From NCBI GenBank assembly GCA_020427635.1, contig JAGQOH010000003.1, positions 1-64,000 of the forward strand: DNA of 64,000 bases. Reading direction: 5' to 3'. Both the position numbers and the translations under genes were made by a program. The stretch comes from Phycisphaerales bacterium (lineage in GTDB: Bacteria; Planctomycetota; Phycisphaerae; Phycisphaerales; UBA1924). Under the pieces are notes generated by a model. That model was not told where the DNA came from. It did no database searches and worked only from the letters and a program-made list of their open reading frames with translations. Below are positions 1 to 64,000 of the stretch, piece by piece; the first letter of the stretch is position 1, and each line of letters starts with the position of its first letter.

Positions 1-710
1 TAGTCGCCCGTGTCTTTGAGCAATATCGCCAGATTGTTGAGGCTCTGAGCGGTTTCGGGATGCTCTGGGCCAAGAGCCTTCTCGCGGATTGCTAAGGCTC
101 GCTCGTAGAGCGCCTGAGCGTCATTGTATTCGTTCTCCCGATACAACTGCACCGCCAGAGTGTTGAGGCTCGTCGCTGTGCGCGGATCCTCGGGACCGTA
201 TGCCTGCTCCGCTGCTTCCGCCCGTGCCTCCAGGTCGGCGCGATCGGCAGCACGGCGTTGTTCTGGAGTTAACTCTGGCGCGGGGCCGGGTGTGCAGGTG
301 AGGGAGTAGTCGCCGCGCACGCCGTGAAGCGCGCACGCATCGACGGTGTAGGTGACGTTCGGGTCGAGCGTGATCTGCACGCGGCTGTCTGTGGCGATGA
401 GCCCATCGTCGTCTTCGGTGATGACTTCGCCGTTCGCGCCGCGCAGGATGAGATAGCTATCGAAGAGCGGAGCGTGTAAGTCGATGTGGTAGATGCCTTG
501 CTCGGTGACGCGCAAAATGAAGGACTTGCCGACGGTGGGCTCGGTCAGGCCGTATCCATCGAGCGTGGGCGCGTGGACCGCGGCATCGGCGTCTGTGATG
601 AAGCCTTCGATCACTTCGCCGACGGCGAGAGTGGGGAACCTATCCTGGTCCTTTGCCCACGTGGGGCCGCTCAGCACCAGCAGGCAAGTGGCAATCACGC
701 GGCATTTCAT
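1..710 (-). CDS. Secreted TPR-repeat protein, 3' part beyond window
   Basis: The frame is open from an ATG at 710 down to base 1, so the C-terminus lies outside the window. The protein starts with a signal peptide (MKCRVIATCLLVLSGPTWA), so it is probably exported. Residues of about 25-140 look like a beta-rich domain similar to bacterial pre-peptidase C-terminal domains, with segments such as VGEVIEGFITDAD and HAPLFDSYLILRGANGE. Kinesin-light-chain-type TPR units follow, with the typical SLNTLAVQLYRENEYNDAQ and ALAIREKALGPEHPETAQ signatures. TPRs normally bind other proteins; the partner is unknown. It lies downstream of, and on the same strand as, a Ser/Thr kinase, a common pairing in planctomycetes. 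No Shine-Dalgarno sequence is clear before the ATG. Confidence 0.82.
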   Translation of the reverse strand, partial: MKCRVIATCLLVLSGPTWAKDQDRFPTLAVGEVIEGFITDADAAVHAPTLDGYGLTEPTVGKSFILRVTEQGIYHIDLHAPLFDSYLILRGANGEVITEDDDGLIATDSRVQITLDPNVTYTVDACALHGVRGDYSLTCTPGPAPELTPEQRRAADRADLEARAEAAEQAYGPEDPRTATSLNTLAVQLYRENEYNDAQALYERALAIREKALGPEHPETAQSLNNLAILLKDTGD

Positions 711-914
711 GTGAGGAGTCATATCCCCATTATGCGGAATCGATGCGGGATTCCGCATCCTTCAAGCCCGAGGCGTGCTTTTCCCGCCCTATCGGCGCAT
801 TGCGCCCATCGGGGCGGCGGCAGTGTGGGAGCAATTGACTTCCGCAGTGCTATAAAGGCTTCGCAGCGTGTGCGGGAACGCGTGCAGATTGAAGGTGTCT
901 AATCGAGTGCAGTA

Positions 915-950
915 AGTGGAGCCGATCGGGATCGAACCGACGACCTCTTG
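915..950 (-). repeat. 36-bp copy of tRNA-Ala 3' end (att-like)
   Basis: This is an exact 36-bp copy of bases 3882-3917, the 3' end of the tRNA-Ala gene. Similarity stops abruptly in the anticodon stem, so this copy is not a functional tRNA. It lies 14 bp beyond the stop of the kinase gene. The orientation matches the distal attachment site left by an element that integrated into the tRNA 3' end. Confidence 0.8.
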
Positions 951-963
951 ATACCCATCTAGG

Positions 964-3618
964 TCATCGACCTATCTCTACGCCGAACGCTTCGTGCCAC
1001 CGCTCGATCATCCATACGTCGAACCCCGTAGCCGCCGCTGCGCCTCCGCCCACGCCCACGGTGATGAAGCGCTCGCCGTCCGGCGCCATCCTGATCCCCG
1101 CTTGCTCTCGCACATCCGGATCCGTCGGGAACACTCGCATCGGGACGCCGAACCGGATCTCGGGGTCCCGCGTGACCGCGACTCGGACAAGCACGCTCTC
1201 GAGGTCTTTGAAGTACACCGCCGATCCATCTGGCGACCAGAAAGCCCATTCCGCGCCGTCTTCGGACACCTGCCACTTTCCTTCTCCGCTCGGGAACCGG
1301 GTGCAGAACACGTTGGGCTTGCCCGCATCCGTCGACGAGTAGAGCAACAAGTCACCTTTCGGCGACAACGCCTGCCAGAGAAAGCCACCGCGCGCCGCAG
1401 TCACTTGCCCAATCTCCGACATGTCCGAGAGGTTCAACGCCGAGAATGTACGGTCCGGATCACGTGGATCGGAGGCGAGCACCGCGGTATTCCAGGCCGC
1501 ATCGAACGATGTCAGCAGGCCTTGAAACGGCTCGCGCGTCGCACCGGACCCATCGGCCGCGAGAAAGACGGTTCGTTGGCCCGTTTCAGCGGACGGGTCA
1601 TAGTTCAGAACGGCCACTTCACGTCCATCGGGAGACCACGCGACCGGGATGACGAAGCCCGCAAGCGACGAGATTCGCAAGGTGATCCCCCGCTCCAGAT
1701 CTCGCACCCACACCTGCAAGTCTGATGGCTGGCTCCCGCCGAGGAACATGATTCGCGTTCCGTCCGGGGAGACAATCGGGCCGGCCACGTTCTCACCCAC
1801 GTTGCCGATCGATTGGACCGACCCGTCGGCGTTCACCCACGTCAGCTCACCGCTCGTACCCGGCGAACCACGGACAAATGTCAGCGTCCCATCCGTAGAC
1901 ACCGAGGGCGAGCCCGCGTCCAACTCGACGAGAAACGGTTCTCCAATGACCTCCATCCGTTTCGGGTTGAACTCTACTGCCCACAGGTCGGTCCGCATCT
2001 GTCCGCGAGAGAACAGAACGTGCCCCGTTGGGCTCCACGCAAGCACGGAGTAGTACTGGTCGTCAAAGTCAGCCAATTCCACCGACCGCTCACCGTCCCA
2101 CGCCATGATTGGCGTGCGGTGATTGTTCAGGTGCTTCACAAACAGCAGCACATCGGTCCCGGGGATCGTTGTCACAGCGTGATAATCAACGACTTGCCCG
2201 AGGTCAGCCTCCAGGAGCATCGACGTACGACCCCCGCTCAGCTGTGCAACTGCCAGACCGATCGTCTCCGTTGTTGTGCCCAGGACCGTGGAAAACACAA
2301 ACCGGTCATCTTCCGTCCAAGCAAACGGGTGCTGGGTTCCTGTTTGACACACCTGCACCACACCGCCACCGGTCGATGGCACGCGGTACAGGCCATCGAA
2401 AGTTGCCAGTGCCAGCGCACGCCCGTCGGGCGACCAGGCCAACTGTCGTACACCGCTCAGCTCAGCCACCGTCTCAGCGTTGAACGTTGAAAAATCGCGT
2501 ATGCGCACCTCGTTCCCCTGGATGAACGCGAGCTTCATCCCGTCGGGCGAAACCTGCGGTGACCGGTGCGCAAAGTCATCGTCTGGCCCCGCGCTGTACA
2601 CCTCAAACTTCCGCGCAGCAAGCGTGGGTTCTTCCGTGCCCGAACCCAACGCCAGCCAGACCGACAAACCACCAACTCCGAGCGCCGCCAACAGCCCAAC
2701 TACAGCCACCCACACCGGCACGCCACGACGGTCCCCGGCGTCCGCTCGATTCGTCTCCGCCGCGACATCGCCTCGCAACAGGTCGATGCGCACGTCACCG
2801 ATGTCTCGGTAACGTTCGTGCTTGTCTCGCTCAAGACAGCGGTCCAGCACTCGGCGGACGTTGCGGGGCGTGCCAGGTGGGAGCTTCTCAAAGTCAAGCG
2901 TTTTGTGTAGCACTGCGCCGATCGAGTCGGAGACGGTTTCGCCTGCGAATGGCGCGTTACGCGTCAGCATCTCGTAGAGCGTCACACCGAACGACCAGAT
3001 GTCGGTGCGTTTGTCGACGCGTTTGCCGCGGGCCTGTTCCGGGCTCATGTATGCGGCAGTTCCAAGAATCACACCAGGCATCGTTGGACTTTCGCCCGCT
3101 GGCGAAGTCATCGTCGGTGAGTCCGCCGAGCTCGAACGAGACTCGAGCTCATCACTGCGGGCCAAGCCAAAGTCGAGCACCTTGGCTTGCCCGTCCTCAT
3201 TGATGATGACATTGCCCGGTTTCAAGTCACGGTGTACGACGCCAGCATCGTGCGCGGCTTCCAGCCCTGCGGCAATCTGAACCGCGAGCTCAATTGCGTC
3301 GTCAACAGTGAGCGGACCACGGTTCAGCCGCGCGGCCAAGGTCTCTCCTGGAACATACTCCAGCACGAGATACTTCGCGCCATCGATCTCTTCCAGTCCG
3401 TAGATGCCCGCAATGTTGGGGTGGTTCAACTGGGCCAGGACCTTTGCCTCGCGCTCAAATCGTGCGAGCCGATCAGCGCTGTGGCTCAGATGCACCGGCA
3501 GAGCTTTGATCGCCACGTCGCGATCAAGTCGACCATCCCGCGCGAGATACACGACGCCCATGCCGCCGCGGCCAAGCTCTCGCGTGATCAAATATGGTCC
3601 AACTTGGCTCATTTCCAT
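964..3618 (-). CDS. Ser/Thr protein kinase with C-terminal beta-propeller
   Basis: A Hanks-type kinase of about 884 residues. The glycine loop GRGGMG (16-21), VAIK lysine (38), HRDLKPGN (129-136), DFG (149-151) and SPEQ activation-segment motif are all present, so the kinase should be active. A single membrane helix (302-324) follows. The remaining 550 residues carry repeated WSPDGR/VSPDGT motifs of a TolB/WD40-like propeller, expected outside the membrane as a sensor or binding domain. ATG 3618 (MEMSQVGPYL) is chosen because it starts just before the kinase fold. ATG 3612 and an upstream GTG at 3648 are also possible. The gene is the only one between two tRNA-Ala-derived direct repeats, which hints at past mobility. 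The substrate is unknown. Confidence 0.93.
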   Translation of the reverse strand: MEMSQVGPYLITRELGRGGMGVVYLARDGRLDRDVAIKALPVHLSHSADRLARFEREAKVLAQLNHPNIAGIYGLEEIDGAKYLVLEYVPGETLAARLNRGPLTVDDAIELAVQIAAGLEAAHDAGVVHRDLKPGNVIINEDGQAKVLDFGLARSDELESRSSSADSPTMTSPAGESPTMPGVILGTAAYMSPEQARGKRVDKRTDIWSFGVTLYEMLTRNAPFAGETVSDSIGAVLHKTLDFEKLPPGTPRNVRRVLDRCLERDKHERYRDIGDVRIDLLRGDVAAETNRADAGDRRGVPVWVAVVGLLAALGVGGLSVWLALGSGTEEPTLAARKFEVYSAGPDDDFAHRSPQVSPDGMKLAFIQGNEVRIRDFSTFNAETVAELSGVRQLAWSPDGRALALATFDGLYRVPSTGGGVVQVCQTGTQHPFAWTEDDRFVFSTVLGTTTETIGLAVAQLSGGRTSMLLEADLGQVVDYHAVTTIPGTDVLLFVKHLNNHRTPIMAWDGERSVELADFDDQYYSVLAWSPTGHVLFSRGQMRTDLWAVEFNPKRMEVIGEPFLVELDAGSPSVSTDGTLTFVRGSPGTSGELTWVNADGSVQSIGNVGENVAGPIVSPDGTRIMFLGGSQPSDLQVWVRDLERGITLRISSLAGFVIPVAWSPDGREVAVLNYDPSAETGQRTVFLAADGSGATREPFQGLLTSFDAAWNTAVLASDPRDPDRTFSALNLSDMSEIGQVTAARGGFLWQALSPKGDLLLYSSTDAGKPNVFCTRFPSGEGKWQVSEDGAEWAFWSPDGSAVYFKDLESVLVRVAVTRDPEIRFGVPMRVFPTDPDVREQAGIRMAPDGERFITVGVGGGAAAATGFDVWMIERWHEAFGVEIGR

Positions 3619-3881
3619 TCGCGGGAGAGTAGCGAGCTTGGGAGGCACTGACCCTTTTTCCGGTAGCGGTCAATAGTCTGCGCGGCTCCCTTGGCGTGGG
3701 AGCGTCGCATTCACCTGGCCGTCAGCGATGCGCGTATGGTCTTGCGGGTCCAGTGCCTGACATTGGACAACATGGTGCTTGTATGCCTCGCAACTCTGAG
3801 GAGCGATTGCGTGCCGAGGCAATAGCCCTGTCCTGCCGACAGACGAAAGCCCCCAAGCTCACTTAGCAATACTCGAAGTCC

Positions 3882-3956
<75 letters not shown>

Positions 3957-4064
3957 AGGCTTCGGGCGGCGGCCCGAGCGAAACAGCGTAGCCCGGGGCG
4001 GGCGATCCCTCAAGCCGGGCCTTCCCCCCAAGTGACAGGTTCCCCAGGGCCCGTCCCGAGGGCC

Positions 4065-4092
4065 TTGCGCTTTCGGCATATTGCGCTACACT
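4065..4092 (+). promoter_or_regulatory. Predicted promoter of the methyltransferase
   Basis: A TTGCGC hexamer (4065-4070) and a TACACT hexamer (4087-4092) are separated by 16 bp, close to a sigma-70 consensus. The start codon is only 10 bp after the -10 box, so the transcript would be leaderless or nearly so. No Shine-Dalgarno sequence is present. Confidence 0.5.
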
Positions 4093-4102
4093 CACGTCGA
4101 AG

Positions 4103-5014
4103 ATGCCTGCTACCGCGTCCGCAATCACGCCCGCGCATGCGCTGAAGTCGCCCGAGACGTGCGTCTACGTTGGTGACTGCCGAGAGGTGTTGGCCGCGCT
4201 GCCCGCGTGCAAGCAGGGCAAGGTCGACCTGATCTTTGCGGACCCGCCATTCAACTGGAATCGCGCGTATGACGAGTGGCACGATGCAATGCCCGAAGAT
4301 GACTACTTGCAGTTCACATACGACTGGTTGGACCTGTGCGTCGATGCGCTGGGGCCCACCGGGAGCATGTGGGTGAATATCCCCGATGATTGGGCGGCGG
4401 AGATCGTTGTGCATCTTAAGCAGCGCAAGCTCAAGATGGTCAACTGGTGCATCTGGCACTACCGCTTTGGCCAGAACACGATGGGGCGCTTTATCAATTC
4501 GAAGGTTCATGCACTCTATTTTGCGCGCGACTCGGACAAGCGAACCTGGAATGCGGATCCGATTCTCGAGCCTTCGGATCGTGCGACGACCTATTTCGAT
4601 CCGCGCACGCATGCCAAGAAGGAAGGGCGCAATGGCATGCGCGTGCCCATGGATGTGTGGTATGGCAAGTTCTGGGGGCGCATTCAGGGCAACAACGCTG
4701 AGCGGCGTGCGAACCATGACAACCAGATTCCTGAGGTGTATTTGGAGCGCGTGATCCGGGCGTGTTCGAATGAGAACGATCTGGTGCTTGATCCCTTCTT
4801 GGGCTCGGGCACGACCTGCACCGTTGCGCGCGAGTTGCAGCGCCGGTCGATCGGGATCGAGTTTTCCGCGGCGAATGCCAAGAGCGCTTTTGAGCGCATC
4901 AAGGCGGGCCCCAAGCGGGTCAAACATGCCCATCCGACCCAGCATGTGAGCGCGATTTTTGCCCCCAGGAATGTGCGGAACGGGGGCTCCCAAGTAGCTC
5001 AGAAAAAGTGCTAG
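4103..5014 (+). CDS. Orphan site-specific DNA methyltransferase (beta class)
   Basis: A 303-residue amino-methyltransferase of the N6-adenine/N4-cytosine group. The catalytic motif IV DPPFNW is at residues 47-52. The AdoMet-binding motif I DPFLGSGTT is at about 230-238, after motif IV, which is the order seen in the beta class (CcrM/HinfI-like). No restriction endonuclease or specificity subunit lies nearby, so a regulatory or genome-maintenance role is more likely than restriction, but this is inference. The recognition sequence cannot be read from the protein. An extra lysine-rich tail follows the catalytic core. Confidence 0.88.
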   Translation: MPATASAITPAHALKSPETCVYVGDCREVLAALPACKQGKVDLIFADPPFNWNRAYDEWHDAMPEDDYLQFTYDWLDLCVDALGPTGSMWVNIPDDWAAEIVVHLKQRKLKMVNWCIWHYRFGQNTMGRFINSKVHALYFARDSDKRTWNADPILEPSDRATTYFDPRTHAKKEGRNGMRVPMDVWYGKFWGRIQGNNAERRANHDNQIPEVYLERVIRACSNENDLVLDPFLGSGTTCTVARELQRRSIGIEFSAANAKSAFERIKAGPKRVKHAHPTQHVSAIFAPRNVRNGGSQVAQKKC

Positions 5015-5106
5015 GCTGGGCGGCCTGTGCAGGTTATGCTAAGCCCAGCAAACCCCCGATCCCGCTCGGACCAACGACCCATGCATAACCCGCCGACGCC
5101 ATTCGT

Positions 5107-6303
5107 ATGAAGCACGTCACCCCCCTGCGCATTCTTGTTGCGGGTCTGGTTATCGGTGCAGTTCCATGCGCTGTGGCCCAGACGTTTACCGGTCTTGGCA
5201 CCGGTGCTGAGGCGTTTGGCGTCGCGGGCGATGGCTCCGTGGTGGTGGGTGAAACGCCGGGGTTCCGCTGGACTCCGAGTGCGGGGCTGCAGCAGTTGGG
5301 GCCGTTGCCGGGCTCGGCGGATCCGGTGGTGCATGCGTACAGCGTGTCGGCCGATGGCACTTTTGTCGTCGGGGCTGGGACGATTGGTCATGTGCTGCAG
5401 GCGTATCTCTGGAGCGATACCGAAGTGCGGGGCTTGGGCTTCCTCGACAAGACCATCCCCTGGAGCCAAGCTCGGGGTGTTTCCGCGGACGGCAGTGTCG
5501 TCGTGGGCTACAGCACCATCGAACCCGCGACTTTTGCGTTTCGGTGGACCGAAGCGACAGGCATGGTCAATCTGGGCTCATTGCCAAGCAGTGCGCCATT
5601 CAGTGCTGCGTGGGCGGTGTCGCGTGACGGAACGGTGATCGTCGGCACGAGCAAGTCTGAGTCAGGGCCCGAGGTGTTCCGCTGGACCGAGGCGACGGGC
5701 ATGGTTGGGCTTGGTGATTTGCCCGGCGGCACCTATGACAGCTTTGCGCTTGCGCTCTCGGCGGATGCGAATGTGATCGTGGGCGCTAGCTATGGGCCAA
5801 ACGGGCAAGAAGCGATTCGGTGGACACAGGCAACGGGTATGGTTGGCCTTGGTGATTTGCCGGGCGGGACCTTCAACAGCGGCGCGTTTGCGGTTTCGGG
5901 CGATGGCTCGGTTGTCGTCGGGACGGGCAACGGCGCAAACGGCGCCGAGGCGTTCATCTGGGATGCGACGAACGGCATGCGCGCGCTGCGCGACGTGCTC
6001 ATCAATGACTATGGGCTTGACCTCACGGGTTGGACGCTCAATGGGGCTGCGGGCGTGTCGGATGATGGCCTGGTGATCGCGGGCACGGGGACGCACAACG
6101 GGACATCTGAGGGGTGGGTGGCGAACCTGCGGCCGCCCTGCGCGGGCGATGTGACGGGCGACAACCTGGTCGACCTGGATGATCTGTCGACGGTGCTGTT
6201 TAACTTTGGACAGACGACGCCCACGGGCGATGCGGATGGCGACGGCGTGGTCGATCTGGATGACCTGGCGACGGTGCTGTTCAACTTCGGCAACGGCTGC
6301 TGA
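5107..6303 (+). CDS. Secreted HAF-repeat protein with dockerin-like tail
   Basis: A 398-residue exported protein with a cleavable signal peptide (cleavage near AVAQ, residue 25). The middle consists of about seven HAF-type repeats containing FRWTEATGMVNLG and LSADANVIVGAS elements, a fold predicted to form beta strands. The C-terminus (about 345-398) holds two calcium-binding-like units, GDVTGDNLVDLDDL and GDADGDGVVDLDDL, each followed by a VLFNFG segment, resembling a type I dockerin pair. The same ending is used by the genes at 19693, 34661 and 49063. The function is unknown; a surface or matrix role is plausible. The gene stands alone on its strand, 92 bp after the methyltransferase. Confidence 0.85.
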   Translation: MKHVTPLRILVAGLVIGAVPCAVAQTFTGLGTGAEAFGVAGDGSVVVGETPGFRWTPSAGLQQLGPLPGSADPVVHAYSVSADGTFVVGAGTIGHVLQAYLWSDTEVRGLGFLDKTIPWSQARGVSADGSVVVGYSTIEPATFAFRWTEATGMVNLGSLPSSAPFSAAWAVSRDGTVIVGTSKSESGPEVFRWTEATGMVGLGDLPGGTYDSFALALSADANVIVGASYGPNGQEAIRWTQATGMVGLGDLPGGTFNSGAFAVSGDGSVVVGTGNGANGAEAFIWDATNGMRALRDVLINDYGLDLTGWTLNGAAGVSDDGLVIAGTGTHNGTSEGWVANLRPPCAGDVTGDNLVDLDDLSTVLFNFGQTTPTGDADGDGVVDLDDLATVLFNFGNGC

Positions 6304-6311
6304 AGACGAAG

Positions 6312-6332
6312 AATTCACCACAGAGCACACAG
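6312..6332 (+). repeat. Short CACAGAG-type interspersed motif
   Basis: Just after the HAF gene lies a stretch reading caccacagagcacacagag. It resembles a short sequence scattered through intergenic regions of many bacterial genomes. Only one copy was seen in this window. Confidence 0.3.
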
Positions 6333-6388
6333 AGTTTCTTGGTGGTGGAAGGCGCTCCCGCCTGAAGCCCAGTCCTTGGTGCCCTCGC

Positions 6389-7543
6389 CTACTGCAGATT
6401 CACCGGCATCACGACGTAGACAAAGTCATTGCCCGACTTCATGAGGCCCGGCTTGTTGGGCGCTTTCATTTCGAAGATGACCTGGTCGCCTTGGACGACC
6501 TTGAGCGCGTCGGTGATGAACGCGGGGTTGAAGCCGATCTCGATGTCGTCGCCGTCGTAGCCCTTGAGGTCGACCTGGACTTCGGCTTCGCCCATTTCGG
6601 GTGCGCGGCTTGTGAGGCGGGCGGTCTTGTCGCCTTTGCCGAACGCCATGCGCACGCCGCGGGATTCTTCGTTGGTGAGGAGGGCGGCGCGCTTGACGGC
6701 GCTGCCCAGTGCGCCGACATCGAAGGTGGCCTTCTTGTCCTGATCCTTGGGGATGACGTCTTCGTAGGGCGGGAAGGTGCCTTCGACGAGGCTTGTCGCG
6801 AGGATGGTGCTCTCGCCCGGGGCGTCGCCATCATCGAAGGCGAAAATCGCTTGGTTTTCGGTGACCGCGACCTTCACATCGCCATCGTCAGAGGCGAGGA
6901 GTTTGCCCACGATATTGAGGGCTTTGGTGGGGACGATGCAGGTGGTCTTGCCCGCGGCGTCGCCCGAGGCGTTGGCTTTGGCGAGCGCGAGGCGACGGCC
7001 ATCGGTGGCGACCATTTCGAGCTTCTTGCCATCGCGCTTGATGAGCACACCATTGATTGCGTAGCGGGAGTTTTCGCGCGCGGTGGAGAAGGTTGTGCGC
7101 GCGATGAGTTGTTCGAGCGTGTCGCCACCAATGGTGAAGGCGTTGGTTGCGTCCTTGGGCAGGCCTGGGAGTGGCGGGAAGTCGGCGGGGGGGTAGCCAT
7201 AGACGTGGTACTTCGCGTCTTTGCCCGTGATGTGTGTGATCTCGCCTTCGGTTTCGAGGGTGAGTGTGGGCTCGGAGTCTTGTGCGCTGACGATGGCGCG
7301 CAGGCGATCGGCGGGGACGAGGGCTTCACCTTCTGTTTGCACTTCGACCATGGCGGTCATCATGCGGATGGAGACTTCGCCATCGGTTGCGGAGAGCGAG
7401 AGCGTGCCTGCGCCGGAGCCGCCTTTGCTGGTGGCGCTGAGTTTGATGCACGTCAGTTGGGGCCTGGGCGTGCGTGACGCGACGACGCCCGAGACGAGGT
7501 TGACGGCGTCGAGAAGTGCTGAGCGATCGCAGATGACCTTCAT
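6389..7543 (-). CDS. dnaN: DNA polymerase III beta subunit (sliding clamp)
   Basis: A 384-residue protein of the usual clamp length. It starts MKVICDRSALLDAVNLVSGV and ends YVVMPVNLQ, matching the conserved clamp C-terminus. The three-fold clamp domain structure is recognisable, with RYAINGVLIKRDGKKLEMVATDGRR split across domain 2. The clamp encircles DNA and tethers polymerase III. A GAGAGGA Shine-Dalgarno-like sequence lies before the ATG. The usual dnaA/recF/gyrB neighbours are absent; the gene is divergent from transketolase across 348 bp. Confidence 0.97.
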   Translation of the reverse strand: MKVICDRSALLDAVNLVSGVVASRTPRPQLTCIKLSATSKGGSGAGTLSLSATDGEVSIRMMTAMVEVQTEGEALVPADRLRAIVSAQDSEPTLTLETEGEITHITGKDAKYHVYGYPPADFPPLPGLPKDATNAFTIGGDTLEQLIARTTFSTARENSRYAINGVLIKRDGKKLEMVATDGRRLALAKANASGDAAGKTTCIVPTKALNIVGKLLASDDGDVKVAVTENQAIFAFDDGDAPGESTILATSLVEGTFPPYEDVIPKDQDKKATFDVGALGSAVKRAALLTNEESRGVRMAFGKGDKTARLTSRAPEMGEAEVQVDLKGYDGDDIEIGFNPAFITDALKVVQGDQVIFEMKAPNKPGLMKSGNDFVYVVMPVNLQ

Positions 7544-7891
7544 CGTGATGGTCCTCTCTCTACTCGAGATAGGTAATGCGCTGTCGGCGCCAGCGGTGTG
7601 CTCCCTTGCGCAGCCGCGACGCCCGCACGCAGCAAGCGGGGAGTGTACCCGGTCTTGCTACGAGACCGTGTGTGGCTGGGCGGGCGGCCCACGACCGCTT
7701 GCATATGTATAAGGCGAGGTGTCTGTGGCCGGTCGACGTGCGGCGCTTGTGGAACGTCAAGGATTTCCCGATACTAGCTCGGTACCTTCAAGGCTCGGCC
7801 CCCGGACCTCGTCCGTCCGGCGATGTTGCCGTGTCCATTGCCCACCCCCCAGGGGCGAGCCCCCGCCCCTGCCCGACAGCAAGGAACGCGC
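7544..7891. other. Divergent intergenic region dnaN/transketolase
   Basis: This stretch of 348 bp must hold the promoters of dnaN (leftward) and transketolase (rightward). A clear AAGGA ribosome site for transketolase lies at 7881-7885. AT-rich patches occur at about 7700-7711 (catatgtataag) and 7769-7776 (gatactag), which could be -10 regions. No RNA gene or coding region was recognised. Confidence 0.45.
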
Positions 7892-9874
7892 ATGTCTTTC
7901 GAAGCCGCCGTCCACGCCCAAGCCACTGAGCTCGACCGACTCGCCATCGAGATGACCGCCGCCGCGGGATCGGGACACCCGACCACGGCGATGTCCCTCG
8001 GGCACATCGTCACGGTGCTGATGTTTGGGACGATGCGTCATTCACCCGAGGTGCCGGACTATCCGACCGCCGATCGCCTGGTCCTGTCTGAAGGGCACGG
8101 GGTACCGATCGTGTATGCCGCTGCTGCGAAGCTTGGCATTTATGTCGGACGGGACCCCGAGGCGCGGCGGCCCCTGACCGTCGATGACTTGAAGACCCTC
8201 CGCGAAGATGGGTCGGTGCTGGATGGGCACCCGAATCCGATGGAGGGATTCCCGTTCTTTGATACGGCGACGGGTTCGTTGGGGCAGGGGCTGTCGCACG
8301 CGGCGGGCCTTGCTGAGGCAGCGCGGGTGGATGGCCTGGACCGGCGGATCTACTGCATCATTGGTGATGGGGAGTCGCGTGAGGGGCAAATCGCGGAGGC
8401 TCTTGATTACATCGTCGATCACAAGCTGACGAACGTGTGCACCATTTTCAATTGCAATGCCTATGGGCAGACGGACAAGGTGTCGCATCAGCAGGATGCC
8501 GAGACGCTCGCGGGCAAGCTCCAGGCGTATGGATACAACGTCCTGACGATCGATGGGCACGCGCCGAAGGCGATCAAGGACGCATTCGACCAGTTCATCA
8601 AGATCTCGACCGATGCCAGCACCAAGCCGATCGCGATCATCGCGAAGACAGTGAAGGGGTGGGGGTCTGCGACCATGCAGGGTGGTGGTTGGCACGGCAA
8701 GCCGGCGACGGGCCATGCGATGGAGCAGGCGATCCAGGAGCTTGCTGAGAAGCGCAATGAGTTGACTAGTGCGTTGTCGAGCGCTGATGCGTTCACGATC
8801 GAGCCGCCGCCGGCGTACAGCCCGAAGGACTATGCGGTGGGCGACATGCCTTCGCTGGCGGATGCGATGAAGGCGCGTGACATGACGTCGGTGTATCAGA
8901 CCGGTCGACTCTCGACGCGCCGCGCGTATGGCATTGCGTTGCAGCAACTGGGCAAGATCAATCCGCATGTCGTGGCGCTCGACGCGGATGTGTCGAACAG
9001 CACTTTTGCCTGCGATTTTGCGTTGGACAGTTCGCTCAAGGAGCGGTTCTTCGAGTGCAAGATTGCGGAGCAGAACATGTTCTCGGTGGCGGCGGGGTTG
9101 TCGGCGGCGGGGAAAATCCCGTTTGTTTCGACGTTCGCCAAGTTCATTACGCGGGCGTATGACCAGATCGAGATGGCAATCAACTCCGGTGCGAACCTGA
9201 AGATCGTGGGGTCGCATGCGGGTGTGTCTTTGGCCGCCGACGGGCCTTCGCAGATGTCGTTGCCAGATATCGCTTGGTTCCGATCGTTTGCGACGATGCG
9301 CGACCATCGCGGCAATCCGGGGTGCTACGTGCTGCAGCCGGCGGATGCATTCGCGGCGTATGCCCTGACGGGTGTGATGGCGGAGTATGAAGGCGCCTGC
9401 TATCTCCGCACGCTGCGCCCGGACGTCGAGTTCCTGTATTCAGAGGAAGACGTTTTCAATCTGGGGGGTTTCCAGACCTTGTCCGAGGGTCGGGACATCC
9501 TGCTGGTTGCGTCGGGCTACATGGTCCACGAGGCGAACAAGGCCTTGGATCTGCTGGACAAGAACGGGATTAGTGCTTCGTTGGTGGATCTGTATTCACT
9601 GCCGTTCGACACGGACAAGCTGCTTGATGTCGCCAATGCTTCAGGCGGGCGGATCGTGTCGATCGAGGACAACTACGGCGGCGGGTTTGGGTCTGCGGTT
9701 GCGGACGCGCTGACTGAGTCGGGCGATGGCTTTGAGCTGGTACAGATGCATGTGAAGCGGATTCCGCGTTCGGCGCGGACGCCCAACGAGGTGCTCGAGC
9801 AGGTCGGCTTGTCGTCCCAGCACATCCTCGAGACCTGTCTGAAGGTGCTGGAAGTCGGGGTTGGGGCGGTCTGA
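7892..9874 (+). CDS. tkt: Transketolase
   Basis: A 660-residue thiamine-diphosphate enzyme that transfers two-carbon ketol units between sugar phosphates in the pentose phosphate pathway. Diagnostic motifs are GSGHPTTAMS (26-35), SEGHG, and the TPP/Mg2+ motif GDGESREGQ...N. The pyrimidine domain follows with ECKIAEQNMFSVAAGLSAAG, then a C-terminal domain. The ATG at 7892 is chosen because AAGGA lies 6-10 bp upstream and the family N-terminus begins here. The length equals the family norm. The protein is cytoplasmic. Confidence 0.96.
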   Translation: MSFEAAVHAQATELDRLAIEMTAAAGSGHPTTAMSLGHIVTVLMFGTMRHSPEVPDYPTADRLVLSEGHGVPIVYAAAAKLGIYVGRDPEARRPLTVDDLKTLREDGSVLDGHPNPMEGFPFFDTATGSLGQGLSHAAGLAEAARVDGLDRRIYCIIGDGESREGQIAEALDYIVDHKLTNVCTIFNCNAYGQTDKVSHQQDAETLAGKLQAYGYNVLTIDGHAPKAIKDAFDQFIKISTDASTKPIAIIAKTVKGWGSATMQGGGWHGKPATGHAMEQAIQELAEKRNELTSALSSADAFTIEPPPAYSPKDYAVGDMPSLADAMKARDMTSVYQTGRLSTRRAYGIALQQLGKINPHVVALDADVSNSTFACDFALDSSLKERFFECKIAEQNMFSVAAGLSAAGKIPFVSTFAKFITRAYDQIEMAINSGANLKIVGSHAGVSLAADGPSQMSLPDIAWFRSFATMRDHRGNPGCYVLQPADAFAAYALTGVMAEYEGACYLRTLRPDVEFLYSEEDVFNLGGFQTLSEGRDILLVASGYMVHEANKALDLLDKNGISASLVDLYSLPFDTDKLLDVANASGGRIVSIEDNYGGGFGSAVADALTESGDGFELVQMHVKRIPRSARTPNEVLEQVGLSSQHILETCLKVLEVGVGAV

Positions 9875-10240
9875 TCTGGCCCGACGACCGCCCTCTGGGA
9901 AGCAAATGGGCCAAAACCAAAGCGGGGAAGTCCCATAAAAGCAGTGTGGGGAAGGTCCAAAGTGCCATTTCGGGCGCTGTTTGTGCCTTTCCCTTTGATT
10001 TCTGGATGTTCCCGGTCCCCCAGGTCGAAAACAGAACCCGGTAACCGGTTTGCGTTCGCTATCCGGCGTGGCTAGGATAGTGACCACTCACTTTGGCAAG
10101 GATTCACAAGTCTCGTAGCGGTCGGTTCGCTGCAACACCCCGATGGCATCGACTCAGGGCATGGTGCCTTGAGAGAGAACATTCGCCCGGCGGTGCCGCT
10201 CAGAGTCGAGAACCCCGCTCATTTCAAGGAGCGTCAGACC
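9875..10240. other. Intergenic region before porin
   Basis: These 366 bp separate transketolase from the porin. They contain a probable porin promoter (10050-10078), a short palindrome cggtaaccg just before it, and an AAGGAG ribosome site at 10227-10232. No intrinsic terminator for transketolase and no coding region were recognised. Confidence 0.5.
10050..10078 (+). promoter_or_regulatory. Predicted porin promoter
   Basis: TTGCGT (10050-10055) and TAGGAT (10073-10078) are separated by exactly 17 bp, an ordinary sigma-70-type spacing. Transcription would give a 5' leader of roughly 155 bases before the porin ATG. Confidence 0.5.
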
Positions 10241-11578
10241 ATGAGTCAGACCAAGTGCCTCTCTCTGTTCGCGGGCGTCGCGGCGTCACTCTCGGCCGCT
10301 AGCGTCACGTTGGCAGATTCTCAGTCGTGGACCGAGTCCGGCATGAACGCCGACGAAGTTCGCGCCATCGTCTCCGAGATGCTCGCTGATGCGGACAACC
10401 GCTCGAGCCTTCTCCAGTCGGGAAGTGCGGGCCATGATGGCAATCACTTCTACCTCGCGGGCTCGGGCTTCAAGCTCACCGTTGGGGGTCAGATCCAGTT
10501 CCGCTACATCGCCAACTTTGGCGACGATGGCGGCATCCGTGGCGACAGCTTCGAGTCCGGCTTCCAGACCCGTCGCACCCGCCTCGAGTTCGGCGGCGAA
10601 GCCTGGGGTGACTGGGGCTACTTCGTGCAGGGTGACTTCGGCACGGGCGGCGGCTTCATGCTGCTCGACGGCTGGGTCTCCCGTTCGCTGGACAACGGCT
10701 GGGGCCTCCGCTGGGGTCAGTTCAAGCTGCCCTTCCTGCGTGAAGAGCTCGTGAGCGACAAGCGTCAGCTCGCTGCTGACCGTTCGTTCACGAACGATGT
10801 GTTCACCATGGGCCGCGCCCAGGGCATCGAGCTGCAGTGGGAGGGTGACGATTGGCGCTTTGCCTTCGCGTTCTCCGATGGTGGCGGCTCGCTGAACACC
10901 GACATCACCGCGAACAAGGTGATCGGCGCCACGTATGACCCGGTTTCTTCCGCGCTCACGGGCTTTGCGCTCTCGGGCGGCGAAGCTGAGTACGCCCTCA
11001 CGGGTCGCGCTGAGTGGAAGTGGGCCGGCAACTGGAGCGATTTCGACGACTTCACCGCCAATGCCAACGAGGAGTACTCGGGCATGGTCGGCGCTGCCCT
11101 CCACTGGGAAGGTGGCGAGGCCGGTTCGTTCGACTCCGTTGGCGCTCCGATCAACGTCGACTACACGCTGTTCGCGTGGACGGTTGACGCTTCGGTCGAG
11201 GGCAACGGTTGGAACCTCTTCGGCGCGTATGTCGGCACCCAGCTGGATACCGACGACTTCGCGGATGACGTCACCGACCACGGCTTTGTCGTGCAGGGTG
11301 GCGTCTTGATTCCCGACAGCGATTGGGAGCTCTTCGCCCGCTGGGATGCCGTCCTTCCGGACGGTGATCGCGCCGGCGACGATGCGTTCAATACGCTGAC
11401 GCTCGGCACGAACTATTACCTGAATGGCCATGCTGCGAAGTTCACCTTCGACGTTCAGTGGTTCTTCGACGAGGGCGCGATGAACGACCTCGCCAGCACG
11501 AACACGAGCGTTGGCTACATCTTCGACGACCAGGACGGGCAGGTCGCCCTCCGCGGTCAGTTCCAGCTGCTCTTCTGA
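10241..11578 (+). CDS. Outer-membrane porin, phosphate-selective OprP/OprO-like
   Basis: A 445-residue protein with a signal peptide (MSQTKCLSLF to the LADS cleavage region). Then comes a short helical stretch (about 35-60, possibly a periplasmic coiled coil), then a long beta-rich region with alternating aromatic and glycine residues starting FKLTVGGQIQFRYIANF. The pattern RTRLEFGGEAWGDWGYFVQ and the terminal aromatic strand FQLLF are typical of the OprP/OprO porin family, which forms outer-membrane channels for anions. The substrate cannot be decided here. The ATG at 10241 follows AAGGAG by 8 bp. The gene is monocistronic with its own terminator. Confidence 0.85.
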   Translation: MSQTKCLSLFAGVAASLSAASVTLADSQSWTESGMNADEVRAIVSEMLADADNRSSLLQSGSAGHDGNHFYLAGSGFKLTVGGQIQFRYIANFGDDGGIRGDSFESGFQTRRTRLEFGGEAWGDWGYFVQGDFGTGGGFMLLDGWVSRSLDNGWGLRWGQFKLPFLREELVSDKRQLAADRSFTNDVFTMGRAQGIELQWEGDDWRFAFAFSDGGGSLNTDITANKVIGATYDPVSSALTGFALSGGEAEYALTGRAEWKWAGNWSDFDDFTANANEEYSGMVGAALHWEGGEAGSFDSVGAPINVDYTLFAWTVDASVEGNGWNLFGAYVGTQLDTDDFADDVTDHGFVVQGGVLIPDSDWELFARWDAVLPDGDRAGDDAFNTLTLGTNYYLNGHAAKFTFDVQWFFDEGAMNDLASTNTSVGYIFDDQDGQVALRGQFQLLF

Positions 11579-11620
11579 GTTCGCGGGACTTCGAACGAGT
11601 CGAACAAAACGCAAACACCG

Positions 11621-11648
11621 CCGCCCAGGTTCGCCTGGGCGGTTTTTT
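11621..11648 (+). terminator. Rho-independent terminator after porin
   Basis: The arms CCGCCCAGG and CCTGGGCGG form a perfect 9-bp stem with a 4-base loop, followed directly by six T residues. Confidence 0.9.
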
Positions 11649-11756
11649 ATGCGCCATGTGAGGGGAAATCCCTGGTCCGATTTCCCCTTCCAAACGCCCC
11701 AAACTTCCGATATCATGCAGCCTCGCCCTCTTCTGGGGGCGGAGGGAGAGGGATGT

Positions 11757-12554
11757 ATGTGTGGACGCAATCTTGGGGTGATTGCCTGCGCGGTCGCAAT
11801 GCTTATCGCGCCGGCGACTGCGCTGGGTCAGCAGTTCTCGATTGGCGGCATTGACGCCTCTGACGGTGGGGTCGCGGGCGGCGCCATTGGCACCGGCATC
11901 GACATTGTCGGCGGCACGGTCTATCAGAACGCATTCCAAACTCCAGGGGCGATCGGCGAGCCCAACCAGGTCTTCATCGGGGTCGTCCCCGACCTCGTGT
12001 ACGACTCGTACCTCACTGTTGATAGTGGGCCCGTGGAGGCGGCGCCGGGCTACGACGGTTCGGGTATCGGGACGGCCTCTGAAGCTCCGGGCTCAATGGG
12101 GTTCACGGCGAACAGCTATCGAGGCCTGTGGTTCTTTGCGGGTCCATTCCAAAACGCTTTTGCAGTCGACAAGCCTGGTTTTGGGCCGGGCTATCAACTC
12201 TTCCTTGGGCGCATCACACACACGGGCTCGATGCAGGGCCGCATCCAGGTCGCGTTTGCCGAGCCGGGCGATACGAACTTCAGCTACATCGTTGGCGACA
12301 TCATTGAGCCTGCGGAGTTTGGGATTAGTGCGGCCGGGACGATTACAGAGAACAACGATGGCGCCCCGTTGGGCATGACCGCCAACGGCTACGCCATGGC
12401 CTTCATCAAGAAGGAGTTCCAGGTCGACATTGAAGGCACGACATACACGGTGAGTGACATCTATCTGCAGTCACTCAATGTGGTGCCTTCGCCGGGCGCT
12501 GCAGCGCCATTGGCGCTCATGGGCTTGGCGGTCGGGCGTCGTCGGCGTCGGTGA
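11757..12554 (+). CDS. PEP-CTERM-like exported protein, paralog 1
   Basis: A 265-residue exported protein, first of six paralogs in 11.7-19.1 kb. After a signal peptide ending near ALGQQ it shows the family core: FSIGGIDASDGG, GTGIDIVGGTVYQNAF, YDSYLTVDSGPV, GLWFFAGPF, LFLGRITHTG and YTVSDIYLQ. The end is VVPSPG, a hydrophobic helix and RRRRR, the three-part tail of exosortase substrates, but with Ser in place of the Glu of PEP. The ATG at 11757 is chosen because a purine-rich GGAGGGAGAGGG lies just upstream. The function is unknown; a cell-envelope or matrix location is inferred from the tail. Confidence 0.85.
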   Translation: MCGRNLGVIACAVAMLIAPATALGQQFSIGGIDASDGGVAGGAIGTGIDIVGGTVYQNAFQTPGAIGEPNQVFIGVVPDLVYDSYLTVDSGPVEAAPGYDGSGIGTASEAPGSMGFTANSYRGLWFFAGPFQNAFAVDKPGFGPGYQLFLGRITHTGSMQGRIQVAFAEPGDTNFSYIVGDIIEPAEFGISAAGTITENNDGAPLGMTANGYAMAFIKKEFQVDIEGTTYTVSDIYLQSLNVVPSPGAAAPLALMGLAVGRRRRR

Positions 12555-12582
12555 GATCGAGTCTGGAGTTCGTTGGATGAGG

Positions 12583-12609
12583 CCGCCCGGGCAGACTCGG
12601 GCGGTTTTT
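12583..12609 (+). terminator. Rho-independent terminator after paralog 1
   Basis: CCGCCCG and CGGGCGG form a 7-bp stem around an 8-base loop, followed by TTTTT. It separates paralog 1 from the downstream paralogs. Confidence 0.85.
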
Positions 12610-12742
12610 CTCATGTATGGTGGCGCGATCACCCAGTTGCTCCTGGGCACCGGAATCCCCAACTTTCCGGTTGGCCGGGTGGAAGGCATGATGTAAGGTT
12701 CCATAAGGAGGTCGAAAGGCCTCGCACAGGGGAGCCCACATC

Positions 12743-13522
12743 ATGAAGACGCGAGAGACCCGATTCGCATTGGCTGTTGTGGTGGCGGCGTGTGTAGTGG
12801 CATCGCCAACCTTGGCTCGTCCAAGTTTCTCGATCGGTGCGGTGGACGCTGCGGACGGCATGGTGGCCGGCAGTCGGCCCGGCACGGGGATCGACTTGGC
12901 TGGTGGTGTGTTTTTCCAGGTGGAGGATCCGGGCCCGCCGTGGGTGCCGCCGCCGCCCTTCCCGGTGCACGCGGAGTTTGACAGCTATGTGACGCTTGGC
13001 AGCGGGCCATGGGAGCCGGGGAGTTTCAATCCGCCGATCGATCCGGTCGAGACCGGCCCTGGGTTCTCCGATTCGAACTATCGGGGCGGCTGGTATGTCT
13101 CGGGGCCGTTCGTCGATGCGTTCGAGGCGATCGACAAGCCAGGTGTCAGTTGGCAGCTTTTCCTTGGGCGGTTCACGCACACGGGTAATTTGTCGGGGCG
13201 GGTGGCGCTGGCGCTCGCAGAGGAAGGCGCTGCCGGGTTCCGGACGGTCATGGGCGACATCGTCACGCCCAGTGAAGTGAACGGCGGGCAGGGTTGGATC
13301 ACGGAGGATGTCAACGGCGCGGCGCTGATTGGGCCGCAGCTGACGGATGAGGTGTACGCATTCGTGATCAAGGAGTTCGAGCAGGAGATCGAGGGCGTGA
13401 CATACACAGTGAGTGACTTGTACATCCAGTCGCTCGCGCCTGTGCCGAGCCCGGGGGGCGTTGGGGTGTGCGCGGTGTGCGGCGTGTGTGCGCTGCGGCG
13501 GCGCATCAGGAGCGCGCCATGA
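12743..13522 (+). CDS. PEP-CTERM-like exported protein, paralog 2
   Basis: A 259-residue paralog with a signal peptide (MKTRETRFALAVVVAACVVA...) and the core motifs FSIGAVDAADGMVAG, GTGIDLAGGVFFQ, FDSYVTLGSGP, LFLGRFTHTG and YTVSDLYIQ. The C-terminal tail PVPSPGG is followed by a Cys-containing hydrophobic stretch and a basic run interrupted as RRRIRSAP, so its sorting tail looks degenerate. Its upstream region carries a weaker version of the block seen before paralogs 5 and 6 (GTTGGCCGG at 12670, GGAGGTC at 12707, GCACAGGGGAG near 12725). Its stop codon overlaps the next start as ATGA, indicating translational coupling. Confidence 0.82.
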   Translation: MKTRETRFALAVVVAACVVASPTLARPSFSIGAVDAADGMVAGSRPGTGIDLAGGVFFQVEDPGPPWVPPPPFPVHAEFDSYVTLGSGPWEPGSFNPPIDPVETGPGFSDSNYRGGWYVSGPFVDAFEAIDKPGVSWQLFLGRFTHTGNLSGRVALALAEEGAAGFRTVMGDIVTPSEVNGGQGWITEDVNGAALIGPQLTDEVYAFVIKEFEQEIEGVTYTVSDLYIQSLAPVPSPGGVGVCAVCGVCALRRRIRSAP

Positions 13523-14298
13523 AACTCATTGCAAGCCTTTGTGTCATTGGCGCCAGCGCGCCTGTGTGTCTGGCTACGGCGTTTTCGATCGGCGCGATTG
13601 ATGCGTCGGACGGCACTGTCGTCGGCGGGCGACCGGGGACGGGGATCGACATTGTCGGTGGGATGATTTACCAGAACGCATTTGCGTCGCCAAGTGCGGT
13701 GGCTGAGCCGAACGCAGCGTTTCTCGTCTTTGAACCCAACCTGGAGTTCGATTCCTATCTCACCGTTGACAGCGCTCCCGTTGGGACGTTCTATAGCGGC
13801 CAGGACGTTGCCGCGGCGAACGAGATCCCCGGGTCGCCGGGTTTTGGCGCGTCGAGCTATCGCGGCGGGTGGTTCGTGGCTGGCCCGTTTGTGAATGCAT
13901 TTCATTCAGACGGAGAGCCCGGCACCGAATGGCAGTTGTTCATCGGGCGGATCACGCACACGGGCGCATTGTCAGGGCGATTGGCGGTCGCCATCGCCGA
14001 GGAGTTTTCGCCAGGGTTCACGACGATCGAGGGCGACATCGTTTCGTGGGCGGAACTGGCTCCAGGAAATGGCATCATTACGCACGATGTCAACGGCGTG
14101 CGGCTCATCAAGAACGCGCTCAATCCCTATGACGGCTACGCGTTCGTGAAGAAGGAGCAGCAGGTCGACATCGGCGGGACCACATACACCGTGACCGATC
14201 TGTATGTGCAAGAGGGGTTCTGGATCCCCGGGCCTGGGGCGGCGGGTGCGTTGGCACTGGCGGGGTTTGGGCTCGCCGCGAGGCGGCGGCGGCGCTGA
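13519..14298 (+). CDS. PEP-CTERM-like exported protein, paralog 3
   Basis: A 259-residue paralog. The ATG at 13519 overlaps the stop of paralog 2 (ATGA), which fixes the start and shows an operon. The signal peptide ends near CLATA. Core motifs are FSIGAIDASDGTVVG, GTGIDIVGGMIYQNAF, FDSYLTVDSAPVG, GGWFVAGPF, LFIGRITHTGALSG and YTVTDLYVQ. The tail is WIPGPG, a hydrophobic helix and RRRRR, so here Gly occupies the Glu position of PEP. The function is unknown. Confidence 0.85.
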   Translation: MKLIASLCVIGASAPVCLATAFSIGAIDASDGTVVGGRPGTGIDIVGGMIYQNAFASPSAVAEPNAAFLVFEPNLEFDSYLTVDSAPVGTFYSGQDVAAANEIPGSPGFGASSYRGGWFVAGPFVNAFHSDGEPGTEWQLFIGRITHTGALSGRLAVAIAEEFSPGFTTIEGDIVSWAELAPGNGIITHDVNGVRLIKNALNPYDGYAFVKKEQQVDIGGTTYTVTDLYVQEGFWIPGPGAAGALALAGFGLAARRRRR

Positions 14299-14312
14299 GG
14301 GAGGGAGGGCAC

Positions 14313-15086
14313 ATGAAGATGATCGCTGCGATGGCCGTGCTGGGGCTGGCCGGGAGCGCAGGCGCGCAGCACTTTTCGATTAGCAGAGTCGACGGCTCAA
14401 ATGGCTTGATCGATGGTGGAATGCCCGGCACCGGCTTCGATGTCATCAGCGGAGAGTTTTCGTTCGGAGGCACCTTCGGTAGCGAGCCAAGCCAAGCTCA
14501 ACTCGATGCTCAGCCGAACCTCGCGTATCTCAGCTATGTAACGATCGATCATGGACCGGTCGAGGTGTCGCCTGGATACGACGGTTCGAACGTTGGTTCA
14601 CCCACCGTGCTCGTCGCTTCGGGTGGCGCTGGAACAACAAACGATCGCTTTCGCGGTCTTTGGTCGCTGTCCGGGATGTTCGTTGATTCTGTTTCAGTGA
14701 ACAAGCCCGGGTTTGGTGCAGGGGAGGAGTTGTTCCTGGGCAGGATTTGCTACACCGGGATTTTTTTTGATGGCCGGCTCGCCATCACAATTGCTGAGGG
14801 GTTGAGTCCAACCAACGGTATTAGGATTGTTGGCGATGTTGTCGCAGAACAGGACATTGTCGAAGGACTCGGTTGGATCGACAGTGACGAATTCGGCAAT
14901 CCACTTCAAATCGCGTCAACCGAATATCGGTATGTCATTGTCCGAAAGAGCTTCCAGACAAACGTCAACGGTACAGATATCACCGTGAGCGATATCTATC
15001 TCCAATCACTTCGTGTCGTACCGACGCCCGCAACCTTCAGCCTGTTCGCATTTGGAGGCTTCGCGAGCACGCGCCGTCGTCGTTAG
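14313..15086 (+). CDS. PEP-CTERM-like exported protein, paralog 4 (divergent)
   Basis: A 257-residue paralog in the same operon, 14 bp after paralog 3, with a GGGAGGGAGGGC ribosome site. It has a signal peptide ending near AGAQ and keeps the core in altered form: [42 protein letters not shown] and ITVSDIYLQ. The tail is [16 protein letters not shown] then RRRR. Its coding sequence is visibly richer in A and T than its neighbours, and its divergence suggests either relaxed constraint or a separate origin. The stop TAG shares four bases (TTAG) with the stop of the convergent acs gene. Confidence 0.82.
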
Positions 15087-17107
15087 CCCTCCTCACTCTC
15101 CTTCAGCTTCGCCAGCACCGAATAGTCCTCGAGCGTCGTCGTGTCGCCCACCTGCGCCTTGCCTGAAGCGATATCGCGCAGGAGGCGGCGCATGATCTTG
15201 CCCGATCGCGTCTTGGGGAGCGCGTCGGTGAATCGCAGCACATCAGGCTTGGCAAAGGGCCCGATGTCCTTGGCCACGTGAGAGCGCAGCCTTTCGCGGA
15301 GTGCATCATCGACGTGCACGCCTGGCGCCAGCGTGCAGAATGCTGCGATGCCTGTGCCCTTGATTTCGTGCGGCATGCCCACGACCGCAGCCTCGACGAC
15401 GGCTTCGTGGCCAACAAGGGCACTTTCGACTTCCATCGTGCCGATGCGGTGCCCCGAGACGTTGATGACATCGTCGATGCGGCCCATGACCCAGAAGTAG
15501 CTATCACTATCGCGCCGTGCGCCGTCGCCCGCCTTGTAATAGGGCGTGCCATCTTTGGTTTTGATGGTTGACCAATAGGTTTCGATGAAGCGCTCGCGAT
15601 CGCCAAGGATGCCGCGCAGCATGCTTGGCCAGGGCTTGCGAATGGCGAGCAGCCCGCCCGTGTTTGCGGGCATTTCTTCACCCTTCTCGTTTACGATCGC
15701 GGCATCGACGCCAAAGAAAGGAACCGTGCAACTGCCGGGTTTGGTGGGGATGGCGCCGGGGAGCGGCGTGATCATGTGCCCGCCCGTTTCGGTTTGCCAC
15801 CAGGTGTCGACGATCGGACACTTTTGGCCGCCGATCAAGTTGTGATACCACATCCAGGCTTCGGGATTGATGGGCTCGCCCACGGTGCCAAGCAACTGCA
15901 GCGAAGAGAGGTCGTGCTTCTTGGGCCACTGGTCGCCCCATTTCATGAACGCGCGGATTGCGGTGGGGGCGGTGTAGAAGTGTGTGACCCTGTGGCGCTG
16001 GACCATATCCCAGAAGCGTCCGGCGTCTGGGAAGTTTGGCGCACCTTCGAACATGAGCGTGGGCACGCCGTTTGGCATGATGCCGTAGATGATGTAGCTG
16101 TGTCCGGTGATCCAGCCGACGTCCGCGGTACACCAATAGACTTGCTTGCTTGGTGCGCCGGGCGACGGTGCGTGCAGGTCGAAGGTGAGTTTGCTGGTCA
16201 GGTAGGTATAGACCATGTAGCCGCCCGTGGTGTGCATGATGCCCTTGGGCTTGCCGGTCGTGCCTGAGGTGTAGAGCACGAAGGCGAGGTCTTCTGCGTC
16301 CATTTCTTCGCAGGGGCAATCGGCGGAGGCTTTGTCGACCGCATCATGCCACCACATGTCGCGCCCGTTGGTCCATGCGACATCCTGTGCGGTGCGCTTC
16401 AAGACGAGGACATGTTTGATGAGGTCGGTGCCTTTGCAAGCTTCGTCGACGTTGTCCTTGAGGGGGACGATGCCGCCGCGGCGCCAGCCACCATCGGCGG
16501 TGATGATGACTTTGCTCTTGGCGTCGACCACGCGATCAACGATCGCGCTTGATGAGAAACCACCAAAGATGACTGAGTGCGCGGCGCCGATGCGCACGCA
16601 CGCCAGGCATGCGATTGCGAGCTCGGGGACCATGGGCATGTAGATGGTGACGATGTCGCCCTTTTTGACGCCCATGGCTTTGAGGGCGTTTGCGCAGCGG
16701 GAAGTCTCGGCGAGCGCGTCGGCGTAGGTGAGGCGGCGCACCTCGGGCTTGCCGTTGGGCAGGGGCTCGCCTTCCCAGATGATGGCGATGTCGTTGCCGC
16801 GCCCCGCTTTGACCTGGCGATCGATGCAGTTGTAGGCGAGATTGGTTTTCCCGCCGAGGAACCATTTGGCGTCCGGCGCCTTCCACTCGAGCACCTTGTT
16901 CCACGGCTTGAACCAGTGCAGTTGTTTGGCGACCTGGCCCCAAAAGGCTTCCGGGTCGCTGATCGAGCGTTCCCACTCGCGCGTGTACTGCTCCATCGAA
17001 CCGATGTGCGCCTGCTTGGCGAACGCAGCGTTGGGCGCGAACACCCGCGTTTCAGAAAGTTGGCTTTCGATGCCAAAGACATCTTGCCCTGCAGACTGCA
17101 GCGTCAT
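15083..17107 (-). CDS. acs: Acetyl-CoA synthetase
   Basis: A 674-residue AMP-forming acetate-CoA ligase. It activates acetate to acetyl-AMP and then acetyl-CoA in the cytoplasm. Recognisable motifs are the adenylate-forming P-loop-like [11 protein letters not shown], the specificity region [17 protein letters not shown], and the C-terminal [11 protein letters not shown] with the lysine that is acetylated in family members. The length is close to the normal 650. The ATG at 17107 follows AGGAGGTG by 6 bp. It lies between the plus-strand and minus-strand halves of the PEP-CTERM-like paralog cluster, with no obvious functional link. Confidence 0.97.
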
Positions 17108-17157
17108 CGTACACCTCCTGCTTTTTTCTTAGCATATCGAGGCGCATCCGCACGAAC

Positions 17158-17193
17158 AAAAAACGCCGATGGGCTCGCACAAGCCCATCGGCG
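17158..17193 (-). terminator. Rho-independent terminator after paralog 5
   Basis: Read leftward, a 12-bp stem (GCCGATGGGCT with AGCCCATCGGC plus one outer pair) and a 6-base loop precede six T residues. It lies about 106 bp past the paralog 5 stop and just upstream of acs. Confidence 0.88.
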
Positions 17194-17299
17194 CCTATTC
17201 TCCGGCCCTCAGCTGATACCCCCGATCAGCTTCGGGCCGCCCGCACAACACAGACCCCGTCTGTCGGGCGGGTCCTCTTTCGTAAGAACTCGTCAGCGA

Positions 17300-18016
17300 T
17301 CAGCGACGACGACGGCGCACCGCCGCAACACCGCTCACGCCGAGCATTGCCATCGCACCGGGGGTGGGAACCACACCCTGCTGCAGATAGATGTCGCTCA
17401 CCGTGTAGTCGGTGCCGCCAATGTTGACCGTCGACTCGCGCACGATCCAGGTGTAGCTCTCTTCGAGCGAGCTGGACATGGTGTCGCTGTCGAACGTCGC
17501 GCCGAGGGCCGAGCCCACGGTGCGCGTGGTCAGGTTGTCTTCGGAGATCGTCGTGCCGAGATACCCGGTCAACGTTCCGGTGTGGGTGATCCGGGCGACG
17601 AAGAGCTCATGGAGCGTCGTCGACGGATTCATCACCGAAGCGGTGAAGGGACCGGACACGAACCAGGCGCCGCTGACTGACGATGCGCCGAAGCCCACCG
17701 ACCCAGGCACCCAGCCGGCGCCGGGCACGCCCGAGCCGTCATAGCCCGGTGCCGGGGTCACCGGCGCGGTGTCAACGGTCACATAGCTGTCGTATTGCAG
17801 TTCCGGCGCAACGCCCATGAACGCTTGGTTGGGCTCGAAGTCCGTACCAAAGGCGTTCTGGTAGATGGTTCCGCCAACCACCGCCAGGTTGGCAAGTGGA
17901 TCGGAACCGGTCACACCGCCGGCGTCAATTGCGCCAAGCGTAAATCCATCCGCAGCGAGCGCTGAGCCCGCTGAGGCCAACACCATGATGGTGGCAAGTG
18001 GCACACGTGCCCTCAT
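17300..18016 (-). CDS. PEP-CTERM-like exported protein, paralog 5
   Basis: A 238-residue paralog. The signal peptide MRARVPLATIMVLASAGSA is followed by FTLGAIDAGGVTG, VVGGTIYQNAFG, YDSYVTVDTAPV, GAWFVSGPF, LFVARITHTGTLTG and YTVSDIYLQ. The tail is VVPTPGAMAMLGVSGVAAV then RRRRR. The ATG at 18016 is preferred over an in-frame start 39 bp upstream, because the conserved leader GCACAGGGAGTCAG ends 4 bp before it and the signal peptide begins here. The gene has its own upstream block and terminator, so it is likely monocistronic. Confidence 0.85.
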   Translation of the reverse strand: MRARVPLATIMVLASAGSALAADGFTLGAIDAGGVTGSDPLANLAVVGGTIYQNAFGTDFEPNQAFMGVAPELQYDSYVTVDTAPVTPAPGYDGSGVPGAGWVPGSVGFGASSVSGAWFVSGPFTASVMNPSTTLHELFVARITHTGTLTGYLGTTISEDNLTTRTVGSALGATFDSDTMSSSLEESYTWIVRESTVNIGGTDYTVSDIYLQQGVVPTPGAMAMLGVSGVAAVRRRRR

Positions 18017-18020
18017 GTTT

Positions 18021-18106
18021 CTGACTCCCTGTGCAAGCTTTGGGCTTTCACCCAAAGAGTGGTACTCCAGTCCCTAGCTTGCGCCCATATGTACATGCTG
18101 TCCAAC
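18021..18106 (-). promoter_or_regulatory. Phased upstream block of paralog 5
   Basis: Read toward the gene: GTTGGACAG (18106-18098), 29 bp, GGAGTAC (18068-18062), a hairpin with arms CTTTGGG and CCCAAAG, then GCACAGGGAGTCAG (18034-18021) just before the start. The same order and the same 29-bp spacing occur before paralog 6 although the intervening bases differ. TTGGAC could act as a -35 element; GGGAG serves as the ribosome site. Confidence 0.6.
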
Positions 18107-18200
18107 GGTTTGTGACGTTTTTTCCGCCTGCGTGAAGCTGGGGGAAGCTGCGGGCGGTGCGGGCCGTCGGTGTGCGCGCCGACAGTGCGCGCAAAAAACA

Positions 18201-18228
18201 AAAACCGGCGAGGCCTAGGCCCCGCCGG
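18201..18228 (-). terminator. Rho-independent terminator after paralog 6
   Basis: Read leftward, CCGGCGGGGCC pairs with GGCCTCGCCGG (one mismatch) and is followed by a T-rich run including TTTT and TTTTTT. Confidence 0.85.
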
Positions 18229-18280
18229 CTTTCTTGATCAATCTGTCTGCAATCGAGTCAGCCCCAAAGGCTGATCTGGA

Positions 18281-19057
18281 TTAGCGGCGGCGACGAATCG
18301 CGCCCAGACCAGCGACGCCCAGCAGACCCAGCGCGCCCGGCGTCGGGACCAGCGTGACGTTCTGCAGGTAGAGGTCGGTGACGGTGTAGGTCGTGCTGCC
18401 GACCACCTGCTGGAACTCCTTGGCGACCCAGGCGTAGCCCGAGTTGGGGTCAAGGATGTTCTTCACGAGGCGGTTGCCGTTCACGTCATGCGTGATGAGG
18501 CCACCAGCCTGGGGATCCGTGACGATGTCGCCCTCGATGGTCTTGAAGCCGGCCGAGTTCTCCTCAGCGATGGCGACCGAGAGCTTGCCGGACAGCGTGC
18601 CGGTGTGCGTGATGCGGCCGACGAACAGCTCATAGCTGACATTGGGCTTGTCGGAGACGGCGAAGGCGGGCACGAAGTTGCCGCTCAAGAACCAGCCACC
18701 GCGGAAGTCGCTGGCCGAGAAGCCAATCGTGCCGGGGACCGGACCGACCGCAGCCACGTCGCCACCAGCATAGCTGGCGGTGACCGGACCCGAGTCGATG
18801 GTCAGGTAGCTGTCGAACTCAAGCGACGGGGCCAGCGGGATGAACGCCGCGTTGGGCTCGCCGGTGGCACCGGGGGTGCCGAAGCTGTCCTGGTAAATCG
18901 TGCCGCCGGTGATGTCGATGCCGGTGCCGGGACGGCTGCCGGCGAAGGTGCCGTTGCCAGCGTCAATGGCGCCGATCGAGAAATTACCTGCCGAAGCGGC
19001 CCCAGCAAGGGCGAGCATGGCAGCTGCGCAAACAAAGCTCTTCATCTTGTTCTCCAT
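18281..19057 (-). CDS. PEP-CTERM-like exported protein, paralog 6
   Basis: A 258-residue paralog. The signal peptide (MENKMKSFVCAAAMLALAGA...) is followed by FSIGAIDAGNGTFAG, GTGIDITGGTIYQDSFG, FDSYLTIDSGPVT, GGWFLSGNF, LFVGRITHTGTLSG and YTVTDLYLQ. The tail is LVPTPGALGLLGVAGLGAI then RRRR, the most regular of the six. An internal ATG four codons in (MKSFVC) is an alternative start. It is closest to paralog 3 by eye. A conserved leader block lies upstream and an intrinsic terminator downstream, so it is probably transcribed alone. Confidence 0.87.
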   Translation of the reverse strand: MENKMKSFVCAAAMLALAGAASAGNFSIGAIDAGNGTFAGSRPGTGIDITGGTIYQDSFGTPGATGEPNAAFIPLAPSLEFDSYLTIDSGPVTASYAGGDVAAVGPVPGTIGFSASDFRGGWFLSGNFVPAFAVSDKPNVSYELFVGRITHTGTLSGKLSVAIAEENSAGFKTIEGDIVTDPQAGGLITHDVNGNRLVKNILDPNSGYAWVAKEFQQVVGSTTYTVTDLYLQNVTLVPTPGALGLLGVAGLGAIRRRR

Positions 19058-19062
19058 GGGGT

Positions 19063-19151
19063 CTGACTCCCTGTGCTAATCCCCGACACCCGTCGGTCTC
19101 GGGGAAGTACTCCTACTGAACAGCATGCCCCGGCTTTGCCCCCTGTCCAAC
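19063..19151 (-). promoter_or_regulatory. Phased upstream block of paralog 6
   Basis: Read toward the gene: GTTGGACAG (19151-19143), 29 bp, GGAGTAC (19113-19107), an imperfect hairpin (CCCCGAGAC against GTGTCGGGG), then GCACAGGGAGTCAG (19076-19063). The layout equals that of paralog 5. Confidence 0.6.
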
Positions 19152-19289
19152 CGATTCAGCAGCTATTTCTGCCCCTGAGAAGCTGGGAAAGCACTTTTCC
19201 GGGGGATAGCGCCTGGATAACTCCTGGTGGGACCTGTTTGGTCCCCATGTCGTCCACGACGCGGGGCTCCGCGAGGGTCTGCGGCCCCG

Positions 19290-19295
19290 TACACT
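19290..19295 (+). promoter_or_regulatory. Putative -10 box of STAS gene
   Basis: TACACT lies 8 bp before the ATG at 19304, and there is no Shine-Dalgarno sequence. This is consistent with a leaderless transcript. No good -35 hexamer was seen. Confidence 0.4.
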
Positions 19296-19303
19296 CCCGC
19301 CCC

Positions 19304-19654
19304 ATGGCGGAGCACACGCACCTGAAGACCGAGTGGCGCGACGGCGTCTTGATCGCGGAGATCACGGCCGCGTCCCTGGCGGACTATGAGGCCCAGGTGG
19401 TTGCGCAGGCGGTGCTTGCAGAGGCTCCCAAGGCCAATCACCGTGTGGTTGCGGACCTGAAGGCGGTGCAGTTCATGTCATCCGCGGGGCTTGGCATGCT
19501 GGTGAGCCTGCACAAGGCCTGCAAAGCGGAGGGCGGGAAGCTCATCGCGTGCAATATTGCCCAAGAGATCATGGGGGTGCTCAAGATGACGCACCTCGAC
19601 AAGCTCATTCCTATTACGGATGAGCGCGGCAAGGCGATCGAGAAGGCGAAGTAG
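19304..19654 (+). CDS. STAS-domain anti-sigma-factor antagonist
   Basis: A 116-residue single STAS domain of the SpoIIAA/RsbV type. The diagnostic segment VVADLKAVQFMSSAGLGML (about 45-63) carries the serine pair at the site phosphorylated in this family. Such proteins bind anti-sigma factors when unphosphorylated. No anti-sigma factor or phosphatase is encoded next to it, so its partner is elsewhere. The ATG at 19304 is chosen as the first residue of the conserved domain; the extra in-frame codons upstream have no family character. Confidence 0.87.
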   Translation: MAEHTHLKTEWRDGVLIAEITAASLADYEAQVVAQAVLAEAPKANHRVVADLKAVQFMSSAGLGMLVSLHKACKAEGGKLIACNIAQEIMGVLKMTHLDKLIPITDERGKAIEKAK

Positions 19655-19660
19655 AGAAGC

Positions 19661-19696
19661 TAGGAACTAGGCACTGGCAGTAGGCACTAGGACTAG
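19661..19696. repeat. CTAGG-rich short repeat
   Basis: A string of degenerate units (ctaggaactaggcac, gtaggcactaggact) fills the gap between two convergent genes. A related string lies at 54375-54405. Confidence 0.45.
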
Positions 19697-20337
19697 TAGC
19701 AGATGTTGCCAAAGTTGAAGAGCAGCAACTGCAGGTCGTCGAGGTTTGTGAAGCCATCGCCATTCACATCGCCATCGATGAGCTGAGCGCCCGGGCCCGT
19801 GCCGAAGCCAAAGAGCAAGAGTTGCAGGTCATCGAGATTGACCTGGCCATCGCTGTTGACGTCGGCTTCGCAGAAGATGGCGACATAGGCGTTGGCGTCA
19901 TCGAGATTGATCCAGCCGACGTTCTCGCCCCAGGCGAAGCCTTTGAGTCGGCCGTTCTCGATGCGCGCGGGATTGGGCGGTGACGCCAATGCGCCGCCAT
20001 CGAAGTTGACCCAGCCGGCGTTTTCCATCCATGCGTAGCCTTCGAGGAAGCCGCCAACGACGTTCACGCCATAGTTCGTGTTGTTGGTGTTGGCGTAGGG
20101 GCCGCTGCCGTTGCCGACGTTCAACCAGCCGATGTTCTCGCACCAGACATAGCCGGCGAGATGGTCACTCAAGACTTCGACGCCTTGGTTCCCTGCGGGC
20201 GTGCCGGCATCGCGCCAGTTCATAAAGCCGATGTTTTCGCCCCAGGACCATTTGTTGGTGGGGGAGATGTTGGTGGCGCCGAGCGCGGCGCTTGCGGCGA
20301 CGAGGAGGGCGATCGTGATTGTTGTCTTGGCGTGCAT
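19693..20337 (-). CDS. Secreted WxENxGW-repeat protein with dockerin-like tail
   Basis: A 214-residue exported protein, last gene of the minus-strand beta-helix operon. The start ATG is 26 bp after the previous stop, with AGAGAG upstream. After the signal peptide (MHAKTTITIALLVAASAALG) come five repeats built around WGENIGFMNW, WCENIGWLNV, WMENAGWVNF and WGENVGWINL. The C-terminus has two dockerin-like units, ADVNSDGQVNLDDLQLLLF and GDVNGDGFTNLDDLQLLLF. The repeats probably form a small beta-propeller-like or repeat fold. The context suggests it works with the beta-helix proteins outside the cell. Confidence 0.83.
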   Translation of the reverse strand: MHAKTTITIALLVAASAALGATNISPTNKWSWGENIGFMNWRDAGTPAGNQGVEVLSDHLAGYVWCENIGWLNVGNGSGPYANTNNTNYGVNVVGGFLEGYAWMENAGWVNFDGGALASPPNPARIENGRLKGFAWGENVGWINLDDANAYVAIFCEADVNSDGQVNLDDLQLLLFGFGTGPGAQLIDGDVNGDGFTNLDDLQLLLFNFGNICY

Positions 20338-20363
20338 GGTTGGTTCTCTCTCTGTTCTCTCTG

Positions 20364-21581
20364 TCAATAGCTGAAATTCGCGTTTGCGTCAGTGCTGCCC
20401 AGCGTCGATGCCACGGATCCGCTGCCGTTTACTGCAGCGGTTGCGGCACCGACGCGATTGATGATGGGACCATAGATGTTGTTGGCCGCGATGACCCAGT
20501 TGGTTGTGTTGGCGGCACAGGTGTTGCGATAGATGATGCCGCCCGAGGACGTCACTTCAATACCGCGGTCGTTGTCGTTGCAATGGTTGTCTTCGATGCG
20601 CGTGTCACTGCCGCCTGCGACGATGCCCGCGCCATCGCCAGCTCCTGCGCCATTGCCAAAGCACGAGTTTCCAATCACCCGTGCGTCCGCGCCGACGATC
20701 TCAATCCCGTTGCCCGCGTTCGCATTGGATGTGCAGTTGAGGACGGTGGATGAGAACGCGACGACGATGCCATCTCCGAAGTTGGTCGAGGTCACACAGT
20801 CAACGATGCGGCAGTTACTTTGCACATTGATGCCGGAGTCGGTGTTGAAGTTCGCAGTGCAGCCGCGAACGATCGTGCGCGCACTGCCAAGGATGCCTGC
20901 GAGATTGTTCGTTGAGCAGCAGGCCTCGACAACCGAATCGTTCGAGACAATGATGCCAACATTGGGGTGGTCGGTCGCGTTGCAGCCCGTGATCGTGCTG
21001 CGATTTCCAGAGACGATGCCCGCCTGATTGGCCTGCGCCGTGCAACCCGAGATCACAGCATCGCCCTCAGCCTGGATGCCGTTCATGCCGTTGCTGTTGG
21101 CGACACAATCCCGAATCCGTGCAGCTCGTCCGACGACGATTCCGCCGGCGCCATTTCGGGAGCTGTGCACATCTTCGATGAGGTAGCCGACTGTGAGGCC
21201 CCCGCTTGAGAAATCAATCCCGCTGTCACCCCACTTGGTCAGCGTGCCGTTGCGGACGGTGATGTTGTCATGCAAGCCATCGGTGCGCAGGCCCGAGAGT
21301 GAGCCAGCAACCCCGGTGAGATTGAACCCCATGAGGTCGATCACGACGTTGTTCGCTGCGACCTCAATGCCGGCCTTCCCAACAACGCCAAGGACGTTTG
21401 CCTCGAGGTAGTAGCTACCAGCCCGATCGATCCGAAAGATGCTGTCTGCATCGCCCGGGGTGTTGGTCGCATTGATTGCAATGCGCGGTTCGGGCCCGGG
21501 CGTTGGCGCAATGGGCCCGGCAGGCGGGTCAAGCGGCCCAGCGAGGGCGGCGGTTGCGATGGCGAGTGTGATCAGGTGCAT
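20364..21581 (-). CDS. Secreted parallel beta-helix protein, array member 7
   Basis: A 405-residue protein, seventh in transcription order of the seven-gene array. The signal peptide (MHLITLAIATAALAG) is followed by the conserved N-cap PLDPPAGPIAPTPGPEPRI, then FRIDRAGSYYLEANVLG and IEVAANNVVIDLMGFNLTG. About ten right-handed helix turns follow with the periodic NGIxxxxxxxVxxCTAxxN pattern (e.g. NNVGIIVSNDSVVEAC-like turns). It ends GSTDANANFSY. The fold is that of pectate-lyase/NosD-like proteins. No catalytic residues could be assigned, so carbohydrate binding, lyase activity and a purely structural role all remain possible. Confidence 0.88.
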   Translation of the reverse strand: MHLITLAIATAALAGPLDPPAGPIAPTPGPEPRIAINATNTPGDADSIFRIDRAGSYYLEANVLGVVGKAGIEVAANNVVIDLMGFNLTGVAGSLSGLRTDGLHDNITVRNGTLTKWGDSGIDFSSGGLTVGYLIEDVHSSRNGAGGIVVGRAARIRDCVANSNGMNGIQAEGDAVISGCTAQANQAGIVSGNRSTITGCNATDHPNVGIIVSNDSVVEACCSTNNLAGILGSARTIVRGCTANFNTDSGINVQSNCRIVDCVTSTNFGDGIVVAFSSTVLNCTSNANAGNGIEIVGADARVIGNSCFGNGAGAGDGAGIVAGGSDTRIEDNHCNDNDRGIEVTSSGGIIYRNTCAANTTNWVIAANNIYGPIINRVGAATAAVNGSGSVASTLGSTDANANFSY

Positions 21582-21594
21582 GAATCAGGTGTCC

Positions 21595-22704
21595 TCAATA
21601 CGTGAAGTTGGCCCATGGATCGGTTGTGCCCATACCCGTACCGCCGCTGTTGCCGAGGATCGCTCCACTGGGTGGAGCCACGACAATGACGCCGACTTTA
21701 TTGGCGAGGAAGATGTCCCAGTTTGTCGTGTTGTCAGAGCACGTATTCTTGATGATGACGTTGCCTGCGGCGTCGACGTCGATCCCTCGATCCGCTTCGA
21801 TGCAATTGTTGCCCTCGATGCGATTGCCCCCACCCGTCACGTGGATGTTGGCACCGTCAGCCGTCATAAACCCATTTGTGTTGCACTGGTTGTCGGTGAT
21901 CACGCAATCCCTTACTGCCAGGATGCCGTCGCCGTCGTTGGAGCCCGCCTCGCAGTGCGTGACAGAACTCTGAATCACATCGAAACCATTGCCCTCGTTG
22001 AACGATGCCGCGCAATGAGACATTTGGGTACCGGCGCCATCAAATCCGTGTGCCGCGTTGCTCACCGAGGTGCAACCGGTCACGGTGCACAGGGTCGCCT
22101 GAAAGCCATTGCCCAAGTTCTCGAGAGCGGCACAATCACTGATCGAAACGCCCCCGAAGGCGAAAATGCCGTGCTGTCCGTTGCGCGTTGCGGTGCAGCG
22201 ACTCACACTGCCAGCGCCACGAAGAAAGATCCCGTGTCCGCCATTGTCTGTCGAGGATACGCCCTCGACAATGATGCCGCGGGCAGAGTTCTCTGAGAGG
22301 TCGATCCCGTGAGAGCCCCAATTGCGCACCGAACCATTCCGTACGCAGATGTTTGACAGACTAGAGATACTGATCGTGATCCCGTTGAGCGAGCCAGCCT
22401 TGCCCAATACCTCGAAGCCATTGAGGTCAATCGTTACGCCGCTCGCGGCGATTTCAATACCGTGCCTCGCGTTCTCGCCAGCAACCTTTCCAGTGAGGTA
22501 GTAGCTGCCTGGCTGGGTGATTCGGTAGACCGTTGTTGCGGTGCCTGGCGTATTGGTCTGGTTGATTGGCACCCGCGGCTCGACCTGATCGAGCGTCTTC
22601 ATCGTTGATGCAACTGGGCCGGGGGGCGGATTCAATGGACCCGCAACCGCAGTTGCTGCAGTGCCGAGGGCCATCGTCATCCATAGTGCCATGTACTTTC
22701 GCAT
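21595..22704 (-). CDS. Secreted parallel beta-helix protein, array member 6
   Basis: A 369-residue member, 12 bp after the preceding stop, with a GAAGGA ribosome site. Its N-cap is the most divergent of the array (GPLNPPPGPVASTMKTLDQ), with an insertion before EPRVPINQTNTPGTA. The common strands YRITQPGSYYLTGKVAG, IEIAASGVTIDLNGFEVLG and NICVRNGSVRNWGSHGIDL follow, then eight or so helix turns with Cys in the xNCxx position. It ends GTTDPWANFTY. The hydrophobic N-terminus (MRKYMALWMTMALGTAATAVAG) predicts export. Confidence 0.87.
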   Translation of the reverse strand: MRKYMALWMTMALGTAATAVAGPLNPPPGPVASTMKTLDQVEPRVPINQTNTPGTATTVYRITQPGSYYLTGKVAGENARHGIEIAASGVTIDLNGFEVLGKAGSLNGITISISSLSNICVRNGSVRNWGSHGIDLSENSARGIIVEGVSSTDNGGHGIFLRGAGSVSRCTATRNGQHGIFAFGGVSISDCAALENLGNGFQATLCTVTGCTSVSNAAHGFDGAGTQMSHCAASFNEGNGFDVIQSSVTHCEAGSNDGDGILAVRDCVITDNQCNTNGFMTADGANIHVTGGGNRIEGNNCIEADRGIDVDAAGNVIIKNTCSDNTTNWDIFLANKVGVIVVAPPSGAILGNSGGTGMGTTDPWANFTY

Positions 22705-22716
22705 AGTCCTTCTCTC

Positions 22717-23727
22717 TCAATACGTGAAGTTTGCAGTGTGATCGACGGTGCCCAGTGTGCTGACGGCGGAATCACCATTCACGGAGTTGGTTGTCGCCCC
22801 TGCTCGATTGACAATGTTGCTGTAGAAATTGTTCGCAACGAAGATCCAATTCGTTGTGTTCGCAGAGCATGTGTTCTTGATAATGAAATTGCCTTCGCCG
22901 TTGACGCGCACGCCGTAATCATTGCCGACACAGTTGTTATCTTCAATGCGGTTATCCGAGCTGTTGACGAGAATTCCGGCGCCGGTGGTTGCAAGAGCAC
23001 CGTTGCCACTGCAGGTATTGCCCGTGACGGTGCAGCCGCCATTCACAGAAATGCCATGCGACGAATTGCCGATGGCCATGCAGTTGCGCACGATGGCTGC
23101 CGCGGCATCGATGCCGTTGCCGCCGTTGTATGACGCAACGCAATCGCGCACGATGCACGTCAGATTCGCTTTGATGCCCGTCCCGTTGTTGCGAATTGCC
23201 GTGCAACCTACCGCGCTGCCCTCGTAGAATTCGATCCCTGCCTGGTTGTTGTTGAAGGCCTGGCAATCCCTGAGGTCGGCGCCAAAGACGCGGAATCCAT
23301 ACAACGCGTTGTCGAACGACCGCACCTGATCCGCCAGCATACCAACGGTGTGCAGATCAACACCATCCTCGCCCCACGTCTTGATCACACCGTTGCGCAG
23401 GGTCAGGTTGAAGACATTGAGCTGCGTGGAGCCGATGCCATCGAGAGAGCCCGGCACACCCTCGAGCGAGAAGCCCATGAGGTCGATCGAGACCTCGTCC
23501 GCGTTGACGAGGATGCCGGTCTTGCCCGCTTCACCAAGGATGTTGCCTTCGAGGTAATAGCTCCCCGGTGCGCTGATGATAAACGACGCAGTCGCACTCC
23601 CGGGCGTATTCACCGCATTGATCGCAATCCGCGGCTCGGGTCCTGGTGTTGGCGCAATCGGACCCGCGGGCGGATCGAGCGGGCCCGCAAGGGCGGCTGC
23701 GGCAATGACAAGTGAAATCGTGCTCAT
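22717..23727 (-). CDS. Secreted parallel beta-helix protein, array member 5
   Basis: A 336-residue member. The ATG is 9 bp after the previous stop, with AAGGGT upstream. The signal peptide (MSTISLVIAAAALAG) is followed by the N-cap PLDPPAGPIAPTPGPEPRI, FIISAPGSYYLEGNILG and VSIDLMGFSLEGVPGSLDG. It has fewer helix turns than members 3 and 7, so the array varies mainly in the number of central repeats. It ends GTVDHTANFTY. Confidence 0.87.
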   Translation of the reverse strand: MSTISLVIAAAALAGPLDPPAGPIAPTPGPEPRIAINAVNTPGSATASFIISAPGSYYLEGNILGEAGKTGILVNADEVSIDLMGFSLEGVPGSLDGIGSTQLNVFNLTLRNGVIKTWGEDGVDLHTVGMLADQVRSFDNALYGFRVFGADLRDCQAFNNNQAGIEFYEGSAVGCTAIRNNGTGIKANLTCIVRDCVASYNGGNGIDAAAAIVRNCMAIGNSSHGISVNGGCTVTGNTCSGNGALATTGAGILVNSSDNRIEDNNCVGNDYGVRVNGEGNFIIKNTCSANTTNWIFVANNFYSNIVNRAGATTNSVNGDSAVSTLGTVDHTANFTY

Positions 23728-23736
23728 GATACCCTT

Positions 23737-24729
23737 CTAGTACGTGAAATTCGCGTAGGGATCGGTCGTCGACATTGTTGAGTTCGCGTTTCCGTTTCCA
23801 TTGATCGGGGTGTGCGCCGCGGTGATACGGTTGACGATTGGGCCAATTACGTTGTTTGCGGCGATTTGCCATGCAGCGGTGTGATCGGTGCAGGTATTGC
23901 GAATGATCACGTTGTCAGCGCCATCGACGCGGATGCCTCGGTCGGTCGATGAGCACTGGTTGCCCTCGATCCGGTTCCGTGTGCCGTGCATGTAGATTCC
24001 GGTCGCCGAATTGGCAAACCCGTTGCCATGACAGTTGTTGTTGAGAACGAGGTTGTAGTTGGTCCCCGAGATTTGCGCGCCGGTGTTGTCCGAGGCGGTG
24101 CATCCGATGATGGTGCTGGCATCACCGATAGCGATCCCATCGACGCCGTTTCCTGACGCAGTGCAATCTGTGATGTGGGCTTTCGTTACGACGATGCCAG
24201 TGCCGTCATTCCGATAGGCGGTGCAATCTTTGATGATCATCGCGCGCTCAGCCGAGGGCGTATTGATTCCGTCCCCATCACAGTCGGCCACGTGAACACC
24301 GCTGATCATGCCACTTGCAACACCAAGTGCGCTAAGGTCGATGCCGGTATCGCGCCAGTTGCGCACAGTGCCGTTCTTGACGACGATCCCGGTCTTTCCG
24401 CCACCGCCGGTCACAATGATCCCGCTGATCGGTCCGTTGATGCCGCCGCTCAGGACAAAGCCGTTGAGGTCGATCGTCACGCCATGCAACGCCGCGATCT
24501 CAATGCCGTTCTTCGCGCCGTTGACTGTGATGTTGGCTTCGAGGTAGTAGCTTCCTGGCTGCGTGATCTTGAACTGGCTGGGCGTTGCATCGTTGTCCCC
24601 AGGCGTATTGACTGCATTGATTGCAATCCGCGGCTCGGGGCCGGGCGTTGGCGTAATTGATCCGGCGGGCGGATCAAGCGGCCCAGCCAGCGCGGTCGCG
24701 GCAATGGCAATCGAAATCGCGTGCATCAT
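23737..24729 (-). CDS. Secreted parallel beta-helix protein, array member 4
   Basis: A 330-residue member, the shortest of the array. Two adjacent ATG codons (24729 and 24726) follow a GAGGAACGAGAG ribosome site; either may start translation. The signal peptide is MMHAISIAIAATALAG. The N-cap is PLDPPAGSITPTPGPEPRI, then FKITQPGSYYLEANITV, VTIDLNGFVLSGGINGP and VVKNGTVRNWRDTGIDL. It ends STTDPYANFTY. The gap to the preceding gene is 11 bp. Confidence 0.87.
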   Translation of the reverse strand: MMHAISIAIAATALAGPLDPPAGSITPTPGPEPRIAINAVNTPGDNDATPSQFKITQPGSYYLEANITVNGAKNGIEIAALHGVTIDLNGFVLSGGINGPISGIIVTGGGGKTGIVVKNGTVRNWRDTGIDLSALGVASGMISGVHVADCDGDGINTPSAERAMIIKDCTAYRNDGTGIVVTKAHITDCTASGNGVDGIAIGDASTIIGCTASDNTGAQISGTNYNLVLNNNCHGNGFANSATGIYMHGTRNRIEGNQCSSTDRGIRVDGADNVIIRNTCTDHTAAWQIAANNVIGPIVNRITAAHTPINGNGNANSTMSTTDPYANFTY

Positions 24730-24740
24730 GCTCTCGTTCC

Positions 24741-25958
24741 TCAATGACTGAAGTTCGCGTTTGGGTCAGTGGTGTTCAGCGTCGACGCCAGTGGCCCGTT
24801 TCCCGAAAAGATGGCCATGCTCCCGCTCGGGTTGACGATTTCGCCGACAAAGTTGCCGCCAAACAACTCAAAGTTCGACGTATTGCTGCCGCAGATGTTC
24901 TTGACGATGACGCACCTGTTGGTCCCGTCGACGTGGATGCCGCGGTCATTGTTCGTACACAGATTGCCCTCGATACGGCAGTCAGGCCCAGCGACACGAA
25001 TCCCAGCACCGTCGCCCGCGCCGAAGCCGTTCAGGTCGCAGGTGTTGTTCATGATGGTCGAACTTCCCTGCACATAGATCCCGTCAAGCGTGTTGTGGAG
25101 TACCGTGCACCCGGTGATCACCATCTTCTGCGTTCCGGAGATCCCGAACTCGCCGCTGCGCTGCGCAATGCAATCAACAATTCTGCAGCCCTCTGTGCCA
25201 GCAATGCCTTGGACGTTGCTCTGGCTCGCCGTGCAATGGCTCACCGTGCTGTACGACTGAGCCTCGATGCCAATATCGTTGCCGTTCGCAGCGCAATCAC
25301 TGATGGTCGATTCGCTGCCGGAGCGAATGCCGTAGAACGAGTTGTTGTTCGACGAGCAATTGGAAATCGACGCCCTCAGCGTTGCAAAGATCCCGCTTCG
25401 GTTCATGTGCGCCGAGCAATGTGCAATCGCAGCGCCCTCATCACAACGAAGCCCATCCTGCGTATTGTTCGACGCTGTGCAGTTCTGAACCACAGCCGAC
25501 TTACCAAGGATCATGCCGTTCAAGGCATTTCCAGATACATGCACATCTTCAATTAGCACACCCGTGCCGATGCCGGCAGTGACCAAATCAATCCCGCTGC
25601 CATCCCAATCACTGATCACGCCGTTGCGGATGGTGATGTTGTCGATTGCGCCGCCGCTCGTGGCGATGCCCGACAACACGCCCGGCAATCCAAAGACGTT
25701 GTAGCCCATCAGATCAATCGTCACGTTGCTCGCGGCGATCTCGATACCAACCTTGCCGTTGTCACCCTTCAGGTTCTGCGTGAGGAAGTAGCTGCCCGGC
25801 TTTGAGATGTGATACACGCTGTCAGCATCGCCGGTTGTATTGAGTTGATTGATTGCGATTCGCGGCTCGGGCCCGGGCGTCGGCGCAATTGAACCTGCCG
25901 GCGGATTCAATGGCCCAGCGAGTGTCGCGGCGGCAAGCGCCAGAGATATTCCGTGCAT
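24741..25958 (-). CDS. Secreted parallel beta-helix protein, array member 3
   Basis: A 405-residue member. Two adjacent ATG codons (25961, 25958) follow GGAGGAG; 25958 gives the usual MH start and better spacing. The signal peptide (MHGISLALAAATLAG) leads into PLNPPAGSIAPTPGPEPRI, YHISKPGSYFLTQNLKG and VTIDLMGYNVFGLPGVLSG. About eleven helix turns follow. It ends NTTDPNANFSH, the only member with His rather than Tyr at the C-terminus. Confidence 0.87.
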   Translation of the reverse strand: MHGISLALAAATLAGPLNPPAGSIAPTPGPEPRIAINQLNTTGDADSVYHISKPGSYFLTQNLKGDNGKVGIEIAASNVTIDLMGYNVFGLPGVLSGIATSGGAIDNITIRNGVISDWDGSGIDLVTAGIGTGVLIEDVHVSGNALNGMILGKSAVVQNCTASNNTQDGLRCDEGAAIAHCSAHMNRSGIFATLRASISNCSSNNNSFYGIRSGSESTISDCAANGNDIGIEAQSYSTVSHCTASQSNVQGIAGTEGCRIVDCIAQRSGEFGISGTQKMVITGCTVLHNTLDGIYVQGSSTIMNNTCDLNGFGAGDGAGIRVAGPDCRIEGNLCTNNDRGIHVDGTNRCVIVKNICGSNTSNFELFGGNFVGEIVNPSGSMAIFSGNGPLASTLNTTDPNANFSH

Positions 25959-25968
25959 CATCTCCTCC

Positions 25969-27108
25969 TCAATACGTGAAGTTGGCGTTCGGATGCGTAC
26001 TGCCAACACTACCGACAAATGTGTCGCCCATCACTGCTGCACCGATTCCTGCCGCATCGCCTGCAAGCACAATGGGCCCGACTGCGTTGTTTGCGGCGAG
26101 ATTCCAATTGGTCGTATTCCCCGAACAGCTGTTGCGAACGATGATGTTGCCGCCGAGATCCACCTTGATACCCGTTCCATTCGCAACACAGTTGTTGCCT
26201 TCAATGCGGGTGTCCAGGGCGCTGACGAGGATGCCGGGCCCGGTGTTCGCGTGGCACATGTTGTCCTGCAGATTGCTTTGGCCACCGACGCGGATGCCGC
26301 CAGCGGTATTGGCACGAGCGGCGCAATCACTTACCACGCCAGAGCCGCTGCAGTTGATGCCATAGCCACCGTTGAGAAACGCCGAGCACGCAGTCACGAC
26401 GCCACCAACATTCACAGCGATGCCCGCATTGCCATTGCTGTACGCAGTCGTGTTGGTCACCGTGCAGTTTGTTGCACCAATAAAACCGCTGACATCGTTG
26501 TCATACGCAACGCAGTCAGTCACTGTGCAGGCGTCGGCCAGATTGAACCCGTTCGCCGTATTCTCGCGGGATGTGCAATGACTCAGTGCGCATCCGTCCC
26601 CCAAGTCGAATCCGTCCTCACTGTTGTTGAACGCTGTACACCGGGTCACAACAGCATTGTTCGAAATGCGGAAGCCGTCGCCATTGTTGTTGCTTGATTG
26701 CACGTCTTTAATGATGCAGTTTCGCGCAAAGGTGAGGCGAATGCCATCGCTGAAGCAGAACGCAACCGAGCCGTTCCTGATCGTGATATTCGAGTGAAAA
26801 TTGGGGGAGGTGATCCCCTGCAATGAGCCGGACGCGGCGCCGCGCACTTCGAACCCGTTCAGGTCGAGGGTCACGCTGTCCGCTGCGATCTCAATGACCG
26901 ACTTGCCGACGGCGCCCGTGAGGTTGCCTTCGAGGTAGTAGCTCCCGTGCTGCACGATGCGATAGACGCTGTCGGCATCGCCCGGGGTGTTGGTGGCGTT
27001 GATCGCAATCCGAGGCTCGGGTCCGGGCGTCGGCGCGATGGGGCCTGCGGGTGGATCGAGCGGGCCGGCGAGGGTGGTGGTTGCAAGTGCAAGACAGATC
27101 AGGTGCAT
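25969..27108 (-). CDS. Secreted parallel beta-helix protein, array member 2
   Basis: A 379-residue member. The ATG is 13 bp after the preceding stop, with GGAG upstream. The signal peptide (MHLICLALATTTLAG) leads into PLDPPAGPIAPTPGPEPRI, YRIVQHGSYYLEGNLTG and VTLDLNGFEVRGAASGSLQG. The central turns are very regular (NGFNLADACTVTDC, SGFIGATNCTVTN), with Cys-rich ladders. It ends GSTHPNANFTY. Confidence 0.87.
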   Translation of the reverse strand: MHLICLALATTTLAGPLDPPAGPIAPTPGPEPRIAINATNTPGDADSVYRIVQHGSYYLEGNLTGAVGKSVIEIAADSVTLDLNGFEVRGAASGSLQGITSPNFHSNITIRNGSVAFCFSDGIRLTFARNCIIKDVQSSNNNGDGFRISNNAVVTRCTAFNNSEDGFDLGDGCALSHCTSRENTANGFNLADACTVTDCVAYDNDVSGFIGATNCTVTNTTAYSNGNAGIAVNVGGVVTACSAFLNGGYGINCSGSGVVSDCAARANTAGGIRVGGQSNLQDNMCHANTGPGILVSALDTRIEGNNCVANGTGIKVDLGGNIIVRNSCSGNTTNWNLAANNAVGPIVLAGDAAGIGAAVMGDTFVGSVGSTHPNANFTY

Positions 27109-27121
27109 TCGCTTCTACTCC

Positions 27122-28243
27122 TCAATAACTGAAATTCGCATTCGGATCGATTGAACCGGGCGGGGTGCCGCCGGCGGCACCGAAGATTGCAGGGGCGGTC
27201 GCGCCGACGACCACGAAGCACACGTTCCCCGCGGCTATGTCCCAATTCGTCGCATTTCCCGAGCAACTGTTGCGAACGATGAAGTTCGACGCTGCATCAA
27301 CCTTGATGCCCAGGTCGCCCCCAGCGCAGTTGTTTGACTCGATGCGGTTGTCGGTGCCCGTGGCGTGGACGCCGGCACCGGTTCCGCCGAGGTATCCACT
27401 TTGCTGGCAGGCATTGCCCACGATGCGGCAGCTCGCTTCGAGCAGGATGCCGTCAAGGCGATTGGCAAAGAGGGAACAACTCTCCGCAGTGCAGCCAGTG
27501 CCGAGGGCCATGCCGTTGCCAAGATTGAGTGAGGCGGAGCAATGCGAAATGGTGGACCCGCCTGCGTTGCCAAGGGAGGTACCGAGATTGAAGCCGTCGC
27601 CGTCATTCTGATCGGCAGTGCAGTTGGTGACTGCACCGGAATGGCTCACTACGATGCCGTTACCGCTGTTGTGTTCGGCAGAGCAGTTAGCAACAGCGCC
27701 TGTGAAGGTGAAAAGGATCCCATTGCCCGTGTTGTCGTAGACGGCGCAGTCGGTGATCGTGCCTGAGAGGGCAGCAATGCCGTGCGAACCATTGTTGCTC
27801 GAACGGACGCGGTCAACGGCGCTGTTTCGACCGCCGAGCAAGACGCCAGCGCCGCCCCAGTCGCGCACCGACCCGTTCTGCACGCTTACGTTTGAATAGA
27901 TGGACGAGCCAACGCGAATTCCCTGCAAGGACTCCGGCACGCCAATGAGATCGAAGCCGTTGAGATCAATCGTCACGCCACTTGCAACGATCTCGATGCC
28001 ATGTTTGGCGGCTTCACCGGTGACGTTGCCTTCCAAGTAGTAACTCCCGGGCTGACCGATGTGAAACACACTGTCCGCATCGCCCGGCGTGTTGGTGGCG
28101 TTGATCGCAATCCGCGGTTCGGGGCCGGGGGTGGGCGCGATGAGGCCTGCGGGTGGATCGAGCGGCCCGGCGAAGAGCCACCCTGTGGCCACAATGACCA
28201 ACGCGGCGCCTGCGGGCGCCCAACGGCTCCAGCGGCTTGTCAT
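27122..28243 (-). CDS. Secreted parallel beta-helix protein, array member 1
   Basis: A 373-residue protein, first gene of the operon. A strong GGAGGAG ribosome site lies 8 bp before the ATG. Its N-terminus is longer and more basic (MTSRWSRWAPAGAALVIVAT...) than the others but ends in the same LFAG before PLDPPAGLIAPTPGPEPRI. Strands FHIGQPGSYYLEGNVTG, VTIDLNGFDLIGVPESLQG and VSVQNGSVRDWGGAGVLL follow, then the helix turns. It ends GSIDPNANFSY. Its promoter must lie in the 168-bp gap before crcB. Confidence 0.87.
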   Translation of the reverse strand: MTSRWSRWAPAGAALVIVATGWLFAGPLDPPAGLIAPTPGPEPRIAINATNTPGDADSVFHIGQPGSYYLEGNVTGEAAKHGIEIVASGVTIDLNGFDLIGVPESLQGIRVGSSIYSNVSVQNGSVRDWGGAGVLLGGRNSAVDRVRSSNNGSHGIAALSGTITDCAVYDNTGNGILFTFTGAVANCSAEHNSGNGIVVSHSGAVTNCTADQNDGDGFNLGTSLGNAGGSTISHCSASLNLGNGMALGTGCTAESCSLFANRLDGILLEASCRIVGNACQQSGYLGGTGAGVHATGTDNRIESNNCAGGDLGIKVDAASNFIVRNSCSGNATNWDIAAGNVCFVVVGATAPAIFGAAGGTPPGSIDPNANFSY

Positions 28244-28410
28244 GACACACTCCTCCTCGGGGCGACGGCTGGTCGCAGTCCTAGTGTCCGGCAGTGGGCC
28301 GTGCGGTTCAAGGATCGTGTGGCGAATTGGCGCGGATTGAGCCGGCCAGGTGGTTACCTAACTTCGCATCATGCATGGGCTTAGGCGTTGGCTGGCCCCG
28401 CCGCGCCCTC

Positions 28411-28890
28411 CTAGGCACTTCCACCCGCGAGCTTGCTGGCAAGCCAGTAGCCCAGGGCTGCGAGGACCACGCATGTCACGGTGGTGACGAGCACATACGC
28501 CAGTGCCGCTGCGGATCGCCCGGAGGTGTGGAGCTTCACGGCCTCGAGGGCGAAGGTGGAGTAGGTGGTGAAGGCGCCGAGGGCGCCGATGGCGATGCCG
28601 CGGTGGGCCCAGTCGGGCATGGGGCGGCTCAGGGTCCAGCCTGCGATCGCCCCGAGGATCAAGGATCCGAGCGCGTTCACGGTGAGGGTCGCGAGATGCG
28701 CGTGCTTGGGCCAATGGGACTGGGCCCAGTGGGAGATCAGGAAGCGCAGCAGCGCCCCCAGAGCGCCCCCGGCCGCGACGGCAGCGAGGTCCACGAGGCT
28801 CAAAGACAGCAGGTCGGTCGGGTCTACGGGTGTCGGCGCGGCGTCCGGGCCGAGTTGGGTCGCCAGGCGATCGGGTGCATCCTCATTCAC
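28411..28890 (-). CDS. crcB: Fluoride ion channel CrcB/FluC
   Basis: A 159-residue, four-helix membrane protein that exports fluoride as a dual-topology dimer. Family signatures are GGALGALLRF, TLTVNALGSLILG with the conserved Asn, and GALGAFTTYSTFALE with the TTxSTF motif. A GTG start at 28890 is proposed. A longer in-frame N-terminus up to 28995 exists but would run into the divergent NfeD start and has no family character. No fluoride riboswitch was recognised upstream. Confidence 0.88.
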   Translation of the reverse strand: MNEDAPDRLATQLGPDAAPTPVDPTDLLSLSLVDLAAVAAGGALGALLRFLISHWAQSHWPKHAHLATLTVNALGSLILGAIAGWTLSRPMPDWAHRGIAIGALGAFTTYSTFALEAVKLHTSGRSAAALAYVLVTTVTCVVLAALGYWLASKLAGGSA

Positions 28891-28980
28891 GCCCACCAGC
28901 GTACAAGGGGCGAGGCCGGCGGGGCGATCCGGGCGGAACCGGAGGGATTGCGGAGAACATGGCCCCCAACGTGCCGAACC

Positions 28981-28986
28981 TATAGT
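28981..28986 (+). promoter_or_regulatory. Putative -10 box of nfeD1
   Basis: TATAGT lies 7 bp before the ATG at 28994. There is no Shine-Dalgarno sequence, consistent with leaderless transcription. Confidence 0.45.
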
Positions 28987-28993
28987 GAGTCGC

Positions 28994-30898
28994 ATGAGCC
29001 TTCACTGGCACAACCCGATGGGTCGCGTGTCCGCGGTTGCCCGCCGACTCGTGATGGCCCTGGCGCTGCTTGGGGCGTGCGCGGTCTCGTGGGCCGCGGA
29101 TGCCTCGGGGTCGGGCGCGAATCCGCTGACGCCGCCGACTTCTTCCGCCCCGGCGGCCCGGCCCGCGGTGCGCCAGGCGAACAACCTCGCGATCATCACG
29201 ATCAAGGACATGATCACTGCGGTGACCTCAACGAGCGTGCAGCGCCGCATCAAGCTTGCAGAAGAGCAAGGCGCCGACGCGATCGTCATCGAACTGGATA
29301 CACCCGGTGGCGAAGTTGGCGCCGTGATCGAGATCACGGCCGCGTTGCGTGCGACACCCCTGTACACCATCGCATGGATTCATGACGACGCGTACTCGGG
29401 CGGTGCGATCGTCGCGGTGGCCTGTGATGAGATCGTGACATCACCCGCTGCATCATTTGGGGACGCAGGCATTGTTCGTGGTGATTCCCAAGCGGGATTC
29501 CGCGAGGGGTTGAAGCCAACTGAACGTGCGAAGATCAGTTCTGTACTCATTGCGGACCTTGTGGAATCGGCGCGCGCGAACGGCTATGACGAGGTGCTCA
29601 TTCAAGGGCTCTCGGCATTGCGGGTGGAGACCTGGCAAGTGCGCGACACGCGCACGGGCAAGAATTATTTTCTGACGCGCAAGGAGTATGCGGCGCTCTT
29701 TGGCGAGGAGCCGCGCGAGGGCGGGCAGGCGAAGGTGGGTTCGCCGGGCCTGAAAGACGACGAATCGGGTGGCCCGCTGTATGCCGATGCATCAAGCCCG
29801 CTGCCGAGTGAGGATGACAACAAGACGGTGCCGCGCGCGGTGGACCCGGGGCCTGCGCCGAACTTCACGCCGGGCACGGAGGATTTCACGCCGCTGATGC
29901 GGCGCACCATTTCCGATACGGTGCAGACGCGCTCGACGCGCCCCGATTTCTCGCACGAGGACCAAGCGAACTATCGCCTTATTGGCCCGGCGACGGACGG
30001 CACGGTGTTCCTGACGCTCAAGGGCGCGTCCATTGCGGATTTCGGTTTCTCGAAGCAGACGATCGCGAACGACGAGGAACTGAAGCAGTACACCGGCGCG
30101 CAGAGCGTTGCTCGCCTTGATCAGAGTTGGTCTGAAGCGACAGTCGCATTCATGACTTACACCATGTGGGGCCACCTCATCAGTGGCCTCCTGATCGTGA
30201 TCTTCCTGCTCGGTTTGTTCATCGAACTGTCGATGCCTGGGGTTGGCGTTGCGGGGCTCGTTGCGCTGTGTGCGTTTGTGGGCCTGGTCATTCCACCGAT
30301 GATGATCAACGCCTCGGCGTGGTGGACCATCGCTGCGATTCTTGGAGGCGTGCTCCTCTTGCTCGCGGAGGTGTTCGTGATACCGGGCTTTGGGGTCGCG
30401 GGTGTGAGCGGTTTGATCGCGCTTGTTGTTGGTCTGATTGGCACGTTTGCGCCGGCGGGGCAACTCTTCCCGGGCGTGGGCGGCGATGATTCATCACTTG
30501 CGTGGGCGGCCAGCATCGTTGTGCTTGCGATCTTCGCGGCGGGGGCGGGGGCCTATCTCGTGTCGCGCTATACCCAACATGTGCCATTGGCCAACAAGCT
30601 CATCCTCAACGATGCCCAACGCTCACACGCTTCGGCGCCAACGATGCTCGGCGCAATGGCGAGCGCTCCTGCGGCGCAATCAGGGGTCGTGCCGATCGGC
30701 GCGGTTGGCGTGGCGCTCACGCGTCTGATGCCCTCGGGGGCCGCCGATTTCGATGGCCAGTTGGTCGATGTCGTAAGCGAAGTGGGCTTCGTCGACGCGG
30801 GCGATGCTGTGCGCGTGATCTCATCGACGACGTATCGTGTGGCGGTCGAGCGCATCGAAGCGCCATCCGAAGCGCACAGCGGGAGCGACCAGGCGTGA
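28994..30898 (+). CDS. NfeD-type membrane-bound ClpP-class serine protease
   Basis: A 634-residue long-form NfeD. A signal/anchor segment (about 17-35) is followed by a ClpP/SppA-like domain (about 62-230) with LDTPGGEVGA and DAYSGGAIVAVACDEI. Ser135 in YSGGA is the likely nucleophile and a lysine around 174-180 the likely base, by analogy with archaeal NfeD proteases. Then come a low-complexity linker and four to five membrane helices (about 390-510), ending with a soluble beta domain (about 560-625). It acts at the cytoplasmic membrane, probably on membrane proteins together with the flotillin encoded downstream. It overlaps the next gene by GTGA. Confidence 0.88.
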   Translation: MSLHWHNPMGRVSAVARRLVMALALLGACAVSWAADASGSGANPLTPPTSSAPAARPAVRQANNLAIITIKDMITAVTSTSVQRRIKLAEEQGADAIVIELDTPGGEVGAVIEITAALRATPLYTIAWIHDDAYSGGAIVAVACDEIVTSPAASFGDAGIVRGDSQAGFREGLKPTERAKISSVLIADLVESARANGYDEVLIQGLSALRVETWQVRDTRTGKNYFLTRKEYAALFGEEPREGGQAKVGSPGLKDDESGGPLYADASSPLPSEDDNKTVPRAVDPGPAPNFTPGTEDFTPLMRRTISDTVQTRSTRPDFSHEDQANYRLIGPATDGTVFLTLKGASIADFGFSKQTIANDEELKQYTGAQSVARLDQSWSEATVAFMTYTMWGHLISGLLIVIFLLGLFIELSMPGVGVAGLVALCAFVGLVIPPMMINASAWWTIAAILGGVLLLLAEVFVIPGFGVAGVSGLIALVVGLIGTFAPAGQLFPGVGGDDSSLAWAASIVVLAIFAAGAGAYLVSRYTQHVPLANKLILNDAQRSHASAPTMLGAMASAPAAQSGVVPIGAVGVALTRLMPSGAADFDGQLVDVVSEVGFVDAGDAVRVISSTTYRVAVERIEAPSEAHSGSDQA

Positions 30899-31398
30899 GC
30901 GATCATTTGATCTGGGGCATTGGGCTCATGGCAGGGGCACTCATGTTGTTCCTGCTCGAGGTATTCATTCCCTCCGGTGGTGTGATTGGCTTCACTGCGT
31001 TCGCAGTCGCGGTGGCGGGCGTGGTCGCATTCTGGATGGAGGGTTCGGCGTGGGGCGTTGCCTCGACGATTGGCCTGATCGTGCTTGTGCCGCTCGCATT
31101 CAACTTCGCATTGCGCATCATGCCCAATACGCCCTTCGGTCGGCGACTGATTCTGGGCGATGACGAAGATGAAGCACTGCTTGCCCAGCGCGCGGCCGCC
31201 GAATCTGAACGGCGCGAGCGCGAGCGCGCACTGGTGGGCGCTGAAGGGGTGGTGCTGACGGATCTCCGCCCGGTGGGCTCGGCCAAGATCGAAGGCCAGC
31301 GTCTGGAAGTGCTCGCGGAGACGGGCGTCATCGAGGCGGGCGCTCGCATCCGCGTCACGAAAGTGGAAGGCACGCAGGTCAAGGTTCGCGCGATTTAA
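30895..31398 (+). CDS. Short NfeD-family membrane protein
   Basis: A 167-residue protein with two or three membrane helices (GLMAGALMLFLLEVFIPSGG and the following VAGVVAF/IGLIVLVPLAF segments). A C-terminal OB-fold-like NfeD domain follows (about 105-165), with GAEGVVLTDLRPVGSAKIEG and a closing VTKVEGTQVKVRAI. It lacks the protease domain. The GTG start overlaps the previous stop as GTGA, so translation is coupled. The NfeD-NfeD-flotillin order is a known membrane-microdomain operon. Confidence 0.9.
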   Translation: MSDHLIWGIGLMAGALMLFLLEVFIPSGGVIGFTAFAVAVAGVVAFWMEGSAWGVASTIGLIVLVPLAFNFALRIMPNTPFGRRLILGDDEDEALLAQRAAAESERRERERALVGAEGVVLTDLRPVGSAKIEGQRLEVLAETGVIEAGARIRVTKVEGTQVKVRAI

Positions 31399-31488
31399 CG
31401 CTGGTGCGATGTCCGCCAACTCCCGCTAGGATTGCTCTGGTTCCCGCGACCGATTGTCGTCGGGACATTGAGTCAGGAGGACCAGGCT

Positions 31489-32502
31489 ATGTCGACCCCG
31501 GTCATTGTCGCCATTGCGATTGTCGTTGGCATCATTGCCCTCTTCATTTTCGTCTTCATCCTCCAGTTCCTGAATCTCTATATTCAGGCCTGGTTCTCGG
31601 GCGCGAAGGTATCGATGCTCGATCTGATCGGGATGAAGTTCCGGAAGGTCGATCCGAAGACCATCGTGTTCTCACGCATTAAGGCGGTGAAGGCTGGGCT
31701 GAGCATCCCGACGAATCAGCTTGAGACGCACTACCTCGCCGGTGGGCGTGTGCCGTCGGTTGTGAATGCCCTGGTGGCGGCGGACCGCGCGAAGATCACG
31801 CTGCCATTTGATACCGCGTGTGCGATCGATCTTGCAGGGCGCGACATCTTGCGGGCGGTGCAAATGTCGGTTGACCCTCAGGTGATCGATGTGCCGAACC
31901 CGAAGCTTGGCAGGCCAACAGTGGACGCGGTCGCGAAGGACGGTATTCAGTTGAAAGCGCGCGCGCGTGTGACGGTGCGTGCGAACATTGCTCGCCTTGT
32001 TGGTGGTGCTACAGAAGAGACGATTGTCGCGCGTGTGGGCGAAGGCATCGTGTCGACGATCGGCTCGTCCAATACGCATAAGGACGTGTTGGAGAATCCG
32101 GACCGCATTTCGAAGACTGTGTTGCAGCGCGGGCTTGATGCGGGCACGGCGTTCGAGATCCTCTCGATCGACATCGCGGATATCGACGTGGGCGACAACA
32201 TCGGCGCGAAGCTGCAGGAAGACCAAGCCGAGGCGGACAAGAAGCGTGCACAGGCGGAGGCCGAGAGCCGGCGCGCGATGGCGGTCGCGGAAGAACAGGA
32301 GCACAAAGCCATGGCCCAGAAGAACAGGGCGCTTGTGGTGCTCGCGGAAGCCGATGTCCCCAAGGCGATGGCGGATGCGTTCCGCTCTGGCAACTTGGGC
32401 ATCATGGACTATTACAAGATGAAGAATGTCGTTGCGGACACTGCGATGCGGTCTTCGATCGCGGGTGACGGCCCCGAGGGCAAGCCCCCGGTCCAGTCCT
32501 AG
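31489..32502 (+). CDS. floA: Flotillin-like protein FloA
   Basis: A 337-residue scaffold protein of membrane microdomains. An N-terminal membrane hairpin (about 5-30) is followed by an SPFH domain, starting near [16 protein letters not shown], and a charged Ala/Glu-rich coiled coil (about 230-285, [19 protein letters not shown]). The C-terminal segment [13 protein letters not shown] is a FloA family signature. The ATG at 31489 is preceded by AGGAGG at 31475-31480. It ends in a four-base CTAG overlap with the convergent gene. Confidence 0.94.
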
Positions 32503-33113
32503 CGGGAGTGTCCTTCACTGCGGCGCGTGCGCGCATGCCGTGCGATTTCATCCAGACGACTGCGCCGTGTCGGCTCATGTGACATCGTGCCGACGTCGGA
32601 AACTTCGGGCGTATCAGGCACACCAGCGAGCGCGTCTTGGTCGGCACCAGCGCCGACGCGCTCATCGACGCGACTGCTGATCGGCAGACCCACGCGCGTC
32701 TGTGCGCTGGCGGAGCCTTGTGGCGGCGTGGCCGGTGCATGCGGGCGCAGGGCCGGCGGTGTGCCGATGTAGAACACGGTGCCGGGCGAAATCACGGGCG
32801 CCGCGCCCCAACCTGTTGATACATAGATCGACTGGTCGAATTGAGCATAGGTCGCGCCGGAGACGCGATAGAGCTTGCCATCGGGCCCGGCATAGACCTG
32901 CTCGAAGTCGGCGTCCTGCTGCAGGTCACCCGAAGGCGTGCGCAACGACGTCTGCAGTGGGCTGATGTCGCCCACGCCTTGTTCGACTGGCGTGAGCGCG
33001 GGCTCGACGTCGCTTGACTGCGCGTGCGATGCGGATGCGATCGCCAGCCCCGCTGCGTATTGGAGCCAACGCGCAGCGCCGCTCACCCGATTTGCAGATG
33101 TTGCTCGCCCCAT
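32499..33113 (-). CDS. Secreted hypothetical protein
   Basis: A 204-residue protein of unknown function. The N-terminus ([20 protein letters not shown]) is a likely signal peptide. A middle part (about 60-120) contains the short motif pairs [17 protein letters not shown] and SIYVSTGWG, and the C-terminal half is Pro/Ala- then Arg-rich. GATACT lies 7 bp before the ATG and could be a -10 box of a leaderless transcript. No domain was recognised. Confidence 0.65.
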
Positions 33114-33174
33114 GTCATTGAGTATCGGGGGACTTGAGCGCCAGGCCAGGAACTTGGCGGCTTGGACAAGCCGG

Positions 33175-33639
33175 TCAATGCCCTGCAGGCACCCGATCCG
33201 CTACCAACCCCATCAATTCCGCAAGCGTGAGAGACCCTACAGCCGTGCGAAACGCATCATCGATGCGATCGTTGACCAGGCCCAGGGCTTCCCGTCCAGG
33301 GGCGTCGTCGGCCCCAAGCGGGGAGAACTCGGGCTCGGCAGGCGGAGGGGCCTCCAGGGCCTGCACCACCTCGGCGATGGTCAGGTCTTGCGGGTCGCGG
33401 ATGAGGCGATAGCCGCCGCCGGCCCCGACCTTGGACTCCAGGATCCCACCTGACTTGAGCCCCAGGAGGATTGACTCCAGGAACTTGCCGGGCAGGTGCT
33501 CATGTTCGGCGATCTCTCTGGACTGCAGGTAGCCACGACCCTTGCGGGCGCGCTGCGTCAGGTGGACGATCGCGACGATGCCGTATTCGACTTTCTTGCT
33601 GAGGCGCATAGGTGAGTGCATTCCCGTGCTGAGGATCAT
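33175..33639 (-). CDS. Rrf2-family transcriptional regulator
   Basis: A 154-residue winged-helix repressor. The Rrf2 signature is complete: MRLSKKVEYGIVAIVHL, the recognition region IAEHEHLPGKFLESILLGLK, and the wing SKVGAGGGYRLIRDP. The Cys residues that bind an iron-sulfur cluster in IscR/NsrR are absent, so it is not expected to be an Fe-S sensor. ATG 33639 has AAGGA upstream; ATG 33609 starts exactly at the conserved domain and is an alternative. The target genes are unknown. Confidence 0.9.
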   Translation of the reverse strand: MILSTGMHSPMRLSKKVEYGIVAIVHLTQRARKGRGYLQSREIAEHEHLPGKFLESILLGLKSGGILESKVGAGGGYRLIRDPQDLTIAEVVQALEAPPPAEPEFSPLGADDAPGREALGLVNDRIDDAFRTAVGSLTLAELMGLVADRVPAGH

Positions 33640-33695
33640 GTGAATTCCTTGGGCTTGGCAAAACCGTAGGCTCTAACCCTCTTTGGACACTGGAC

Positions 33696-34640
33696 TTACA
33701 GGAGGATTCGGAGCGTGATGATGAGAACCTGGTCCGGCTTTTCCGCCTGAAGGGTCTGCAACGCCTCGCCCGTCGCCCGCCACCGATAGACCGCAGCCTT
33801 GATGGGCTCGTCGACAGCCTGATATCCAGATGACTCTGCAAGCTCGACCCACCGCACTCTCCCCCCACGGTCGAAGTGGATACGCACCAGGGGGTCCTTG
33901 GGGTCCGCAGTCAAGCGAATGTAGTGCGAAAACCGCGGTCTGACGGTCTCAATGACGATTCCCTGGGCCGCGATGGGGTGCCCGAGGTCATCGGCTTCGA
34001 TGGCAGGCAGGGTCGTGGCGGGGGGTGACTCGCGATCGGCGAGCTCGCCTGGCTCCGGTGCCGCGGCTGTTGTCGTGGGAGGCGCTGGCGGAGCGACCGG
34101 TTGGGCAGCGGGCGGCTGCGGGTTCGCGGCGTCGGACTTCTGGTTTGGGGGGGTGCCGCCTATTGGCAGGGCGAGCGTTCCGGTGAGGGCGCGGGCCAGT
34201 TCGAGCACCTTGGCCGTGGTCTCGTCCATTGCTTGGGCGGCTTGTTCGACGCGCTGGGTTACTTGTTGGACTGCTCGGCGCGCTTGGGCCGGATCCGGCG
34301 CGGGTGGCGATGGTGGGGGAGACACGGACTCAAGCACCTCGACGATCGCCTGGGTCGGGGCTTGCTTGGTCTGGGCGGCCTGCTCAGTCTGCGACTTCGG
34401 CGCGTTCATCGCGCGGAAGGTGTCATAGCCAATCCAGGCGATTGCGGTCTTGGGGGCCGCGTGGTCGATGCCAAGCCGCCAGGGCGCTGGGGGTTCGTCT
34501 TCGGGCGCGGCGAGATGTTCAGCAGCGGGCGGCAGGTGGCGCATGGGTTCGCGCGCGATGACGAAAGCGGCGCTCGCATGAATGATCAGCGAGAGCAGGA
34601 TCGCGAGGGAAAGGGGGATGGAGCGAGGGGCAGGGGACAT
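33696..34640 (-). CDS. TonB-like envelope protein
   Basis: A 314-residue protein with one N-terminal membrane anchor (SLAILLSLIIHASAAFVIA). It has a long Pro/Ala/Gln-rich periplasmic spacer (about 110-210) and a C-terminal domain (about 225-314) with IVIETVRPRFSHYIRL, RIHFDRGGRVRWVELAESS and DEPIKAAVYRWRA. This layout is that of TonB proteins, which carry proton-motive energy to outer-membrane receptors. The C-terminal domain is divergent, so the assignment is by architecture and by an ExbD gene 1.3 kb upstream on the same strand. TACGCT lies 6 bp before the ATG. Confidence 0.68.
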   Translation of the reverse strand: MSPAPRSIPLSLAILLSLIIHASAAFVIAREPMRHLPPAAEHLAAPEDEPPAPWRLGIDHAAPKTAIAWIGYDTFRAMNAPKSQTEQAAQTKQAPTQAIVEVLESVSPPPSPPAPDPAQARRAVQQVTQRVEQAAQAMDETTAKVLELARALTGTLALPIGGTPPNQKSDAANPQPPAAQPVAPPAPPTTTAAAPEPGELADRESPPATTLPAIEADDLGHPIAAQGIVIETVRPRFSHYIRLTADPKDPLVRIHFDRGGRVRWVELAESSGYQAVDEPIKAAVYRWRATGEALQTLQAEKPDQVLIITLRILL

Positions 34641-34660
34641 GCCAAAAGCGTACGAGGCGC

Positions 34661-35854
34661 TCAGCAGGTTTGTCCAAAATGGAAGAGAAGAACTTGGAGA
34701 TCGTCAAGGTCGACATTGCCGTCGGAGTTGCAATCACCGTGCTGGTAAGTTGCATCGCCGGTGCGTCCAAAGTTGAACAGGAGCGTTTGCAAGTCAAGAA
34801 GTTCGACTTCGCCATTGAGTTGGGTGTCACCCGGGCAGTGCTCGGGGAGATCGATGAGAATCCAAGCATTGCCCAAGGTTCCGCCGGACACACGGGTCCC
34901 GTCCGCCGAGATTCCTTCGACACTTGTGAAACGTGGCCACTCCACAGCTGAGAATCGTCCTTCGAGGAATTCGCGCAGCTCGACGAGCCCAAGATGTTGT
35001 GTCCAAATGAACGCGCCACCGTGGGAGCGCTGGAGATTGCCGCCGATCAGTGATGCATTACTGTTGCAAGCGAGTGCGTCGCCGCCCCTGAGCGAGGCGT
35101 CGAGAAACTGAAAACCATCGGTCTCCGTCCACAGCGCAGGCGTGCCGGCCACTTCGCCAACAAGCACAGCGCCATCGTCGGAAAGGCCGAACATCCGAAC
35201 CTTGTAGTTCGATTCAAGTAGGTGAATGTCAGACGCAGTCCAGCAGAACGAATCGTGGTCCCAGTTGTGGCCCGTGATGACAGCCCCATCCGCGCTCACC
35301 GCCTGAGGCTGGTGGAAACTCCACTCATCACCAAGCAACTCGGCATCGCCGCCGGCAGTCCATCTTGCAGGCCGTATCCATCCCACTGGCGGTTCCACCT
35401 CCCCGACGACCACTGTTCCATCGTCACTGACATCGAGCGCCCGCGATTCTCTCGATCCGAGCGGAACTGGCAGTGCCTCTACCGTACCGTCAGCTAACCA
35501 TCGGACGGCGCGTACGGTTTGGCTCGGCAAGGGACTCACGCTCACCCCCACCGCGACAGTTCCATCTGCACATACTGCGATCGCTGTTGAGTTCTGGTCT
35601 CCTGGCAAGGGTGCCAGCGGTGCGAGTCCACTCGCCTGTGTCCATCGAAACGCACGGCGAAAATGAACACCGTCGATGTCCGCCGTGCTGAATCCCACGA
35701 CCGTCGAGCCGTCTGCGCTGAGCGCTGTAACCCCAGATTGCTGGAATCCAGGAAGCACTCCAAGGTCGATCAACTGCGGCTCCGCACCAACAGCACTTGC
35801 CCCGATGGCAACTGCGAGACTTGGAACGATCAACCGGTGTCGTGCATTTCTCAT
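34661..35854 (-). CDS. Secreted HAF-repeat protein with dockerin-like tail
   Basis: A 397-residue exported protein. The signal peptide (MRNARHRLIVPSLAVAIGA...) is followed by HAF-type repeats (IDLGVLPGFQQSGVTALSA, FRWTQASGLAPLAPLPG, RALDVSDDGTVVVGE). The C-terminus has two dockerin-like units (GDTQLNGEVELLDLQTLLF, GDCNSDGNVDLDDLQVLLF). It resembles the protein at 5107 in plan but not closely in sequence. TAGAAT lies 8 bp before the ATG, with no clear ribosome site. Codon use is less GC-rich than the flanking exbD and ruvB genes. It sits between the TonB-like and ExbD genes. Confidence 0.83.
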   Translation of the reverse strand: MRNARHRLIVPSLAVAIGASAVGAEPQLIDLGVLPGFQQSGVTALSADGSTVVGFSTADIDGVHFRRAFRWTQASGLAPLAPLPGDQNSTAIAVCADGTVAVGVSVSPLPSQTVRAVRWLADGTVEALPVPLGSRESRALDVSDDGTVVVGEVEPPVGWIRPARWTAGGDAELLGDEWSFHQPQAVSADGAVITGHNWDHDSFCWTASDIHLLESNYKVRMFGLSDDGAVLVGEVAGTPALWTETDGFQFLDASLRGGDALACNSNASLIGGNLQRSHGGAFIWTQHLGLVELREFLEGRFSAVEWPRFTSVEGISADGTRVSGGTLGNAWILIDLPEHCPGDTQLNGEVELLDLQTLLFNFGRTGDATYQHGDCNSDGNVDLDDLQVLLFHFGQTC

Positions 35855-35969
35855 TTGCCCCGATTCTAAGCTCAATTGGGCATGTATGGAAGGGTGTTCG
35901 CGTCAAGTCCCCTCCCCAGTCCCATCCCAGAGAGAGGGGGAGTACACACCCCGTCGCTCGCACTCGGGG

Positions 35970-36401
35970 CTAGGGTGGTGCTGATTCGCCGCTGCCATCT
36001 TTCGGCAGCGCGACGATCTGCAGCTTGTCGATCCCGGCCTGTTCGACAAGCTCCGTTAGCTGCGCGGCTTTGCCGAACGGCGCGTCGGCGTCGATCGCGA
36101 GGATGATCGAGGCGTCGGGGCGCGCGTCGTGTGCGCTCGTGATTGCGTCGGCGATGTCATCCCACGCGGTTTCTTGGTTGTCGACATGCACGATGCCGTC
36201 GGCGGCGAGCTTGATGAGGATGACCGGCTGGGGCTCGGCGGCCTGGGCGCTTGCGAGGCGCGGCAATGCAATGTCGCGGACATCGAGGCGGACCGTGAGC
36301 AACAACGCAAAGACGAAGAAGGTGAGCAGGAGAAAGACGACGTCGATCAATGGCGCCATGTCGAGCTGGGGGTCGAATCGAGTTCGGCGTGCGCGGCGCA
36401 T
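35970..36401 (-). CDS. exbD: ExbD/TolR-family biopolymer transport protein
   Basis: A 143-residue protein with one membrane helix (about 15-37). It carries the proton-path aspartate in MAPLIDVVFLLLTFF (Asp20) and a periplasmic domain with LIKLAADGIVHVDNQE. With ExbB it forms the motor that powers TonB. No ExbB gene is visible in the window. It follows ruvB by 15 bp on the same strand and is probably cotranscribed with it. Confidence 0.9.
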   Translation of the reverse strand: MRRARRTRFDPQLDMAPLIDVVFLLLTFFVFALLLTVRLDVRDIALPRLASAQAAEPQPVILIKLAADGIVHVDNQETAWDDIADAITSAHDARPDASIILAIDADAPFGKAAQLTELVEQAGIDKLQIVALPKDGSGESAPP

Positions 36402-36416
36402 GGCAGTGGGGGCGTG

Positions 36417-37442
36417 CTAGGTCCAGAGCGTGCCTTTGGCGACATCTTCGGCGCGGGCGGCACCGTCGCGTGTGAGTTCGCGGCCGCGGCGTGTGCGCGC
36501 GACGAGGCCAATCTGCAGGAGGTAGGGTTCGACGACGTCTTCGAGCGTCCCGGCGTCTTCACCCATGGTCGCGGCAATGGCTTCCAAGCCAACGGGGCCA
36601 CCTTCGTATGTGTTGCGAATCGTTGAGAGATAGCGGCGGTCGAGTTCGTCCAAGCCAAGCTCATCGACGCCTTCGAGGGCGAGGGCCTGGGCGACGGTGT
36701 CGGCGTCGATCGTTCCTTCGCCACGGACTTGCGCATAGTCGCGCACGCGGCGGAGCAGGCGGAGGGCGATGCGGGGTGTGCCGCGGGAACGCTTGGCGAT
36801 GCGCGCGAGGGGTTCGGGCGAGGCAGTGATTTCGAGCAATTCTGCTGCGCGCTGCAGGATGATCGAGAGGTCGTCGGCGGGGTAGTAGCTCAGCGCGTGG
36901 GTCAAGCCAAAGCGCGAGCGGAGGGGCGAGGAGAGGAGACCTGCGCGCGTGGTCGCGCCGATGAGTGTGAAGGGCTTGAGGCTAATGCGCACGGTCTTGG
37001 CGTGCGGGCCGCTATCGATCGCAACATCGATGCGCCCGTCTTCCATCGCGGGATAGATGTACTCCTCGACCGCGACGGGCAGGCGATGGATCTCATCGAT
37101 GAAGACGACATCGGCGTGGTTGAGCTGGGTGAGAAAACCGACGAGATCAGTCGGGCGCGCCAGGGCGGGGCCCGAGGTGACATGGACGTTGGAGCCCATC
37201 TCGTGCGCGACGACGTGCGCGAGCGTGGTTTTGCCAAGCCCGGGTGGGCCGTGGAGCAGGACGTGGTCGAGTGGCTCGTTGCGTGCCCGGGCTGCGTCGA
37301 TGGCGATGCGCAGGCGTTGGCGCAGCTCGGCCTGGCCAATGTATTCAGCGAGCGTGCGCGGACGGAGCGAGCCGGCAGCCTCGGCGCCGGAAGCTTCTTC
37401 AGGCGTCCGTGCCGTCGGCGCAACCCAGCGCTGCGTGGCCAT
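36417..37442 (-). CDS. ruvB: Holliday junction branch migration ATPase RuvB
   Basis: A 341-residue AAA+ motor that drives RuvA-bound Holliday junctions. Walker A GPPGLGKT is at 65-72, Walker B FIDEIHR at 114-120, and the sensor/arginine-finger region around GATTRAGLLSSPLRSRFG. A C-terminal winged helix follows (about 270-335). The usual LRDRFG appears as LRSRFG. The ATG at 37442 is chosen because TACACT lies 6 bp upstream and the extra upstream codons lack family similarity. Neither ruvA nor ruvC is adjacent. Confidence 0.96.
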   Translation of the reverse strand: MATQRWVAPTARTPEEASGAEAAGSLRPRTLAEYIGQAELRQRLRIAIDAARARNEPLDHVLLHGPPGLGKTTLAHVVAHEMGSNVHVTSGPALARPTDLVGFLTQLNHADVVFIDEIHRLPVAVEEYIYPAMEDGRIDVAIDSGPHAKTVRISLKPFTLIGATTRAGLLSSPLRSRFGLTHALSYYPADDLSIILQRAAELLEITASPEPLARIAKRSRGTPRIALRLLRRVRDYAQVRGEGTIDADTVAQALALEGVDELGLDELDRRYLSTIRNTYEGGPVGLEAIAATMGEDAGTLEDVVEPYLLQIGLVARTRRGRELTRDGAARAEDVAKGTLWT

Positions 37443-37537
37443 GTGGTCAGTGTACCCCGGGCGAACGTGCTGCGATGGCAAAACGGGTAGTCTTTCCGCC
37501 CCGCGGGGCTTCTTAGGCGGGCGGATGGAGATGAGAC

Positions 37538-38383
37538 ATGGCGTGGTCGCACACCCTCTTGCGCAATGGCACGTTCTGGCTCGATGCGGGCTGCATGTTT
37601 GGGCTCACTCCGCGCGTCGTCTGGACACGCTGGCTCGAGCCCGACGGCAAGAACCGGACGGAACTGCAACAGAACGCGTTGCTGCTCGAAGGCGAGGGCA
37701 AGCTTGTCGTTGTTGAATGTGGCATCGGCGATAAGACGGGCGAGAAGGAACGAAAGATCTACACGCAGCAGGAGCGAGCGATCCATGATTCGCTTCGGGA
37801 GGTCAATTGCGATCCGAAGGACATCGATGCGGTGATCGTGACGCATCTGCACTTCGATCACGCCGGCGGGCTGACAAGGAAGGGGCCGGACGACAAACCG
37901 GTGCTCACGTTCCCGAATGCCGAGATCATCGTGCAGCGTCAGGAGTGGGACGATGCGATCGCGAATCGCTCGACGATGAACAAGACATATCTGCGCGAGC
38001 ACCTGACGCCGGAGGTCGCTGAGCGTGTGCGCTTGATCGAAGGTGAGGCGGCAGTGTTCGAGGACCATCCGGATCTGCGGGTGTTCCCGACGCCGGGCCA
38101 TACGTGGGGGCAGCAATCGGTTCGCTTTGAAGACGCCAAGCGTCGCGTGCGCTGTTTCGTAGCGGATGTCATGCCGACGCACTACCACTGCAAGGCGACG
38201 ACGAATCTGGCGTATGACGTCGAGCCGTACACCTCGATGCTGGAGCGGACGAAACTGCTGGACCGGGCGGCGGCGGAAGGCTGGGCGATCTTGCCCAACC
38301 ACGAGCCCAACGAGAATCCCTGGTACGGCGTGGTCAGTTACGAGGACAAGGGTTCTCGGGCGTGGGCGCTCGAGCCGGCGTAG
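37538..38383 (+). CDS. MBL-fold metallohydrolase
   Basis: A 281-residue metallo-beta-lactamase-fold enzyme. The metal-binding motif HLHFDH is at 103-108. Further ligands are expected in PGHTWGQQ (about 188-195) and the ADVMPTHYH and LPNHEPN regions. The layout is close to the AttM/lactonase-like branch, which cleaves lactones and related esters, but the substrate cannot be read. GGAG lies 8 bp before the ATG. It is divergent from ruvB. Confidence 0.85.
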   Translation: MAWSHTLLRNGTFWLDAGCMFGLTPRVVWTRWLEPDGKNRTELQQNALLLEGEGKLVVVECGIGDKTGEKERKIYTQQERAIHDSLREVNCDPKDIDAVIVTHLHFDHAGGLTRKGPDDKPVLTFPNAEIIVQRQEWDDAIANRSTMNKTYLREHLTPEVAERVRLIEGEAAVFEDHPDLRVFPTPGHTWGQQSVRFEDAKRRVRCFVADVMPTHYHCKATTNLAYDVEPYTSMLERTKLLDRAAAEGWAILPNHEPNENPWYGVVSYEDKGSRAWALEPA

Positions 38384-38405
38384 GAGCGCTGCGCCCGTGA
38401 GGTGC

Positions 38406-38411
38406 TAGAAT
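38406..38411 (+). promoter_or_regulatory. Putative -10 box before hotdog-like gene
   Basis: TAGAAT lies 7 bp before the GTG start at 38419. No Shine-Dalgarno sequence is present, which suggests a leaderless transcript. Confidence 0.45.
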
Positions 38412-38418
38412 CCGACCA

Positions 38419-39084
38419 GTGACGACCACCACCACGCCACATCCTGCGGAAGTGAAGGCCCCCGCGCCCGAGGCAACGCAAGGGGAGGTCGTGGTCCGGC
38501 CTGACAGTGCGCCAGTGATTGCTGAGCGCCCCAAGAAGCGCAGGCGCACATTCCTCGAGCGAGCCGAAGCGTTTATTTCCAAGCTGTCGACGCGCAACAA
38601 CTTCTGGCATCGCGTGTGTTCGCTCATCTGGCTGCCTTATGCCTTCAAGAGCGGCATCAAAATGGCGAAGGGCGACCCCGGGCAGTTTTCATATGTCCTG
38701 CCCTTCCGGCGCTTCAACCGCAACTGGTACAACGCGATGGCTGGAGCGGCGCTGCTTGCCAACAGCGAGGTCGCGGGCGGCATGTACATCTTCAAGCGGG
38801 CGGGCAAGGACTACACGGTGGTGTGCAAGGAATTGAACTACCAGTTCTTGCGCCCGTGCTTTGGCCCGGCGGTGTACAAGGTTGTTCCGAGTTCGGAGCT
38901 TGATGGGCTCATCGAAGCGGGCGGCGAGTTCAATGCGGAGATCACGCTCAATATCTTCCAGCCGCCGGCCAAGCCCTCCGAGCGCGAGAAGCGCGTCGGG
39001 CGGTGCAAGGCAGTGTTCCATGTGACGCCCAAGGTGCATCACAAGGAGCGCAAGGCTGCGGGGCGGAAGACTGCGGTGCGGTGA
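38419..39084 (+). CDS. Conserved hypothetical, DUF4442-like hotdog fold
   Basis: A 221-residue protein with a GTG start. A Thr/Pro-rich N-terminus and a basic patch (PKKRRRTFLERAEAF) precede the core. The core has FSYVLPFRRFNRNWYNAMAG and AALLANSEVAGGMYIFKRA, the pattern of a hotdog-fold thioesterase-like domain (DUF4442). This is weak by-eye similarity. The C-terminal end is Lys/Arg-rich. The function is unknown. Confidence 0.68.
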   Translation: MTTTTTPHPAEVKAPAPEATQGEVVVRPDSAPVIAERPKKRRRTFLERAEAFISKLSTRNNFWHRVCSLIWLPYAFKSGIKMAKGDPGQFSYVLPFRRFNRNWYNAMAGAALLANSEVAGGMYIFKRAGKDYTVVCKELNYQFLRPCFGPAVYKVVPSSELDGLIEAGGEFNAEITLNIFQPPAKPSEREKRVGRCKAVFHVTPKVHHKERKAAGRKTAVR

Positions 39085-39130
39085 GCGGGCGGCGGAGCGG
39101 CCAGCCACCCAACGCTACCATGGCTTCGTC

Positions 39131-39781
39131 ATGAAGATCTGGTTCATTGTTGCCGTTGCGATTCCCGCGTTCTTGGTCGCTGCCATCGCAAGCGCCATCA
39201 TTGCAGAGCGCAGGCGGAAACAAGAACTGCGCGCGGTCGCTGAGCGATTAGGGCTCAGCTACGCCGACAAGGATGATGCTGCGCTCGCCCCGCTGCGGAG
39301 CGCTACGAAGCTCTTCGATCGCGGCAGCGCCCGTCGGTTCACCAGCATCATGCACGGGCGCATCGAGGATCTTTCGGTCTATATCTTCGACTACGCCTAC
39401 ACCACGGGCACGGGTGAGGAGACGCAACGGCATCGCCAGACAATGGCCGCCATCTTTGCCGAGCAATCGCGGGCGCCGAAGTTCGAGCTTCGGCCGGAGC
39501 GCGTATTTCACAAAGTCGCTTCGTTCTTTGGCTATGAGGACATTGATGTCTCGGACCACCCAGCGTTTTCGCGGATGTTTCACCTGAAGGGTGACGATGC
39601 ACAGAGCGTGCTCAATGCCTTTCCGACGGAGACGTGCGATCGGCTCATGCAGGCAGGGAAGATGTGCATTGAATCCACGGGGCAGTGGGTGATTGTCTAT
39701 CGCCCGGACAAGCGCCTGAAACCGCACGAGATCGATGGCTTCCTGCGTGAGGCGTTCGAGCTGACGACGTTGTTTGTGTAG
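39131..39781 (+). CDS. Membrane-anchored hypothetical protein
   Basis: A 216-residue protein with a single N-terminal helix (IWFIVAVAIPAFLVAAIASA) and a soluble domain of unknown function. Segments such as RRFTSIMHGRIEDLSVYIFDY and KFELRPERVFHKVASFFGYEDI suggest a beta-rich fold seen in other bacterial membrane-anchored proteins. TACCAT lies 9 bp before the ATG. It ends one base before the stop of the convergent transporter gene. Confidence 0.7.
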   Translation: MKIWFIVAVAIPAFLVAAIASAIIAERRRKQELRAVAERLGLSYADKDDAALAPLRSATKLFDRGSARRFTSIMHGRIEDLSVYIFDYAYTTGTGEETQRHRQTMAAIFAEQSRAPKFELRPERVFHKVASFFGYEDIDVSDHPAFSRMFHLKGDDAQSVLNAFPTETCDRLMQAGKMCIESTGQWVIVYRPDKRLKPHEIDGFLREAFELTTLFV

Positions 39782-41125
39782 TCAGTTTGCACGTTTGCGT
39801 TGTTGAGCGCTGAGCCACCAGCTCATGCCCGTTGCACCGAGCGCCAGTGGCACAACGACTGCGGGCACGGCCCATACTGCGTTGAGCGCCTTGAGCTTGC
39901 CCTCGAGGAATGCAGAGCCCGTGTCGGTGCCGCGCGTGATGAAGGTGTCGATGAACGCTTTGGCCTTGTAGCGCTGAGCGGGCGGAACCACGGTGTAGAG
40001 GGTGGCGAGCGCTGGCTTCATGATGCCGCGTTCGGTGGCGCGGAAGCCGCCTTCGATCCACATTGCGGCGGTGAGTGTGGGCGAGACCGCGAGGCCGACC
40101 ACACCGCCAATGGCGTAGATGGGCATCGTGGCGAGCGCGGCGCCGACGCCAAGGAAGCGGATGATGCCGCTCGTGAGGAACAACTGTGCGCACAGTGTGC
40201 CAATCTGCCCCCACAGATTGATCGTGGCCCACAGGTGGGTATTGACGCGATGCCTGAGCGCTGCGGCATCGAGGTCCGACATGCCGTTTGCGATGGCCTC
40301 GTGCATTTGTCGCGTGCTCTCGGCGCTGATGAGGCGATTGTCCGTGAAGTACAAGACGGTGGACACGATCGAGGTGAGAACAGGAAAGGCGGCGATGCCA
40401 AGTAAGTAGGGCGACTTCGCAACGTCGGTGACGCCTTGCCAGGCGCTGCCGCCAATGATGCGTTCGTTGGTCGACGTCAATCGAGTTGTCTGGTCGATCG
40501 GTTGCTTCGCAGCGGCGCGCGCGGTTGCAGCCGAGAGCCAGACGGCGATCTCGAGGAAGCCAATGGCGACCAAGAACAAGTGGCGCACATCAAAGCCTTC
40601 CATGCGCGTCAGTCGCTGCGTGATGAGCGTGCCGCAGATCGCGCCCAACGTGCCGCCGATCGCGATGGGGGGGAACAAGCGTTTGGACTGTGCATAGGTG
40701 AAGCAGTCTGCCGCGACTGACCAGAAGAGCGAGACCACAAGCAGATTCATGACAGAGTGGAAGACGTAGTACGCTGCGCCGGTTTGTTTGCTTGCTTGTT
40801 CGGGCGCCAGTTGCAGCATAAGCCACGCGGCGAATAGGCCAAGGCACATCGCGCGGTGCGCGATGCCAATGAAGACACTTCGCCGGAAGCGTGCGACGAG
40901 CCAGCCGATCACGAATGTGGCGAGCAGCATGGCACCAGCGGTGCCTGCGAACAGCCAGCGGATTTTGTCGATGTCCCCACTTGCGAGCCCCATGGCCTCG
41001 CGCAAGGGGCGCAGCACCATGATGCCGCTGAGTACGCAGAAGAAGTATCCCGCAGCAAAGAGCACTGGACGCACTTCGTCCGGGCTCAACCACCGATCCT
41101 TCTCACTCGCGTCGGGCGTGGTCAT
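39782..41125 (-). CDS. ATP:ADP-translocase-like / MFS membrane carrier
   Basis: A 447-residue protein with about 11-12 membrane helices. The segments VLRPLREAMGL, FWSVAADCFTYAQSKRLFP and GGTLGAICGTLIT match the bacterial Tlc/NTT nucleotide-translocase-like branch of the major facilitator superfamily. In free-living bacteria the substrate of these proteins is generally unknown, so ATP/ADP exchange should not be assumed. It lies 36 bp after gyrA on the same strand and may be cotranscribed. Confidence 0.75.
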   Translation of the reverse strand: MTTPDASEKDRWLSPDEVRPVLFAAGYFFCVLSGIMVLRPLREAMGLASGDIDKIRWLFAGTAGAMLLATFVIGWLVARFRRSVFIGIAHRAMCLGLFAAWLMLQLAPEQASKQTGAAYYVFHSVMNLLVVSLFWSVAADCFTYAQSKRLFPPIAIGGTLGAICGTLITQRLTRMEGFDVRHLFLVAIGFLEIAVWLSAATARAAAKQPIDQTTRLTSTNERIIGGSAWQGVTDVAKSPYLLGIAAFPVLTSIVSTVLYFTDNRLISAESTRQMHEAIANGMSDLDAAALRHRVNTHLWATINLWGQIGTLCAQLFLTSGIIRFLGVGAALATMPIYAIGGVVGLAVSPTLTAAMWIEGGFRATERGIMKPALATLYTVVPPAQRYKAKAFIDTFITRGTDTGSAFLEGKLKALNAVWAVPAVVVPLALGATGMSWWLSAQQRKRAN

Positions 41126-41161
41126 CTTGATCGTCTATCACCAAGCCTGTCGAGCGTTGCG

Positions 41162-43903
41162 TCAGTCGGTTGATGATTCTTCGCTTTCATCCTCGGAGTC
41201 GTCGTGGGGCGTGACCGCAGTGGCAATCAGCTTGTCGCCATCCTTCAGGTTGACGACACGCACGCCCTGCGTTGCACGCCCGATTCGCGAGATCTGATCA
41301 GCGCCCGTGCGCACGATCATGCCGTTGCGCGTGACGAACACGATGTCGTTGGCGTCCACCACGGAACGAACCGACACAACGTTGCCGTTTCGGCCTTCGG
41401 TGCGAATGTCGATGCGGCCCTTGCCGCCGCGCGATTGCGCGCGGTACTCGGTCGCGCCGCCATCCTTCTCTGACGCGACGAGGTACTCGGTGAGATCGGT
41501 GCGCTTGCCGTAGCCGTTCTCGGTCACCGTCAGCAGGTCGACGCCTTCATAGAGGTAGGAGGTTGGATTGTCGGCCTCGGTCAGTGGAATGCTCACCAAG
41601 CCCACAACACAGTCGTCACCTTGCAGATCGATGCCCTTGACGCCTGCGGCGTCGCGCCCCATCGCGCGCACATCGTCTTCCGAGAAACGAATCGCCATGC
41701 CCGACGCAGTGCCAAGCATGAGATGGTCCTGGCCTGATGTGACTGCGACTCCGATGAGTTCGTCGCCGTCATTGAGTGAGACGGCGATCAGGCCTGCGCG
41801 GTGGACGTTCTGATAGAGGCGCAGCGAGCTGCGCTTCACGCGACCTTTCGCAGTTGCAAAGACAAGGTAGTCTTCGCCCTTCTCGAAATCCTGGATTGGC
41901 AGGTATTTCACTGCCTTCTCGCCCGGGCGCAGATCGATGAGATTGACAATCGGACGCCCCTTCGCGGTCCGATTCATCTCGGGGATCTCGTACACGCGCA
42001 TCTTAAAGACGCGACCGGTGTCCGTGAAGCACAAGAGATCATCGTGCGTTGATGCAACAAACACATGCTCGATGAAGTCATCTTCGCGTGAGGAGCCACC
42101 AATGATGCCGCGTCCGCCGCGCCCCTGCGAGCGGTAGGTATCCAGCGGCACGCGCTTCACATAGCCCTCGTGCGAGATCGTGACGGTAACGTTGTGCTCC
42201 TGAATGAGGGCGCCGATATCGATGCCTTCGTCGGCGTAGGCGTCATCGATCATCGTCAGGCGCGGACGGTGATAGCGCGAGCGCATCTCGGCGAGGTCGT
42301 CTTTGATAATCGCAAGCACGCGGCCGCGATCGGACAGGATCGCTTCGTAGCCTTCGATCTCACCTGCGACGTCGCGGTATTCGCCTGCGAGCTTTTCGAT
42401 TTCGAGGCCGACCAATTGGATGAGTCGCATCGAGCCGATGGCCTCGGCTTGCACGCGCGTCAATGCGGCGCCGTCGCGCGTTGAAGCGACACCCTTGAGC
42501 AAGCGCTCGGGGATCATCGGCGCGTACTTGTGGTCCGACGGGATGCGGAAGCTGTGGGCCATGAGCTTGCCGATGGCTTCCTCGCGCGTTGCGCTCGATC
42601 GGATGAGTTTGATGACTTCGTCGATATCGCAGACGGCGTAGATCAGTCCTTCCAAGACGTGTGCGCGCTTGCGTGCTTCGTGCAGCAGGTGGCGCGTGCG
42701 TCGCTCGATGACATCGATGCGGTGATCGACATAGCCGACGATCAGCTCCTTTAGTCCGAGCGTTCGCGGCTGATTCTTCACCAGCGCGATGTTCATGATG
42801 CTCAATGTGCTCTGGAGCGGCGTGAACTGATAGAGCTGCTTTTCGACGACGCCCGGGTCGGCGCCGCGGCGGAGCTCGCAGACGATGCGCGTCTGGGCGT
42901 CGCGACCTGATTCGTTGCGGACATCGACGATGTCTTTGATCCGCTCGTCCTTCACTGCGTCAACAATGCGCTCAACGAGCGTTGATTGGATCAGCTGGTA
43001 GGGGATTGCGTTGATGACGATCTGCTGCTTGCCGTTCTTGAGGTCTTCGACGTCGACACCGCCGCGGACCGACATCTTTCCGCGACCCGTGGCGTAGCCG
43101 TTGATGATGCCGCCGCGTCCGAGGATCGTGCCGCCGGTCGGGAAGTCCGGGCCCTTGACGCCGAGGCGCTGGACGTTGCCCGAGTCGTCGACCTCGTCTT
43201 CCATGAGTTCGCCCAGCGTGATTGCCGGGTTGTCGATGACGCGCGTGATGGCGTCGAAGATCTCGCTTGGATTGTGTGGCAGGAGGCTTGTTGCCATGCC
43301 GACCGCGATGCCCACGCCGCCGTTGATGAGAAGGTTGGGGAACTTGCCGGGCAACACCAACGGCTCAAGCAAGCGATCGTCGTAGTTGGGTTGGAAGTCG
43401 ACGGTGTCGAGCTTGATGTCGGCGAGCATGTCGACGGCGGCGTAGTGCATGCGCGCTTCGGTGTAACGCATGGCCGCAGGCGGGTCGCCATCGATCGAAC
43501 CGAAGTTACCCTGCGGATCGATCAGGCGCACGGACATCTTCCAGGGCTGGGCCATGCCGACGAGCGTGGGATAGATGACCGATTCGCCGTGCGGGTGATA
43601 ATTGCCCGAGGTGTCGCCGCAGATCTTCGCGCACTTGATGTGCTTGCGTCCCGGGCGCAGGTTGAGGTCATTCATTGCGACCAAGATGCGGCGCTGCGAA
43701 GGCTTGAGGCCATCGCGAATATCTGGCAGCGCGCGGTCCATGATCGTGGACATCGCATAGGTCAGATACGAGTCCTTGAGTTCATCTTCGATCATAAGGT
43801 CGACGACGCGCCCGGGCGCGATCGCGCTCATTGACGCGTCATCGTTTGCGCCGTCCATGGCGTTGTCGCCCCCGTTGTCGATCGTGTTGTCATCGTCGGC
43901 CAT
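41162..43903 (-). CDS. gyrA: DNA gyrase subunit A
   Basis: A 913-residue type II topoisomerase subunit that cuts and rejoins DNA. The catalytic tyrosine is Tyr147 in [10 protein letters not shown]. The breakage domain starts at [16 protein letters not shown]. The C-terminal DNA-wrapping beta-pinwheel includes the GyrA box QSRGGKG, which separates it from ParC. An extra acidic N-terminal extension ([18 protein letters not shown]) and an acidic tail ([13 protein letters not shown]) flank the core. In the quinolone-binding loop, Ser108 matches E. coli Ser83, but Pro112 occupies the position of Asp87. GAGGAGCGGG lies upstream of the ATG. gyrB is not adjacent. Confidence 0.97.
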
Positions 43904-43959
43904 AGAAAGATCCCGCTCCTCGGTAGCGCCCGGCGAACGCCCGAGCGCGAGCAGGCATT

Positions 43960-45228
43960 TTAGGCGATCTGAGCTGCCTCGGCACGCTCAGTCGACGCGT
44001 GAGCGCCGCCCCGCGGCAGGAGCCAGGGTGTCACCAACACGGCCCCCACGCCGACGGGGATGGCCCAATCAAATGGCCCAATGACACCGAGTGCCAGACC
44101 TGGCAATGCGATCATGCATGCCACTCCGAATCCGGTCAGCCGCGCTCGCTTCGAGGAGCGCGCGGCGGGCGTTTTCGGCACCGTGCAGATCCACAAATAC
44201 GCGGGAAACACGATTGCATAGAGGGCCATGAAGCTGTCATAGAGCATGCGCACTGAGGAGTAGCCAGGTCGCGTGAACGGCAGGCGCATGTCCCGTGCGG
44301 CGGTGCCAAGCGCGGGCATGAGTGCCAGTGCGAACAGTGCGAAGGCAATGCGGCGTCGGGCTGGGCCAAGGCGCTCCACGTGTTTGTTGAACTTGCGGAA
44401 GGCGCTGCCGGTCACCATGGCCCGCGCATGCACACCCATCGTGAACGATGCTTGCAGCAAGATGTGTCCGACGATGAATGGGCTCAGCGTGCCATCCTGC
44501 AACAGGCGACCCGCATAGCCAAGTGTCATCAGGATCATCAACAGGAAGAAGCCGAAGAAGCCCATGATGAAGGCGTACAGTCCGGTTGGGTCAGGCGCAT
44601 CACGCCGAATGCGCAGGATGGTTGCATCGAGGTGGGGGCAGGCGAGAAACCCGAGCCAGATCGCGGGCGCGGTCAGCACAAGTGGCAAGAACGACGCTTG
44701 CGTTGCTTCGCCGCGCAGAGGCGGCAATGCAAAGGCGGGCAATTCGTCTGCTGTCAACACAGCGCCAACGGCGCACCCGATCGATGCGGCGATGACCAAC
44801 GCAGCGGCAGCGAGCGCGATGCGGATTGGCATGCATGCAACGATGATGGCCAGCACGACGACGCCCGCCATCGACATGGAAACGCTGCCCATGGGCGCTC
44901 CCGGCAGTTCGGTCAGGTGCTCGCGCGCCAGCACGCCGCAGAAATACAACTGCAGGCAAATTGTTGCGAAGCTGAACCAGTGAATGGCACCACGGTGGCG
45001 TTCGAAGAACGCTTGGGCGGGAGCAGCGGCAAGCCCCCTGCGTGGTCGGAACGCAACGCCAACAGCCGTGGCCCCGATCACATTGGGCACGGCGAACACG
45101 ACGAATCCAGGCCAGCCGAAATCACGCGTCAGGTACACGGGCAACCACATGCCGATGACCCAGGTCCATGACGCCGCCAGGTAACACGCCGGCAAGATCG
45201 CACGAAGCATCGGGAGGGGTGGCGGCAT
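43960..45228 (-). CDS. Polytopic membrane protein, unknown function
   Basis: A 422-residue protein with about 11 predicted membrane helices. Segments include WTWVIGMWLPVYLTRDFGWP, FVVFAVPNVIGATAVGVAF and LYAFIMGFFGFFLLMILMT. The repeated GxxN and helix-breaking prolines recall sodium/solute-symporter-like carriers, but no family signature is certain. The ATG at 45228 is chosen because a terminator for the gene upstream occupies 45268-45300; ATG 45210 is also possible. It is on the gyrA strand, 56 bp before it. Confidence 0.65.
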   Translation of the reverse strand: MPPPLPMLRAILPACYLAASWTWVIGMWLPVYLTRDFGWPGFVVFAVPNVIGATAVGVAFRPRRGLAAAPAQAFFERHRGAIHWFSFATICLQLYFCGVLAREHLTELPGAPMGSVSMSMAGVVVLAIIVACMPIRIALAAAALVIAASIGCAVGAVLTADELPAFALPPLRGEATQASFLPLVLTAPAIWLGFLACPHLDATILRIRRDAPDPTGLYAFIMGFFGFFLLMILMTLGYAGRLLQDGTLSPFIVGHILLQASFTMGVHARAMVTGSAFRKFNKHVERLGPARRRIAFALFALALMPALGTAARDMRLPFTRPGYSSVRMLYDSFMALYAIVFPAYLWICTVPKTPAARSSKRARLTGFGVACMIALPGLALGVIGPFDWAIPVGVGAVLVTPWLLPRGGAHASTERAEAAQIA

Positions 45229-45267
45229 GGGGCTGCGAGTGTACGCATCGACCTGGATGAGCGCCGC

Positions 45268-45300
45268 AAAAAGCAACAACGCCCCGCGTGTTGCGGGGCG
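45268..45300 (-). terminator. Rho-independent terminator of PEP-CTERM-like gene
   Basis: Read leftward, CGCCCCGC and GCGGGGCG form an 8-bp stem around a 5-base loop, followed by GTTGTTGCTTTTTG. Confidence 0.75.
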
Positions 45301-45331
45301 CTGTGGTTCACTCTGCGTTCGGTCAGGTCAA

Positions 45332-46048
45332 TCAGCGACGGCGGCGGATGCCGACCAGGCCACCCATGGCCAGCAGGCCGGCGGCACCGGGCGTGGGCAC
45401 ATAGATCTTCGAGATGCCGAAGTCCACGGCTGACACAGCCTTGTCGTTGAAGTAGATGGTCAGGCTGTCAACGTTGCTGAGGTCGACGCCGCCACCGATG
45501 GTCGGGACAGCGGCGGCGAGCAGGAAGCTCTCGGTGTACGCAGCCTCAGCCTTGAGGACCGACTGCTCGATGACCGACTCGCCAATCACGTTCGTGCCGG
45601 CGCCGTAGGTGCAAAGCACGATGCGGACGTCGAAGCCGCGGTCGATGAACAGGAAGTCGATATCGATGGAGGGCGCGCCTGACCAATCGGCGTTCAAGCC
45701 GTTGCCAAGCACGAAGTCCGGATTGCCGTCGGCCTCGGCTTCGCCCGAGCCGTCATACTGCAGTGCGACGGTGCCCTTGACGCCCGGATCGTTGGCGCTG
45801 AAGGTCATGCCATTGCCGATCACGACATCCGAGGAAAGGCCAAACTGGTTGGCGACGATGGCGTAGCGGACATCGCGCTGCCCGCCGAACATGCTGCCGG
45901 CCTGTTGGGCGTAGTAGGTGTTGACCAGCGTCTTGGTGTCGTTGAACGCGCCTGTTTGGAAATCATCAATGCAAACGACGCCTGCCTGGGCAGCCGAGCC
46001 CAAAAGGCCTGCGGCGAGCATACCGATCGCGAGCTGTGCGCACTTCAT
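45332..46048 (-). CDS. PEP-CTERM-like exported protein (separate family)
   Basis: A 238-residue exported protein. The signal peptide is MKCAQLAIGMLAAGLLGSA. The mature part is beta-rich with Gly/Asp-rich strands (VVIGNGMTFSANDPGVKG, SIDIDFLFIDRGFDVRIVL, VDSLTIYFNDKAVSAVDFG), which could be a carbohydrate-binding jelly-roll. The tail is YVPTPGAAGLLAMGGLVGI then RRRR. It is not homologous by eye to the six paralogs at 11.7-19.1 kb apart from the tail. The ATG at 46048 is chosen from the signal peptide. Confidence 0.83.
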   Translation of the reverse strand: MKCAQLAIGMLAAGLLGSAAQAGVVCIDDFQTGAFNDTKTLVNTYYAQQAGSMFGGQRDVRYAIVANQFGLSSDVVIGNGMTFSANDPGVKGTVALQYDGSGEAEADGNPDFVLGNGLNADWSGAPSIDIDFLFIDRGFDVRIVLCTYGAGTNVIGESVIEQSVLKAEAAYTESFLLAAAVPTIGGGVDLSNVDSLTIYFNDKAVSAVDFGISKIYVPTPGAAGLLAMGGLVGIRRRR

Positions 46049-46355
46049 GCTTGAACTCTCTCTCTTGAGTTGCTTGGGAACTGACCTGACTCTCCCCGCG
46101 TGGGCCTGTGCGCCCAAAGCGGACCTAGCGCCCCTGTGCTGAGCGCTCGGTGGAACCATGCCCCGAAAAGCACACGGGGCAAGTCCTTCGTGGGAAATAT
46201 CCAAATTCCTGTCAGCCCAAGGGTTAGCCCGGTGCTTTGCCGGTCCGATTGTGGGTTATTCATCCACAATCCGGTCGCCCGCCAGACCCCTCCGCCGCCG
46301 GGGCGTCGATATCCTCCATTTGGGGTCCATCGGGCTCGGGCGGGGGGATGCGGCG
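46049..46355. other. Divergent intergenic region before rfbA
   Basis: These 307 bp separate the leftward PEP-CTERM-like gene from the rightward rfbA. They hold an inverted repeat (46247-46271), a purine-rich GAGAGAGAG leader before the leftward gene and a GGGGGG ribosome site before rfbA. No coding sequence was recognised. Confidence 0.5.
46247..46271. promoter_or_regulatory. Inverted repeat upstream of rfbA
   Basis: GATTGTGG and CCACAATC form perfect 8-bp arms separated by 9 bases. It lies about 85 bp before the rfbA start and could be an operator or part of a structured leader. No T-run follows, so it is not a normal terminator. Confidence 0.35.
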
Positions 46356-47147
46356 GTGACAGCAAAGCTGAAGGGGATCATCCTGGCTGGGGGCAAGGGC
46401 ACACGCCTCGACCCTGTGACGCGGGTGGTCAACAAGCACTTGCTGCCGATCTACGACGCCCCAATGGTGGCCTATCCCATCGCGGCGTTGGTCGAAGCGG
46501 GGGTGGATGACATCGTGGTGGTCACCAATCCCCAGGACATTGCCGATTTCCGGTCGGTTCTCGGAGATGGATCCGCCCTTGGGCTCAGTTCGCTGGCCTT
46601 TGCGGAGCAGCAGCAAGCAGGCGGCATCGCAGACGCGCTGCTCTGTGCTGAGGACCTTGTCGGGGATCAGCCCATCTGCGTGGTGCTGGGCGACAACATC
46701 CTGTCGTCCACAGTCGCACCGATGGTCAAGCGCTTTGCTGGCAATCCAGTGGGGGCTCGCCTCTTGCTGGCGGAGGTCCACGACCCCCATGGGCTCGGCG
46801 TCGTTCGGTTCGAGACCCCGCTGGTCGCGGGAGGGGGCTTGCCGAGAGTCATTGAGATTCTCGAGAAGCCGAGCACACCACCATCACGGCACGCAGTCAT
46901 TGGTGTGTACTTGTATGGCCCGGACGTCTTTGCTGTCTGCAGATCTGTTCAGCCTTCGGCACGCGGCGAGCTCGAAATCACGGCGGTCAACAGCGCCTAC
47001 CTGGCCAAAGGCGCCTGCTCATTCGATGTCATCGACGGATGGTGGACCGATGCGGGCACGTTCGAGGGGCTTCACGAAGCGGCGACCCTCGTTGCGTTCG
47101 AGCGCAAGCGGGGCTCGCGCATTGGTCTCAGCCGGGCGGCCGGCTGA
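46356..47147 (+). CDS. rfbA: Glucose-1-phosphate thymidylyltransferase
   Basis: A 263-residue nucleotidyltransferase making dTDP-glucose from dTTP and glucose-1-phosphate, the first step of dTDP-rhamnose and related sugars. The signature LAGGKGTRLDPVT is at 10-22, followed by NKHLLPIYDAPM and CVVLGDNI with the metal-binding Asp. The GTG start follows GGGGGG by about 8 bp. The protein is somewhat shorter than the usual 290 residues. It is followed by rfbB after 21 bp, so both work in activated-sugar supply for surface polysaccharide. Confidence 0.92.
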   Translation: MTAKLKGIILAGGKGTRLDPVTRVVNKHLLPIYDAPMVAYPIAALVEAGVDDIVVVTNPQDIADFRSVLGDGSALGLSSLAFAEQQQAGGIADALLCAEDLVGDQPICVVLGDNILSSTVAPMVKRFAGNPVGARLLLAEVHDPHGLGVVRFETPLVAGGGLPRVIEILEKPSTPPSRHAVIGVYLYGPDVFAVCRSVQPSARGELEITAVNSAYLAKGACSFDVIDGWWTDAGTFEGLHEAATLVAFERKRGSRIGLSRAAG

Positions 47148-47168
47148 CCGATACTCTTGCGAGAGGCC

Positions 47169-48236
47169 ATGACGCGACATGTGCTCATCACGGGAGGCTG
47201 CGGCTTCATTGGCTCGAACTTCGTGCGCTACGTCCGCGCGCAGCGCCCAGCGTGGCGCATCACCAATATTGACAAGCTCACGGAAGCGGGCAATCTGCAG
47301 AACCTTGCCGACGTTCCCGAGGACGAGCGCTACCGATTTGTCATGGGCGACATTTGCGACGCACCGCTGGTGGGTCGGCTCATCCACGACTGCACCGACA
47401 TTGTGCACCTTGCTGCGGAAACGCATGTGGATCGCTCGATCATGGATGCGCGCCCATTTATCCATTCCAATGTGCTGGGCACGCAGACCATCCTCGATGC
47501 GGCGCTGCGCACATTCGAAGCGCGCTCTTCCGGGCGATTGGTTTTCGCATCCACAGATGAGGTGTATGGGTCGTTGCCCCTCGATCGACCGGACCTGAAG
47601 TTCACGGAGGACTCGCCTCTTCGGCCCAACAATCCGTATTCGGCAAGCAAAGCTGCGGCGGACATGATGGTGCGCGCCTATCACGAGACCTTTGGTCTCG
47701 ATTGCGTTGTGACGAGGTGTTGCAACAACTTTGGGCCCAACCAGTTTCCAGAGAAGGTGATTCCGCTGTTCGTCACGAACCTGCTCGAAGGCAAGCATGT
47801 GCCGCTGTATGGCGACGGCAAGAACGTGCGCGACTGGATCCACGTGGAGGATTACTGCTCAGCCTTGCTCACGATGCTCGAGCGCGGCCAGAGCGGTGCG
47901 ACGTACAACGTCGGTGCCAACAACGAACGGTCCAACCTTGAGCTGACGCGTGAACTGTTGCGGGTCTTGGGTCAGGGGCCGGACATGATCCGGCATGTGG
48001 CGGATCGACTCGGGCATGATCGGCGATATGCCATCGATGCGACGAAGCTTGAGACCGAGCTGAGTTGGCAAGCCACACGATCCGCCTGGCCCGAGGCGTT
48101 GGAGCGCACCGTGCGGTGGTATCAGGACAACGAGTCCTGGTGGCGCGCCGTCAAGAGCGGTGTGTACAAGGACTACTACCGCAGGCAGTACGGGCTGTTT
48201 GATGAGGCGGAGATGGATTCGCCGTCCGCGCGATAG
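47169..48236 (+). CDS. rfbB: dTDP-glucose 4,6-dehydratase
   Basis: A 355-residue short-chain dehydrogenase that converts dTDP-glucose to the 4-keto-6-deoxy sugar with bound NAD. The Rossmann motif TGGCGFIGSNF is at 8-18. HLAAETHVDRS, the catalytic FASTDEVYG and the YSASKAAAD motif (YxxxK) are intact, as is VTRCCNNFGPNQFPEK. Length is normal for the family. The ATG at 47169 is chosen from the conserved N-terminus. rfbC and rfbD are not in the window. Confidence 0.96.
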   Translation: MTRHVLITGGCGFIGSNFVRYVRAQRPAWRITNIDKLTEAGNLQNLADVPEDERYRFVMGDICDAPLVGRLIHDCTDIVHLAAETHVDRSIMDARPFIHSNVLGTQTILDAALRTFEARSSGRLVFASTDEVYGSLPLDRPDLKFTEDSPLRPNNPYSASKAAADMMVRAYHETFGLDCVVTRCCNNFGPNQFPEKVIPLFVTNLLEGKHVPLYGDGKNVRDWIHVEDYCSALLTMLERGQSGATYNVGANNERSNLELTRELLRVLGQGPDMIRHVADRLGHDRRYAIDATKLETELSWQATRSAWPEALERTVRWYQDNESWWRAVKSGVYKDYYRRQYGLFDEAEMDSPSAR

Positions 48237-48248
48237 GATCAGGTGCTT

Positions 48249-48320
48249 GGCCCGGTAGCTCAGCGGTAGAGCAGGCGACTCATAATCGTCCGTGCACAGG
48301 TTCGAATCCTGTCCGGGCCA
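48249..48320 (+). tRNA. tRNA-Ile (CAU, lysidine type)
   Basis: A 72-nt cloverleaf with acceptor stem GGCCCGG/CCGGGCC, D arm GCTC...GAGC, anticodon loop CTCATAA (anticodon CAT) and T arm ACAGG-TTCGAAT-CCTGT. The anticodon arm GCAGGCGACTCATAATCG is almost that of E. coli tRNA-Ile2, and the G1-C72 pair excludes an initiator. The anticodon would therefore be converted to lysidine-AU to read AUA. An elongator tRNA-Met is the alternative. CCA is not encoded. Confidence 0.88.
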
Positions 48321-48355
48321 CTTCACAACAAGAACCTTGAAGGAGGGTTGATCTG

Positions 48356-48952
48356 ATGGCTCGCAGGTTTGCAATGACGCTCGCGCTTGGCGCACTTGTT
48401 GTTGGCGGCGGCATCACGACGGCGCTCGCCCGACAAGGTGGCCGTCCGGACCCGCAAGCGCTCTTGGCTGCGCAGCGCGACGCCATGAAGCACTTCGAGA
48501 AGCTGCACGGGCAGTGGCGCGGTCCCGCGTGGACCATCCTGCCCAACGGCGAAAAGCATGAGCTCACGCAAACCGAGCGCGTTGGGCCGTTCCTCGATGG
48601 CGCGGTGCTCGTCATTGAAGGCAAGGGGTTTGAGCCCGACGGCGCTGTCGGATTCAACGCGTTTGGCATCATTTCGTTCAACGCCATGAAGCGCGCCTAT
48701 TCGATGCGTTCTTATGCCATGGGGTTCGAAGGCGACTATGTCGTCACGCCCACGGACGATGGCTTCACGTGGGAGATCCCCGCTGGACCCATGACCATGC
48801 GGTACACGCAGACGATCAAGGATGGCAAGTGGCACGAAGTTGGCGATCGCTTCATGCCAGGCCGCGACGAGCCAGTGCGTTTTTTCGAGATGACCTTGCA
48901 ACGTGTCGGTGATTGCGACTGGCCTGCCGCGGGCGGCATGACGGCCGAGTAA
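48356..48952 (+). CDS. Secreted hypothetical protein, DUF1579-like
   Basis: A 198-residue exported protein. The signal peptide (MARRFAMTLALGALVVGGG...) is followed by a helix HFEKLHGQWRGPAWTILPNG and strands with FNAFGIISFNAMKRAY and FTWEIPAGPMTMRYTQTIKDG. This is the pattern of DUF1579-type proteins, whose role is unknown. GAAGGAGGG lies about 9 bp before the ATG. It may share a transcript with the tRNA upstream. Confidence 0.75.
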   Translation: MARRFAMTLALGALVVGGGITTALARQGGRPDPQALLAAQRDAMKHFEKLHGQWRGPAWTILPNGEKHELTQTERVGPFLDGAVLVIEGKGFEPDGAVGFNAFGIISFNAMKRAYSMRSYAMGFEGDYVVTPTDDGFTWEIPAGPMTMRYTQTIKDGKWHEVGDRFMPGRDEPVRFFEMTLQRVGDCDWPAAGGMTAE

Positions 48953-49062
48953 CGCCGCCACGCTTCAATTCGGGCGGGTGAGCTAGCTTCTGGATTTGTG
49001 CTGGAACATGATGTGCTGCGCGGTAGCATGGTTGGGGCCTTTGTTGCGGGAAGGACTCCACC

Positions 49063-51141
49063 ATGCGAATCCATGCGAACGTTGTGTTGCTCCTGGGATG
49101 CGTTCATGCTTGCACCACAGCTGCGACGGCTGCGCCACTGGTAACGCCTTGGGCCCTCGCTGCACGCGCCCACCAAGACTATGTGTGCCACATGTTTGAT
49201 GGCATGTGCTACCCGCCAACGCTCTCGCCGGAAGCGTGGGAGCGCATTGGCGAGGCGAATGGGGCATGGCCGCCTACCGCGGCGCTCGATGCAGAACAAA
49301 CGCGGTATTCAACCTCCGACGTGGTGTGGGAAGGTGATCTCGCCCAGGGCGCGAGTGGGCGCGCGATCCGCACGCGATTGACCTATTCCTTTGTTGCGGA
49401 TGGCACGACCTGGGGGCTGCCCGTGGTCTCGGCCACCGGTCCAAGCGATCTCAGCGCGAAACTCATCAGCACCTTTGGCGATCTCGATCTCGGGCGCGAA
49501 TACATGCGTCAGGGATTGGCTGCATGGCACATCATGTGTGGGCTTGACTATGACGAAGTCGCCGATGATGGGTCACCCGAAGATGAAAGCACCGCGCGCA
49601 TCGCGACGCGCGGCGATGTTCGCCTGGGCGGGCTCGAGTTCGGCACGGACCAATTTGCGGCGTACAACGCCTTCCCCGCGGTGTCGGGCCTTGCAGTGGT
49701 TGCCGGCAGCGACATGTGCATCAATACGTCCTACTTTATTCCAAGCACGTTTGGGCTTGCGGATTTCGACTATCGCCTGCTGCGCAATGTCGTGTCGCAT
49801 GAGCACGGGCATGGCCTTGGCTATTTCCATCTGTTGCCTTGCGATGACACGAAGCTGATGGAGCCGGTGGTGTCGCTCGCATTCGATGTGGTGCAGCTTG
49901 ATGAGCGCCGCGGCGGGCAGCGCAACTATGGCGATCGTTTTTCCGGCAACAATGCCCCGACCACTGCACATGACGTTGGCAATCTGTCGCAGCCCGTTGA
50001 GCACTCGATCTTCGAGCGCTGGCTGTCCACCAACGGAGCGAGCGGTTTCAATGGATCCAACCAGGACTACTTCACGTTCACGATCGATGCGCCCAGCAAC
50101 ATTGCGATCGCCATCACGCCTGAGGGCAACATCTATTCCACGCAGGCGCAGCTGATCCAATGCTTTGGTTTCGGGTCGGAGACGATCGCCGCACAAACCG
50201 CGGGCAATCTCGCGGTGCAGGTGTTCGACTCATCAATGACGCTCGTCGCCAGCGCGAACAACAATGGCCCGGGGCTCATCGAGACACTGTTCCTCAATCC
50301 CTTGCCCGCGGACACCTACACCGTGCGCGTGTATGACGTGGGCCCGAATCCGACGGCGGATCAGGTCGTGCAGTTGTATTCGCTGACGATTCGCAACAAC
50401 GGCGCCGATGCAGTTCCGATCGCATCGGCCGGCATCAACAAGCGCGTGCAGGCGAACACGCCGTGCTACTTCATGGGCGACATCAACTCGCGCGTTGCGG
50501 AGAGTGGGGCCACGCTTGTCACCTTCATCTGGGACATCGACGAGGATGGCATTTACGATCTTGCCGGGCCAATTGCGTCGACGCAGTTCGTTTCGAACGG
50601 CGTGTATCCGGTGACACTTCGCATCACCGATTCGAACGCGATGGAAGCCTTCGACACGATCGATGTCACGGTCCACGGCGCGACGACGACATTGAGCGAT
50701 GTCACGCCGCCGCAGGGTGAGCAAGGGCAGACCGTGCCCGTGACGATCACGGGAGCCAACTTGAAGAACGTCGCGAGCGCGAGCGAGTTTCTTGTCTCCG
50801 GGAGTGACGTCATCTTCGTGGGCACACCAACGCCCAACGGACTTGGCACACAAGTGACGGGCTTGTCCGTGCAGGTTGGCGCGAGCGCGGCAACGGGGCT
50901 GCGCACGATTTCGGTGAGCAATGCGGACGGTTCGGCGGCTTGGGCGGGGTCGTTTGAAGTGCTCGCGGCGACGGGCGGTTGCCCGGACCTCGATGGTTCG
51001 GGCGTGGTCGATCTTGGCGATCTGACGCTTGTGCTCTTCAACTTCGGTACTGCCGGACCCGATGGCGACACCAATGGCGACAATATCGTCGACCTGACGG
51101 ATCTGTCGAACGTGCTTTTCTCGTTTGGGATGGAGTGTTAG
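49063..51141 (+). CDS. Secreted matrixin-like zinc metalloprotease
   Basis: A 692-residue exported protein. After the signal peptide, the protease domain (about 60-290) has the metzincin zinc site HEHGHGLGYFH at 246-256 and a Met-turn candidate KLMEP shortly after. A PPC-like domain follows (about 325-450), then a PKD-like (about 455-550, TFIWDIDEDGIYD) and an IPT/TIG-like beta domain (about 550-640). The C-terminus carries two dockerin-like units (PDLDGSGVVDLGDLTLVLF, GDTNGDNIVDLTDLSNVLF). It is predicted to cleave proteins outside the cell. AAGGA lies before the ATG. Confidence 0.88.
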   Translation: MRIHANVVLLLGCVHACTTAATAAPLVTPWALAARAHQDYVCHMFDGMCYPPTLSPEAWERIGEANGAWPPTAALDAEQTRYSTSDVVWEGDLAQGASGRAIRTRLTYSFVADGTTWGLPVVSATGPSDLSAKLISTFGDLDLGREYMRQGLAAWHIMCGLDYDEVADDGSPEDESTARIATRGDVRLGGLEFGTDQFAAYNAFPAVSGLAVVAGSDMCINTSYFIPSTFGLADFDYRLLRNVVSHEHGHGLGYFHLLPCDDTKLMEPVVSLAFDVVQLDERRGGQRNYGDRFSGNNAPTTAHDVGNLSQPVEHSIFERWLSTNGASGFNGSNQDYFTFTIDAPSNIAIAITPEGNIYSTQAQLIQCFGFGSETIAAQTAGNLAVQVFDSSMTLVASANNNGPGLIETLFLNPLPADTYTVRVYDVGPNPTADQVVQLYSLTIRNNGADAVPIASAGINKRVQANTPCYFMGDINSRVAESGATLVTFIWDIDEDGIYDLAGPIASTQFVSNGVYPVTLRITDSNAMEAFDTIDVTVHGATTTLSDVTPPQGEQGQTVPVTITGANLKNVASASEFLVSGSDVIFVGTPTPNGLGTQVTGLSVQVGASAATGLRTISVSNADGSAAWAGSFEVLAATGGCPDLDGSGVVDLGDLTLVLFNFGTAGPDGDTNGDNIVDLTDLSNVLFSFGMEC

Positions 51142-51953
51142 GCCCACGTCCCATTGTCGATCAGCCGCGTGCCGGCAACCATGCCCGCGACAAGCACGCG
51201 CGCAGTGTCGCGCGATTGCACGGGGCCGAGCGTGGCACCGTCGCGCACGGCGGCGTACTCGGGACTCACTCCATGCGCCACCATCAAGCGCCATGCGGCG
51301 CGTTCGGCATGGGCCACATTATGGCATGGCCGGGCAGCTTCGATCGCACGTGAGAGGCCGAGCGCGCGCTCGCGGGCCTCGGCTGACAGAAGCTTGTTTC
51401 GGCTGCTGGCGGCGAGGCCGTCTGTCTCGCGCACGGTCGGCGCGCCGATGATGTCGATGCCGAAGCGTTCGCGTGTCACCATCGCGCGCACGAGTTGCAG
51501 TTGTTGCCAGTCCTTCTCACCAAACACAGCGGTCCGCGGCTGCACAAGGTCGAACAGTCGTTTTACGACGCGGTACACGCCATCGAAGTGTCCGGGGCGG
51601 TAGTGATCCTCCAGCCCCTTGCCCCGCGCGACGTTGGGCAGGATGAGCGGCGCCTGCAATACACCGGGTGGGTAGATGTCGCCAACCTCCGGTGCAAAGA
51701 TGCAGGTTGCACCGCACTGCTCGCACAGGGCAAGGTCGGCGTCCCAGGTCTTCGGGTATTTCTCGAAATCGCGCGGGTCATTGAACTGCGCGGGGTTCAC
51801 GAAGATCGAGACAACCACGCCTTCGCGGGCCGATTCGTGTGAAGAGGCTTGCTTGATCAGGGCGGCATGCCCCGCGTGCAGCGCCCCCATGGTGGGCACG
51901 AGGATGCCGCCGCGGAACGGGGCCAGGTCAGTTGCATGACGCACGACGTGCAT
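51138..51953 (-). CDS. panC: Pantoate--beta-alanine ligase
   Basis: A 271-residue enzyme that joins pantoate and beta-alanine using ATP, the last step of pantothenate (vitamin B5) synthesis. Signatures are VPTMGALHAGH (19-29), SIFVNPAQFNDPRDFEKYP, GHFDGVYRVVKRLF, VFGEKDWQQL and VRETDGLAASSRN. Length is normal. Its stop overlaps that of the convergent metalloprotease gene in TTAG. No panB or panD is adjacent. No Shine-Dalgarno sequence was seen. Confidence 0.96.
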   Translation of the reverse strand: MHVVRHATDLAPFRGGILVPTMGALHAGHAALIKQASSHESAREGVVVSIFVNPAQFNDPRDFEKYPKTWDADLALCEQCGATCIFAPEVGDIYPPGVLQAPLILPNVARGKGLEDHYRPGHFDGVYRVVKRLFDLVQPRTAVFGEKDWQQLQLVRAMVTRERFGIDIIGAPTVRETDGLAASSRNKLLSAEARERALGLSRAIEAARPCHNVAHAERAAWRLMVAHGVSPEYAAVRDGATLGPVQSRDTARVLVAGMVAGTRLIDNGTWA

Positions 51954-52009
51954 CGCAAGAGGATGAAGACTTGGTTTGGCTGGAGCAAGTTCGGGTTGCG
52001 GTGCGGCGC

Positions 52010-52492
52010 TTAGGCTGCGGGCTTGGGCAGGTCGGCCTCGCCAAGGAGGCGGAAGTTCTTGCGACGCAGGATCTGGCCTGCAAGCACCGGGTCATCGACT
52101 GCCAGGGCGATCGTTGGTGTGCCATTGGGGCGGAGCATGACCGGGTAGCTGAAGCGGATATTGATCTCGGCGCCGAGGAGATACAGGCACATGCGGCTCA
52201 GCGTGAGCCCGTTAATCAGCTCGATCACGAGCACGTCCATCTCGGAAAACGCCAAACCATGCGAGCGAAGGATGTCGCGGGCGGCGGGGGCGTCGCTTGT
52301 GACCAGGCGCACGACAGCGTGGTCCGAAGCTTCATGGACTGAGAGGGCACAGATTTGGCAGGTCCTGTGCTCGTCAAACGTTGTGAGAAGTTCAAAGAGC
52401 TTGCCGACTTTGTTGTCCAGGAAGACGCTGAATTGCGTGACGCTCGGTGGCGCGAAGCCGCGGGCAGTCTCTAGGGGTGCCATGTGTGTCAT
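52010..52492 (-). CDS. ACT-domain protein
   Basis: A 160-residue protein with two ACT-like halves: QFSVFLDNKVGKLFELLTTF with VHEASDHAVVRLV (about 15-75), and LYLLGAEINIRFSYPVML with TIALAVDDPVLAGQIL (about 95-150). ACT domains bind amino acids or other small ligands and regulate partner enzymes. It has no enzyme domain, so it could be a free-standing regulatory subunit. The ATG at 52492 follows GAAGGA by 5 bp; ATG 52483 is an alternative. Confidence 0.8.
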   Translation of the reverse strand: MTHMAPLETARGFAPPSVTQFSVFLDNKVGKLFELLTTFDEHRTCQICALSVHEASDHAVVRLVTSDAPAARDILRSHGLAFSEMDVLVIELINGLTLSRMCLYLLGAEINIRFSYPVMLRPNGTPTIALAVDDPVLAGQILRRKNFRLLGEADLPKPAA

Positions 52493-52570
52493 GATGTTCC
52501 TTCGCCTCCTTGCCACCTCGAGCGATCGGCGGTGGTCCGCCGCCATGGTCATCGCCCGGCTGCGCCGCAC

Positions 52571-52794
52571 CGCGCGCCGTCAGCGATCCTTCTCCGCCCG
52601 AGTGATCCCCCGATGCCGCCCCCAAAAATGGCAGAATAGATAGATCAGGGCTGGGCACCGAAGCACGGCGGGGCCTGGAGGCTTCCCAGCATCCCTCCGT
52701 ACCGCCTCCAGCCTAACCGTTCACCGAGCGATAACCAAGAGAAAACACCTCCAAAGCCCTGTTCGAAGCGGGCGTTTTCGCCACGGGTCTGGGC
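52571..52794. other. Intergenic region with inverted repeat
   Basis: This 224-bp gap lies between two same-strand genes (the mqnD end and the ACT gene start). It contains an 8-bp perfect inverted repeat, CTGGAGGC (52675-52682) and GCCTCCAG (52704-52711), extendable by two pairs across a one-base bulge. It may be a leader structure of the ACT gene. No motif of SRP RNA, RNase P RNA or tmRNA was found. Confidence 0.35.
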
Positions 52795-53823
52795 CTAGAT
52801 CACGTCGAGGTCGGGTCCAACGGGGACAAGCCCGGCCGAACGCCCGGCTTCTAGCAGTGACTCGATGGCCCGTCGGCCTCGCTCGCCGCAGTCGACCGAC
52901 AGCTCGTTGACGTAGAGCTCGACAAACCGGTCCATGTCTGCTTTCGAGGGCGCGCCGACCGGCCCCGACGGCTTGGCCTCTTCAAGTGCCCCGGCGAAGT
53001 GCGCCGCGTAGGCCAAACCGGGGCCACGATGCTGGAGTGCATGGTGGATCGATGTGCGCAGGATCCTGGCGATGTTCTTCACGGTGCCGACGCCGAACCG
53101 ATCGTCCAGGTCACGCCGAATGGCGTTCGCACCGAGTGGCAACGGCAGCCCGCCGGTTTGGGCCGACCACCATGCACCGAGATCGACGAGCAGTTCCAAC
53201 CCCGCAGCGGCATAGGTGACCTGCGCTTCGTGGATGACCAAGGCTGCGGCAACATCGCCTGCGAGCAACTCCGGGATCACGCGGTCGAATGGCACGGCGA
53301 TGACAGCACCTTCAGGAATCTCAGTGAGGCCGGTCGCGCGCAGCATGAGCTGTAACACGAGGTACGCCGTTGTGCGCGTGCCGGGGATAGCAATGCGTCC
53401 GCCGTTGCGCAAGAGCTCGGCAAGATGGGCGAGGCGGTGGGCAGCGTCTGCCGGCGCGGGGTGGGCCGCATCGGGACGGATGAGGACCTTGGGGCCATAG
53501 CCTTCGCCAAAGGATGCGCCGCAGGAGGTGAGGATGTATGTGTCACTCACGTGCGCATAGGTCGCGAAACTCATCGCGGTGATGTCGAAGTCGGCGCGTT
53601 CGATCGCGCGACGGTTGAGGGCCTCGATATCCGCAGCGACAGGGCTGAAGCGGAAGCGACCGGTGTCGATCGCGGGCGGCAAGCTCGGCAATGTGCCCAG
53701 GTGCGCGGGAGCTTCGATGCCGGCGGTGCCCAAGGGCCACCACATGAAGGCGTCGTCCGCGTCGGGGGAGTGGCCGATCGTCAACTCAACGGACGAGAGA
53801 TTGATGGGCGTTTCGCCTGGCAT
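52795..53823 (-). CDS. mqnD: 1,4-dihydroxy-6-naphthoate synthase
   Basis: A 342-residue enzyme of the futalosine pathway of menaquinone synthesis, with a periplasmic-binding-protein fold. Signatures are LTIGHSPDADDAFM (14-27), ADFDITAMSFATYAHVSD, TSCGASFGEGYGPKVL and RIAIPGTRTTAYL. The C-terminal part is somewhat longer than in the shortest family members. TATGAT lies 8 bp before the ATG, with no Shine-Dalgarno sequence. Its presence implies the organism makes menaquinone by the futalosine route. Confidence 0.9.
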   Translation of the reverse strand: MPGETPINLSSVELTIGHSPDADDAFMWWPLGTAGIEAPAHLGTLPSLPPAIDTGRFRFSPVAADIEALNRRAIERADFDITAMSFATYAHVSDTYILTSCGASFGEGYGPKVLIRPDAAHPAPADAAHRLAHLAELLRNGGRIAIPGTRTTAYLVLQLMLRATGLTEIPEGAVIAVPFDRVIPELLAGDVAAALVIHEAQVTYAAAGLELLVDLGAWWSAQTGGLPLPLGANAIRRDLDDRFGVGTVKNIARILRTSIHHALQHRGPGLAYAAHFAGALEEAKPSGPVGAPSKADMDRFVELYVNELSVDCGERGRRAIESLLEAGRSAGLVPVGPDLDVI

Positions 53824-53882
53824 GGGCTGCGATCATAGACTGCCCGCTCGCGCGCGTGGTGCGGCGGTGCGATGGAGCGTGC

Positions 53883-54377
53883 ATGGCCAAGAAGAAATCC
53901 AAGCACAAGGGCGACACCCCGACGATCGAGAACCGCAAGGCGCGGCACGATTATCACATCGATCGAACGCTCGAAGTCGGCATCAAGCTGCTCGGGACCG
54001 AAGTGAAATCGGTGCGCGAGGGCAAGGTGTCGCTCAAGGAAGGGTATGTGCGCGTGCAGGAGGCGCGCCCGCCCAGCTTGTGGCTTCATTCGGTACACAT
54101 CGCGGAGTATGACCACGCTGCCAAGGCGTTTCAGCACGCCACGACACGCACGCGATTGCTCCTGGCGCACAAGCGCGAGATTGCCGAACTTGTGAAAGAG
54201 ACGGCGATTCGCGGCGTGACGATTGTGCCGCTCAAGATGTATTTCAAGGATGGGCGCGCGAAGCTGCAGATCGGGGTTGCACGCGGCAAGAAGCAGTTTG
54301 ATAAGCGCGCGACGATCAAGGATCGCGAGGCAAGCCGGGCTATTGAGCGGGCGATGACGCGGAAGCGGATTGGGTAG
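53883..54377 (+). CDS. smpB: SsrA-binding protein SmpB
   Basis: A 164-residue protein that delivers tmRNA to stalled ribosomes. Family motifs are IENRKARHDYHIDRTLEVGI, LLGTEVKSVREGKVSLKEGY, VRVQEARPPSLWL and MYFKDGRAKLQIGVARGKK, with the basic C-terminal tail AIERAMTRKRIG. The ATG at 53883 starts the basic MAKKKSKHK segment. No tmRNA gene was found nearby in the window. Confidence 0.96.
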   Translation: MAKKKSKHKGDTPTIENRKARHDYHIDRTLEVGIKLLGTEVKSVREGKVSLKEGYVRVQEARPPSLWLHSVHIAEYDHAAKAFQHATTRTRLLLAHKREIAELVKETAIRGVTIVPLKMYFKDGRAKLQIGVARGKKQFDKRATIKDREASRAIERAMTRKRIG

Positions 54378-54405
54378 GTAGGCACTAGGGACTGGGTACT
54401 AGGGT
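54375..54405. repeat. CTAGG-rich short repeat
   Basis: Degenerate units (gtaggcactagggact, gggtactaggg) follow smpB directly. The composition matches the string at 19661-19696. Confidence 0.45.
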
Positions 54406-54448
54406 GGCCCGACTTGCTTGCCACGTCGGAGCTTCGGATCATTGACGC

Positions 54449-55066
54449 GTGAGCAAGTACATGGACGACATGACGAAGGCGTCCGATCCGGTGGGGATAT
54501 CGCTTTCGCGCGCGTGCTACCGAGAACGAACCGGGTGGTTTGAGCGATTCACTGCGTGGCGTATTCGTCGTCATGGAATAATCCTGACTGAGTTGCTCGA
54601 CGAACATTTGCAAATGGGCGATTCGCGAGCCGCAGTCGTCATTTCGGTGCGGCCGCTTCGAGTGGCTGCGTATACAGATGAACTTGATTGCGTAGCGATG
54701 CTCCGTTTTCCGAGGCATCTTGTCCGCACGCATCGTCTCAAGCCAGGCAGCCGGCTGCTCACCGTAAACACGTACACAATGGAAGGCAGGGGAGCACGAG
54801 ATCTGGTGCCGGGGCCTCGCACAACGCATCGCTACCCAGATTTCTTTCCTCTGATTGCTGAGTTCTACTCGGATGATCGGGACAAGATTGAGGCACGCAA
54901 GCTGAGGATCGATGAGGAAGAATGGGATCGTTGCTGGCAGATGGGCAAAGAGTATTACCGGCGACTTCCAAACCTTGCGCGCGATGGTTCACCACTGGCG
55001 GCATCAGTTGAAGGATACTCGATGAAAGAGAAACCGTTGTGGCGTTCGATGCTTGGTTTGCCATAG
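54449..55066 (+). CDS. Hypothetical protein
   Basis: A 205-residue protein with a GTG start and no recognised domain. Features are an N-terminal amphipathic stretch (WFERFTAWRIRRHGIILTELL), a central strand-rich part (AAVVISVRPLRVAAYTDELD, RLLTVNTYTM) and a charged C-terminal helix (DRDKIEARKLRIDEEEWDR). No signal peptide is present, so it is likely cytoplasmic. Base composition is less GC-rich than smpB and the ABC gene on either side, which suggests a different history. ATG 54461 is a possible alternative start. Confidence 0.62.
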   Translation: MSKYMDDMTKASDPVGISLSRACYRERTGWFERFTAWRIRRHGIILTELLDEHLQMGDSRAAVVISVRPLRVAAYTDELDCVAMLRFPRHLVRTHRLKPGSRLLTVNTYTMEGRGARDLVPGPRTTHRYPDFFPLIAEFYSDDRDKIEARKLRIDEEEWDRCWQMGKEYYRRLPNLARDGSPLAASVEGYSMKEKPLWRSMLGLP

Positions 55067-55107
55067 CGTTCGCGCACACGTCCTCAACTTCCGCGATACT
55101 TCCCCCA

Positions 55108-57000
55108 ATGACCCCCAAGACCGGGCCAAGTTCGGATGCCGCGTCGACGTCCACGCGCGGGGCGTTCTGGCAACTTGCCAGGCGCATGCTGCACCACAAG
55201 GCGAATGTGGTGGGGGCGTTGGTGATGGCGTTCGTCTCGGCCGCGGGGCTCGGCGCGGGGCTCGTCGGCATTGCGCTGGTGCTCAAGCAAGTGCTGCCCG
55301 ATGCCAAGAGCGGCTTTGAAGGGCGGTCGTTGCAGCAGATGGCACAGGAGGCCGCGGCAAAGGCGCCGGGTTGGTTGAGCGTGCCGCAGGGGTGGATCGA
55401 TGGGCTGCCGACGGATCGGTTTGATTCAGTCGTGTGGCTGGTGGTTGGGCTTGGGGTGCTGACGCTTGTCGGCGGAGCGGCGAACTTCCTGCATCGCTAT
55501 CTGTCCTTGTCGTTGACGACGCATGTGGTCGCGGAGGTTCGGCGCGATGCGTATGAGCATGTGCTGATGATGCCGCTGGGCAGGATCATTGGCGGGTCGA
55601 GTGCCGACACGATCTCGCGGATCGTCAATGATGCGAATACGTTGAACCGGGGGTTCAGTGCGCTGACGAGCCAGGTGGTTGCGCAGCTGACCAAGGGCAT
55701 TGCGGCGGCGATCGCGGCGTTTGTCATTGACTGGCGTTTGAGCCTTGTGACGCTCGCAGTGGCACCGGTGCTGTTCTTTGTGATTCGCACGCTTGGCAAG
55801 CGGATTCGGCGCGGCAGCAAGCGCGCGATGAAGGGACAGGCCAAGTTGCTCGAGAGCGCGACTGAGGCGATGTTCGGCTTTCGCGTGATGAAGGTATACG
55901 GGGCAGAGGGCCGCGAGCTTGAGCGGTTTGAGTCGCACAACCGTCAAGTGGTGAAGGAGCAGCTTCGCGTGCGCACGGCGCGGGCGCTCGCGGGGCCATT
56001 GATTGAGCTGCTTGCGATCATCGTGATGGGGGCGCTGGCGCTGGTTGCCGCGAAGGCGATTATTGATAGCGAGCTTGATCCGGCGAATTTCCTGACGGCC
56101 CTGATGAGCCTGGCGGTCGCGGGGAATGCGCTCAAGCCCTTGAACAATCTTGCGCAAGATATTCAGCAGGCGGACGCCGCGGCTCAGCGGTTGCTCGAGG
56201 TTATGCATGTCGCCCCCGAGCCGACGGGCGGGACGAACGCGCTGCCTCGGCATACGAAGTCGATCGCGTTCGAGGATGTGCGCTTCAAGTATCCAACGGG
56301 GCGCATGTTTGCGGTGGATGGTGTGAGCCTGGAGATTCCGTTTGGGTCGACGGTGGCATTTGTGGGGCCCAATGGTTGTGGGAAGACGACGCTGCTGGGG
56401 CTTGTGCCGCGGCTGTATGCGCCGAGTGAAGGCTCGGTGCGCATTGATGGCATGGATGTGGACGAGGTGCAACTGTCGTCCTTGCGCGCACAGATTGGCG
56501 TGGTGTCACAGGAGGTCGTGCTGTTTGCTGGCACGATTGCGGAGAACATTGCGTATTCGAAGCCGAACGCGGCGCGCGAGGAGATCGAACGGGCGGCGAA
56601 GCTGGCTCATGCCGACGCGTTCATCCGCGAGTTACCCGAGGGGTATGACACGCCGGTAGGCGCGCAGGGGTTGACCTTGTCGGGCGGACAACGGCAGCGA
56701 CTCAGCATCGCGCGGGCGCTGCTGCGCGATCCGGCGATTCTGATTCTTGATGAGGCGACGAGCATGATCGATGCTGAGAGCGAGGCGCAGATTGCGGCGG
56801 CGATCAGCGAGCAGGCCGGTCGGCGGACGACGCTTGTCGTGGCGCACCGGTTCAGCACGATCACGTCGGCGGATCGCATCGTGGTGATGGACAAGGGTAA
56901 GGTGCTGGACGTGGGGCGGCACGAGGAGCTTGTCGAGCGCTGCGAGCTTTATCGGCAGTTGGCGAGCCACCAGACGCTGCCCAGTGGTGCGGCGACGTAG
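55108..57000 (+). CDS. MsbA-like ABC exporter (fused permease-ATPase)
   Basis: A 630-residue half-transporter working as a homodimer in the cytoplasmic membrane. The N-terminal half has six predicted helices (about 35-370). The ATPase domain has Walker A GPNGCGKTT (about 419), the signature LSGGQRQRLSIARALL (about 523), Walker B ILILDEATS (about 543) and the H-loop VAHRFSTI. It resembles lipid or peptide exporters of the MsbA/LmrA group; the substrate is not certain. The ATG at 55108 avoids overlap with the preceding gene. Confidence 0.9.
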   Translation: MTPKTGPSSDAASTSTRGAFWQLARRMLHHKANVVGALVMAFVSAAGLGAGLVGIALVLKQVLPDAKSGFEGRSLQQMAQEAAAKAPGWLSVPQGWIDGLPTDRFDSVVWLVVGLGVLTLVGGAANFLHRYLSLSLTTHVVAEVRRDAYEHVLMMPLGRIIGGSSADTISRIVNDANTLNRGFSALTSQVVAQLTKGIAAAIAAFVIDWRLSLVTLAVAPVLFFVIRTLGKRIRRGSKRAMKGQAKLLESATEAMFGFRVMKVYGAEGRELERFESHNRQVVKEQLRVRTARALAGPLIELLAIIVMGALALVAAKAIIDSELDPANFLTALMSLAVAGNALKPLNNLAQDIQQADAAAQRLLEVMHVAPEPTGGTNALPRHTKSIAFEDVRFKYPTGRMFAVDGVSLEIPFGSTVAFVGPNGCGKTTLLGLVPRLYAPSEGSVRIDGMDVDEVQLSSLRAQIGVVSQEVVLFAGTIAENIAYSKPNAAREEIERAAKLAHADAFIRELPEGYDTPVGAQGLTLSGGQRQRLSIARALLRDPAILILDEATSMIDAESEAQIAAAISEQAGRRTTLVVAHRFSTITSADRIVVMDKGKVLDVGRHEELVERCELYRQLASHQTLPSGAAT

Positions 57001-57040
57001 CGACGACGTGGCAGGGGCGGGCTGCCTACCATGGCGGCTT

Positions 57041-58582
57041 ATGGGAATGCACCGAGTTGCCATTGTGGGCCGACCCAACGTCGGCAAGAGTTCGTTGCTG
57101 AACATGCTCGCGCGGTCGAAGGTGTCGATTGTCGACCCGACGCCTGGCGTGACGCGCGATCGGGTGTCGACGATCGTCGAGCTCGAGGGGCCGAAGCGCA
57201 TCGAGGAGCCGCTGTTGGTCGAAGTGACCGACACGGGCGGCTATGGCGTGTACATGGCGGAGGGCGGGCGATTCGATGATGCGGGGATGGACCTGCAGAA
57301 GCTGACGGGTTCGATCGAGGGGCAGATCGCGAGCGCCGTGGAGCGGGCGGATTTGATTCTGTTCGTCATTGATGCGCAGGCGGGCGTGACCGCGCTGGAT
57401 GAGACGGTCGCGAAGCTGCTGCGCGAGCGCGCCATGAAGAAGGGCGACAGGTCGGGCGATGGCAAGCGCGTGCCCGTCATGCTTGTGGCAAACAAGGTGG
57501 ATGCCGAGAACTGGGAGCCGCACGCGCTGGAGGCGAGTGCGCTCGGTTTTGGCGAACCAATCATCGTTTCTGCATTGAACAACTTTCGCCGGCGTGAGAT
57601 GCGCGAGAAACTCTGGAAGGCGCTGCACGAGATCACGCCGGGCGATGATGACGGGCGCATGCCCGAGATGCAGATTGCGCTGGTCGGGCGGCGGAACGCG
57701 GGGAAGAGTTCGTTTGTCAACGCACTTGCTGGGTCTGAGCGGTGCATTGTTTCAGAGATTCCGGGCACGACGCGCGATGCGATCGATGTGCGGTTTGAGG
57801 TCGATGGTAAGAGCCTGCTCGCAATCGATACCGCAGGCGTGCGCAAGCGCAGCAAGTTTGCCGATGCAGTGGAGCACTTTGCAAACATGCGGATGGCGGC
57901 GTCGATCCGGCGCGCGGATGTGGTGCTGCTGCTGATTGATTCTACGGAGGCGATTTCGGGCGTGGATAAACGACTCGGCGCGCAGGTGCGCGAGAGCTTC
58001 AAGCCGTGCATCATCGTAGTGAGCAAGTGGGATTTGGCGAAGGGCCGCAAGAATGTGAAGGGCAAGCCTATCACGACAGACGACTATCGCGACTATCTGG
58101 ACAAGGAGCTGCCGGGGCTGGTTGGGGCGCCGATCGTGTTTACCAGTTCCAAAGACGGCACGAATGTGCATGAAGTGATCGATGTTGCGTTTGACTTGTA
58201 CGAGCAGAGCAGGACGAGGCTCAGCACGGGCGAGCTGAATCGCATCATGAAGGACATTCTGGCATCGCGCGGGCCGGGCGGGCGCGGGCGCGTGTACTAC
58301 GCGAGCCAGGTGGCGACGAGCCCGCCCACGATTGTGCTCATGGTGAACAAGCCGGATTTGTTTGAGGGGAACTACGAGCGGTTTTTGCTCAATCGATTCC
58401 GCGAGATGACGCCGTTTGCTGAGTGCCCGGTGCGCCTGATCATTCGCGAGCGCAAGCGGGCGTCGTTGCAGGATCTGCTGAGCGGCGCGCATCGCAAGAG
58501 CAAAGAGGTCGGCAAGATCGGCGGCGGGGAGATGGTCGAGGATGACGGCGGTGGTTGGATGGAGGTGGGGGAGGAGAAGTGA
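57041..58582 (+). CDS. der: Ribosome biogenesis GTPase Der (EngA)
   Basis: A 513-residue GTPase with two tandem G domains, needed for 50S ribosome assembly. G1 motifs are GRPNVGKS (10-17) and GRRNAGKS (about 216). DTGG and DTAG G3 motifs and the NKVD and SKWD G4 motifs are intact. The C-terminal KH-like domain (about 400-480) has RVYYASQVATSPPTIVLMVN. The second P-loop has an unusual RRNA in place of RPNV. TACCAT lies 8 bp before the ATG. The protein is somewhat longer than E. coli Der. Confidence 0.96.
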   Translation: MGMHRVAIVGRPNVGKSSLLNMLARSKVSIVDPTPGVTRDRVSTIVELEGPKRIEEPLLVEVTDTGGYGVYMAEGGRFDDAGMDLQKLTGSIEGQIASAVERADLILFVIDAQAGVTALDETVAKLLRERAMKKGDRSGDGKRVPVMLVANKVDAENWEPHALEASALGFGEPIIVSALNNFRRREMREKLWKALHEITPGDDDGRMPEMQIALVGRRNAGKSSFVNALAGSERCIVSEIPGTTRDAIDVRFEVDGKSLLAIDTAGVRKRSKFADAVEHFANMRMAASIRRADVVLLLIDSTEAISGVDKRLGAQVRESFKPCIIVVSKWDLAKGRKNVKGKPITTDDYRDYLDKELPGLVGAPIVFTSSKDGTNVHEVIDVAFDLYEQSRTRLSTGELNRIMKDILASRGPGGRGRVYYASQVATSPPTIVLMVNKPDLFEGNYERFLLNRFREMTPFAECPVRLIIRERKRASLQDLLSGAHRKSKEVGKIGGGEMVEDDGGGWMEVGEEK

Positions 58583-58605
58583 GGGCGTCAACAAGGAAGG
58601 TTGAT

Positions 58606-58890
58606 ATGCGCATCACAGTCAATGAACTACGGAATGCTTGCGATCGCCTGTTGAGCCACCTAGAGGAGTCAGGCCAAACCGAGTTCGATTTTGATGACGA
58701 CTTGTATTGGGATATTCCAGCGGATGTCCGGTACGACGCCTATTCACCAATCGAAGCTGCTACGGCAGGGCAGCTTGAAGAAGACTGGAAAAATGTCGTT
58801 GAGATCCAGCGCGGCAACAGTGAGCCAGTGGGATACGCATTGGTCTGGCTATCCACGATCATGCGTCGAGTTGGTGAGGCGGCTTTTTGA
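58606..58890 (+). CDS. Small acidic hypothetical protein
   Basis: A 94-residue cytoplasmic protein with an acidic middle (EFDFDDDLYWDIPADVRYD) and predicted helices at both ends (MRITVNELRNACDRLLSHLE, PVGYALVWLSTIMRRVGE). AAGGAAGG lies just before the ATG and supports this start. No family was recognised. Composition is less GC-rich than der. Confidence 0.65.
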   Translation: MRITVNELRNACDRLLSHLEESGQTEFDFDDDLYWDIPADVRYDAYSPIEAATAGQLEEDWKNVVEIQRGNSEPVGYALVWLSTIMRRVGEAAF

Positions 58891-58926
58891 CGCTCGCGAT
58901 TTGGCCCCTCACCCGGCGAAGCGCCA

Positions 58927-58952
58927 CCCTCTCCCCGCAAGCGGGGCGAGGG
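58927..58952. repeat. REP-like palindrome
   Basis: CCCTCTCCCCGC and GCGGGGCGAGGG form a near-perfect inverted repeat between two convergent genes. This motif type, often preceded by CCCCTCACCC as here, is widely scattered in GC-rich bacterial genomes. It may also act as a weak bidirectional terminator. Confidence 0.55.
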
Positions 58953-58960
58953 AGCAGGAA

Positions 58961-60130
58961 TCACGCCGCTTCGGGCCAAATGTCGCCAAGCGGGTCGCCG
59001 CTGTTGTCATCACCCACTTCGAAGCCGCGCCACTCAGAGTGCTCGGTCATGCGATTGTGGATGCGCACGACGCGGGCGAGTTGCTCCCCAAACAGGTCGC
59101 GCACGATGCGCAAGGGTGTGAGCAGGGTTTGCGGGAAGGGCGTGCGCTTGTCTCGGAAGAGCACGACGACCGCGAGGCAATCGCCCTCGAAGTGTGATGA
59201 GAACGCGAGGCCCGTTGCGTTGTCGATCCAGTGGGCCTCGTCGCCCAGGTTGTCGTGCAGCGCCTTCGTAGATTGCATAGCGAGCACATCTTCGAGCGCC
59301 GCGAGGCGCTGCGGCGCGGTGTCCGCCATGTGATCGAGCAGCGCATCCGCAGAGTCCTTGGGCAGGTCGTAGTTGACATATGCGCCAAGGGAGAAGTCGC
59401 CATCGCCTGTCGGGAGGAAGATGGCGGCGTTGGTTGGGCCGGTGCGCTTCAGGATGTATTCGAGGGTGACGCGGAGAACGCGCTCGACATCGAGCTCGCG
59501 GCGGATGAGGGCGGTGTACTCCGAGGCGATCGTCAGGTGGGCATCGGCGTGTGCGTTGGGCGCGAGTTCTTTGGCCTTGGCGCGAATGGCGGGTTTCTTG
59601 GTCGGCTCGGGGGCCGAGTTCTCCTGCATTTCGCGCTCCTCGGTGAGGCGCCGGCACATGCGGCGCAGGCGGTCGACGCGGCGCATGGCTTCGCGCATGC
59701 GCTCTGAGGTCTGCAAGGCGGTGGTGAGCCTGGTGCGCAGCTCGTCGGGGTCGAAGGGTTTGACGATCAGGTCAGCGGCGCCCGCTCGCATCGAATCAAT
59801 GCTCGTGCGCAGGTTCGGATTGGCGGTCGTGATGATCACCTGCAGCGTGTCGTCTGCTTCTGAGACATCGGCGGCGAGGCCCAGGGCGGCTTCAGCAAAG
59901 GAGTCGGCATCGATGACCACCACGCCAAAACGACCAGACGATGCCTCGGTGCGGAAGACGGTGGGGTCGGTCACGACGCGCAGGTCGAGGCCCAGGTCGG
60001 TAGCGGCGAGCGCAATGGCGGCGGCGTGGTCGTGTTCGCGCTCGAGCATGAGCAGCCCGGCGCGTTTCATCTGCGCGCCGGCGTTGTTGGGCGCACCGTC
60101 GGGTTGTTGCGGTGTGGGTGATGTTGTCAC
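58961..60130 (-). CDS. Receiver-GAF signalling protein
   Basis: A 389-residue cytoplasmic protein. The receiver domain (about 22-140) has Asp74 in VVVIDAD as the likely phosphorylation site and Lys124 in IVKPFDPDEL. The acidic pair usually found at the end of strand 1 is replaced by LEREHDH, so Mg2+ binding may be altered. A basic coiled coil (about 140-170) and an EPTKKPAIRAKAK linker lead to a GAF-like domain (about 195-370) with EYILKRTGPTNAAIFLPTG. The GTG start follows GAGGTT. It is the last gene of a three-gene signalling operon. Confidence 0.82.
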   Translation of the reverse strand: MTTSPTPQQPDGAPNNAGAQMKRAGLLMLEREHDHAAAIALAATDLGLDLRVVTDPTVFRTEASSGRFGVVVIDADSFAEAALGLAADVSEADDTLQVIITTANPNLRTSIDSMRAGAADLIVKPFDPDELRTRLTTALQTSERMREAMRRVDRLRRMCRRLTEEREMQENSAPEPTKKPAIRAKAKELAPNAHADAHLTIASEYTALIRRELDVERVLRVTLEYILKRTGPTNAAIFLPTGDGDFSLGAYVNYDLPKDSADALLDHMADTAPQRLAALEDVLAMQSTKALHDNLGDEAHWIDNATGLAFSSHFEGDCLAVVVLFRDKRTPFPQTLLTPLRIVRDLFGEQLARVVRIHNRMTEHSEWRGFEVGDDNSGDPLGDIWPEAA

Positions 60131-60152
60131 GTCGCAACCTCCGAGGGCGTGC

Positions 60153-62510
60153 TTACGCCGCCTTGCTCACCTTGCCGGGTTCGTACTTCCACTCCGGCAG
60201 GGCGATGGTGACCGTGGTGCCTTGCCCGAGGGTGGACTGCACACGCAGTTCACCACCGTGCAAGTCGACGAGACGTCGTGCTCGCGCGAGCCCGAGTCCC
60301 GCCTGACGACCCGCGGGCTTCTCCGAGAAGAAGGGATCGCAGGCGTGACGGAGCGCGCGTTCGGACATGCCGACGCCGTCATCCGTCACCGTGAACATGA
60401 GTCGGCCATCACCCGGGGAGACAAAAGCACGAAGCTCGATGCCAGTCTTGGGGCGGGCTTCAAGTGCGTTGACGAGAAGCTCTGTGACGGCCCCACCGAT
60501 TTGACGGCGGTCGATAAAGGCGGTGGCGAGTCCATCGCCGATCACGGTGCGCACATCGGGTGGGTTGCGGTTGTTATGGGCGCGGAGCGAGGCGCTGAGG
60601 GCGGCGCGCTCCTTTGCTTCCTCGATGGAATCCAGCATCATCCGACGGACGTCAGTGCGCGCCGGCTGCGGCTTGGGCGGATCGGCGAAGAGATGCAGGC
60701 TGGTGATGAGGTCGGAGAGATGCGCCGCGGCTTGAGAGATGCCTCGGGCGCGTTCGACGTTTTCATGGTCCGCAAGGCGCGTGGCGAGCAGTTGAGCGTT
60801 GCCCGAGATTACTGTGAGCGGGTTGTTCATTTCGTGGGCAGCGCCGCTAGCCAGTTCGCCCAGACGCGCCATCGATCGCGCTTCGACCAGTGCGGACTGT
60901 GCTTGCGCGAGTCGGCGGTTGGCGTCGGCGAGCTGTTCGCCAAGGCGCCGGGCGCCATCGTGCTGCGCAGCCGCAGCGAGCACTGAGGCCCAGGAGCCGA
61001 TGAGCGCGCGTGCGCCGGGAAGTGCGAGCACACCCGCACCAGCTTCGCGCTCGTGCAGCAGCACTGCTGCTGGCCCCTGCCCATCGAGGAGTGATGTGAA
61101 TCGGCAGGTCTGCGGTACGCTCGCGTCATTCAGTCGCTCACCAAGCCAGCGAACGACGTCGATGGCGTCGAAGCCCGCCGAGGCGGCGTGCGCAATGGCG
61201 GCGAGATCCTGACCCGTTGGGGGACGTCCGATCGAGCGACTCTCAACCGGGCGCGCCGCGGAATCGAAGCGATGCACGATCCAATCAGCCCCCGGGCGGG
61301 CTTGCCACAGCATGATGAAGTAGCTGCCCCCAAGGAAGCTTGACGCACTCTTGGCCACGTCCAGGAACGCGGATGCGAGTGATGTACGCACGATGCCCGC
61401 AGCGTGGAAACCCTCGATTGCATCGAGCACTTTACGGCGCGACGCAGCTTCTGATGCGCGCGAGGACAGTTCGGCATTCAGTCGCCCAAGTTGGCGGTTT
61501 GCCTCGGCGATGGAGGACAGAAGCAGCTCCTGGTCCTTCTCGCCTTCGATGCCCAAGTGAGCAGCGCGCGTAGTGAGCCGCTCAAAGAGTTCCGTGTCGA
61601 GGCCTGCGCACCGATCGGGATTGAGGCCATGATCGCGTGCGAGGTCGACAATGGGCGTCGTTGACGGCAACGAGCCATTCCATCCGATGTGCAAAGAGCG
61701 CACGATGGCATGGGCGATCGTGACGACACCGATGAGTTGGCGGTGCGGCACGTCGGGCAGGCTCGATGCGGGCTGGTTGTGCAGCCAAATGACATCTTGC
61801 AGTGCGTGCGGAAGGCCCCAGTGCTCGGCAAGTCGTTTGCCCGCAGTGTGGTGATCGATGCCCAGCACGCGGCGCTCGACATCGGTGATGTCAATGCGAT
61901 GTGCTCGGCAAAGCTCGACACAGCGTGCAAACGAGCGCGGCAACACGCGATCCAGCGCCAGTTTGCCCAGGTCATGCAGCAAACCGCATAGGAAAGCTTC
62001 CTGGGCATGCACGCCGTCGAGCACGCCTTGGTGGCGCTCCGCGATGAGTTCTGCGGCACATGCGACGGCAAGGGAGTGACGCCAGAAGCCGGTGCGATCG
62101 AACGAGGCTTCGTCATCCGCGGAGCCCGATGAATCAGTGAGCAGGCCGTAGATCTCGACCGCGAGCATGGCGGCCCGCACTTGCTCGATGCCAAGGCGCA
62201 CAACGGCGCGCTCGATGGTCGTGATCTTCGTGCGTGCGGCTCGGTCGGCGGTCTGGCACAAACGCAGCACGCGCGCGGAGAGGGCCGGATCGCCCTCAAT
62301 GAGCTTTGCAATCTCCTTGAGGTCCGCCTCAGGATCCGATGACATCTGGATCACGCGCACCGCGATGGGTGACAGCGTGGGCAGATCGGTCAGGTGCGAG
62401 AGAATCATCTCGACCTGATCGGGGTCGTGCGGCTGTTGAGCAGGCATGGACGGATCGCTCGTCGTCATGTGCGGCGCCTCGTGGCCCGGATTGTGGGCCG
62501 GGTCCTTCAT
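60153..62510 (-). CDS. HDOD-GAF-histidine kinase fusion
   Basis: A 785-residue cytoplasmic sensor kinase. The N-terminal HDOD domain (about 30-230) has LPTLSPIAVRVIQM and FLCGLLHDLGKLALDRVL. A GAF-like region follows (about 350-510), then a coiled coil. The kinase core has the phospho-accepting His in GAAHEMNNPLTVISGNAQLL (about 558), an N box TELLVNALEAR, a G1 box DDGVGMSE and a G2 box AGLGLARARRLVDLHGG. The ATG at 62510 overlaps the upstream stop (ATGA), fixing the start and showing coupling to the receiver regulator. No membrane helix is present. Confidence 0.9.
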   Translation of the reverse strand: MKDPAHNPGHEAPHMTTSDPSMPAQQPHDPDQVEMILSHLTDLPTLSPIAVRVIQMSSDPEADLKEIAKLIEGDPALSARVLRLCQTADRAARTKITTIERAVVRLGIEQVRAAMLAVEIYGLLTDSSGSADDEASFDRTGFWRHSLAVACAAELIAERHQGVLDGVHAQEAFLCGLLHDLGKLALDRVLPRSFARCVELCRAHRIDITDVERRVLGIDHHTAGKRLAEHWGLPHALQDVIWLHNQPASSLPDVPHRQLIGVVTIAHAIVRSLHIGWNGSLPSTTPIVDLARDHGLNPDRCAGLDTELFERLTTRAAHLGIEGEKDQELLLSSIAEANRQLGRLNAELSSRASEAASRRKVLDAIEGFHAAGIVRTSLASAFLDVAKSASSFLGGSYFIMLWQARPGADWIVHRFDSAARPVESRSIGRPPTGQDLAAIAHAASAGFDAIDVVRWLGERLNDASVPQTCRFTSLLDGQGPAAVLLHEREAGAGVLALPGARALIGSWASVLAAAAQHDGARRLGEQLADANRRLAQAQSALVEARSMARLGELASGAAHEMNNPLTVISGNAQLLATRLADHENVERARGISQAAAHLSDLITSLHLFADPPKPQPARTDVRRMMLDSIEEAKERAALSASLRAHNNRNPPDVRTVIGDGLATAFIDRRQIGGAVTELLVNALEARPKTGIELRAFVSPGDGRLMFTVTDDGVGMSERALRHACDPFFSEKPAGRQAGLGLARARRLVDLHGGELRVQSTLGQGTTVTIALPEWKYEPGKVSKAA

Positions 62511-63154
62511 CAAGCCTCCAGCAACTCCTCGATGCGGTGCTTGAGCTCCTCGACGCGGAATGGCTTCTTGAGGAAGGCGTCCGCGCCGGAACTGAGCAGC
62601 TGCTGCGTTTCGGCTTCTCCAACAACACCAGAGACGAAAATGATGCGCGTGTTTGCCATGTCATCGCGCGCCTTCAGGCGCTGGCAGACGATGTTGCCAT
62701 TGATGTCAGGCAGCATGTAGTCCAGCACGATCAGGTGTGGGCGGAAGCTCTCAGTGAGCATGCCCGCGTCGTAGCCGGTGCTTGCGGTTTGCACTTCGTA
62801 GCGGTTATCGCGCCCGAGCGCATCGACGAACAACTCAAGAATGGCATGGTCGTCATCGACAACGAGGATGCGCTTCTGGGACCCCTCGAGCATGTCGAGC
62901 GGGATCTCGTTGGCTTGCATGAAGCGGATCAATTCATCACGCGGGATGCGCCGGAAGCGCGAACCTGGCACGCGAAAGCCCTGCAGCCGTCCGGCATCAA
63001 AACAACGGATGATCGTCTGCTGCGAGACTTTGCAGATCTCCGCGGCTTCACCGGTGGTGAAGACCTTCTTGCCAGCCCACTTGGAGGCGCTGGATTCGAT
63101 CGCGGCGTTTTCGTCCGCGTGCGGGTTGTGGCTGCCATTCGACATCGACATCAT
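62510..63154 (-). CDS. Response regulator with N-terminal MerR/excisionase-type HTH
   Basis: A 214-residue protein with an unusual domain order. The DNA-binding domain comes first (about 30-80, FTTGEAAEICKVSQQTIIRC, then GFRVPGSRFRRIPRDELIRF). A receiver domain follows (about 94-214) with the acidic cluster VVDDD (98-102), the phospho-Asp145 in VLDYMLPDINGN and the conserved lysine in FLKKPF. It is probably the partner of the HDOD kinase, whose ATG overlaps its stop. GGAGGGGGG lies before the ATG. Confidence 0.9.
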   Translation of the reverse strand: MMSMSNGSHNPHADENAAIESSASKWAGKKVFTTGEAAEICKVSQQTIIRCFDAGRLQGFRVPGSRFRRIPRDELIRFMQANEIPLDMLEGSQKRILVVDDDHAILELFVDALGRDNRYEVQTASTGYDAGMLTESFRPHLIVLDYMLPDINGNIVCQRLKARDDMANTRIIFVSGVVGEAETQQLLSSGADAFLKKPFRVEELKHRIEELLEA

Positions 63155-63325
63155 GTCCCCCCTCCGGCCTCACAAGCCGACGGCGCACGACGCCGCGGTC
63201 GGGCGACGTCGCTCACGCCGGGTGGGCATCGGCGGGAAGGCGGGAAAGCTTCACAGTCCGCAGGGGTCGTGCAGGTGCAGGTGGCTATGGGACGCGCGCA
63301 ATCGGCACGCCGTGCGCAAGCGATT

Positions 63326-64000
63326 TCACTGAGCGGACGTCAGGTTGCCTGACCGGTCCAACTCCACCAGGTACATGGTGGGCAATAGGTAGTTCTGGCC
63401 CTCGAAGACATACACCACGCCGCTAACCGTAAAGCGAAGGGCATCGCCATATTCACCAACGAGGCGCTCCATGCCTTGGAGGTTCTGGCAAGGCATCAAA
63501 AGCAGGGGTAGGGTTGTGAGGGCATCGCCCGCAGTGTCCGCGTCGGCATCTGCGATGAGCATCCACCCAGAGCCGCCCGCCACGGTCGATGGGCGCATGC
63601 GTCCGAGGCGCGCGCTGACCACTGTGCCCTCGCGGAGCATCGCCAAGCCGTGCGCCGCGTCATTCGAAGCGGTATCCGCGCCGCCCTCTTCGAGGATTGC
63701 AGGCAGGGGCGTCGCAACTCCCGAGCGTTCCTCGACGTCCGCGAGTAGCTCATCAATCGAAGGGGTCGAGCGGAGACCTTGCACGCCTTCGCCAAAGGGC
63801 GAGGTGTCCTCGGCCGCAGGTGTCGGCTTCGAGCTGGACGGCTGGTGCTCGAGCGGCGCATCCTGAGATGCGGTGGTGTGGAATCGCGTGGGCAGCAAAT
63901 AGTTTCGGCCCCGATAGGCGTACACCTGCCCCGAGATCTCAAAGCCAATCGGGTCGTTCGTGCTCTCGACGAGCCTGGTCATTTCCGTGAGCCGCGTCGA
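63326..64000 (-). CDS. Hypothetical protein with duplicated NYLLPT domain, 5' part beyond window
   Basis: The frame stays open to the window edge; an internal ATG at 63982 may not be the true start. Two copies of one short domain flank a low-complexity acidic linker: SGQVYAYRGRNYLLPTRF near the N-terminal side and SGVVYVFEGQNYLLPTMY near the C-terminus. Both are preceded by a similar helix (MTRLVEST, MERLVGEY). The middle contains MLREGTVVSARLGRMRPS and GSGWMLIADADAD, possibly a separate beta domain. The function is unknown. It could bind to cell-wall or surface components, but nothing shows this directly. Confidence 0.7.
   Translation of the reverse strand, partial: STRLTEMTRLVESTNDPIGFEISGQVYAYRGRNYLLPTRFHTTASQDAPLEHQPSSSKPTPAAEDTSPFGEGVQGLRSTPSIDELLADVEERSGVATPLPAILEEGGADTASNDAAHGLAMLREGTVVSARLGRMRPSTVAGGSGWMLIADADADTAGDALTTLPLLLMPCQNLQGMERLVGEYGDALRFTVSGVVYVFEGQNYLLPTMYLVELDRSGNLTSAQ

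Follow-up and report, generated by a model that had tools for sequence, protein, structure and literature searches.

Gene content of the locus and the partner gene

Seven orfs lie in a row on the minus strand at positions 20364-28243 of the window (the whole 64,000-nucleotide stretch of Phycisphaerales DNA that was analysed), and their products are paralogues of 330-406 residues predicted to be beta-helix proteins, hereafter called rods (Table 1). All seven orfs were present in the order and on the strand originally predicted. In protein alignments g2-g7 are 40-47% identical to g1, with conserved caps and variable coils. The intergenic gaps, counted from g1 to g7, measure 13, 7, 11, 9, 12 and 13 bp; the genes are as closely spaced as the original prediction had it, with a lower limit of 7 bp instead of 9 bp. 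For g3, an alternative TTG start extends the orf to 26018 and produces an overlap with g2.

The rod genes had been taken for one operon of seven. A single apparent operon was found, including an eighth gene that had been missed, which is transcribed from the same strand 26 bp downstream of g7 and is hereafter called the partner. Among the rod genes, the Shine-Dalgarno-like GAGG of the next gene is usually overlapped by the preceding stop codon, which together with the gaps of 7-13 bp suggests translational coupling. A scan of the cluster's minus strand found neither a consensus promoter nor a terminator, which is weakly indicative of, and compatible with, a single operon. Computation supports the description of the locus as an apparent operon of eight genes, seven rods and the partner, and the conserved downstream partner with its dockerin is the most informative part of it.

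Table 1. Genes of the apparent operon, with coordinates in the window.
Gene	Coordinates	Strand	Length (aa)	Features	Basis
g1, beta-helix protein	27122..28243	-	373	first gene of the apparent operon; ordinary leader of ~25 aa	orf and alignment
g2, beta-helix protein	25969..27108	-	379	14-aa leader	orf, domain match and alignment
g3, beta-helix protein	24741..25961	-	406	ATG at 25961; short leader	orf, domain match and alignment
g4, beta-helix protein	23737..24729	-	330	shortest coil region; short leader	
g5, beta-helix protein	22717..23727	-	336	14-aa leader	
g6, beta-helix protein	21595..22704	-	369	KTLDQVEPR-type N-cap; ordinary leader; the one modelled	
g7, beta-helix protein	20364..21581	-	405	seventh and final rod gene; 14-aa leader	
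Partner	19693..20337	-		four W-x-E-N-x-G-W/F repeats between a signal peptide and a C-terminal two-loop dockerin	

The putative dockerin of the partner scores 20.7 bits with Pfam PF00404, just below the cut-off of 22.9, and gives a profile match to solved dockerins at E 4.7e-5. It has the two EF-hand-like loop-helix segments that define a type I dockerin, and two D-x-N-x-D-G-like loops are found in most of 20 partner homologues. When the fold of the W-E-N-G-W domain was compared with solved structures, the best match was hemophilin (Z 6.8), all matches had Z <8, and Foldseek gave E >0.1. The genome carries many dockerin-like tails; no match to cohesin (PF00963), and hence no cohesin-dockerin pair with its receptor in the same genome, was detected in this MAG, which is 92% complete. 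Cohesin was found in 14 of 163 relatives, including the sister species (G001), and its distribution does not track the rods and the partner. The receptor may possibly be a diverged cohesin-like protein.

Among 90 beta-helix clusters, 22 are immediately followed by the partner, and these come from 20 of the 43 genomes; additional adjacent cases occur at four loci (L154, L156, L157 and L151); in two clusters scored as having an upstream partner, the partner belongs to the preceding cluster. Most beta-helix clusters elsewhere have no adjacent partner, and none was found beside the other rod family members of the same genome, on contigs C37, C51 and C71. The repeat domain alone was used to search the 163 genomes of the GTDB family, since it keeps many other dockerins out, and it is present in 79 of them. 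Rods and partner occur together in 74 genomes, rods only in five, partner only in five and neither in 79, so that presence or absence is concordant in 153 of 163 genomes and discordant in ten. Fisher's test gives 1e-33, which overstates the evidence because the genomes are related and not independent, and the value indicates that the association is very strong but should not be taken as a probability. In the genera labelled g7, g215, g220, g15 and g3, rods and partner are gained or missing together. The linkage of rods and partner is thus supported by computation; direct contact between them is a conjecture.

Fold, leaders and residue conservation of the rods

One of the seven proteins, g6, was modelled with AlphaFold from a 63-member alignment. 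The model is a right-handed beta-helix with three strands per coil (mean pLDDT 93.4, pTM 0.90). Coil length is 21 residues in 560 of 676 spacings, and the coils carry ladders of Cys at position 0, Asn at position 5, Gly at position 9 and Ile or Phe at position 10, with a partial second Cys ladder at position 16. These coils are the central turns that had been predicted, correctly, to vary between copies. Outward coil positions are mostly small polar residues, and the outward side is different in every copy. The coils are preceded by a family N-cap (AGPLDPPAGPI..EPRIAINxTNTPG). The -DPNANFTY-like C-terminal end of g6 was modelled as a terminal strand with pLDDT ~93, and this confident placement makes it look like a cap and not a floppy sorting tag.

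Domain matches agree with the model, and the fold is supported by computation. Six of the seven rods score above the cut-off with TIGR03804 (para_beta_helix), and five do so with PF13229 (Beta_helix) or PF05048 (NosD), the NosD matches being to g2, g3 and g5. No family match to g1 is above the cut-off, and its membership is shown by alignment with the other six. The repeated coils of the g6 model and the TIGR03804 matches place the rods in the right-handed parallel beta-helix superfamily; among the Pfam and TIGR matches there is no family model spanning the whole rod protein.

The original prediction was of a shared signal peptide, N-cap and C-cap. Alignment bore out the shared caps, and the leaders proved to be of two kinds. 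Those of g1 and g6 are ordinary, with ~25 and 21 residues and R or K present, and those of g2, g3, g4, g5 and g7 are ~14-16 residues long with neither K nor R. For g2, g5 and g7 an upstream start is impossible, so the 14-residue leader is forced (for example MHLICLALATTTLA followed by GPL); the leaders of g3 and g4 are apparently similar to this type. Among 226 members checked, no other case of a forced leader as short as these was found. Most likely all seven rods are exported, judging from the leaders, and export is less certain for g2, g3, g4, g5 and g7 because their leaders are unusually short.

The solved structures nearest to the g6 model are AlgE epimerases (Z 33) and phage capsule depolymerases (Z 28-30), followed by NosD (Z 28) and the adhesin PfbA (Z 26). 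The first two would suit polysaccharide-active enzymes (epimerases, lyases or hydrolases), each rod having a substrate of its own, and the beta-helix fold is common among enzymes. This interpretation is unlikely in view of the residues themselves: the AlgE catalytic motif YGxDPHE, or YGxDPH[E/D], occurs in none of 256 members; no coil position has a fixed acid, base or aromatic residue; and in an alignment of 63 members the coils have no conserved charged residue, nearly invariant ones being limited to E22, R24 and D73 (N-cap region). Computation thus supports the description of the rods as having no obvious conserved active site, family-wide conservation being a measure to which copy-specific active sites would stay invisible. 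An identity as AlgE-like mannuronan C5-epimerase or alginate lyase was rejected on the same motif, the likeness being one of fold only. Phage origin as tailspikes was also rejected, with no phage record found by tblastn with g6, no PHROG found for g1 or g6, and fold matches only. Plasmid spread was rejected with one weak Halobaculum beta-helix as the sole match.

Copy number, recombination and selection

With a membership threshold of E <= 1e-20, rods are found in 79 of 163 genomes of the GTDB family, and strong members outside it are sporadic across the phylum. Copy number among relatives ranges from 0 to about 50: the sister species has a single rod gene with the partner orthologue downstream, arrays of 13, 12 and eight genes are found at L066, L067 and L080, and one genome (G023) has about 50 family members. 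The copy-number comparison called for by the original prediction therefore came out as variation and not as a fixed set of seven. The array had also been considered notable for its seven members, which it is not; larger ones occur commonly within the order, and seven is an ordinary size given that relatives carry 12, 13 or about 50.

Among the seven genes, identity at 4-fold sites is 0.43 in the N-cap, 0.34 in the coils and 0.38 in the C-cap, and chance identity by codon class is 0.28-0.41. Genes common to the window and the sister species are similarly worn (0.35-0.57). With 4-fold sites near chance and synonymous sites near saturation, the rod duplications at this locus are old. A test of monophyly of the seven gave an AU p of 0.625, from 117 columns with 59 of 86 forks unresolved.

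The single rod gene of the sister species has a g1-like head, signal peptide included, and its last 47 residues are identical to those of g5 at 43 of 47 positions, compared with at most 29 of 47 for any other pair. The gene is an old mosaic combining two members of the array, and it provides direct evidence that copies recombine. In five tandem genes of JADLFE (L073), DNA identity is 81-95% in the leader and N-cap and 50-64% in the coils. In three recent tandem copies of JAHBXI, the caps are near-identical and the length difference of 126 bp is exactly two coils. These sequence patterns support recombination between rod copies, and the mosaicism is supported by computation. Of the proposal that the seven expanded by unequal recombination, the recombination is thus sustained by the mosaic gene and the two-coil differences, and a recent expansion of the seven was rejected because 4-fold identity is near chance.

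Pooled over close orthologues in related genomes, dN/dS is 0.20 in the N-cap and coils and 0.11 in the C-cap, and within the coils it is 0.085 at inward and 0.25 at outward positions. Between close orthologues, by this measure, all rod regions are under purifying selection. Such values are difficult to reconcile with neutral tandem duplication, in which repetitive genes would multiply and drift without distinct roles; a copy number of 0 to about 50 between relatives is what neutral duplication would produce, but co-occurrence with the partner and seven orfs that are still open with synonymous sites near saturation make it a highly improbable account of the array.

A different pattern was obtained from copies c2 and c3 of JAHBXI. 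At outward coil positions dN is 0.504 and dS 0.175 (dN/dS about 2.9), with 53 nonsynonymous and eight synonymous differences (Fisher p 0.008), and dN was no greater than dS in a fraction of 0.0008 of 5000 codon bootstraps; dS in the caps is near 0.04. This was the only recent tandem set found, and it was chosen after looking, for its recency; the signal of outward-face diversification is suggestive, coming from one array selected for being recent. A further 20 arrays, mostly from genomes already sampled, yielded no other set of this kind.

Fast outward change of this kind, mosaic genes and similar caps might also be signs of antigenic or phage-receptor variation, in which coil swapping between copies would alter the surface. 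The seven genes are intact and have their own start codons, as silent cassettes would not, and at outward positions, fast in JAHBXI, change between close orthologues is constrained (dN/dS 0.25). A diversity-generating retroelement was rejected, no PF00078 reverse transcriptase having been found in this genome or in that of JAHBXI. Antigenic variation is accordingly a very improbable function of the array.

Proposed function and comparison with known systems

The interpretation preferred here, with a probability of about 0.45, is that the seven are non-catalytic rods that bind ligands, probably glycans, and act with the partner. Each rod combines a fixed N-cap, a stack of 21-residue coils held together by ladders of Cys, Asn and Gly-Ile in the interior, and a C-terminal cap strand, likewise fixed, with -DPNANFTY at its end. 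Together the rods would form a repertoire of extracytoplasmic binders, possibly with a different ligand for each copy, the ligand most likely being polysaccharide outside the cell. The partner would dock by its calcium-type dockerin onto a surface receptor. New rods would be generated when genes duplicate in tandem and copies recombine, and their outward faces would diverge quickly and then be kept.

The strongest rival is a structural matrix, which is doubtful. The rods would then build a surface layer, sheath or biofilm matrix that the partner anchors or cross-links, and the outward variation would mostly concern packing. Regular rods whose caps are fixed and in which no active site is obvious, encoded by many paralogues in one apparent operon with a dockerin partner, would suit such a role, and the fixed caps could equally serve as polymer interfaces. 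Two observations speak against a matrix: outward-face dN/dS is >1 in the recent JAHBXI duplicates, and there is free variation in the number of coils, to which a fixed lattice would be poorly suited.

If ligand-binding rods are assumed, a broader proposal can be made tentatively, as a possibility: a two-part extracellular system of Phycisphaerales, composed of expanded beta-helix binding rods and one dedicated W-E-N-G-W/dockerin partner, that evolves by tandem duplication, recombination via constant caps and diversification of the outer face. Planctomycetes have many beta-helix proteins, for most of which the name refers only to the fold, and the rod-partner link offers a concrete two-protein interaction and a handle on the function of the arrays. 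The JAHBXI pattern, if repeated in other genomes, would be a clear bacterial repertoire with a constant scaffold and a variable face.

The fold and the tandem arrays of beta-helix genes are of known kinds. To our knowledge, constant-cap and variable-coil arrays tied to a W-E-N-G-W/dockerin partner have not been described; a literature search of partial coverage retrieved no published description of the rod family or of such arrays with their partner.

The dockerin invites comparison with the 'planctosome' proposed from dockerin-bearing exported proteins of Nemodlikiaceae, a different group of planctomycetes (PMC6461901). In that cohesin/dockerin model there are peptidases and a cohesin adaptor, whereas the dockerin of this locus forms one protein with W-E-N-G-W repeats and the genome has no detectable Pfam cohesin. 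Chlamydial polymorphic membrane proteins (Pmps) are a multi-gene family of surface beta-helices with variable rung number (PMC10715098), and may be considered an analogy in manner of working only. Pmps have FxxN and GGA(I,V,L) motifs and a C-terminal barrel, in contrast to the 21-residue C/N/GI coil of the rods, which lack a barrel; identity with Pmps was rejected, as neither PF02415 nor an autotransporter barrel matched any of the seven rods or 63 family members.

The A-modules of AlgE4 and AlgE6 resemble the rods in fold (Z 33, rmsd 2.2 over 295 residues) at 16-17% sequence identity and differ in possessing YGxDPHE. NosD, a periplasmic copper-related protein with a nos context (NosF ATPase and NosY permease) and a role in N2O reductase maturation, resembles the rods through the Pfam matches to g2, g3 and g5 and through a fold that many beta-helices have. 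With the PF13229, TIGR03804 and PF05048 families the rods have in common the coil architecture and the Asn ladder, and they are set apart by an N-cap and a C-terminal -DPNANFTY strand of their own, by their occurrence in tandem arrays and by the W-E-N-G-W dockerin partner.

A second exported protein family and cohesin-like domains

Six paralogous exported proteins encoded beside the beta-helix array all match the same two places in the genome of the sister species (see table), and they form a second lineage-expanded family of surface proteins adjoining the array. The proteins at 17300 and 18281 end in arginine-rich, PEP/MYXO-CTERM-like tails, with weak family matches below the cut-off. Two cohesin-like domains were found in the sister genome, whereas none was detectable in the window's own genome.

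Coordinates of features in the window and in the sister genome (G001)
Feature	Location	Coordinates (strand)	Remark
Six paralogous exported proteins	Window	11511-15086 (+) and 17300-19057 (-)	Shared match sites in sister genome
Genes with putative short leaders (g2, g3, g4, g5 and g7)	Window	20364-27108 (-)	
Cohesin-like domain	G001, contig C9	38000-38272	E 8.6e-9
Cohesin-like domain	G001, contig C9	128479-128829	E 6.4e-4

Leaders and export

The putative leaders of five array genes are about 14-16 residues long and contain no lysine or arginine; the short leader is forced in g2, g5 and g7, and such a leader is absent from every other family member checked. In other genomes, the leaders of some family members (L070, L080, L090 and L113) are of the twin-arginine type (DRRALLAGIGG..., ESRRALLAGIGG...). 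Such leaders suggest that these proteins are folded in the cytoplasm and then exported, an order of events with which the many unpaired buried cysteines are consistent.

Family members elsewhere

In the window's own genome, a family gene is truncated at the end of contig C71 (L043) and at the start of contig C51 (L045). Because the two parts are complementary, covering model positions 4-37 and 37-363, the contigs may be neighbours, with a further small array. One relative (G023) has approximately 50 family members on contigs C14, C23 and C6 (L049-L056), in clusters that extend over tens of kilobases and use both strands; both of its partner genes stand apart from any recognised family member. 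Typical Phycisphaerales arrays with a partner gene also occur in records titled Dehalococcoidia (L069) and Leptolyngbya sp. PLA1 (L127), which look like mis-binned or mislabelled contigs.
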